This document shows, piece by piece, positions 1 to 32,294 of a stretch of 32,294 nt of DNA. The position numbers and the translations under genes are program-made. Positions within the stretch are counted from its first letter, which is position 1. The number at the start of each line of letters is the position of its first letter. Source of the DNA: Myxococcales bacterium (GTDB lineage: Bacteria; Myxococcota_A; UBA796; SXON01). Where the stretch lies: contig SHYV01000023.1 of NCBI GenBank assembly GCA_009692605.1, forward strand, positions 1 to 32,294, in the 5' to 3' direction. The notes beneath the pieces were generated by a model, which did no database searches, was not told the origin of the DNA, and saw nothing but the letters and a program-made list of their open reading frames with translations.

Positions 1-1735
<1,735 letters not shown>

Positions 1736-1836
1736 GGTCGGGATCTCTTTGAGTGCGGGGCGGCGGCTAACCCTGCCCTACCCACGGCGCCCGCGCGACA
1801 GTCCTCCTCCCGCATTTCGTATCATGGCGTGGTTAA
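1736..1836. other. Intergenic gap between argH and proS
   Basis: 101 bp between two minus-strand genes. I see an AT-richer patch just after the argH stop and a weak AGAG ribosome-binding site before proS. I see no convincing terminator hairpin with a T tract, so read-through from argH into proS is possible. Confidence 0.4.
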
Positions 1837-3123
1837 TTACACGCTGAAGATTGTAACGAGGCGGGCGTGCAGGGCGGCAAGGTCGGGGAGCGGCGCGGGG
1901 GGGCGGGAGGTTGGCGTGAAGGTGCCTTCCTTGACCTCGCGGCCCACCTCTCGGTACACCTCGCGGAACGGCCGGCCCGAGTCTCTGGCGCGCGCGAACG
2001 CCTCGGAGGTCGCATAGAGCTCGGGGTCCAGCGGCTGGGGCCGGGGCGCGATGCCACGCACCAGCAAGACCGCGATGCGCAACGTTTCCAGCCCGACATT
2101 CACGCCCCTGAGCAGCGGCGCCTTGGTATGCTGCAGGTCGCGGTGGTATCCACCGGGCAGGAGGGTCAGGTCCTCGATCTCACGCTGGGCGGCGCGGACG
2201 CGGTGAGCCTGCCCGCGGAGCAGCTCGGCGACGTCGGGGTTCCGCTTCTGCGGCATGATGGAGCTGCCGGTGGTCAGCGCGTCGTCCAGAGTGAGCAGCC
2301 CAAACTCCGCCGTGCTGAACAACGACACGTCCCAGGCCAGCCTCCCGACGAGGTGCGCCGACGCCGCCAGAGCACCGAGCGCCGCGCTCTCCACGAGGCC
2401 GCGGGTGAGCTGGCTGGCGGTGACCGGCTCCTCAGCGCGGGAAAACCCGAGGTCGCGGGCGATCGCCTGCCTGCCGTCGGCGCTTGAAGTCGCGAGCGGC
2501 GACCCGTAGCCGGCGGCGGAGCCCAGGGGCGAGCGGTCGGTGAGCGCCAGGGCGGCGTCGTAGAGCACCGTCGCGTCGAGCAGAGCGCCGGCGTAGCCAG
2601 AGGCCCACAGGGCAAAGCTGGAGGGCATGGCGCGTTGAAGGTGCGTGTAGCCGGTGAGCGGCTCGGGATGGGCGGACGCGAAGTCGAGCAACGCTGAGAC
2701 GAGCTCAAGGTGCGCGGCGCGCCCCTCAAGCACCCGCCCCTTCATCCACAGCCTTAGGTCGGTGAGGACCTGATCGTTCCGAGACCGCCCGGTGTGCAGC
2801 TTGCCAGCGACCGCGCCGATGCGCTCGGTCAGCAGGACCTCGACAGCGCTGTGGACGTCTTCGAGCTCCGGCGGGATGACAAAGCGCCCACCATCGATGT
2901 CCTCGGCGATCCTCCGCAACCCTTCATGCAGCACCTGAGCCTCCGTTTCAACGAGCATTCCGGCCCGAAGCTGCGCGGACACCCAAGCGACGGATCCGCG
3001 GATGTCCTCTTTGGCCCAGGCGAGATCGGTCTCTGGGTCGTCCCCGACCGTGAACGCCGCCAACGCAGCCGCATCCGGACTCGCCCCCTCGTGCGCGCCA
3101 GCCTTCTCCCAAAGGCGCTTCAC
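1837..3123 (-). CDS. argH: Argininosuccinate lyase, Bacteroidetes-like form
   Basis: ArgH splits argininosuccinate into arginine and fumarate, the last step of arginine synthesis in the cytoplasm. The 428-aa protein has the substrate-binding block HTGRSRNDQV at 110-119, the catalytic His block GYTHLQRAMP at 158-167, and the fumarase/aspartase-superfamily signature GSSIMPQKRNPD at 286-297. The N-terminus reads MKRLWEK and then FTVGDDPETDL. It lacks the usual LWGGRF opening and, from memory of the family, matches the shorter form found in Bacteroidetes. The start is GTG at 3123, overlapping the stop of the upstream M20 deacylase gene (GTGA). The two genes are therefore almost certainly co-transcribed and translationally coupled, supporting a joint role in arginine synthesis. 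Confidence 0.95.
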   Translation of the reverse strand: MKRLWEKAGAHEGASPDAAALAAFTVGDDPETDLAWAKEDIRGSVAWVSAQLRAGMLVETEAQVLHEGLRRIAEDIDGGRFVIPPELEDVHSAVEVLLTERIGAVAGKLHTGRSRNDQVLTDLRLWMKGRVLEGRAAHLELVSALLDFASAHPEPLTGYTHLQRAMPSSFALWASGYAGALLDATVLYDAALALTDRSPLGSAAGYGSPLATSSADGRQAIARDLGFSRAEEPVTASQLTRGLVESAALGALAASAHLVGRLAWDVSLFSTAEFGLLTLDDALTTGSSIMPQKRNPDVAELLRGQAHRVRAAQREIEDLTLLPGGYHRDLQHTKAPLLRGVNVGLETLRIAVLLVRGIAPRPQPLDPELYATSEAFARARDSGRPFREVYREVGREVKEGTFTPTSRPPAPLPDLAALHARLVTIFSV

Positions 3124-4235
3124 GCTTCCCCCAGCAGATCAGCAACGACCATGCCGTACAGCACCGCAGCCTCGTCAACCATCCTCACATCCACCCACTC
3201 GTCGGGGGTGTGGGAGACCTCCGACAACCCAGGCCCCCACTTGATCGTCGCGAGGTGACCAAGGTGCGCCCAGTCCGAGAGCGTCGGGGAGTGGAAGCGC
3301 CGGAATCCCCTGCCCCGCGCCGTCAGCGCGCGCTCGGCGGCCGCCAGGATGGCTGCGCCGTCGGGCGTCTGTACCGCCTTGAACCGGTCGGACCGAACGT
3401 TCACTGTGGCCCTGACCGTGCCGCGCACCGCCCCGACCAGCTCGTCGCTGGTGTACGAGGGCGTGGTTCGCAGGTCGACCGTATACTTCGCCTCACCTGG
3501 GATCACGTTGTGCCGCTCACCCGCGGACATGACGGTCACCGCCAGCGTGGTTCGGCCGGCCAGCGGGTGCACCCGGTCAAGGCCCGCAGCGAGGCACTCC
3601 AGCGCGAGGACATCTCGGGCCGCCGCGTAGATGGCGTTTTGCGCGAGCTGGGGCCGAGCGGCGTGCCCCGCGGATCCGTGGGCGGTACAGTCGAGGATCA
3701 AGAGGCCGTTCTGGGCGGTCGCGATGTCCAGCCCGGTGGGCTCCCCGATGATCGCGAAGGTCTGGCCGTTATCGGGTAGCTGCAGGCTGGGGAGGAGCGC
3801 TTCCAGGCCGCCGCGCCCGACCTCCTCTTCGCAGACCGGGGCGTACACCAGCCGGCCCCGCGCAGGGGTCGCCGCCGCGAACGCCACCGCCATGGCGGCC
3901 ACGCTGGCCTTCGCGTCGTTCGCGCCCAAACCGTAGAGCCTGTCGCCCTCGCGAGTGGGGTGCCACGGGTCTCGCGTCCACGAAGCGGTCGCGGGCACCG
4001 TGTCCACGTGCGAGCACAGCAGCAGCGTGGGGCCAGGAACGCCGGAGTCCTTGATCGCGACGAGGTTTCGGTCGGTGCGCACCGGGGGGGTCGCATGTGC
4101 TGCGAGCCAGGCCTCAAGTACATCGACGCATGGCCCTTCCTCACGCGACGGGGAGCGGGCGGCGACCAGCGCCTGCAGCAACGGCAGGGGCGAGCGGAGG
4201 GGGCCGGGCGAGGGCGTAGGGACAGAGCGAGTCAC
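3120..4235 (-). CDS. argE: M20 family deacylase, ArgE-type (N-acetylornithine or N-acetylcitrulline deacetylase)
   Basis: This 371-aa zinc-dependent amidohydrolase removes the N-acyl group from an arginine precursor in the cytoplasm. Metal-ligand landmarks are HVD (His76, Asp78), GANDAK with Asp107, the acidic triplet CEEE with Glu136-138, GEPT with Glu165, and a final His at about 342 in SHTPDEW. A dimerisation domain lies between. The block around WTRDPWHPT followed by LYGLGANDA resembles Bacteroidetes ArgE, which in that group works on N-acylcitrulline and not N-acetylornithine. The substrate cannot be read from sequence alone. The start is taken as GTG at 4235, with only a weak ribosome-binding site. 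It overlaps argH by 4 bp. A LysK- or DapE-like activity is less likely given the argH pairing. Confidence 0.88.
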   Translation of the reverse strand: MTRSVPTPSPGPLRSPLPLLQALVAARSPSREEGPCVDVLEAWLAAHATPPVRTDRNLVAIKDSGVPGPTLLLCSHVDTVPATASWTRDPWHPTREGDRLYGLGANDAKASVAAMAVAFAAATPARGRLVYAPVCEEEVGRGGLEALLPSLQLPDNGQTFAIIGEPTGLDIATAQNGLLILDCTAHGSAGHAARPQLAQNAIYAAARDVLALECLAAGLDRVHPLAGRTTLAVTVMSAGERHNVIPGEAKYTVDLRTTPSYTSDELVGAVRGTVRATVNVRSDRFKAVQTPDGAAILAAAERALTARGRGFRRFHSPTLSDWAHLGHLATIKWGPGLSEVSHTPDEWVDVRMVDEAAVLYGMVVADLLGEA

Positions 4236-4336
4236 AGCGTACGAGCGTAGCCGTCGCGGGCCGAGCCGGCCAAGCGGTTGGCTTAACCAGCGGGGGAGCC
4301 GGTTCAGGAGTACCCTGTGACCGAAGGAGCCTGCGC
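4236..4336. promoter_or_regulatory. Divergent intergenic region (argE-type gene / small lipoprotein)
   Basis: 101 bp separate the divergent starts at 4235 (minus) and 4337 (plus), so promoters for both directions should lie here. A short inverted repeat GGTT-N5-AACC is visible around 4277-4289. I could not identify convincing -35/-10 pairs. The plus-strand gene has a clear AAGGAG ribosome-binding site. Confidence 0.4.
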
Positions 4337-4801
4337 ATGACCCAATGCCGCCGTTTTCGAGGTTTTGTTACTCTTCTGGCGCTCACGCTCGCGGCACCCG
4401 CCTGCTTCGAGTCGGCGGATGACTCGGGAGATTCTGGCGGAGGGACTGACTCCGGTGACTGCGTTCCTTCGGCCAGTGCCCTGCCCGAAGGGGTGTATGG
4501 CGGCGCGCACTACCAGCTCACCGTCACCGGGCACGGTTCGGCGGAGCTGCGCGGCGATTGCTCGCTGGCGACCCTCGATTCGGCCGCGCTGAGCGCCGGG
4601 GTCGCCGACTGGATCCTCATCTGGCAGTCCGGGTACGGGCTGCCCGTTCAGGACACCGGAGACATCGAGACCATCGAGGTAGCCTTCGATGGCGCCTACT
4701 GTGGAGGCCGCCTGACGGGCACCCTCACGTTTCCCGAGGGCTCGACGGGAGAGTTGGACGTGATCATTGACGCGCCCGCCGAGCTCTATTCCTGTCAATG
4801 A
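4337..4801 (+). CDS. Small lipoprotein, function unknown
   Basis: A 154-aa exported protein. It has a basic N-terminus with several Arg, a hydrophobic core, and a lipobox-like Ala-Pro-Ala-Cys with Cys at residue 23. An acidic Asp/Ser/Gly linker (about residues 24-42) typical of Myxococcota-type lipoproteins follows. The rest is predicted beta-rich and contains four Cys that could form disulfides, including the last-but-one residue. Start: ATG at 4337 with GAAGGAG 7 nt upstream, a strong site. It is convergent with the PD40 gene, with only 24 bp between the stops, and divergent from the arginine genes, so it is probably a single-gene unit. I recognise no family. The Pro in the lipobox makes the lipidation call slightly less certain. 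Confidence 0.75.
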   Translation: MTQCRRFRGFVTLLALTLAAPACFESADDSGDSGGGTDSGDCVPSASALPEGVYGGAHYQLTVTGHGSAELRGDCSLATLDSAALSAGVADWILIWQSGYGLPVQDTGDIETIEVAFDGAYCGGRLTGTLTFPEGSTGELDVIIDAPAELYSCQ

Positions 4802-4825
4802 GCGGCGAGCGCAGCGCGCGGCGGC

Positions 4826-5896
4826 TCAGATCTGCCCGGTGATGTCCACCACATGCAGTTGCCGCCAGTCGGAGCCGGTGGTCGGGAGCGCGGTGAACGA
4901 GAGGAAAATCCGCCCGCCTGAGGTGCTGATCGAGGCGTCGCCGACGGCGGTGTAGCCCGTGTTGATCTGCTTCGTGGCGCTCCCGTCGAACTTGCTGACG
5001 TAGACAATCGAGTCCGTGTTTGGCGCCATCGACGTCCAGATGGCGGCGGTGCCGTCCGGGGTCACCTGCGGCTGGCTCCGAAGCGGGAGCCGGATGTCCT
5101 TGGCGACGACGGTGGCGCTGGAGCCGGCGACCGCAGGCACGACGCCGATGTCCCAGTGATCATCCCCCCGTTCGTTGCTGAAGTAGACGACATGAGCACC
5201 AGAGTAGCGGGGGCGAGTTTGGTCGCCCGAGCCTCCCTTCAAGGGGCTCTGCACGGTGGCGCCGGTGGTCCAGGTGAAGAGATCCTCGGTCAACTGACTC
5301 TTCCGCGAGAAGACCAGCGTCTTCCCGTCTGGGGAGAATCTGGGGGAGTTCTCTGGCAGGCCCGAAGCCGTCGTCAGCGCCGCCTTGCTGGTGGCGGAGG
5401 AGAACAAGTAGATGTCACCGGCGCCGGTCGCGCTGGACGTGTACGCAAGGTTGACGCCGTCTGGCGAGACGGTCGGCCAGGCCAGATTTCCGGGCGCCTG
5501 CGTGATGTTGATGTACTCCGCTGGCGAGCTGCCCCCCGGCGACAAGAAGTAGATCCGCGTCAGCCCGCCCGAGTTCGCAGCCTCGAACATGACTGACCCC
5601 TTGGGATGCCAGTTGGGGTTGGCCGCGTAGCTCCCGGTGGCGGAGAAGCTGGACGAGCTTCCGGGAATCACCACCTTCGTGGCCGCGCTTGGGTTGCCGT
5701 TCTGGACGCGCACGACGTACAGGTCGACCTTGTCGGAGTTGTTATTGACTTCAAACGCCAGCCATGTGCCGTCAGGCGACCACTGAGGGTTTGAAGCGTG
5801 CCCGCCGCCTACCCAGGTGATTTCCACCGCGTGGGCGGAAGATGCCAGCGAGAGCGCGGCCAGCAACGTTGCGAGGAACATCTTGCCTCCAGCCAT
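4826..5896 (-). CDS. Secreted PD40/TolB-like beta-propeller protein
   Basis: About 356 aa: a signal peptide ending near SSAHA, then WD40-like (PD40) repeats recognisable by recurrent Pro-Asp-Gly turns (QWSPDGTWLAF, VSPDGVNLAYTS, FSPDGKTLVFSRK, VTPDGTAAIWTS). The fold should be a periplasmic six-bladed propeller like the C-terminal part of TolB, used for protein-protein contacts. There is no TolB N-terminal domain and no peptidase domain. Start choice: a TTG at 5926 overlaps the upstream stop. The ATG at 5896 gives a signal peptide with a Lys in its N-region. The ATG at 5881 has the best ribosome-binding site (GGAGG, 4 nt away). I use 5896. It is the last gene of the long minus-strand array. 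Confidence 0.8.
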   Translation of the reverse strand: MAGGKMFLATLLAALSLASSAHAVEITWVGGGHASNPQWSPDGTWLAFEVNNNSDKVDLYVVRVQNGNPSAATKVVIPGSSSSFSATGSYAANPNWHPKGSVMFEAANSGGLTRIYFLSPGGSSPAEYINITQAPGNLAWPTVSPDGVNLAYTSSATGAGDIYLFSSATSKAALTTASGLPENSPRFSPDGKTLVFSRKSQLTEDLFTWTTGATVQSPLKGGSGDQTRPRYSGAHVVYFSNERGDDHWDIGVVPAVAGSSATVVAKDIRLPLRSQPQVTPDGTAAIWTSMAPNTDSIVYVSKFDGSATKQINTGYTAVGDASISTSGGRIFLSFTALPTTGSDWRQLHVVDITGQI

Positions 5897-5922
5897 GTTC
5901 GCCCAGCGGCGAACGGGAAAGT

Positions 5923-7221
5923 TCAATCGGTCTTGGTGATCGGAGCGAAGGTCAGCCCGGCTTCACCCCAGGGGTAGAGCCGGTAGGAGTCGGTCTGGGC
6001 GCCGCCGGTCAAGGAGACGGCCCCGCTGAATGGCCCGACGTCAAAGAGCGCGTAGGACACGCTGGCGGCGGCCCCGCCGGCCATGATCTTGCCACTCAAA
6101 CGCTGGAAGCGGGCGTTTTCTTCCCCGAGGCCTGCGGAGGCTACGCAGGCGGCGTCAGTAGGGTTGGAGACGCAGAACCCGTCTGCGCCGGTGATCGATC
6201 CGCCGCCTACACCCCAGATCGGACCGGCAGCGGCCCAGAACTTCCCAACCCGAAGGCTGCCCGCGAGCCAACCGTATCCCAGGTGGATCGAGTTTCCCTG
6301 CACCGTGCTCCCATCGGGGTTGGTCACAGCCTCGCCGTCGATGCGCTCGGATCCGAACAGGTCGTGGTAGCCAACCTCGGCGAGCACGCCCAGGTTGTCT
6401 GTGAGGCCCACGTCCACTCCCACCCCGATCCGGGCGCCGACGCCGCCGAAGTGCGTGGCCTGCAGGCCTGCGTCCGCCGCCGTGCCATGGGTGTTCAGCT
6501 CGCCAGCGACCAGCGCCGATACCCCCACGCTCGCCCGCGGCCCCATCCAACCGAACTGGAACGCTCTCCCCTCCCCCTCCGCCGGAGTGATCGCGACGCT
6601 GCCGGTGTCCTTCCCAGCGGCCACCACGAATACGGTCGATCCGACGGTGTAATCCCCTGCCGGGAGCAATCCGTCGAAGTCCTGTTCGGACAGCACCGCT
6701 GTGTTCGCGATCGAGATCGATGCGCGCTGGTCGGGAGCGAACGGCGGCGCGGCCGGGATGATGGTGCGGTCCGCCCCGTAGCGGGCGTCATAGGCGACGG
6801 TCACGTGCCCGTAATTCGCGTCGATGGCGGCGAGTTGGGCCTGAAAGTCGGGATTTACCTCGATCTTGATCGCCTGCGACAGGCGGGACCTCGCCGCGGT
6901 GATGTCCCCGAGGTTCTGGGCGGCCTGGATGCCGAGGCCAAGCTCCGCTACCGTCAGGATCTCTCCGGCCGTCTGCAGGGCGATGAGCTTCTGGAATTGG
7001 GCCTCGACGGCGCTCCACGCGTTGCGCTGGGCCAATTTGCGCATCTCCTCCGACACCCTCACGTGCTCCGCCTTCTCGACCCCACCTGCCAAGGCCGACG
7101 GAGCGAACACCGAAGCCGCGACCCCGATGGCAGCGGCGCTAGCGGTCAGGCGTAGCAGCAGCCGCGCCTGCAGTCGGGTGTGGAAGAAAAAGCGCGGCGT
7201 CGGGGCGGGGCGTGGACTCAT
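5923..7221 (-). CDS. Secreted protein with helical N-terminus and outer-membrane-barrel-like C-terminus
   Basis: This 432-aa protein starts with a long basic signal peptide (multiple Arg, cleavage near SALAGG at about 46). A helical stretch (about 50-130) follows, resembling TPR-type packing. A PEGA-like beta-sandwich segment (about 140-215, ending LLPAGDYTVGSTVFVV) comes next. A glycine-rich beta-strand region from about 225 to the end has alternating hydrophobic residues, as in outer-membrane barrels. I do not recognise a named family. Start: ATG at 7221, overlapping the stop of the preceding ATPase gene (ATGA). It is followed directly by the PD40 gene. Position after an ABC importer suggests an envelope accessory role; that is inference. 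Confidence 0.75.
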   Translation of the reverse strand: MSPRPAPTPRFFFHTRLQARLLLRLTASAAAIGVAASVFAPSALAGGVEKAEHVRVSEEMRKLAQRNAWSAVEAQFQKLIALQTAGEILTVAELGLGIQAAQNLGDITAARSRLSQAIKIEVNPDFQAQLAAIDANYGHVTVAYDARYGADRTIIPAAPPFAPDQRASISIANTAVLSEQDFDGLLPAGDYTVGSTVFVVAAGKDTGSVAITPAEGEGRAFQFGWMGPRASVGVSALVAGELNTHGTAADAGLQATHFGGVGARIGVGVDVGLTDNLGVLAEVGYHDLFGSERIDGEAVTNPDGSTVQGNSIHLGYGWLAGSLRVGKFWAAAGPIWGVGGGSITGADGFCVSNPTDAACVASAGLGEENARFQRLSGKIMAGGAAASVSYALFDVGPFSGAVSLTGGAQTDSYRLYPWGEAGLTFAPITKTD

Positions 7222-8078
7222 GTGGCACCGGGGGCGGTGTTCGCAGGGGGCGAACTGGGGGGGGGCGAGCCGGGAGAGGACAAGGAGCGGCGCGAGTGAT
7301 CGGCGGAGTGATCCTGCCAGGGATCCAGCAGAGAGCGCGTGTACGGGTGGAGCGGCTTATCCTTGCGAGGGTCGAACGTCTCGATCACCCGTCCCTCCAG
7401 CATGACCACGACGCGGTGGCAGTATGGGAAGGCGGCGTCGAGGTCATGAGTGACCAGAATACACCCGGCGCGGTCTGGAAGGTTGCCAATCAAGTCCTCC
7501 AGCACAGAAGCCCGGCGCTCGGGATCAAGCCCCGAGGTAGGCTCATCCGCGACCACCAGCCGAGGCTCTAGTGCCAGCACGCGTGCCAACGTGACCCGGC
7601 GTTGTTCCCCGCCCGAGAGCTCCCGGGGGAGCGCGTGGTGGCGATGCGACAGCCCAAGCCGGGCCAGCATCGCGGAACCTCTGGCGTCCGCGTCCTCCTT
7701 TGGGACGCGGGCGAGGACCATGAGCGTCTCTTTCACATGCTCCAGGACGGTTTGCTGGGGGTCGAGCGCCGCCAGAGCGTCCTGTGGGATGTACTGGTAG
7801 CTGATGCGGTGAGCCTGTCGTTCCCGCTCGCCGAGATCGTCCCAGCGTTTGCCTTCGATCCAGATCTCGCCGGAGGTCGGCCTCTCTAGGCCGAGCACCA
7901 GCCGGGAGACCGTGGTCTTCCCCGAGCCCGACTGCCCCACCAACGCGACCACCTCGCCATCCTGCACCTCGATGTGGATGTCCCGCACGGCGTCCACCTC
8001 GCGGGACGGACTCCAGGGGTAGGCCCCGGGGATGCGAAAGGTCTTGCACAACCCGCGTATCGAGACGAGAGCGGTCAA
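7218..8078 (-). CDS. Oligopeptide/dipeptide-type ABC transporter ATPase (OppF/DppF-like)
   Basis: Cytoplasmic nucleotide-binding subunit of an Opp/Dpp-type importer, 286 aa. Walker A GQSGSGKTT is at 48-56, the Q-loop region at 96-100, signature LSGGEQRR at 154-161, Walker B with DEPTSGLD at 178-185, and the H-loop His at 211. The C-terminal LHPYTRSLL block is typical of OppF/DppF. The start is TTG at 8078, overlapping the stop of the partner ATPase (TTGA), with GGAGG 5 nt upstream, which supports this unusual codon. The C-terminal tail is Pro/Ser-rich and is encoded partly by a run of nine C on the minus strand (7257-7265). It pairs with the next ATPase as a heterodimer. Confidence 0.93.
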   Translation of the reverse strand: MTALVSIRGLCKTFRIPGAYPWSPSREVDAVRDIHIEVQDGEVVALVGQSGSGKTTVSRLVLGLERPTSGEIWIEGKRWDDLGERERQAHRISYQYIPQDALAALDPQQTVLEHVKETLMVLARVPKEDADARGSAMLARLGLSHRHHALPRELSGGEQRRVTLARVLALEPRLVVADEPTSGLDPERRASVLEDLIGNLPDRAGCILVTHDLDAAFPYCHRVVVMLEGRVIETFDPRKDKPLHPYTRSLLDPWQDHSADHSRRSLSSPGSPPPSSPPANTAPGAT

Positions 8079-8821
8079 GCTGCCCTCCCGTCGGTCCCGG
8101 AGGCGGGCATTAATCGGACTACGTAGTCCGCGATCCGGGTGACCGTGTCTTCGTGGTGCGAGATGAGTAGGATGCCGCAGCCATGGGCCTTTCCGACGGT
8201 GAGGAGCAGCTCGACGACCTGTCGACGAAACACAGGGTCCAGCCCGGTCTCAGGCTCGTCGGCCAGGAGCACTTGGGGATCTGACGCCATGGCGATCGCC
8301 AAGGCCGCCCGCTGACACATCCCCCCGGAGAGCTCGCTGGGCAGGGCGCCGGTCACATGCGGGGCCAGTCCAACCTCGTCGAGCAGCTCGATCACCACGG
8401 CAAACTCCCTTTCGGAGCTCACCGGCTCGGTGCGCCTGCGCATCGCGAGTTGCATCTGCCGCCCGACCGTGCGGCCCGGGTTCAGGGCGCTGGAGGCCGC
8501 CTGCGGGGAGTAAGAGAGGTACCCGCCGCGCATGAACGCGGTGTCGTTTGCCAGCCTGCTCATCCCCGACGGGCCGGTGTTTGCGTACCCCTTATACCAG
8601 TCGCGATCGGACTTGCCGGGGTACCGCAGGGTGCCGCCGAGCAACCCGGGCGCGACGTCCACGAGGCCCATGCAGGCCCGCGCGGTCACCGACTTCCCGG
8701 CGCCCGACGGGCCGCACAGCGCCGTGACCTTGCCAGCGTGCACCGATACCGACACCCCGTCGACGAGCTTTCGGGCGGGCCCACCGATCTGCAGTCCGGA
8801 GACCTCGAGGAGCAGGCTCAC
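8075..8821 (-). CDS. Oligopeptide/dipeptide-type ABC transporter ATPase (OppD/DppD-like)
   Basis: Second nucleotide-binding subunit, 248 aa. Walker A GPSGAGKS lies near residue 37, signature LSGGMCQRA, Walker B VLLADEPETGLD (Glu where most relatives have Thr after DEP), and His-switch LISHH. The reading frame could extend to 8962, but that region overlaps the permease gene and its translation is Arg/Pro-rich shadow. The GTG at 8821 overlaps the upstream stop (GTGA), has GAGGG upstream, and starts the protein at the expected beta-strand (LLLEVSGLQI). It lacks the long C-terminal OppD extension (RHPYT type), being shorter than usual. Confidence 0.93.
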   Translation of the reverse strand: MSLLLEVSGLQIGGPARKLVDGVSVSVHAGKVTALCGPSGAGKSVTARACMGLVDVAPGLLGGTLRYPGKSDRDWYKGYANTGPSGMSRLANDTAFMRGGYLSYSPQAASSALNPGRTVGRQMQLAMRRRTEPVSSEREFAVVIELLDEVGLAPHVTGALPSELSGGMCQRAALAIAMASDPQVLLADEPETGLDPVFRRQVVELLLTVGKAHGCGILLISHHEDTVTRIADYVVRLMPASGTDGRAA

Positions 8822-9639
8822 CGCGCCCTCGCGCTGAAGCTGCCAAGCCGAGCGAAGAGGACCACGGAGCCGACGAGGAACAGCCCCGCGGCGAGGGCGT
8901 GGCCGGTGCCCACTCCAGGGATCACCAAGGCTGGGTAGCCGAGCTTCAGCATGTCCGCCCAAGACCGGAGGTCGTCGGGGTGGGTGAAGCTCGACTGGTT
9001 CTGCTGCAATGACAGGTAGGACAACGCGAGCTCAAGGAACGTGACCTGAGTCATCGTCTCGCACGCCTGCCGAACGATCACCGGCCGCAAGTTCAGCGCC
9101 ACGATGTGGTACAGAAAAATCCGGTTCCACGAGAAGCCGTGCGCCCTCAATGCCTCCACGAACCGGGCCCCGCCCAGCCGCTCGGCCACTGCTGCGGCCT
9201 CGTCCATCGCCCCCGGACTGCAGAGCACGGCCCACGCGAGCGCGAGCGGCACCAAGCTCCGGTCGGTGGACGGGATCAAGATCGCGGCCACCAGAATGAC
9301 GACCATCCTCGGCAAGGCACCGACTACCTCGCCGAACGCCGCCACAGCGGCGTCCACCCGGCTGTCGCCTACGCAGCGCAGGAGTCCGCCAGCGACGCTC
9401 ATCGCCGCCACCAGACAGCCGGCGAGTGCGGCCGGCACGACCACCACGCGCGCACCCTGCGCCGCATACTCCAACAACGGGCGCCCGCGGCTGTCCGTCC
9501 CAAACGGGGGGAACGCGTCCCAGGACTTCAGTCCCCGCTCCAATACCGGCTCGGAGAGGTGCTGAGGCGCGAGCCAGCCCATCGAAGCGAGCGCACCGAA
9601 GATCGCCAGCGCCAGTAACGCAGGTAACCAGCGGCTCAT
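8818..9639 (-). CDS. Opp/Dpp-type ABC transporter permease (OppC/DppC-like)
   Basis: Inner-membrane permease, 273 aa, of the binding-protein-dependent transport family. An N-terminal membrane segment (about 5-24) is followed by a periplasmic stretch with FGTDSRGRPLLEYAAQGAR, the hallmark of DppC/OppC just before the transport core. Further hydrophobic segments lie near 64-85, 104-123, 126-145 and 235-262. The EAA-loop that contacts the ATPases reads EALRAHGFSWNRIFLYHI. Start: ATG at 9639, overlapping the stop of the other permease (ATGA). The conserved order of binding protein, two permeases and two ATPases makes the assignment firm. The transported substrate is not determined by sequence. 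Confidence 0.9.
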   Translation of the reverse strand: MSRWLPALLALAIFGALASMGWLAPQHLSEPVLERGLKSWDAFPPFGTDSRGRPLLEYAAQGARVVVVPAALAGCLVAAMSVAGGLLRCVGDSRVDAAVAAFGEVVGALPRMVVILVAAILIPSTDRSLVPLALAWAVLCSPGAMDEAAAVAERLGGARFVEALRAHGFSWNRIFLYHIVALNLRPVIVRQACETMTQVTFLELALSYLSLQQNQSSFTHPDDLRSWADMLKLGYPALVIPGVGTGHALAAGLFLVGSVVLFARLGSFSARAR

Positions 9640-10598
9640 AGTGCCCCGCCGGTGTGGGCCACCACCGCTGAGCGTTCGTGCGGAGCCGCTGTCGGGGCGC
9701 GGCGCACCCAGAGCGCCACTGCCACCTCTGCCGCCGCTTGCATTCCAAGGAGGATCGCTGAAAATACCGCGTATGCGGTCGCGGCAGCGATCACGACGCC
9801 GAAGTCCTGCAGCAGCGTGCCGTTCCAGAGCAGGTCCCCGATGCCGTTGACGCGAAGCACGACCTCGACCACGACCGTGCCCGAGACCAGTTGCAGGGTT
9901 CGCGCCCTCATCTGCCCGACCAGCGCCGGTGTCAGATTGGGGAGCATGTTGGTGAACGCACCCTCGCCGCGAAGCATAGCGATCTGCACGTAGCGCTGCT
10001 TTCGCTCGCTGGAGAACAGCGCGGCCACCCCCGCCATCGTGTCGGAGAAAGCGCCGTCCGCCAGCCCGAGCACCAGCGCTCCGGCGACAATTCGCATCCG
10101 GGTACCCTCTGCGTCGAAGCTGTCCGCGCCGAGCTTAAGCTCCACAGCGGCCGCGCCAAGCAACGCGAGGACGACCGCCGGCACGAGCCCGAACACGCCG
10201 AACGCGGGCGCTACCACCTTGGGAACGCGCCCCGAGGCTCCCGCCACCGCAGCCATGAGCACCGGCACCATTCCCGCGAGCAAGAGCACGGCTGTCGTGG
10301 GCACGGCTTCATTCAGTAGGTTGCGGACCGGCTCCCCCTGAAGCACTCGCCAAGAATTTCCGAACTGGCCCTGCAGCGCTGAGGTGATCCAGCCGAAGTA
10401 GAACTGCCATGGGCCCCCGTCGAGGTTCCATCGCGCCGCCAACTCGGCCGTTCCGGAGCACAGCTCAGGCGGGCAGATGATCTCGGCTGGGTCCCCGGGC
10501 AGCGCCCAAATCAGCGAGGCGATGATCCCGGGGACCGCCACGGGCAGGGCAAGCGCCGCGAACAGGCGCACCACTGGACGGGTCCACCACAATTTCAC
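9636..10598 (-). CDS. Opp/Dpp-type ABC transporter permease (OppB/DppB-like)
   Basis: Inner-membrane permease of about 320 aa. An N-terminal membrane segment ends in the family hallmark ALPGDPAE, followed by a large periplasmic loop and about five more hydrophobic segments. The EAA-loop block reads IAMLRGEGAFTNMLPNL. The loop after the first segment carries a Cys pair (CPPELC) that I do not expect in canonical DppB, which may matter given the thioredoxin-like protein in the same array. The frame is open to 10697, but that overlaps the binding-protein gene. The GTG at 10598 begins just before the first membrane helix (KLWWTRPVV). The ribosome-binding site is weak, so the exact start is uncertain. 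Confidence 0.88.
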   Translation of the reverse strand: MKLWWTRPVVRLFAALALPVAVPGIIASLIWALPGDPAEIICPPELCSGTAELAARWNLDGGPWQFYFGWITSALQGQFGNSWRVLQGEPVRNLLNEAVPTTAVLLLAGMVPVLMAAVAGASGRVPKVVAPAFGVFGLVPAVVLALLGAAAVELKLGADSFDAEGTRMRIVAGALVLGLADGAFSDTMAGVAALFSSERKQRYVQIAMLRGEGAFTNMLPNLTPALVGQMRARTLQLVSGTVVVEVVLRVNGIGDLLWNGTLLQDFGVVIAAATAYAVFSAILLGMQAAAEVAVALWVRRAPTAAPHERSAVVAHTGGAL

Positions 10599-10632
10599 GG
10601 CTGACACCGCAGCGTACGAGTCGGCGCGGGCA

Positions 10633-12270
10633 CTACGTTCCGTAATTCCAAGAGTCCACTTCTGTCCAGTAGAAGTAGGGAGCGACGAGGTTGCCACGCA
10701 CCTCAGTCCTCCAGGCGGACTTGGTGTCCAACTTCCACAGGAACAGGTAGGGCAGCTCTTCGGCGAGCACGCTGTGAAGGGCGTGGTAGGCGTCGTTCGC
10801 GGCGGTGTCGGTGCGGGCCGCGTTGTATTCGCTGATCGAGTTGTCGACTTCGGTGCTCGAGTAGTTGAAGATGTTCAACGCGCCCTTCGTGCCGACGCGG
10901 GTCTCGAAGATCGGGTTGACCTCGTCCACCACGCCGAAGCTCCACTTGCCGATCAGCAGGTCGAACTCGCTCGCCTTGCCGGTCAGCACCCTACGGTTCC
11001 AGTCATCCGCGCTGACCCGCTGCTCCTGACGGTCAAAGCCTCCGGCGCCGATCTGGTTCGAGACTTGTTGGAGCAGGTCGGGGGCCTCGTTGTCCAGCGA
11101 TGCGAGCATGCCGACGTTCAACGTGATCGGAACCCCCTTGTACTGCCAGCGGCCGCCGACACTGGTAAGTCCAGCGTCCGTGAGCAGCTTGGCGGCCGTT
11201 GCCTTGTCGCTCTTCTCGTGGGTCGGGATGGCGCGATTGTAGAACGGCGAGGACTGGACGAACGGGCCCGAGATGAACTCACAGGGGCTGTTCTGCTCAC
11301 CCGGCTTCACGCCGATGGACAGCTGGCGGAGATCGGTTCGGTCGAGGATCAGGTTCAGAGCCTTACGAACCCGCTTGTCGGAGAGGGCGCCCTTCTTCGT
11401 GTTGACCGCAATGAACCACCAGGAGCGCAGATCGTAGCTCTTGACAGAAAGATCGTCTGAAGCGCTCACGTCGGCGCGGAGGGGCGGCGGCACCGCGATG
11501 ATTCCCTGCACTCCATTGTTGCGGAGCGTGGTGACCTGTACGATCGGGTCGCCGCCCTCGGAGAGGCCAGCGTTGGAAATCGTGGCCGCGTGGTGCCCGT
11601 TCGCGTAGGCCTCGAACTGCACCCCGCGCTTGCCGCGGCTGCCCTTGTACGGACCTGACCCGACGGGGTGCACCGAGAAGTCCAGATCGGGGGAGATCGC
11701 CGTCTTTCCCCCGAGCGCCTCGCTCGGAAGCAGAGCGAAGCCCAACCGCTCCTTCGGGTTGTGGAACACCTTGGTGAACCGCACCAGCGCCACCAACTGG
11801 CTCTCGACGTCGCAGCCGGCGAGGACGGTCCGATACCCTTCGGCGATCGGGCTGGTCGTGCCAGGGTCGAGCATCGCCGCCACCGTGAAGCAGACGTCTC
11901 TGGCGCCGACCGGCTTGCCGTCGTGCCACTTTAGGCCGGTCTTCAGCGAGAGCCGAAAGGACTTCCCACCATCCGCGACTTCGCCCTTCTCTACCAGTCT
12001 GGAGATCAGCTGGTTGTCGATGGCGCTGTGGAAGTAGATCCGGTCGAACACCAGCTCCTGACTACGAAAGTCCACCATGGACTGCGCGTACAGCGGGTTG
12101 AGGGTGCCGGGAAGCGACTCCTCGTAGAAGTTCAGGGTCGCGCCCGTGGTGGCGACCGCAGAGGCAAGGCCGACGCCAAGGAGCGTGAGCCGGACCGGGG
12201 CCGAGAGATCGGTGATCGGGGAACGAGCTTTAGGGGAGCCGTTCGAGCCGTTCGCGGAGGAGTTGGACAT
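10633..12270 (-). CDS. Family 5 extracellular solute-binding protein (OppA/DppA-like), membrane-anchored
   Basis: Periplasmic ligand receptor for the ABC importer, 545 aa, which binds peptide-like or other substrates in a two-lobe cleft. Recognisable are the N-terminal ETLNP-like block (SLPGTLNPLYAQSM), GLKWHDGKPVGARDVCFT, and the lobe-I block near KRVRKALNLILDRTDL. The ATG at 12270 has AGAGG about 8-9 nt upstream and is preferred over the ATG at 12348. The N-terminus has about 20 polar residues and then one hydrophobic segment (about 27-46). There is no lipobox Cys and no clear signal peptidase site, so it is probably an inner-membrane anchor. It opens the ABC part of the array after an 82-bp gap. 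Confidence 0.9.
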   Translation of the reverse strand: MSNSSANGSNGSPKARSPITDLSAPVRLTLLGVGLASAVATTGATLNFYEESLPGTLNPLYAQSMVDFRSQELVFDRIYFHSAIDNQLISRLVEKGEVADGGKSFRLSLKTGLKWHDGKPVGARDVCFTVAAMLDPGTTSPIAEGYRTVLAGCDVESQLVALVRFTKVFHNPKERLGFALLPSEALGGKTAISPDLDFSVHPVGSGPYKGSRGKRGVQFEAYANGHHAATISNAGLSEGGDPIVQVTTLRNNGVQGIIAVPPPLRADVSASDDLSVKSYDLRSWWFIAVNTKKGALSDKRVRKALNLILDRTDLRQLSIGVKPGEQNSPCEFISGPFVQSSPFYNRAIPTHEKSDKATAAKLLTDAGLTSVGGRWQYKGVPITLNVGMLASLDNEAPDLLQQVSNQIGAGGFDRQEQRVSADDWNRRVLTGKASEFDLLIGKWSFGVVDEVNPIFETRVGTKGALNIFNYSSTEVDNSISEYNAARTDTAANDAYHALHSVLAEELPYLFLWKLDTKSAWRTEVRGNLVAPYFYWTEVDSWNYGT

Positions 12271-12352
12271 CAAGCCGCCTCTTTTGGTGGGTGCTGTCGG
12301 TGGGTGTAACGGGCGCACCGGCGGGAAGGATTGGATGGGGTGCAACAATGCG
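12271..12352. promoter_or_regulatory. Gap before the solute-binding protein gene; possible internal promoter
   Basis: This 82-bp gap is the longest within the 13-gene minus-strand array. It separates the upstream envelope genes from the ABC transporter genes and could hold an internal promoter or processing site. I see repeated GGTGGGTG motifs (plus strand, about 12286-12306) but no clear -35/-10 pair. The ribosome-binding site AGAGGCGG lies at its 3' end. Confidence 0.3.
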
Positions 12353-13816
12353 TCAATGCATCGGCACGGCAGGAGCCGCGTTCCGACTAAGCCGGACGTG
12401 AAGCGCGTCGAGGGGAACCCGGGCGATGTCCAGCCCCGGGACTTGCTCTACGAGCGGATGGACGAGCTCCGTGGCGCGGACTGAGTTGCGGTTTCCAGCA
12501 TCCCACGCGGCGACCTGCAGGGCAAATACGGGGTCGTAGGCCTTGCCCACGGCCCTGTCGATCGCGTTCAGCCGCAGCCGGCCGCCAGTATCGGTGTCGC
12601 CGACGGCGAACGCGGCGTCGGCGGAAACTCGAAGCAGGCCGGCGCGGGCTTGGTCGGCGAAGAACCGGTGAAACCCTTGCGGAGCGCCGGCCGCGGTGGC
12701 CATCCCGTCCTGAATCGCGGTGCCAAAAGCGGCGGACTGGTCCAGAATGCAGTTGATGGAGATGCCGGACGGCACCGAACCCGGTCGAGCTCCCTGCTCG
12801 GTGGGCAAGGTAGGCGCGGCGATCACCGCGGTCGCGGTCGTGCAAGACTGGATGATCGCCGCGTAGGGGCTGTCCGAGAGGTGAGCGGCTACCGCTTCCC
12901 CCGCCGAGCCTGGCTCCTGGAGCGCGGCCGCCAACGCAAGATCTCCCCCCGTGGTGTAGGGGCCAAGGAACAACATGGCATCCGGCACGGAAGGGGGTCC
13001 ATGAGGCGCCACAGTCGGGACGGCTGCGAGCCCCACGGCGTCGCGCCAGTCGGCTAGGCCAAGGCCGGGGATCCGATGTGCGTTGATCAGCGCCAACGGA
13101 CCCGTCGGAACATCGGCGCCGCTCGCCTGCACCACGGCCCGTGCATGCCAAATCGACAACTCCCACACGGACATCAGATCTGCCGCCTGAACGGCGAGCT
13201 TCTCAGGCGTGCGCTCCGGAAACACGTAGCTCGGCACGGGGCCGAGCCCGGGCACTTGTCCGACGACTACGTCCCCCGGGCGTCCAGGGACATCGTTATT
13301 GGGCCATTTACTGGCGGTCCCTGCCGCGGCGTCGTCCCGCCACTTCGCCCATGCGGCATCGCGGGCGGCCAGCCCGGGGACCGTCGACGCTCCACATTCC
13401 CCGAACCGCTGGATCAGCGAGGGGTCCGCGAGGATGACCCCGGCTTGACCGAGGAGGTAAGCCATCTCGAGCGGGTCGGTCGGCTGACCGTCCACACCGT
13501 AGGCCTGTTTCACGCTCTGCGCCGCCAGCAGGGCTGCTTCTTCGTACATCGCCGCGAGCTCGCCGTGCATGCGCTGCAGGCCGGGCGAGTCGCCATCCGT
13601 CGCCATCGCGGCGAGCGCTCCCACCCGGTCGCCCTTGAAGTAGGCGGACCAGCTGTCCCGACCTTCGAAGTCAAGGCGGGCCTGATCCGGAGCCAGCCGC
13701 ACCTGCCACGTAGAGGCGAGCAGCGCGGCAGGAACAGCGCTCCAAACGGCCTGCATGGGCGGCGGCGCCGTCGGTGCAGGCTCCCCGATGCATGCAAAGA
13801 TCGCAATCAGCAGCAC
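12353..13816 (-). CDS. Lipoprotein of 487 aa, function unknown
   Basis: The protein opens with a very short hydrophobic signal ending in Ile-Phe-Ala-Cys (Cys at residue 9), a plausible lipobox, followed by a Pro-rich stretch. The rest is largely Ala-rich helix with loops, suggesting an alpha-solenoid or mixed fold. Further Cys occur in ECGAS, SCTT and NCIL. I recognise no family. The start is GTG at 13816, immediately after the TAG stop of the upstream gene, with GAGGGG 3-4 nt before it. Abutment with the Cys-rich secreted protein gene argues for joint expression. The signal is shorter than usual, with no positive charge in its N-region, so lipidation is likely but not certain. Retention in inner or outer membrane cannot be told. 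Confidence 0.75.
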   Translation of the reverse strand: MLLIAIFACIGEPAPTAPPPMQAVWSAVPAALLASTWQVRLAPDQARLDFEGRDSWSAYFKGDRVGALAAMATDGDSPGLQRMHGELAAMYEEAALLAAQSVKQAYGVDGQPTDPLEMAYLLGQAGVILADPSLIQRFGECGASTVPGLAARDAAWAKWRDDAAAGTASKWPNNDVPGRPGDVVVGQVPGLGPVPSYVFPERTPEKLAVQAADLMSVWELSIWHARAVVQASGADVPTGPLALINAHRIPGLGLADWRDAVGLAAVPTVAPHGPPSVPDAMLFLGPYTTGGDLALAAALQEPGSAGEAVAAHLSDSPYAAIIQSCTTATAVIAAPTLPTEQGARPGSVPSGISINCILDQSAAFGTAIQDGMATAAGAPQGFHRFFADQARAGLLRVSADAAFAVGDTDTGGRLRLNAIDRAVGKAYDPVFALQVAAWDAGNRNSVRATELVHPLVEQVPGLDIARVPLDALHVRLSRNAAPAVPMH

Positions 13817-15082
13817 CTACCCCTCACAAAACGAGGTGGTGCCGGCCGATGAAACACAGTACTGCATCGCCGCCTTCGTATCCTGGGCGCTCGCCTTGGC
13901 GTAGTCCAGCCACTCCCGAGCGTAGTCCTTGGTCATTCCCCGGTACCGGCTGCTCTTCGCCTCGTTCTCGTCGGTGTGCTCGGTGGTGTAGGTCGCCTCG
14001 GCGTCTTGCCAGAGCTTGTTGGCCGCCTCGGTCTTGAGCCGACCGAGGGCGAAGACACGGGATTTGTAGGTGTTTCCGGACCACTTCGCCTTGTTCTCCA
14101 GCGAGTAGTCGGCCCAGCGGATCACCCCGGTCGCGCGGCCCGCACCACCCTTGGAGAGCTGAAGCGAGTACTTGTAGCAGAGGTCTGGGTCCGAGCGGTC
14201 CACGTCCTCCAGGTGGCGTTTTACCAGTCGCTCCCACTCGGACTTGTCGCCTTTGCCGTCTGCATTGTTGATCATGACCAACGAGATCTTCGCACGAGTG
14301 GTCTGCTGGGCCTCTGTAGCGAGCCGCCCTTCGAGACACTTCGACTGCGCCGTCGTGAGGGAGCCCATCATGGCGGCCGGCTCGAGAGACACCAGATCGG
14401 TGCAGTCCCCGGTTGTCTGAACGGTGGTCAACTGGGCCACCGGAGTGGGAAGCGGCGGAGAGACGGGCGTCACGGTCGTGATGGGGGTCGCCGCGACCGG
14501 AGGTGCTGAGGTCGGCTGACTCGTATTCGACACCGTCTGGGCCCCGGTGGGCCCTGAGGTCGGCTGGGTATTTACCGCCATGGCAGGCGTGGTGGTGGGG
14601 CTCCCGGCGCCGGACTGTGCGGCGGGACGGCCAGACATCCCGCCCATCGGCTCACTGGTCCCCTGCCCTCCTGAAGGGCCCGTGCGTATCGACATGTCCT
14701 GACCGGCTGGCTCCCGGCCTTGAGCGCTGGGAGTGTCGTTTGAGGCTACCGCGACGGGGCTGGGTGCCGGCGCGGGAGGCGGCACCGTGCCGCCCGGCTG
14801 ACCGCTGTAGGCGGAGAGACCAACGAACGGAGAGAAAGACGCGGTGGGCTTAAGGTCGAACCAGCCGAGTCGACCATCCGATGGGATTGGGCGGCCGGAG
14901 AGATCGTGGAGCATCCCCGGACCGACCGTGCCGCCGGCGGTGATGCAGCTCGCCCAACCGTCCTGACAGGCCGTGCTGGGAAACGCCGCCGAAAAGGTCT
15001 GCCAACCGCCCGCCATTGCCGGAAGGGTGAGGGCTGAGAGGCCCAACCCGAGGACCAAAAATCTATAAACAGTGCGCGTCAT
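13817..15082 (-). CDS. Secreted Cys-containing protein with Pro/Thr/Ser linker, function unknown
   Basis: A 421-aa exported protein with signal peptide cleaved near PAMAGG (about residue 24). A small N-terminal region has two Cys (39 and 46). A long low-complexity Pro/Thr/Ser/Gly/Gln linker runs from about 95 to 225. A charged, helical C-terminal domain carries five more Cys, two of them in the last 15 residues. The seven Cys suggest disulfide bonding in the periplasm. No family recognised. The C-terminal helices (KYSLQLSKGGAGRATGVIRWADYSLENKAKW and onward, positions about 305-400) look TPR-like. Start: ATG at 15082 with AGGA 8 nt upstream. It sits 9 bp after the stop of the preceding gene. 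Confidence 0.78.
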   Translation of the reverse strand: MTRTVYRFLVLGLGLSALTLPAMAGGWQTFSAAFPSTACQDGWASCITAGGTVGPGMLHDLSGRPIPSDGRLGWFDLKPTASFSPFVGLSAYSGQPGGTVPPPAPAPSPVAVASNDTPSAQGREPAGQDMSIRTGPSGGQGTSEPMGGMSGRPAAQSGAGSPTTTPAMAVNTQPTSGPTGAQTVSNTSQPTSAPPVAATPITTVTPVSPPLPTPVAQLTTVQTTGDCTDLVSLEPAAMMGSLTTAQSKCLEGRLATEAQQTTRAKISLVMINNADGKGDKSEWERLVKRHLEDVDRSDPDLCYKYSLQLSKGGAGRATGVIRWADYSLENKAKWSGNTYKSRVFALGRLKTEAANKLWQDAEATYTTEHTDENEAKSSRYRGMTKDYAREWLDYAKASAQDTKAAMQYCVSSAGTTSFCEG

Positions 15083-15091
15083 GGGTCGTTC

Positions 15092-15568
15092 CTACTCTCT
15101 CGGCTCATCGCGGCCAAAGCTGATGGTGGGTTCTTCGATCTGCGACTCGTCGTTCTCGATCTTCGGAAGGACGACGTCGATCAGGTTGCGCCGCTTACGC
15201 ACCTGGTACGTCAGTACCTGAGTGGTATATCCGGGGGCGGAGACCTCAAGGTTCAGGGTCATGCCCGCCGTGAACCGAAGCTCGCTGCCATCGGGGAGGT
15301 AAAGCACGCTGGCTTCCCAAGACCCGTCGACGGCGTTCACCCGGTGGCGGTCAGCCTCTTGAGGTTGGCGTACTACCGCGGTGGCGATCGGCGCGTCCTG
15401 ATCGTCGTGAACGACGACACGGACTGGAACGCCTTCGTCCTCGCCCTTCGCCAGGGCGACTACTGGAAGCAGGAGTCCAAGGACCACAGCGCCGCAGCGG
15501 GCCGAAGCCACGAGCGAGCGGGCGAGTGTACAGGCGGTCGGAATCAGGGTGGGTGACGGGACGGACAA
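15092..15568 (-). CDS. Small secreted beta-sandwich protein (carboxypeptidase regulatory-like)
   Basis: An exported protein of about 158 aa: signal segment ending near VVALAKG, then one predicted beta-sandwich domain. Its pattern (VVVHDDQDAPIATAVV followed by a substituted middle and a terminal VSAPGYTTQVLTYQV) matches carboxypeptidase-regulatory or CNA-B-like folds, which act as binding or spacer modules at the cell envelope. Start choice: TTG at 15574 overlaps the upstream stop (TTGA) but abuts the GGAGG directly. A second TTG at 15568 lies 6 nt from GGAGG and fits better. The C-terminal tail is acidic. Neighbours on both sides are exported proteins, so it is probably part of the same envelope assembly. 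Confidence 0.72.
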   Translation of the reverse strand: MSVPSPTLIPTACTLARSLVASARCGAVVLGLLLPVVALAKGEDEGVPVRVVVHDDQDAPIATAVVRQPQEADRHRVNAVDGSWEASVLYLPDGSELRFTAGMTLNLEVSAPGYTTQVLTYQVRKRRNLIDVVLPKIENDESQIEEPTISFGRDEPRE

Positions 15569-15570
15569 GC

Positions 15571-16584
15571 TCAACCTCCGAGCTGCTTCTTAAACACCGG
15601 GTCGGCCGCAACATTCATCGCACCCGCAGAATCTCCAGATTCCGCCAGCGCACGCGCGACAGCATCGCCTGAGTAGCCGTCAAGGAGCGCCTTCGCTGTG
15701 GCGCCGTCCTTTGGCGCGAGCAGCATGGCTGCGGTCGCACGGGCGTCGAGGTAACCATCCGCGGGGGCGATCGGCTTGATCGTGTCGAGGATCTTGGTGC
15801 ACGTCGCACCGTCGCCCGATGCGCACGCGTTGATGGCTCGCGTAGCCTGAACCCGCCAGGCTTGCCCAGCGGGCGATACGCTGATCGCATCGAGCAGGTT
15901 GGTGGAGATCTCCGTCTCCCCAACCGCCGCCGCCCGGCCCGCCCAGAGCAGGAGCTGCTCTGAGCCGTCGTCGCGGGTATCTGCGTAGGCGCGGACCAGA
16001 TCCTCGACCGAGCGCACCGCGATTTTTCGTTGGCCCAGCGCCCAGAGGGCCTGCGCTTCCGAGAGCCCACCGACGAGCGCGTTCGGGTCGGCCATCAGCT
16101 GCAGGTAGGCCGTCGCAGTGGCGCCCAGATCGCCGGGGGTGTCCTTCACCTCCTCCAGAAGGGCCTTCGCCGCGTCTCGGTCGCCGTCGGCCAGATCCGC
16201 TTCTGCTGCGAGGAGCTTCCCGGCCGGCATGCCCGAGGCCAGCGCGTACTCCTTCACCTTGTCGAGGTCACCCTCCCTCATCGCGAGGAGCGCTCGTCGC
16301 AGCTTGATCTCTCCAAGGCGCGTCTGCGCGGCGGGTTCGCTGGCTGCGAGGATCCCGTCGGCCTTCGTGCCCTCGCCCATGAGCATGTGGCCGTAGGACG
16401 CTCCGATCGCTAGATCGACGTCGGCGGGCGCCTTTGCGAGTGCTTCGTCGTATTTGGCGGTCGCCGCGACCAGATCGCCAGCTTTCAACAACGCATCCGC
16501 GTCCGCGACGGTCTGCTTCGAATTGCCGACGAGCAGGCCCTTGATCACGGTGCAGCCGGCGAGCATTAGGAGGGTTGTGAGCAA
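15571..16584 (-). CDS. TPR-like lipoprotein
   Basis: A 337-aa lipoprotein with an 11-residue signal ending in Leu-Ala-Gly-Cys (Cys11). The mature part is a run of Ala-rich helical pairs typical of tetratricopeptide repeats, for example DALLKAGDLVAATAKYDEAL at about 30-49. The C-terminal half holds a possible CASGDGATC disulfide pair. TPR lipoproteins scaffold envelope complexes. The start is TTG at 16584, the only one giving a signal peptide (TTG CTC ACA), with GGAG 9 nt upstream. The stop overlaps the next gene. The short signal without positive charge resembles that of the 487-aa lipoprotein further along the array. Confidence 0.8.
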   Translation of the reverse strand: MLTTLLMLAGCTVIKGLLVGNSKQTVADADALLKAGDLVAATAKYDEALAKAPADVDLAIGASYGHMLMGEGTKADGILAASEPAAQTRLGEIKLRRALLAMREGDLDKVKEYALASGMPAGKLLAAEADLADGDRDAAKALLEEVKDTPGDLGATATAYLQLMADPNALVGGLSEAQALWALGQRKIAVRSVEDLVRAYADTRDDGSEQLLLWAGRAAAVGETEISTNLLDAISVSPAGQAWRVQATRAINACASGDGATCTKILDTIKPIAPADGYLDARATAAMLLAPKDGATAKALLDGYSGDAVARALAESGDSAGAMNVAADPVFKKQLGG

Positions 16585-16632
16585 GGGGTCAGACTCCGAA
16601 TCGGGACATTAGCTTGTTTTTGGTCAACGGGC

Positions 16633-18378
16633 TCAAAAAGCCGCGCTCACGCTGCCTCGCGCACCGTTGAACCCTGGCAATTGCCGGCACTGGCCGCCAG
16701 CGCAACGAATGCCCGCCCGGTAGGCTCCGTAGAATGCCTTCAGCGTCACCGCGGTGGTGGGCTCATACTGCAACTCCAACGCGCCGTACTCGTCCTCGCC
16801 GAGCCCGAGCGGTTCAAGGTTGCCCTTCGATTTCACGAGCGGATTGGACGAATAGTCGTTGTAGAACAGCACAGTGAGGCGCTCCCCGATCTTCACCGCG
16901 AGCGTGCCGGAGAAGTCCAGGTAGTCTGACTGCTGCTGCGGGTTAGTGCCCCAGTGGAAGGCCTGCATCGCCGGTGCGATCTCGATCGACACCGGGCCAG
17001 CGATGGGCAGGGTGAGGCTCGCGTCGGCATGGACCAGTCGGTCCCCGCCGTAGTCGCCGCCGGCCTCATCGGCCTCCCGCTGGTCGAGACGGAAGCCGCC
17101 GTTCAAGATGAGGTGGCTCTCGCCCTTCGCCCAGGTGACCCCTACAACGGTGTGGGTGATGTTCTCAGGGGTCACGTTGAAGTGCAGGCCACCGGTCTCG
17201 CCGTCGTGAAACACGGCTTGGGAGATGTACGGTGTCAGCGTGTCCACCCCCTCGCCCAGCCGAAGGTCCACCCGCACCCTCCCACCAGCGAGGTCGTTTG
17301 AATTCACGGCGGCGGAGCTGTCCTCGGTGATGACCCGCTCGTACTCGAGCGTCGGGCCGGCGGCGATCTCATAATTGTCGGGCGAGGCGAAGGTGTTGAG
17401 CACTTCGGTGTTCTTCTGGACCTTGGCCTCGACCAGTACGGTGGCTACGCCCGGATAGGCCGAGGCGGACGCGTACACCTCGCCACCCCAAGGAGCCGAA
17501 AGGTCGGCAGCCGCGTAGCCGAACCAGTCGCCCTCGACGTAAAAGTCGACGCCGCCGATGCCGAGCGCCTCGAGCGTGACCCCGCCTACGACGGCGTCCA
17601 CAGGCTGACCGTAAGCAGCGAGCGAGTTGCCGGTAGCGTCGGCGTCGCGCGCGAACTGGTACATCACCCCGTGGGCACCGAGGTTGACCGGACCCAGCCC
17701 GTAGACGTCGAAGCGGGCCCCGGTGATGGCGTGCTCCCGGCCGCGGTGCAGGCCCGAGTTGGGGTTCTCCAGCGCGATCTGCTGGGGGTTCGTGACCCCG
17801 CTGAAGACGCTGGCGTCCACCCGGCCGACATGGAGGAGCCCGCTGGCCCCCCGGACCGAGGTGTCGATGTCGATGTCCGTGTTTTTATTTAGGTTGACCG
17901 CGATTCCTCGCCCAAAGGAGGCGTAGGAGTCGCCCAGCGTCAGCGTGCCCGCTTTCACCCTGCCTACCGCGGTGATCTTCTCCATCTGAAACAGCGCGTC
18001 GGCGAACGGCGACTTGAGGTCGGTGTACAGCGCCCGCTCGTGGTGCAGCTCTCCATCGAGGATGTACCGGTTGCCGAACAACGCCACCGCGTCCCCGCTC
18101 AGCGACAGCGTGAACCGCGCGTTTCCCCCCGTCAGGTGAAGGCGGTTCACCACCTCCATGTAGTCGAGGATGTCACGATCCTCGAAGTCCACCAGCTTGT
18201 CGGGCACGTGGGTGTACCGGATGCGCAGGTCCTCCGACCCGGTCAAGCTGCCCCCTGCGAGCGAGGGACCGCGGGCGTCCGGAGTCACGGTTGAATCCGT
18301 GGCCACTCCGCCCAAAGGATCGTTGGGATCGTCGTCGGCCCATGCGGGACGGAGCAGGATCAGCAACACCCACGGCAC
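16633..18378 (-). CDS. Outer-membrane beta-barrel protein, DUF6029-like
   Basis: A 581-aa protein: short signal peptide (MPWVLLILLRPAWA), a linker, then many amphipathic beta-strands to a C-terminal Phe (SVSAAF), the usual ending of proteins assembled by the BAM complex. Blocks such as LRIRYTHVPDKLVDF, LGDSYASFGRGIAVNL and near the end RAGIRCAGGQCRQLPGF resemble the DUF6029 family of Bacteroidetes and Deltaproteobacteria; this is from memory. The CAGGQC pair could form a disulfide in an extracellular or periplasmic turn. The start is GTG at 18378, 2 bp after the stop of the TlpA-like gene and without its own ribosome-binding site. Translation is therefore probably coupled, which ties this barrel to the thioredoxin-like partner. 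Confidence 0.85.
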   Translation of the reverse strand: MPWVLLILLRPAWADDDPNDPLGGVATDSTVTPDARGPSLAGGSLTGSEDLRIRYTHVPDKLVDFEDRDILDYMEVVNRLHLTGGNARFTLSLSGDAVALFGNRYILDGELHHERALYTDLKSPFADALFQMEKITAVGRVKAGTLTLGDSYASFGRGIAVNLNKNTDIDIDTSVRGASGLLHVGRVDASVFSGVTNPQQIALENPNSGLHRGREHAITGARFDVYGLGPVNLGAHGVMYQFARDADATGNSLAAYGQPVDAVVGGVTLEALGIGGVDFYVEGDWFGYAAADLSAPWGGEVYASASAYPGVATVLVEAKVQKNTEVLNTFASPDNYEIAAGPTLEYERVITEDSSAAVNSNDLAGGRVRVDLRLGEGVDTLTPYISQAVFHDGETGGLHFNVTPENITHTVVGVTWAKGESHLILNGGFRLDQREADEAGGDYGGDRLVHADASLTLPIAGPVSIEIAPAMQAFHWGTNPQQQSDYLDFSGTLAVKIGERLTVLFYNDYSSNPLVKSKGNLEPLGLGEDEYGALELQYEPTTAVTLKAFYGAYRAGIRCAGGQCRQLPGFNGARGSVSAAF

Positions 18379-18380
18379 GG

Positions 18381-18896
18381 TCAGGGTTGGCCGAGCAGGG
18401 CGAGGACGGCGTCCTTGACCTTCACTTCATCCCCGGTGTTGTACCCGGAGTACACGCTCGAAATGTCGCCAGCCCGGTCGACGAGCACGTTGTAGGGCAG
18501 CGTCTTTGACGGGTTGTACTGGCTGACGACCGCGCTGTCCTTGTCCACGAGCACCGGGTACTTCAGGCCGAGGCTCATCGAGACGGGCTTTACAGCAGAG
18601 GCAGACCGGGCGTCGTCGGCGGAGATGCCCAGCACCACGAGGCCGCGGGCCCCGAGCTCCTGATACATCGCCTGGAGGTGGGGCATCTCGATCTTGCAGG
18701 GCCCACACCAGGTGGCCCAGAAGTTCACCAGCACGACCTTGCCCTTGTACTGGGACAGGGTTTGAGGCGTGTTGTTGAGATCCCGGAGCGAGAAGTCCGG
18801 AGCGGCCTTGGCAGCGTGCGCCGGGCCAACGCTGGCGAGAGCGAGCCCGGCGAGCAGGCCCACGGCTCGGCGCAGGGCGGATGGGAAAGAATTCAC
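18381..18896 (-). CDS. Periplasmic TlpA-like thioredoxin-fold protein
   Basis: A 171-aa exported thiol-disulfide protein. It has a signal peptide (basic LRR, hydrophobic core, cleavage near PAHA at 28), an AhpC/TSA-type opening APDFSLRDLNN, active site WCGPC with Cys64 and Cys67, and cis-Pro at 134 in KTLPYNVLVD. TlpA/ResA-type proteins usually reduce disulfides in exported proteins, powered by a DsbD/CcdA-type donor that is not seen here. The frame is open far upstream (to 20630), but that part is antisense to the response regulator gene. Starts with support are GTG at 18896 (GGAG 8 nt upstream) and TTG at 18899. It is the first gene of the long minus-strand array and is coupled to the DUF6029-like barrel. 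Confidence 0.9.
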   Translation of the reverse strand: MNSFPSALRRAVGLLAGLALASVGPAHAAKAAPDFSLRDLNNTPQTLSQYKGKVVLVNFWATWCGPCKIEMPHLQAMYQELGARGLVVLGISADDARSASAVKPVSMSLGLKYPVLVDKDSAVVSQYNPSKTLPYNVLVDRAGDISSVYSGYNTGDEVKVKDAVLALLGQP

Positions 18897-19052
18897 CAAG
18901 GAGACTCCGGTCGAGCGGGTGGTGTGCGGAAAACTTTGATTAACTGCGTCCGGCAGGCTCGTCCTGCCTTGAACGTTTCGGATGCCCCCAGAACACCCGA
19001 GCGGACGGTTTTGTACACCGTTCCTAACGAGCCAGCGGGTTATCCGGCCGGC
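18897..19052. promoter_or_regulatory. Divergent control region: TlpA-led array / NtrC-type regulator
   Basis: This 156-bp region between divergent starts must carry promoters for the 13-gene array and for the regulator. Two inverted repeats are visible: GGCAGG-CTCGT-CCTGCC (18952-18968) and ACGGT-N7-ACCGT (19005-19021). Either could be an operator. I found no convincing -24/-12 (GG-N10-GC) or -35/-10 element by eye. Confidence 0.45.
18952..18968. repeat. Inverted repeat, 6-bp arms with 5-nt loop (possible operator)
   Basis: GGCAGG, loop CTCGT, CCTGCC. It lies about 55-70 bp upstream of the TlpA-like start and 85-100 bp upstream of the regulator start, a position suited to a shared operator. 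A transcribed hairpin is the alternative. It is not followed by a long T tract, so it is a poor terminator. Confidence 0.4.
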
Positions 19053-20411
19053 ATGCGGCCCCGTATCCTCGTGGTAGACGACGAACCCTCCATCCGACGG
19101 GTGCTGCAGGCCCACCTGTCGCGTGACGGGTTCGAGGTGGACACCGCCGCGGATGGGGGCGAAGCGACAGCGGCGATCTCGATCAAGCCGTACGAGCTGG
19201 TGATCTCCGACCTGAAGATGCCGGGAATCGGCGGGCTCGAACTGCTCGCCTGGGTGCGGTCGGAGCAGCCCGGCCTGCCGGTGATCCTCATTACCGCGCA
19301 CGGCACGGTGGACGCCGCCGTCGAGGCCTTGAAGCTCGGCGCGGCGGATTTCATCACCAAGCCCTTCGACCTGACCGAGCTGCGCAACGCGGTCGAAAAG
19401 GCCCTTCGTACTGAGCGGGCAACAAGGCGCTCGCTGGTAGATCCGGGACCGAAGGGCCGGTTCGAGCTGATCGGGGTCACGCCATCGATGCAGCGGGTGT
19501 ACTCGCTGCTGGAGAAGGTCGCTGACTCGCCGACCACGGTGCTCATCGTCGGTGAGTCCGGCACCGGCAAGGAGCTGGTCGCCCGAGCGTTGCACGATCA
19601 CTCGAGCCGGCGCGACCAGCCGTTCATCACGGTCAACTGCGGGGCGATCCCCGAGAACCTGTTCGAGAGTGAGCTGTTCGGGCACGAGCGGGGGGCGTTC
19701 ACCGGCGCCGTGACCGCCAAGCCGGGAAGGTTTGAGCTCGCAGATGGAGGCACGCTGCTCCTTGATGAGGTCGCCGAGCTCGGGCGGGACATGCAGGTGA
19801 AGCTCCTTCGGGCGCTTCAGGAGCGGAAGATCGACCGGGTCGGCGGCACCCGTCCGATCTCGGTCGATACCCGCGTGATCGCCGCCACCAACATCGACCT
19901 GCAGGCGGCCGTCGCTTCGGGCCGATTCCGGGAGGACCTCTACTACCGCCTGAACGTGATCCCGATTCGGCTCCCTGCCCTTCGCGAGCGCCGCGAGGAC
20001 ATCCCGCTCCTCGTCGAGCACTTTCTGGCGCGCTTCAACCAGAGGCTCGGCAAGCGCGTCACGAGCGTGGCGGAGCCCGCCATGGCGCGGCTGTGCGCAT
20101 GGCACTGGCCCGGGAACATCCGGGAGCTGGAGAACGTCGTCGAGCGCGGCGTGCTGTTGTCCGATGGCGACTGCTTCGCGGACGACGTGCTGCCCGGCTT
20201 GATCGAGGTCGGCGGGTCGGAGAACGCCGGCGAGATCGGGCTCAAGGAGTACGTCAGGGTCCACACTGCGCGGCTCGAACGCGCGTTGATCCTTCGCTCT
20301 CTGGAGGCCGAGCATGGAAACGTCACGCGCGCCGCCCGCCGGCTCGACATCAGCCGCAAGAGCTTGCAGCTCAAGATGAAGGAGTACCAGCTCCGCGAGG
20401 ATCCTGAGTAG
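19053..20411 (+). CDS. Sigma54-dependent response regulator, NtrC family (orphan)
   Basis: A 452-aa cytoplasmic transcription activator. The receiver domain (1-118) has acidic pocket Asp9-Asp10, phospho-acceptor Asp53, Thr81 and Lys103. The AAA+ domain has Walker A GESGTGKE at 167-174, the sigma54-contacting loop GAFTGA at 214-219, Walker B LLLDE ending at 239, and arginine-finger blocks ([10 protein letters not shown]). The C-terminal Fis-type helix-turn-helix spans about 420-445. All key residues are intact, so it should activate RNA polymerase with sigma54 when phosphorylated. No histidine kinase gene is in the window. Start: ATG at 19053, at the receiver beta-strand; upstream frame extension is antisense to the TlpA-like gene. 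It is divergent from the 13-gene array, its most obvious candidate target, though this is inference. Confidence 0.95.
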
Positions 20412-20457
20412 CCGAGCGCTGCCCCGCTCGAACCCTGCCCCGCTCGAACCCTGGCCT
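20412..20457. terminator. Convergent gap with hairpin and 16-bp tandem repeat
   Basis: Between the regulator stop (20411) and the zinc-ribbon stop (20458). A hairpin CGAGCG-CTGCCC-CGCTCG spans 20413-20430. A 16-bp unit (gccccgctcgaaccct) occurs twice in direct tandem at 20421-20452, so either copy of CGCTCG could pair with the upstream arm. There is no T tract, so an intrinsic terminator is only a possibility. Confidence 0.4.
20421..20452. repeat. Tandem duplication of a 16-bp unit
   Basis: Two perfect, adjacent copies of gccccgctcgaaccct in the convergent intergenic gap. The simplest explanation is a recent slippage duplication. Confidence 0.9.
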
Positions 20458-20856
20458 TCAGCGTCGTCTGGCGGGCCCGCGTCGTCGGGCCGGCCCACCG
20501 GGCCCACCCGGTCGGCGCGCAGGCACGATCTCCGCCGAGAGGCCCAGCTCGAGCAGCCGCTCCGCGAGGTGGCGAGCGAGCTCTGCCGGAACTCCAAAGA
20601 CCGCTGGCGGCCGGCGCCACGGCACCTCACCCATCCGATCGAGCGGCCTCCTCAGCACCTCGACCAGCACGCCGACGTGCTCCAGGCCGAGCCCCGGCAT
20701 GATCACGTCGACCCATTCGTCGGCCCGATCAACGCTTCGGGATGACGCCGAGGGTGTGATCACAAGGTTGGCCCCGCAGTAGGGGCACGCGCCGGACTGC
20801 TGGATGGGCGCGGCGCAGGTCGGGCAGCAAAGGCTGGACACCGGCATCGGGATCAA
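20458..20856 (-). CDS. Zinc-ribbon protein with L7/L12-C-terminal-like half
   Basis: A 132-aa protein with an N-terminal zinc ribbon: CPTC at residues 11-14 and CPYCG at 24-28. After a linker, residues about 47-112 run beta-helix-helix-beta, with VGVLVEVLRR and then VPAELARHLAERLLELGLSAEIV. This spacing resembles the C-terminal domain of ribosomal protein L7/L12, a protein-binding module; the match is by eye and moderate. The tail is Arg/Gly/Pro-rich. The start is TTG at 20856, overlapping the stop of the SprT-like gene (TTGA), with AAGG just upstream. ATG at 20847 is the alternative. Coupling to the metalloprotease suggests a shared task, perhaps as adaptor. Confidence 0.68.
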   Translation of the reverse strand: MIPMPVSSLCCPTCAAPIQQSGACPYCGANLVITPSASSRSVDRADEWVDVIMPGLGLEHVGVLVEVLRRPLDRMGEVPWRRPPAVFGVPAELARHLAERLLELGLSAEIVPARRPGGPGGPARRRGPARRR

Positions 20857-21974
20857 CCGCCTTTTTTCTCGATTTGTAGTGGGGCGCCAGAGCTGCTGCC
20901 GGCGGCGATCGGCCGATGGAGCACGATCTGTCGGCCGGCCGTCTTTCCGCTATGGAAGTCGGAGTCGCGACGAAAGCCCGCGCTCCGGACTGTGCGGACA
21001 CGCGGATGCCGCTGCTCGAACACCTCATCCACCGCCGCGTCGCCCACCCACACCAACCCGGTTGATGCGTGCTTCGTCGCCTGCTCGGCCAGCTTCTGGA
21101 AGAAGCCGAGGTACGCACCTGCCCGGAAGCGTGCGAGAGAAGTTCGAGTGTGCCCCGCGCCGTGCTGCTCCCAGAGCCGGACCGTGGTCTCCTGCAGGAA
21201 GTGGTGCACGTAGGCTGACATCTCCACGTTTTCATGCGTGCCGCACACCTCCAGGACGGTGCCCCACGCGGAGCGATCCTGCAGGTACACGCGGATCCAG
21301 ATGGCCTTGACGAAAAAGTGTTTGGTGACGATGCTCGCGAGCAACTTCTCCTCTTCCGAGTGTCGCAAGCCCGGCTCGCCGAGGGTCCGGCACTCGATGC
21401 GCGTCCCCGAGGTGCCCATCGCGTCGAGATTGTACCGGAGGAGCAGCGCCTGCGCCGCGTTCATCGCCGCCTCGGCCTCGTGCTGGTTGGCGCTGGTCGC
21501 GAGCGCGAGGAGCTTACGGACGCGCTCGACGATCTTCGGGGTCGCGCCTCCCGAGTCTGGGTTCGCAGCGCCAGTCCCGGGAACGCTGCTCGCCCGGCCG
21601 TCGATGCCGAAGCGGGCGCAGACCGCCTGAAAGGTGGGCCCATGCGGCGTCTCGTCGCGCAGCGAGTACGTCTCATCGACGAACTGGTGGGCCATCTCGT
21701 GCAGCAGCACTTCGCGGACCGCCGTCCACTCCGCCTTCAGGGCGAAGTCCCGGTCTATTTGTAACGTACGGCCCACTGCCGCCCAGGTGCCGAGGTTCGT
21801 GCCCCGCCGTCCTACGGGCCCAGAGAGGCCGAAGACCGGGGCCCGGAGCGCGCCGCGAAATCTGTCACGGTTTAGCTGCGACCACTCCTGCGAGAGCGCC
21901 CGCAGGAGCGCTCGCTCAATGGCGACCGACATCGAAGCCCCCGGCGCGCCGGAGTGCAGCGGTTCCTGCTCCAT
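20853..21974 (-). CDS. SprT-like metalloprotease fused to DUF2786
   Basis: A 373-aa cytoplasmic protein. The N-terminal SprT-like domain has the zinc-binding HEMAH at 92-96 with Glu93 as catalytic base, and a third ligand candidate His111 in HGPTF. From about 148 to 187 a DUF2786 helical block follows (IVERVRKLLALATSANQHEA, then AAQALLLRYNLD). The remaining 190 residues match the region usually following DUF2786, including a YVHHFLQ helix and FRAGAYLGFF. Neither domain has a firmly known substrate; SprT/Spartan proteases cut DNA-bound proteins in eukaryotes. Start: ATG at 21974, 7 bp after the VWA gene stop. ATG at 21932 is possible. The frame upstream to 22178 overlaps the VWA gene and is rejected. 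Confidence 0.85.
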   Translation of the reverse strand: MEQEPLHSGAPGASMSVAIERALLRALSQEWSQLNRDRFRGALRAPVFGLSGPVGRRGTNLGTWAAVGRTLQIDRDFALKAEWTAVREVLLHEMAHQFVDETYSLRDETPHGPTFQAVCARFGIDGRASSVPGTGAANPDSGGATPKIVERVRKLLALATSANQHEAEAAMNAAQALLLRYNLDAMGTSGTRIECRTLGEPGLRHSEEEKLLASIVTKHFFVKAIWIRVYLQDRSAWGTVLEVCGTHENVEMSAYVHHFLQETTVRLWEQHGAGHTRTSLARFRAGAYLGFFQKLAEQATKHASTGLVWVGDAAVDEVFEQRHPRVRTVRSAGFRRDSDFHSGKTAGRQIVLHRPIAAGSSSGAPLQIEKKGG

Positions 21975-21981
21975 GGTCTGC

Positions 21982-23043
21982 TCAGCCCCCGGTGTCGACC
22001 GAGGTCTCCAGATTTCCCGCGAACGTATAGTCCACGGCGATGGTCGCCCCGCGCGGGGGGACCGCGGCGCCATGGAAGACGATGTGGGCGTAGGACTGAT
22101 CTGCTGCCTCGACGTAGGTCCATCCGTCGACCTCTCCAGGCGTCTGGCTGGCCACCACATCGTTCCCATCGATGTCACCTACCCACACCTCGATGCTGTC
22201 GGGCTCGGCAAGGTAGCCGAGGGTGAAGGTGTCGAGGACGCCGGCGGCGATCAAGCCGAGGGAATCCATGATTCCGCTGTAGTCTGCATCGCAGATGTTG
22301 GCCCGGACGCCGCCGATCATCTCGATGATCGTCGCGTACCGCTTGCCCGGCACAGCGTCCGCGCAGCCGTCCACGGCGTCGGGGCCGATGATGCCGGAGA
22401 AGGTGAACGTGCCCTCCGAGCCCTTTTTGACCTCCTTCAACTGGGAGACCAGATCGGGGATGGGCGTCAGCTTGTCATAGTCGGTGTAGCAGCTCTCGCC
22501 GTTGGATCCTGAGCCGAGCGCGCCATCGTCCGAACAGTCGTTCTCGTCGCTCACCACCACGATCGCGAGGCTGGCCTCGCTGCGCAGAAAACCCACGTTG
22601 GTCGTGGTGGAGCGGGGCGGGATCAGGGCCTTGTAGGCGGCCTCGATGCCCTTCTCCTGATCGTCGCCGCCGGTGCCGACCTGCACCTGCGCCGCAAATT
22701 CCGCTTGGTAGCCGGGGGTGGCGCCGGTGACGTACGGACCGACCAGCGCCGCAGCGTTCAGGTTGCTGGGGTCGAGGTCGCTCGTGATGACGCCGATATG
22801 GAAATCCATGCCGGTCGTCTCAAGGTGGCCGATGAACGCAGCCGCCCCGTTCGCGACGGCGGTCTGCTCCTGCACCATCGAGACGGAATTGTCGAGCACC
22901 CAGAGGATGTCGACCTCGTTCGAAGGGGCTTGCTGGAAGGTCTCGGTCTTGTGGATGGCCTTGACGTTGTTCTCATTGCACGCCAGAAGCAGGACGAGCG
23001 CGGGGGCAGCGAGGAGGGCCGGGGTGCGGGCGAGGGTGCGCAA
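21982..23043 (-). CDS. VWA-domain lipoprotein
   Basis: A 353-aa lipoprotein with basic N-terminus, hydrophobic core and lipobox Leu-Leu-Ala-Cys (Cys22). A von Willebrand factor A domain follows with the metal-ion-dependent adhesion motif DNSVS (Asp51, Ser53, Ser55) after NEVDILWVL, and a later LAIVVVSDENDCSDDG block. This VWA lipoprotein type is frequent in Myxococcota. The C-terminal part (about 280 on) is a beta-rich domain ending VDTGG. The role is probably metal-dependent protein binding at the envelope; the ligand is unknown. The start is TTG at 23043 with AAGGA 6 nt upstream, which gives a proper signal peptide. An upstream start at 23121 would bury the signal behind 26 residues. Confidence 0.85.
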   Translation of the reverse strand: MRTLARTPALLAAPALVLLLACNENNVKAIHKTETFQQAPSNEVDILWVLDNSVSMVQEQTAVANGAAAFIGHLETTGMDFHIGVITSDLDPSNLNAAALVGPYVTGATPGYQAEFAAQVQVGTGGDDQEKGIEAAYKALIPPRSTTTNVGFLRSEASLAIVVVSDENDCSDDGALGSGSNGESCYTDYDKLTPIPDLVSQLKEVKKGSEGTFTFSGIIGPDAVDGCADAVPGKRYATIIEMIGGVRANICDADYSGIMDSLGLIAAGVLDTFTLGYLAEPDSIEVWVGDIDGNDVVASQTPGEVDGWTYVEAADQSYAHIVFHGAAVPPRGATIAVDYTFAGNLETSVDTGG

Positions 23044-23152
23044 GTGGGTTCCTTTGGGGCCAGACGGCGTGGTGCCGCAGCAGCGTGCTTGAACGTACCG
23101 GCAAACCACTGTGCTTGGCAAGGGGGAACTGCGCTCGCACCCACAACGCCCG
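23044..23152. other. Gap between kinase and VWA lipoprotein genes
   Basis: 109 bp on the minus-strand run. It holds the AAGGA ribosome-binding site for the VWA gene near its 3' end. I see no strong hairpin with T tract, so the kinase and VWA genes may be co-transcribed or the latter may have its own promoter here. Confidence 0.35.
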
Positions 23153-24841
23153 TCAAGGTTTCAACAGCACGGGCGCCTTCATGCCTGCGCAGGTGAGGTT
23201 CCCGTTTTTCGCGGTGGTGCAGATCAGGCTGGCGCCGGCCTCCGGTACCGAGAGGGGGCCACGCTGAGCGGGCTTGCCGACCAGCTTGACGGAGAGGGTG
23301 TAGGCGTCGGCCGCCACCTTGGCGCTCAAGGTCTCCTTGCCCTCGGCCACCCGGGTGCTGCCCGACTCCAGACGAATCCACTGCACGGCCGACTCTGGCG
23401 CGCTGATCTCCAGCGGAGCGGTCCCCACGGGAGCGGGCACCACGGGCGTGACAGGCACCGGGGTCGGCACGGCCTCCACCGAGGGCGCTGATGGCGCCGA
23501 GAGGTAGAACCACGCGCCGATCGCCACAGCGACAACCATCGCGAAGACGAACAGAGCGAACGCCGCCACGCCGACCCAGATGAGCACCGAGGTCCGCTGA
23601 GGCGGCTCCTCATCTTCCGGAAACTCGGGCGGAAAGGGCTCTGGATCGATGAGGACGGGTCGCTGACTCGGCGGAGGCTCGGGTATCGGATTCGGGCGTT
23701 GGACCGTCGCTTCGTCGCCCCAATCCTCGGGGGGAGCCATGCTCTGGTGTGTCGCTGCGGTGGTCGGGCGATCTTGTTCAGGGACGATCGTCTTGTGGGT
23801 CGCTTTCGGCTTCACCACCTTGTTTCCACCGGCGGCCGCCTCGGGCAGCACGTTGAGCACAAAACGAGTGCCCGACAACGCCCCGACTCTCGTATCGCCG
23901 TGCAGCGCACGGGTGAGCCGGGCGACGTGCTCCTGCGCGAACGTCTCAAGCGTCGGCCCGCTGGCCTGATCGGCGAACGCGCGCAGGAGCTTCTGAACCT
24001 CGGTGATCGGCGGGCGGTGTGACGCCTCTCCGGAGACCATCCGCAGGATCGCATCCCGCAGCGCCCTGTCCCACTCCGGGTTGGGCATCACGAGGTCGCC
24101 AAGCCGGGCGACGTGGTGCACCAGCGCCTCATCGTGCTCCATGACGTCGAGGGGAAGCAGCGGGAGCCACTCTCCCCGGAGCAGCTCCAGCAAGGTGAGG
24201 CCCAGCGCGTACACGTCGCTCGCGATCTCCCCTCTGTCGCCCTCCCGGCGCTCGGGGGACATGTACTTCAGGCTGCCAAACCTCAGCGCGCCGGTCTGGG
24301 CGCTGCGCTGCTGAGTGGACCTCGCGGTGCCGAAGTCGAGCACCTTGACCTCTCCCTCGGCGCTGACCATGATGTTCGAGGGCTTGATGTCCCGATGCAC
24401 CACGTGTAGAGGACCATCCAGCCCGTACGGGACGCGGTTGTGCGCGGCGTCGAGCGCCGAAGCCGTGGCCGAGCAGATCTCCAGGATGGCCCTCGGCGGT
24501 GCCCGCCGGCGCTCCTTGGTCAGGGCGTCGACCAGCTGCTTGAGGTCGAGGCCGTCCACGAACTCCATGATGATGGCGAGCTGTCCGTCGATCTCTGCGA
24601 GATCCTCTACCCGAAGGATGTTCTTGTGTCGGAGCCGGGCGAGCAGCCGGGCCTCGTCGCGGGTCCGGTTGAGGATCTCGACAGACTCAGACCACTGCTC
24701 GCGCAGGATCTTGACGGCGACGATGCGCTCGATCCCCCCCGGCGCCCGCACCTCGGCCAGATAGAGCCGCGCGAAGGTGCCGGACGACAGCTCGTGCACG
24801 AGCACGATCTCGAGGTTTCGGCCAGCGCTCTGGGGCTCCAT
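23153..24841 (-). CDS. Membrane-anchored Ser/Thr protein kinase (Hanks type)
   Basis: A 562-aa kinase. The N-terminal cytoplasmic kinase domain has catalytic Lys44 (VAVK), catalytic loop HRDIKPSN at 149-156, DFG at 169-171 and the MSPER activation-segment end. The glycine loop is degenerate (LSSGTFARLYLAEV in place of GxGxxG). A Pro-rich, acidic juxtamembrane region with possible Thr phosphosites (KTIVPEQDRPTT) precedes one membrane helix at about 419-445. About 115 residues are periplasmic: a Pro-rich stalk and a small beta domain with two Cys (CTTAKNGNLTC). PASTA repeats are absent, so the sensor is of another kind. Start: ATG at 24841; upstream frame to 25189 is antisense to the next gene. 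Targets are unknown; the divergent 165-aa protein is a neighbour. Confidence 0.92.
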   Translation of the reverse strand: MEPQSAGRNLEIVLVHELSSGTFARLYLAEVRAPGGIERIVAVKILREQWSESVEILNRTRDEARLLARLRHKNILRVEDLAEIDGQLAIIMEFVDGLDLKQLVDALTKERRRAPPRAILEICSATASALDAAHNRVPYGLDGPLHVVHRDIKPSNIMVSAEGEVKVLDFGTARSTQQRSAQTGALRFGSLKYMSPERREGDRGEIASDVYALGLTLLELLRGEWLPLLPLDVMEHDEALVHHVARLGDLVMPNPEWDRALRDAILRMVSGEASHRPPITEVQKLLRAFADQASGPTLETFAQEHVARLTRALHGDTRVGALSGTRFVLNVLPEAAAGGNKVVKPKATHKTIVPEQDRPTTAATHQSMAPPEDWGDEATVQRPNPIPEPPPSQRPVLIDPEPFPPEFPEDEEPPQRTSVLIWVGVAAFALFVFAMVVAVAIGAWFYLSAPSAPSVEAVPTPVPVTPVVPAPVGTAPLEISAPESAVQWIRLESGSTRVAEGKETLSAKVAADAYTLSVKLVGKPAQRGPLSVPEAGASLICTTAKNGNLTCAGMKAPVLLKP

Positions 24842-24979
24842 CTTTGTCGAGGACTCGGTGCGGTGCGGTACCTTATCCCGGGCCCGGCTGCAGCGCCCCC
24901 GGACCGGGGATATAGAGTCCCCGCAGGTCCCCCGGGTGGACCTTGTTGTCGATGGACCCCTCCCCCTCCGGTGGCTGGA
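24842..24979. promoter_or_regulatory. Divergent control region with nested inverted repeats
   Basis: 138 bp between the kinase (minus) and the two-repeat protein (plus). Three inverted repeats cluster here: CCCCGG-A-CCGGGG (24897-24909), CGGGGA-TATAGAG-TCCCCG (24905-24923), and GGTCC-N7-GGACC near 24926-24942. The AT-rich TATAGAG centre could be part of a -10 element. The cluster suggests an operator or competing hairpins. No -35 element is clear. Confidence 0.45.
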
Positions 24980-25477
24980 ATGAAGAAAAACGTGGATCGT
25001 GAGTCCGCCGAATTGGAGCGGGCCTACCCTGGCCTCCTCGCTCGTCTGGGGACCGAATCGCTGGACCGGCTCGCGCGGGAGTACCAGCTGCCCAAGAGCC
25101 TGCTCGTCTACTCCCGCGACCGCGTCCGCCAGCTCGAAGCTACGCCGCCGGGCGGGCGCAAGGGGGCCAGCGATGCGATCACGCGACAAACCGCCCCCGA
25201 GCGCGTTGTAGCCGTCGTCCTCCCCCCGTCGGCGGTGGTCGTCAAGGACACCGCCCTGCAGATCGGGCTGGAGCAGGCCTATCCGGGCATCACCCAGTCC
25301 CTGTCGCGGCGTGACGACGTGGAGGTCGCGATCCAGTTCGGCATTTCGCTGCCGGCCATCGCCCGGATCCGGGAGCTGCTCGGCGTCGAGCGGGTGGAGG
25401 TTTCATCGCCCGTCGCACACCCCAAAGCGGCGCCTGCGCGGGCGCTGCCGGCCCGGCTCGTCGCGTCTCGGGACTGA
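24980..25477 (+). CDS. Small helical protein with two internal repeats, function unknown
   Basis: A 165-aa protein without signal peptide or membrane segment, so probably cytoplasmic. Two related blocks of about 40 residues can be aligned: LERAYPGLLARLG followed by LAREYQLPKSLLVYSRDRV, and LEQAYPGITQSLSRRDDV followed by AIQFGISLPAIARIRELL. Each starts with the pattern Leu-Glu-x-Ala-Tyr-Pro-Gly and is predicted as a helix bundle with helix-turn-helix-like spacing. The tail is Ala/Pro-rich. No family recognised; DNA or protein binding is possible. Start: ATG at 24980 with a weak GGTGG/TGGA site. It lies 54 bp before the ABC transporter operon and may be its first gene. Confidence 0.75.
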   Translation: MKKNVDRESAELERAYPGLLARLGTESLDRLAREYQLPKSLLVYSRDRVRQLEATPPGGRKGASDAITRQTAPERVVAVVLPPSAVVVKDTALQIGLEQAYPGITQSLSRRDDVEVAIQFGISLPAIARIRELLGVERVEVSSPVAHPKAAPARALPARLVASRD

Positions 25478-25531
25478 TGGGCCTCCTCGCAGCACCCAAC
25501 CGTCCTGAACCCTGCCATCCAGGAGCCCGCA

Positions 25532-26308
25532 ATGGCCGTCATCGTCGCATTGAAGAACGTCGTCAAGGACTACCCGCTGGGCGCAACCACGGTGCGGGCC
25601 CTCCGCAAGGTGGATCTTGAGATTGACGAAGGCGAGTTTACCGTGATCGCCGGCCCCTCCGGCTCGGGCAAGTCCACGCTCCTCAACTTGATTGGCTGCA
25701 TCGACGTGGCGACGTCCGGCGAGGTCAACGTCGCGGGGGAGAACACGGCCACGCTGAACGACAACCAGCTCACTCAGCTCCGCCTGCGGAAGATCGGGTT
25801 CATCTTCCAGAGCTTCAACCTGATCGCGGTCCTCGACGTGTTCCAGAACATCGAGTTTCCCCTCTTGCTTCAGGGCCGGCTGACCACCGCCGACCGCGAA
25901 GCGCGCGTAATGGACGTCATTGAAAAGGTAGGCCTGCGACCGCAGCTCCACCAGCGCCCGAGCGAGCTCTCCGGCGGCCAGCGTCAGCGCGTCGCGATCG
26001 CCCGCGCGTTGGTCACGCGCCCGAAGCTCGTCCTCGCCGACGAGCCGACCGCCAACCTCGACTCCGTGACCGGGGGCAGCATCATCACGCTGATGCGCGA
26101 CCTCAATCGAGCCGACCACACCACGTTCATCTTCTCGACCCACGACCAGCGCGTCATGGAGCAGGCTGACCGCGTCGTGAACATCCACGACGGGGTGGTG
26201 AGCGCGCAAGGCCTCGGCGCGCTCGACCCGCTGCCGGGCTCCGACGGTGTGGGCGGCGGCGACCTCCGGGCGACGATGGGCGGTGCGATCAAGGGAATTC
26301 CCGGATGA
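25532..26308 (+). CDS. LolD/MacB-type ABC transporter ATPase
   Basis: Cytoplasmic ATPase, 258 aa, of the type VII (MacB/LolCDE) ABC family. Walker A GPSGSGKST is at 41-49, the Q-loop Gln93 lies in IFQSFNL, signature LSGGQRQR is at 146-153, and Walker B LVLADEPTANLD at 166-177. The His switch is in FSTHDQRV. The C-terminus carries about 35 extra residues rich in Gly/Asp that are not part of the core fold. Start: ATG at 25532 with AGGAG 7-8 nt upstream. It overlaps the first permease gene by ATGA. Such ATPases power mechanotransmission and do not move substrate through the membrane; in LolCDE they extract lipoproteins from the inner membrane. Confidence 0.94.
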   Translation: MAVIVALKNVVKDYPLGATTVRALRKVDLEIDEGEFTVIAGPSGSGKSTLLNLIGCIDVATSGEVNVAGENTATLNDNQLTQLRLRKIGFIFQSFNLIAVLDVFQNIEFPLLLQGRLTTADREARVMDVIEKVGLRPQLHQRPSELSGGQRQRVAIARALVTRPKLVLADEPTANLDSVTGGSIITLMRDLNRADHTTFIFSTHDQRVMEQADRVVNIHDGVVSAQGLGALDPLPGSDGVGGGDLRATMGGAIKGIPG

Positions 26309-28413
26309 GCAAGGTGTTGGTGCTGGCCGGGATCGCCTGGCGTAATGTACTCGCACACCGGGTGAAGAGCGCGATCGTCGGCTCCCTGCTGGCGTTCGGC
26401 TCTTTTCTTGTGGTCACCGGCAAGACGATAGTCGACAGCATCGAAGCGGCGATGGCCGAGTCGATCACCGCGTCGCTTGCGGGCGACATTCAAGTGTACG
26501 ACAAGAACGCAAAGGACCAGCTGGCCCTGTTCAGCTTCGGCGCTGGCGGCGAAGACATCGGTGAGATCACCGATTTTCCGAAGCTGCGGGATGCGCTCAC
26601 GGCGTTGCCGCAGGTGAAGGCGGTCGTACCGCTCGGCAGCGTGAACACCGTCGTCTTTGGCAGGACCGAGCTTGACGATACGCTGGACAAGCTGCGGGCG
26701 GCGAACCGGGCTGGGCTCTTAGAGGAGCGCGACCAGCTGTTTGCCCAAGTGCTCGCCATCTCGGCCCAGCTGCAGCAGGATCAAAAAGCCGCCTTCACCA
26801 TCGCGGCCGACAAGGTGCAGGCTCAGATCGACCTCGACGGCCTCACTCGGGTCCAGACCGTCGAGTTCGCGAGCCAGTTCACTTCCGATCCAGAGGGCAC
26901 GCTCGACTGGATTGACCGGGCCATCGCGCCGCTCGCGAGCGACGGCAAGATGATGTACCTGCGGCTGCTCGGCACCGACATGCCGGCTTTCTCCAAGGAC
27001 TTCAGTCGATTCCGAATCGTCGACGGCCAGAACATCCCCGAAGGCAAACGTGGCTTCCTGATCGCGAAATACGCCTACGAGCGCTTCGTGAAGAACAAGG
27101 TGGCGCGCGAACTCGACAACATGAAGGAGAAGCGGGACGACGACGGGCTCACGTTCGCTACGGACAAGGCCCTTCACGACCAGGCCGGCCGGTGCGCGAG
27201 GCAGTACGCCCGGATCTTGTTCATGCTCTCGCCTAAGGACGCAGCGGAGCTGAAGCCGCTGCTTCAGGCCGAGCTTGGGGTCTCGCCGGCCTCCGCTGCG
27301 CCCGACGATCAGAACCTTGGCAAGCTGCTGGTGTCCTTCCTGTCGGTGGACGACACCAACTTCGATGCGCGCTACGTCTGGTTCTACACCCACATCGCCC
27401 CCCGCGTCCGGCTCTACGACGTCGGCATCGGCGAGATGATGAGCCTCCGGGCGTACACCAAGACCGGGTACATGCGCAGCGTCAATGTGAAGGTCTGGGG
27501 CACCTTCGAGTTCGTGGGATTGGAGAGCTCGCAGCTCGCTGGGGTGTACAATCTGGCCGACCTCGTCACGTTCAGGCAGCTCTACGGCAAGATGACCGAG
27601 AGTCAGGTCGCCGAGCTGGACGGCGTCCGCAAGGCGGCGGCCGTGAAGGAGGTGACGCGGGAGAGCGCGGAGGACGACCTGTTCGGTGGCGGTGCAGACG
27701 CGCTGGTGACCGAGTCGACGACCACGCGCGCGTTCGACGAATTCGCGGGTGTAGACATGACAGCGGCCTCCCGGGCAGCCGCCGACCTCGATGATCGCGT
27801 ATACACCACGGCGGACATGGAGAACGGCGTCGTTCTGAACGCGGCGGTGATCCTGCACGAAGGCGCGTCGATCCCCGAGGCACAGCGGGCGATCGAGGCC
27901 GCTTCACTCGCGGCGGGCGCTCCGGTGAACGCGCTCGACTGGCAGACGGCGTCCGGGATCGTGGGCCAGCTGCTGCTGGTGATCAAGGGTGTGCTGCTGG
28001 TGGCCATCCTCGTCATCTTCCTGGTCGCGCTGTTCATCATCAACAACTCGATGATGATGGCCACGCTGGAGCGGACCGCGGAGATCGGCACGATGCGGGC
28101 TATCGGTGCGCAACGCCGGGAAGTGCTCGCACTTGTGCTGTTGGAGACGCTCGTGCTCGCCACGGTAGCCAGCGGCCTCGGGGCGATGGTGAGCGTCGGC
28201 ATGCTGGCGTGGCTCGGGGAAGTGGGCATTCGCGCCCCGTCGGCCCAGATGACGTTCATCTTCGGCGGCCCCCGGCTCTACCCGGCCTGGTCGATGCTGA
28301 ACGTCTCGCTGGGTGTCGGTTCGGTGAGCATCATCAGCCTGTTCTCGACCTTCTACCCCGCGATGATGGCCGCGAGCGTGCAGCCAGTCGTCGCGATGAA
28401 CCCCAAAGAGTAG
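26305..28413 (+). CDS. FtsX-like ABC permease with very large periplasmic domain (702 aa)
   Basis: Inner-membrane permease of the LolC/LolE/MacB group. Membrane helices lie near 20-42, 555-580, 607-632 and 663-686. The conserved FtsX block ERTAEIGTMRAIGAQRREVL follows the second helix. The periplasmic part spans about 510 residues, far more than the roughly 220 of typical LolC/E. It contains a helical insertion rich in Gln/Asp/Leu (about 112-165) after an MacB-PCD-like start (AGDIQVYDKNAKDQL). The extra mass could bind a dedicated cargo or the LolA-like carrier. Start: ATG at 26305 in the ATPase stop. The next gene begins 3 bp after its stop. Long minus-strand ORFs opposite this gene are shadows. 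Confidence 0.9.
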   Translation: MSKVLVLAGIAWRNVLAHRVKSAIVGSLLAFGSFLVVTGKTIVDSIEAAMAESITASLAGDIQVYDKNAKDQLALFSFGAGGEDIGEITDFPKLRDALTALPQVKAVVPLGSVNTVVFGRTELDDTLDKLRAANRAGLLEERDQLFAQVLAISAQLQQDQKAAFTIAADKVQAQIDLDGLTRVQTVEFASQFTSDPEGTLDWIDRAIAPLASDGKMMYLRLLGTDMPAFSKDFSRFRIVDGQNIPEGKRGFLIAKYAYERFVKNKVARELDNMKEKRDDDGLTFATDKALHDQAGRCARQYARILFMLSPKDAAELKPLLQAELGVSPASAAPDDQNLGKLLVSFLSVDDTNFDARYVWFYTHIAPRVRLYDVGIGEMMSLRAYTKTGYMRSVNVKVWGTFEFVGLESSQLAGVYNLADLVTFRQLYGKMTESQVAELDGVRKAAAVKEVTRESAEDDLFGGGADALVTESTTTRAFDEFAGVDMTAASRAAADLDDRVYTTADMENGVVLNAAVILHEGASIPEAQRAIEAASLAAGAPVNALDWQTASGIVGQLLLVIKGVLLVAILVIFLVALFIINNSMMMATLERTAEIGTMRAIGAQRREVLALVLLETLVLATVASGLGAMVSVGMLAWLGEVGIRAPSAQMTFIFGGPRLYPAWSMLNVSLGVGSVSIISLFSTFYPAMMAASVQPVVAMNPKE

Positions 28414-28416
28414 GCC

Positions 28417-29763
28417 ATGATCGGTGTATTGTTCCAGATCGCGATGCGGAACCTCGTTCAGGCACGTCGTCGAACGGGCGTACTTTTCCTCGCCGTGGGA
28501 ACGGTCACCGGGATGTTGGTGCTGCTTCAGGCGATGAGCCAGGGCATCAACGACAACATGGAGACGGCCGCCACCACGCTCTCGGCCGGGCAGATCAACG
28601 TCGCCGGCTTCTACAAGGTGACCCCCGGGTCGGCCGCACCCATCGTGACGAACGCCGCAGAGGTCCGGAAGATCGTCGAGGAGAACACCCCGAACCTGGA
28701 CTACACGCTCCTCCGCCATCGCTCCTGGGGCAAGGCGGTCAGCGAGACGGGCACGGTGCAGACGGCGCTGTCCGGCATCATCCCCGCCGAGGAGGAGCAG
28801 TTCTTCAAGAAGCTGCAGCTGGCGAAGGAGAAGGACTACGTGGAGGGGGGAAGCAGCGAGGTCATCGGAGACCCGCGCCAACTTTCGGAGCCGCACACGG
28901 TCGTGTTCTTTGCGAACCAGGCGAAGCGCCTGGGCGTGCAGGTAGGCGACGTGGTCACCTTCAAGACCGAGACGCAGGTTGGTCGGGCGAACACGCTGGA
29001 CCTCAAGGTGGTCGCGGTCGCGAAGGACCTTGGGCTGTTGTCGAGCTTCTCCTGCTTCACCCAGCGAGAGACCGTGCTGGAGCTCGGCCAGCTTGACCCC
29101 GACACCACCGGCGCTGTCTGGGTGTACCTCAAGGACATCGATGAGGCGCCAGTGACCATGGCGCACCTCCGGGAGGTCTTCACGGCCAAGGGCTACCGGC
29201 TGATGGACTACAACCCGAACCCGTTCTTCTTCAAGTTCGAGGATGTGCAGGGAGAGGACTGGACCGGCCAGAAGCTCGACCTGACGCTTTGGAAGGACGA
29301 GGTCAGCTTCTTGTCGTGGGTGATCATCGCGTTCAACTCGGTGACGTGGTTTCTGACGACCATCCTCGTGGCGATCATCACCATCGGGATCATGAACGCG
29401 ATGTGGCAGTCGGTCCGGGAGCGCACGCGCGAGATTGGGACCATGCGCGCCGTCGGGCTGGGTCGGCTGCAGACCCTGATCCTGTTCATGGCCGAGGCGG
29501 TCATGCTTGGTCTGGCCAGCAGCGTCGCTGGAGCCGCCGTGGGGGGCGGCGTTGCGGTGGCCGTGGACGCCGCGAACATCCACGTGCCGATGGAAGCGAT
29601 GGCGAGCATCCTGCTCTCCGACAACATCCACCTCTCGGTGAAGCCGATGAGCGTGGTGGCGGCGGTAGGCTTCCTCACCGGCTTCACCGGGTTGTCCGCC
29701 CTGTGGCCATCGGTCAGGGCGGCCCTCCTTCAGCCGGTCAAGGCTCTCTCCCATGTGGAATAA
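28417..29763 (+). CDS. FtsX-like ABC permease (448 aa)
   Basis: Second, different FtsX-type permease, close to LolC/LolE in length. Membrane helices lie near 20-40, 302-330, 353-383 and 412-432. The FtsX block reads ERTREIGTMRAVGLGRLQTL. The MacB-like periplasmic core lies between, with an opening LSAGQINVAGFYKV. Pairing with the 702-aa permease suggests a heterodimer as in LolCE, with unequal periplasmic halves. Start: ATG at 28417, 3 bp after the previous stop, consistent with translational coupling. The 616-aa minus-strand frame opposite has a His/Arg/Asp-rich composition typical of antisense shadows. Confidence 0.91.
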   Translation: MIGVLFQIAMRNLVQARRRTGVLFLAVGTVTGMLVLLQAMSQGINDNMETAATTLSAGQINVAGFYKVTPGSAAPIVTNAAEVRKIVEENTPNLDYTLLRHRSWGKAVSETGTVQTALSGIIPAEEEQFFKKLQLAKEKDYVEGGSSEVIGDPRQLSEPHTVVFFANQAKRLGVQVGDVVTFKTETQVGRANTLDLKVVAVAKDLGLLSSFSCFTQRETVLELGQLDPDTTGAVWVYLKDIDEAPVTMAHLREVFTAKGYRLMDYNPNPFFFKFEDVQGEDWTGQKLDLTLWKDEVSFLSWVIIAFNSVTWFLTTILVAIITIGIMNAMWQSVRERTREIGTMRAVGLGRLQTLILFMAEAVMLGLASSVAGAAVGGGVAVAVDAANIHVPMEAMASILLSDNIHLSVKPMSVVAAVGFLTGFTGLSALWPSVRAALLQPVKALSHVE

Positions 29764-29772
29764 GGTGGCGAC

Positions 29773-30600
29773 GTGACCCCCAACGAATTCAAGATCTTCC
29801 GCGCAAAGCTACGTACATTCTCACTTGGTGCGCTGACCGCGATGGCGCTTGGCCTCGCCACGGTGACCCCGACGCCCGCCCTTGCAGCGCCGAGCACCGA
29901 CGAGCTGGTGCAGATGCTCCGAGTCGTCGACGACCGACAGGAGAACAACGGCGACTTCAAGTCTCTGGTCTATCTGGAGCAGAAGGAGTCTGGAAAAGCA
30001 GACCTCGTCTACCAGGTCGCGGTCTACCGGCGCGACCTCGACGACAAGCTTGTCATGCTGTTCCTGATGCCGAAGGAGCAGGCCGGCCAGGGGTACCTGC
30101 GCGTGGACAACAACCTGTTCTTCTACGACCCGTCGGTTGGGAAGTGGGAGCGGCGGACGGAGCGCGAGCGCATCGGCGGCACCGATTCGAACCGGCAAGA
30201 CTTCGATCAGTCGCGCCTGCACGAGGAGTACCGGCCAACCTTCGTCGCCGAAGAAAAGCTCGGCTCATACACCGTGAACCACCTGCTGCTGACCGCGACC
30301 ACCGAGGCCGATGTCGCCTACCCTGTCGTTCACCTGTGGGTGGACAAGGCGACAGGCAACGTGCTCAAACGTCAGGATCTGGCGCTGTCCGGGAAGCTGA
30401 TGCGCACGTCGCTGTACCCAAAATGGGAGAAGGTCTACAGCCAGACGAAGCAGGCCGATGTCTACTATGCGCGTGAGATCCGCATCTTCGACGAGATCGA
30501 GAAGGGAAACCAGACCACCATCGTGATCCAGAGCCTGGACCTCTCCGCGCTGGACGACAGCATCTTCACGAAGGCGTGGCTGGAGAGCAAGTCGCGATGA
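29773..30600 (+). CDS. LolA-like periplasmic carrier (outer-membrane lipoprotein-sorting protein family)
   Basis: A 275-aa exported protein: basic N-region, hydrophobic core and cleavage near TPALA (about 38). The mature part is an incomplete beta-barrel-like sequence with family blocks DFKSLVYLEQKESGKADLVYQVAVYRR, LVMLFLMPKEQAGQGYLRVDNNLFFYDP (positions about 60-125) and VVHLWVDKATGNVLKRQ. These match the COG2834 outer-membrane lipoprotein-sorting group, which shares the LolA fold and shields lipid or acyl chains in the periplasm. There is no lipobox, so it should be soluble. The start is GTG at 29773, 9 bp after the permease stop, with AAGGTGG upstream. Co-location with a LolD/FtsX exporter supports a carrier function. 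Confidence 0.87.
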   Translation: MTPNEFKIFRAKLRTFSLGALTAMALGLATVTPTPALAAPSTDELVQMLRVVDDRQENNGDFKSLVYLEQKESGKADLVYQVAVYRRDLDDKLVMLFLMPKEQAGQGYLRVDNNLFFYDPSVGKWERRTERERIGGTDSNRQDFDQSRLHEEYRPTFVAEEKLGSYTVNHLLLTATTEADVAYPVVHLWVDKATGNVLKRQDLALSGKLMRTSLYPKWEKVYSQTKQADVYYAREIRIFDEIEKGNQTTIVIQSLDLSALDDSIFTKAWLESKSR

Positions 30601-30646
30601 AGGCTGACTTTCGATGGCCGCACCCCCATGAGCCCTGGATGGCCGC

Positions 30647-32053
30647 GTGATCTGGCTCCTCCTGCTCTCCGCCATCGCCAACGCGGAGGATAGCCCTGTC
30701 CCCCCCGAGGCCCCCCTCCCCCCCGAGGCCCCCCCCCCGTCCTCCTCAGCCATCGACGAGGGCGCGCTCTTCGGCGGGTCCCCGGACACCGACCCCGCCG
30801 CGTCGCTCATCGGCGGCCCGTTCACCTCGGACTCGACGATCCTGAGCCGACTCGGGGCCACGACCGACCGGTTCGCCATTGGTGGCAAGCTGTACATGCG
30901 GCTCGACGCCACGCAGGACACGGACTGGCACCTGCCCTCGACCACCCTCGCCTCCCCGGACGCGGTATACCTGTACGTGGATGGCAGGCCGAACGACCGA
31001 CTACGGGCGTTTGTACAGGGTAAGCTCACCCACGACTTCACCTTGACGGAGGGCGCTACCGACGCCTACGGCCAGCCGATCAACGTCAGCAGCGTGAGCC
31101 TCGACCAACTTTGGCTGAAATTCGATGTGGGCCGCAGGGTGTTCCTGACCCTTGGAGACCAGAAGCTCAAGTGGGGCTCGGGCCGGTTCTGGAACCCCAC
31201 CGACTTCCTGAACCAGCAGGTGCTGGACCCACTCGCGGCCTACGATCTGCGGCCGGGAGTGCCTCTGCTCAAGGTCCACATCCCGGTCCAGGCGCTCGGC
31301 GCGAACCTCTACGCGATCGCCAACCTCGATCAGGCCAGCGCTGTGGACAGGATCGGCGGCGCCGTCCGCGCCGAGTGGGCGGGAGGCAGCACCGAATTTG
31401 CGGTTTCCGGCGCTGCCCGGAAGGACCAGCCTGTACGGCTTGGCGCGGATCTGTCGACCGCCATCTGGCTCGTCGATCTGCACGTGGAGGGCGCGGTCCG
31501 GCACGGCGAACCCGCCGACTTCTGGGAGGGCGGACTTGACATCGAGACGCTCGATTTCCCCACCGCGTACTCACGCGAGCGCGAGTGGATCCCGCAGGTG
31601 ACCGCCGGAGCGCAGATCGGGTTCAATTATTCCACGGAGGACGCCGTCTATCTGGGCGGGGAGTATTTCTACAACGGATCGGGCTACTCGGAGCCGTCCA
31701 TCTACCCGTGGTTGCTGCTCACCGGGCAATATCAGCCGTTCTACCTTGGCGAGCACTACGCCGCAGCCTACATCTTCCTGCCCGAGCCCGGCCGGATCGA
31801 GGACCAGAGCTACACCGCCAGCGCGCTGACGAACCTGTCCGACGGCTCGGTGCTCACCCGAGTGGACTGGTCGCTGACCGTCCTGACCCAACTCTCCCTG
31901 AACGTTTACGCGCAGTACCACTTCGGAGACGTGGGAGAGTTCAACTTCTCGCTCGACATCCCGGCGGTCCCGGGCGTCGAGGGACTTGAAGAGGGGTACT
32001 CGATCACGCCGCCGACCCTGGATCTCGGGGCTGGCCTTACCGTCGCCTTCTGA
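30647..32053 (+). CDS. Outer-membrane beta-barrel protein of the Lol-like operon
   Basis: A 468-aa protein with short signal peptide (MIWLLLLSAIANA) and a Pro-rich N-terminal linker encoded by C tracts. Many amphipathic strands run to a C-terminal Phe (LTVAF), as expected for a BAM substrate. Blocks such as VFLTLGDQKLKWGSGRFWNPTDFLN and YDLRPGVPLLKVHIPV (about 165-210) recall porin-like barrels in which a W-G-x-G strand contacts the conserved NPTD turn. I give no family name. The start is GTG at 30647 with GGATGG upstream; the in-frame ATG at 30614 runs into a stop. The gene closes the operon and is the natural outer-membrane receiver for the LolA-like carrier. Confidence 0.82.
   Translation: MIWLLLLSAIANAEDSPVPPEAPLPPEAPPPSSSAIDEGALFGGSPDTDPAASLIGGPFTSDSTILSRLGATTDRFAIGGKLYMRLDATQDTDWHLPSTTLASPDAVYLYVDGRPNDRLRAFVQGKLTHDFTLTEGATDAYGQPINVSSVSLDQLWLKFDVGRRVFLTLGDQKLKWGSGRFWNPTDFLNQQVLDPLAAYDLRPGVPLLKVHIPVQALGANLYAIANLDQASAVDRIGGAVRAEWAGGSTEFAVSGAARKDQPVRLGADLSTAIWLVDLHVEGAVRHGEPADFWEGGLDIETLDFPTAYSREREWIPQVTAGAQIGFNYSTEDAVYLGGEYFYNGSGYSEPSIYPWLLLTGQYQPFYLGEHYAAAYIFLPEPGRIEDQSYTASALTNLSDGSVLTRVDWSLTVLTQLSLNVYAQYHFGDVGEFNFSLDIPAVPGVEGLEEGYSITPPTLDLGAGLTVAF
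30700..30738 (+). repeat. C7-GAGG-C6TC7-GAGG-C10 tract inside barrel gene
   Basis: Homopolymer C runs of 7 (30700-30706), 7 (30718-30724) and 10 (30729-30738) are separated by GAGG. They encode the Pro-rich linker just after the signal peptide. Runs of eight or more C are prone to slipped-strand changes that would shift the frame. Confidence 0.9.
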
Positions 32054-32068
32054 CTCGCGGGGCACCCG

Positions 32069-32294
32069 ATGTTCGGCGCGCTGGTGACGTTGGTGGTGCT
32101 GGGCCTCGTGCGCGTTCTCGTGCCTGTCACCGATGAGCCCGAGCCGTGGTCTCCGTTCGACGTGGCGCTCGCGATCGCAGCGGGGCTCAGCTTCGCTGCG
32201 CTCTCCACGCTCTGGCTGCCCGACTACAGCCTCCGGGGCGCTCCGCTCACCGCCTCCGACTTCTCGCAGTACTGCGACTCGGTCGGGGCGGTGC
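32069..32294 (+). CDS. Membrane protein (partial, 3' end outside window)
   Basis: An open frame from ATG 32069 to the edge encodes 75 residues. Hydrophobic segments lie at about 2-20 and 33-51. The second is followed by LWLPDYSLRGAPLTASDFSQYC, which looks like the first extracytoplasmic loop of a multi-pass membrane enzyme. The acidic loop TDEPEPW lies between the helices. It starts 15 bp after the barrel gene stop, so it may belong to the same transcript. A glycosyltransferase-like membrane protein is one thought, from the DFxQYC-type loop, but this is a guess. Confidence 0.6.
   Translation, partial: MFGALVTLVVLGLVRVLVPVTDEPEPWSPFDVALAIAAGLSFAALSTLWLPDYSLRGAPLTASDFSQYCDSVGAV

What the first reader, a model, noticed from the sequence alone, without database searches (positions are those of the whole stretch)
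25532..32053. Self-contained Lol-like export route: LolD ATPase, two FtsX permeases, LolA-like carrier and an outer-membrane barrel in one operon
Seen directly: five adjacent co-oriented genes with ATGA overlap or gaps of 3, 9 and 46 bp. Known: LolCDE releases lipoproteins to LolA, and LolB inserts them in the outer membrane in beta/gamma-proteobacteria; other groups lack LolB. Inferred: here an integral beta-barrel takes the receiver place, so the operon would form a full inner-to-outer-membrane route for a lipoprotein, lipid or pigment, possibly to the cell surface. The barrel is not a known LolB or LptD type, as far as I can see.
Basis: partly seen in the sequence, partly recalled or inferred. 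Interest (0 to 1): 0.72.

Follow-up and report, generated by a model that had tools for sequence, protein, structure and literature searches.

The report
ATP-powered carrier-and-barrel export operon
Five genes found together again and again in two bacterial phyla look like one machine that pulls an oily molecule out of the inner membrane, carries it across the cell envelope and hands it to a dedicated outer-membrane barrel; the cell's ordinary lipoprotein transport genes lie elsewhere, and the cargo is unknown.

Summary
In detail: five co-directed genes (25532-32053) encode a LolD-like ATPase, 702-aa and 448-aa FtsX permeases, a PF17131 LolA-like carrier and a predicted outer-membrane barrel. 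The barrel lies within 600 bp behind the carrier in 38 of 47 fetched loci of the phylum; of nine misses, four have under 250 bp of contig left, three 1.1-1.4 kb, two 8.9 kb. The genome has a separate lolC/E-lolD pair and LolA, and a second, rearranged cassette.

The interpretation needs correcting. The carrier is PF17131, not LolA proper. The barrel is probably a distant DUF1302 relative (profile-profile 92-98%; reversed control 1%). DUF1302 barrels with LolA-fold partners serve RND-driven hydrophobe systems such as AmeABCD (PMC6394551). I read the cassette as their ATP-driven counterpart: a trans-envelope exporter of a lipid or other hydrophobic molecule. A lipoprotein cargo is possible, less likely. 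Substrate, direction and contacts are inferred. Nine paper searches (listings capped) showed no description of this cassette; closest is Borrelia BBJ23-29, with an Omp85 barrel.

The parts
25532..26308 (+). A: LolD-like ABC ATPase (258 aa)
   Evidence: ABC_tran 113.9 bits; best NCBIfam TIGR02982 DevA 229 and TIGR02211 LolD 226.4 bits, both below their cut-offs; Walker A, LSGGQ, Walker B, H-loop motifs
26305..28413 (+). B: 702-aa FtsX-type permease with an enlarged, helix-rich periplasmic part (about residues 60-550)
   Evidence: FtsX 55.2 bits; AlphaFold2 pLDDT 77.6; Foldseek best hit LolE of LolCDE, E 6.4e-12
28417..29763 (+). C: 448-aa FtsX-type permease
   Evidence: FtsX 58.7 bits and weak MacB_PCD 22.1, below its cut-off; profile matches YtrF, LolF, LolC, LolE in the PDB
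29773..30600 (+). D: soluble periplasmic LolA-like carrier, PF17131 (275 aa)
   Evidence: PF17131 121.6 bits; signal-like N-terminus, no Cys; profile matches 3buu, 9tp6, 3bk5, 4z48
30647..32053 (+). E: outer-membrane barrel, probable distant DUF1302 relative (468 aa)
   Evidence: AlphaFold2 barrel; Foldseek MOMP/AlgE/OprD-type hits; hhalign to DUF1302 92.4% and 97.7%; signal-like N-terminus and C-terminal Phe

Best explanation
The operon encodes one ATP-powered route across the cell envelope for a hydrophobic, lipid-like molecule. A drives a B/C permease pair, a Type VII (LolCDE-like) ABC transporter that lifts the molecule out of the inner membrane by mechanotransmission. The soluble LolA-fold protein D receives it in a hydrophobic groove, crosses the periplasm and docks on barrel E, which takes it into or through the outer membrane. 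It is the ATP-driven counterpart of the RND-driven DUF1302/DUF1329 systems such as AmeABCD. Shown here: gene set, order, conservation, families, models of B and E, and separation from the housekeeping Lol genes. Inferred: stoichiometry, complex formation, direction, D's groove, the D-E hand-over, and the hydrophobic non-protein cargo.
For: Families and folds. Order B-C-D-E in 36 of 36 fetched phylum loci in which all four were found (one, L094, prints as C-B-D-E because its C frame runs stop to stop over B). E within 600 bp behind D in 38 of 47. In a second phylum, 9 of 9 fetched loci have D next to E and 7 show all five genes in the same order. The same five parts occur in three other gene orders (14 loci, 13 of them chosen because D and E hits already lay near each other). 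Separate lolC/E-lolD and LolA in this genome; a better lolC/E match away from the cassette in 5 of 5 named genomes asked. Barrel probably related to DUF1302. A carrier scoring on both PF17131 (196 bits) and DUF1329 (36.9 bits) lies beside a DUF1302 barrel in the same phylum, and an MMPL/RND-type frame beside another. Precedents: AmeABCD (PMC6394551), PP_0765/PP_0766 (PMC10866462), YbbAP-TesA (PMC12646458). Beyond A-E no neighbouring ORF cluster spans more than 14 of the 59 loci compared, so no dedicated cargo gene is evident (ORFs under 100 aa not seen).
Against: No substrate, mutant or interaction data exist, and complexes could not be folded here. Two of 47 loci keep D without E in about 8.9 kb behind it (L081, L098), and three more show no partial E in 1.1-1.4 kb (L068, L070, L101). 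L104 has D and E but no A, B or C in the ~4.5 kb beyond D, and L099 no A in the ~4.1 kb beyond B. Strong D places occur in only 47 of 188 genomes of the phylum (counted), E in 11 of 144 of the second phylum. The barrel model has moderate confidence and low TM-scores to porins (0.35-0.49 by query length). DUF1302 homology rests on profile-profile comparison: 0 of 16 members hit DUF1302 in Pfam, and searches of this genome with DUF1302 and DUF1329 gave 0 matches. One of 18 carriers matches LolB weakly (E 0.0032), and B's nearest fold is a lipoprotein transporter, so a lipoprotein cargo stays open. D-E distance correlation over 45 loci is moderate (0.54) and confounded by species history.
Confidence: 0.6

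Rival explanations
1. Dedicated lipoprotein route: the cassette extracts a subset of lipoproteins, D carries them, and E inserts them or takes them to the cell surface.
For: B's best fold match is LolE of LolCDE with bound lipoprotein; A is LolD-like; one of 18 carriers matches LolB weakly; [quoted passage not shown]
Against: Carrier is PF17131; PF03548 is not among the families matched by D or by the 18 carriers scanned. The solved relative LolA3-PG binds LolB only very weakly (PMC13103446). No cargo gene is evident beside the cassettes (ORFs under 100 aa not seen). The barrel resembles porin/DUF1302 types, the latter linked to hydrophobic molecules (PMC6394551).
Confidence: 0.18
2. Delivery of a lipid to the outer membrane only: E is a docking site that lets D unload its lipid into the inner leaflet, without export to the outside.
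For: LolA carries acyl chains (PMC12846838, passages); the second cassette of this genome lies near KAS III, weak AMP-binding and LpxD-type genes.
Against: A barrel kept as a usual fifth part suggests more than docking; those lipid genes belong to the other cassette.
Confidence: 0.14
3. Inward or retrograde route: the barrel takes up a hydrophobic compound and the carrier hands it to the inner membrane.
For: PP_0765/PP_0766 (DUF1302/DUF1329) are needed for growth on Tween20 (PMC10866462).
Against: LolCDE, and by proposal YbbAP, extract from the inner membrane towards the periplasm (PMC12846838, PMC12646458).
Confidence: 0.07
4. It is simply the housekeeping lolCDE-lolA set of this organism.
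For: Lol-like family matches of A, B and C and the name of D's family.
Against: A synthetase-lolC/E-lolD row on contig C149 (TIGR02212 224 bits against 48 for B; cut-off 362 reached by none) and PF03548 LolA on C186.
Confidence: 0.01

Closest known systems
AmeABCD of Castellaniella defragrans (RND HAE3 AmeD, DUF1329 AmeB, AmeC, DUF1302 barrel AmeA; PMC6394551, passages and section 11 read)
   Same: Outer-membrane DUF1302-type protein plus LolA-superfamily periplasmic protein plus inner-membrane pump in one conserved cassette; the paper names 3BUU, 3BK5 and 4Z48 as that superfamily, and D's profile matches those same entries.
   Different: Energy comes from an ATPase with two FtsX permeases instead of an RND pump; no fourth periplasmic gene like AmeC among the five; carrier is PF17131, with DUF1329 only weakly matched by 2 of 18 relatives.
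Borrelia BBJ23-29 (PMC13078400, passages read)
   Same: MacB/Lol-like Type VII ABC transporter, LolA-like carrier and an outer-membrane barrel in one cluster; proposed to move a non-polar ligand outwards.
   Different: Barrel is Omp85 (BamA/TamA-like), one permease proposed as homodimer, two TPR proteins; here two unlike permeases, porin/DUF1302-type barrel, no TPR match in the five.
LolCDE-LolA-LolB (E. coli; PMC12846838, passages read)
   Same: ATPase plus two FtsX permeases plus LolA-fold carrier; B's best structural match is LolE, LolC also high.
   Different: Scores far below lolCE/LolD equivalog cut-offs; carrier from another family; barrel instead of LolB; separate lol genes exist in the genome.
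P. putida PP_0765/PP_0766 with PP_2018/PP_2019 (PMC10866462, passages read)
   Same: DUF1302 barrel predicted to bind its DUF1329 partner; needed on Tween20.
   Different: The other partners are described as a periplasmic protein and a multidrug efflux transporter, not a LolCDE-type ABC.
YbbAP-TesA (PMC12646458, passages read)
   Different: Partner is a hydrolase; the passages name no carrier or barrel.

Membership tests
Canonical Lol system (LolCDE-LolA-LolB) | Permeases and ATPase above the LolCE / LolD equivalog cut-offs | tested here: not met
   B 50.5 and C 39.4 bits against 362.45 (TIGR02212); A 226.4 against 307.75 (TIGR02211). The genome's own C149 lolC/E also stays below 362, so the cut-off alone does not decide
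Canonical Lol system (LolCDE-LolA-LolB) | Carrier belongs to PF03548 LolA | tested here: not met
   D matches PF17131, no PF03548 up to E 1; 18 of 18 carriers match PF17131, and PF03548 is not among the 8 families listed
Canonical Lol system (LolCDE-LolA-LolB) | Permease fold as in LolC/LolE | tested here: met
   Foldseek of B: LolE E 6.4e-12, MacB 7.5e-11, LolC 1.8e-9; C not folded
Canonical Lol system (LolCDE-LolA-LolB) | LolB receptor, an outer-membrane lipoprotein | tested here: not met
   Fifth gene encodes a predicted barrel without cysteine; LolB elsewhere in the genome not searched
Canonical Lol system (LolCDE-LolA-LolB) | Cargo is lipoproteins | not testable with these tools
   No substrate data
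Type VII (MacB/LolCDE) ABC transporters | MacB-type ATPase plus FtsX-core permeases with four TM helices and a periplasmic domain | tested here: met
   C shows four hydrophobic segments; B shows three strongly hydrophobic regions and a fourth long helix at 664-691 in its model
AmeABCD-type DUF1302/DUF1329/RND systems | DUF1302 outer-membrane barrel | tested here: inconclusive
   0 of 16 members hit DUF1302 in Pfam; profile-profile 92.4% and 97.7%, reversed control 1.2%, unrelated profile 0.03%; one barrel place of this kind (G004) scores 22.6 bits, 23.2 with neighbours, at the 23.2 cut-off; the window's genome scores none
AmeABCD-type DUF1302/DUF1329/RND systems | LolA-superfamily periplasmic carrier | tested here: met
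   PF17131 121.6 bits and PDB relatives 3buu, 3bk5, 4z48; DUF1329 itself only weak, 2 of 18 members, best E 0.0058
AmeABCD-type DUF1302/DUF1329/RND systems | RND (HAE3/MMPL) pump | tested here: not met
   Pump position holds ATPase and two FtsX permeases
Borrelia BBJ23-29-type cluster | Omp85-family barrel and two TPR proteins | tested here: not met
   No Omp85 or TPR match in the five proteins; E's 50 listed fold matches are porin- and AlgE-type (one a designed metalloprotein), none named BamA or TamA
MacAB-TolC | MacA adaptor and TolC duct | tested here: not met
   Neither among the family matches of the five proteins

The most novel reading that the evidence does not exclude
A distinct class of trans-envelope transport system, common in a Myxococcota-like phylum and present in a second: an ATP-driven LolCDE-type extractor with an oversized permease loads a soluble LolA-fold shuttle that delivers a lipid to a dedicated porin-type barrel for display or release at the cell surface, with neither a LolB, a periplasmic bridge, nor an adaptor-duct in the operon.
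Probability: 0.4. Interest if true: 0.72.

Novelty: new variant of a known kind. Interest (0 to 1): 0.58.

Why it matters
From general knowledge, hydrophobic molecules are known to reach the outer membrane mainly by a bridge (LPS), a LolA shuttle (lipoproteins) or ducts (drugs). A shuttle that ends on its own barrel and is fed by an ATP-driven extractor would be a further solution, with interchangeable engines: RND in AmeABCD-type systems, ABC here. It also cautions against reading PF17131 proteins and their FtsX neighbours as lipoprotein-sorting genes. Named Anaeromyxobacter strains carry the cassette, and the one whose genome I asked (L021, A. soli SG29) has a better lolC/E match elsewhere, so a test in culture looks possible.

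Tried and rejected
Housekeeping Lol set: rejected. LptD/LolB/Omp85 barrel: no such Pfam match for E or its 15 relatives and none among the 50 listed fold hits. Chance grouping: rejected by conservation. Dedicated cargo gene: among 59 loci (47 plus 12 of the second kind), the widest neighbour cluster covers 14 loci, both strands (one member is a Ser/Thr kinase by Pfam); the others printed cover 4-7. Of those I identified DNA polymerase III delta (5), metallo-beta-lactamase (5), a MarR regulator (4) and an AMP-binding/LuxE-like gene (4) from one member each, and a KAS III gene (4) from its member in this genome; two 5-locus clusters and several 4-locus ones were not identified, some look like antisense frames, and ORFs under 100 aa were not seen. 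Upstream ORF 24980-25477 has clear homologues only in loci of close relatives, at variable distance from A, and no Pfam hit; not counted as a part. The downstream ORF from 32069 has a neighbour-position homologue only in L013; in L015/L060 a weaker match lies about 3 kb on, reversed. PDB sequence relatives of E: none to E 1. IMG/VR scan with E: nothing. Mirror-tree distances (45 loci): moderate and confounded, not used. Not done: complex prediction, folds of C or D, a search for LolB, any test of a LolC-type hook or LolA arginine.

Limits: the phylum searches drew 188 genomes and the match lists are cut. The genome is 79% complete. That the cassette is not in print rests only on searches of an open-licence library; some searches listed 20 of 27, 148 and 140 papers.
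Full report
Observation. The window ends with five genes on the + strand at 25532-26308 (A), 26305-28413 (B), 28417-29763 (C), 29773-30600 (D) and 30647-32053 (E). A is an ABC ATPase (113.9 bits), B and C carry the FtsX domain (55.2, 58.7 bits), D is PF17131 LolA_like (121.6 bits), and E matches nothing in Pfam or NCBIfam up to E 1. A has Walker A, signature, Walker B and H-loop motifs. D has a signal-like N-terminus and no cysteine; E has a short signal-like N-terminus and ends in phenylalanine (read by eye, no signal predictor was run).

Folds. The AlphaFold2 model of E (16-sequence alignment, mean pLDDT 72.5, pTM 0.70) is a barrel in which I count 18 main strands, leaving out four of 3-4 residues, behind ~73 low-confidence residues. 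Foldseek's listed PDB matches are porin-type and AlgE-type outer-membrane barrels (Campylobacter MOMP first, E 3.4e-11, probability 1.00), with TM-scores of 0.35-0.49 by query length. The model of B (13 sequences, mean pLDDT 77.6) has long helices at 19-59, 552-589, 604-640 and 664-691, three of them in strongly hydrophobic regions, and a periplasmic part of about 490 residues; C has about 255 by hydropathy. B's best PDB match is LolE (6.4e-12), then MacB (7.5e-11) and LolC (1.8e-9). At sequence level only its last 135-175 residues match LolF, LolE, LolC, YtrF or MacB. The extra helix-rich segment of B is present in all 13 aligned sequences, window included, with gaps of 17-25% in two 20-residue blocks and few elsewhere. 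The second cassette of this genome has permeases of only 408 and 427 aa. The segment has no assigned function.

Conservation. A scan of genome contigs with D found 16 relatives. Eleven show A-B-C-D-E in order; the other five (L015, L016, L017, L019, L024) are cut by contig ends and show the part that fits. Identities to the window's proteins run from 31% (E of L020) to 88% (A of L013). The 16 include Anaeromyxobacter species and records titled Myxococcales bacterium and Bacteriovorax stolpii. The window's own phylum is unnamed; one genome drawn from it has a contig of the same length and the same profile scores as the record titled Myxococcales bacterium GY13CH_bin.24 (L026 and L073), so I infer Myxococcota. 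In 188 genomes of that phylum the D profile matched 108 at E <= 1e-10, the E profile 99 at E <= 1e-5 and the B profile 91 at E <= 1e-20.

From I count 48 D places of at least 300 bits in 47 of the 188 genomes, the window's included. I fetched the other 47 places. E lies within 600 bp behind D, same strand, in 38. Of nine misses, four have under 250 bp of contig left (L061, L074, L091, L102), three have 1.1-1.4 kb and show no partial E (L068, L070, L101), and two have about 8.9 kb without E (L081, L098); each of those last two genomes has a strong E match on another contig. In 36 of the 47 all of B, C, D and E were found, always in that order on one strand; one (L094) prints as C-B-D-E only because its C frame was taken stop to stop. 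Of the 36, 31 also show A; four are cut near B (L059, L082, L084, L096) and one, L099, shows no A in the ~4.1 kb beyond B (my count). In L093 the A gene stands off by about 1.5 kb. L104 has D and E but no A, B or C in the ~4.5 kb beyond D.

In the phylum of the Bacteriovorax-titled genome (G189; Bdellovibrionota if the title is right), 11 of 144 genomes match E at E <= 1e-8, one of them weakly (34.7 bits). G189 itself is L020. I fetched 9 of the other 10, leaving out the weak one: 9 of 9 have D beside E, 7 have all five in order, and 2 are cut by contig ends.

A second cassette. The window's genome has another set on contig C180 in the order E-A-C-C-D, with two short permeases. Its D is 27% identical to the window's. 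In 14 loci of this second kind (C180 plus 13 that I chose because D and E hits already lay on one contig, so not an unbiased count), all five parts are present in three orders: E-A-C-C-D (10), D-C-C-A-E (3), C-C-D-E-A (1) (in L114 and L115 E scores only 33 and 32 bits). Recurrence of the same parts in different orders argues that they work together.

Not the housekeeping set. On C149 the genome has a class-II (D/K/N) aminoacyl-tRNA synthetase (PF00152 292.9 bits; presumably lysS), a lolC/E gene and a LolD-like gene 35% identical to A, in a row. That lolC/E scores 224 bits on TIGR02212, against 48 for B and 38 for C (none reaches the 362-bit cut-off). It also has a PF03548 LolA (95.9 bits) on C186 and a weaker match (37 bits) on C168. 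I asked the genomes of 5 of the 16 named loci (L018, L020, L021, L026, L027): 5 of 5 have a lolC/E match of 141-328 bits which by contig number or position lies away from the cassette, none over the cut-off. I did not search for LolB.

What E and D are related to. No member of the E alignment hits DUF1302 in Pfam (0 of 16; two weak Porin_O_P hits, best E 0.001, one DUF1833 at 0.29), and the window's genome has no DUF1302 or DUF1329 match at E <= 0.001. Profile-profile comparison of E (14 sequences) with seven DUF1302 proteins of the same phylum, all above Pfam's cut-off, gives 92.4% over 133 columns with the tool, and 97.7% with E 9.2e-12 over 408 columns in my own hhalign run with other settings. 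My run gave 1.2% against the reversed DUF1302 alignment and 0.03% against the D alignment. The shared core is a G-x-Q-x-x-x-W-G motif, whose G, Q, W and G are invariant in both alignments. Two controls are thin calibration, so I call this probable distant homology. D is PF17131; DUF1329 matches only 2 of 18 members weakly, and LolB 1 of 18 (E 0.0032). One carrier in the same phylum scores 196 bits on PF17131 and 36.9 on DUF1329 and sits beside a DUF1302 barrel (L125). Another DUF1302 barrel (L118) has DUF1329 on one side and, divergently, an MMPL/RND-type frame (26 bits) on the other.

Literature. AmeABCD of Castellaniella defragrans is a cassette of DUF1302 outer-membrane protein, LolA-superfamily DUF1329 protein, AmeC and an RND pump; its deletion lowers monoterpene tolerance (PMC6394551, passages and section 11). 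In P. putida, PP_0765 (DUF1302) and PP_0766 (DUF1329) are needed on Tween20 and are predicted to bind each other, with PP_2018 and PP_2019 as further partners of PP_0766 (PMC10866462, passages). LolA3 of P. gingivalis (9TP6), which D's profile matches, has a hydrophobic groove, binds LolB only very weakly and was judged to have a separate function (PMC13103446, passages). [quoted passage not shown]). Type VII ABC transporters typically work on the periplasmic side rather than moving substrates through the membrane (PMC12646458, passages), and LolCDE hands acyl chains to LolA (PMC12846838, passages). Operons of two ABC ATP-binding proteins, an MMPL transporter and an 'outer membrane lipoprotein-sorting protein' are strongly iron-regulated in oral Bacteroidetes (PMC10434189, passages). 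The passages I saw of a Lol review (PMC11784454) described no such system. Searches showed no description of this ABC/PF17131/barrel cassette; three of them listed only the first 20 of more papers.

Mechanism proposed. ATP binding and hydrolysis in A drives B/C to lift a hydrophobic molecule out of the inner membrane; D takes it in its groove; D docks on E, which moves it into or through the outer membrane. The parts and their linkage are shown; contacts, direction and cargo are inferred. Cargo hints are indirect: the RND counterparts serve monoterpenes and a Tween20-linked process; the second cassette lies on a contig with KAS III, weak AMP-binding and LpxD-type genes and a weak MarR hit; and a MarR-type gene lies just upstream of A in four loci of the window's kind (L061, L067, L071, L083, clustered by BLAST; only L067 was checked against Pfam). 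I saw no regulator match beside the window's cassette (the ORF just upstream has no Pfam hit).

Verdict. New variant of a known kind; in about a quarter of the sampled genomes of its phylum (47 of 188, by the carrier alone); function untested.

Noticed in passing
Own genome contig C180 (L030:1311-7498; L147): A second, rearranged cassette (barrel-ATPase-permease-permease-carrier) with a weak MarR hit before it, a class-III aminotransferase on the opposite strand behind it, and KAS III, weak AMP-binding and LpxD-type genes further on.
   Followed up: partly
L061, L067, L071, L083: A MarR-type regulator gene just upstream of the ATPase gene in four cassettes of the window's kind (one member checked with Pfam).
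   Followed up: partly
window 26305-28413: Permease B carries about 235 more periplasmic residues than permease C, mostly helical in the model and present in all 13 aligned sequences; the genome's second cassette lacks it. Role unknown.
   Followed up: partly
L104 (G077:C143): Carrier and barrel together without ATPase or permeases in the ~4.5 kb beyond the carrier.
   Followed up: no
L116 and other distant D/E pairs: Further carrier-barrel cassettes with other gene orders exist in the same phylum; they were not surveyed.
   Followed up: no
L118 (G050:C82): DUF1302 barrel with DUF1329 on one side and a divergent MMPL/RND-type frame on the other: the RND-driven counterpart exists in the same phylum.
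   Followed up: partly
window 7218-8962, -: Two adjacent genes on the minus strand both encode ABC ATPases (114.7 and 71.7 bits), a separate transporter system.
   Followed up: no
window 21982-23121, -: Reads like a lipoprotein signal followed by a von Willebrand A-type DNSVS stretch (read by eye, not searched).
   Followed up: no
Own genome C168:11988-12449, -: A second, weak PF03548 LolA match (37 bits) in a longer frame; not identified.
   Followed up: no
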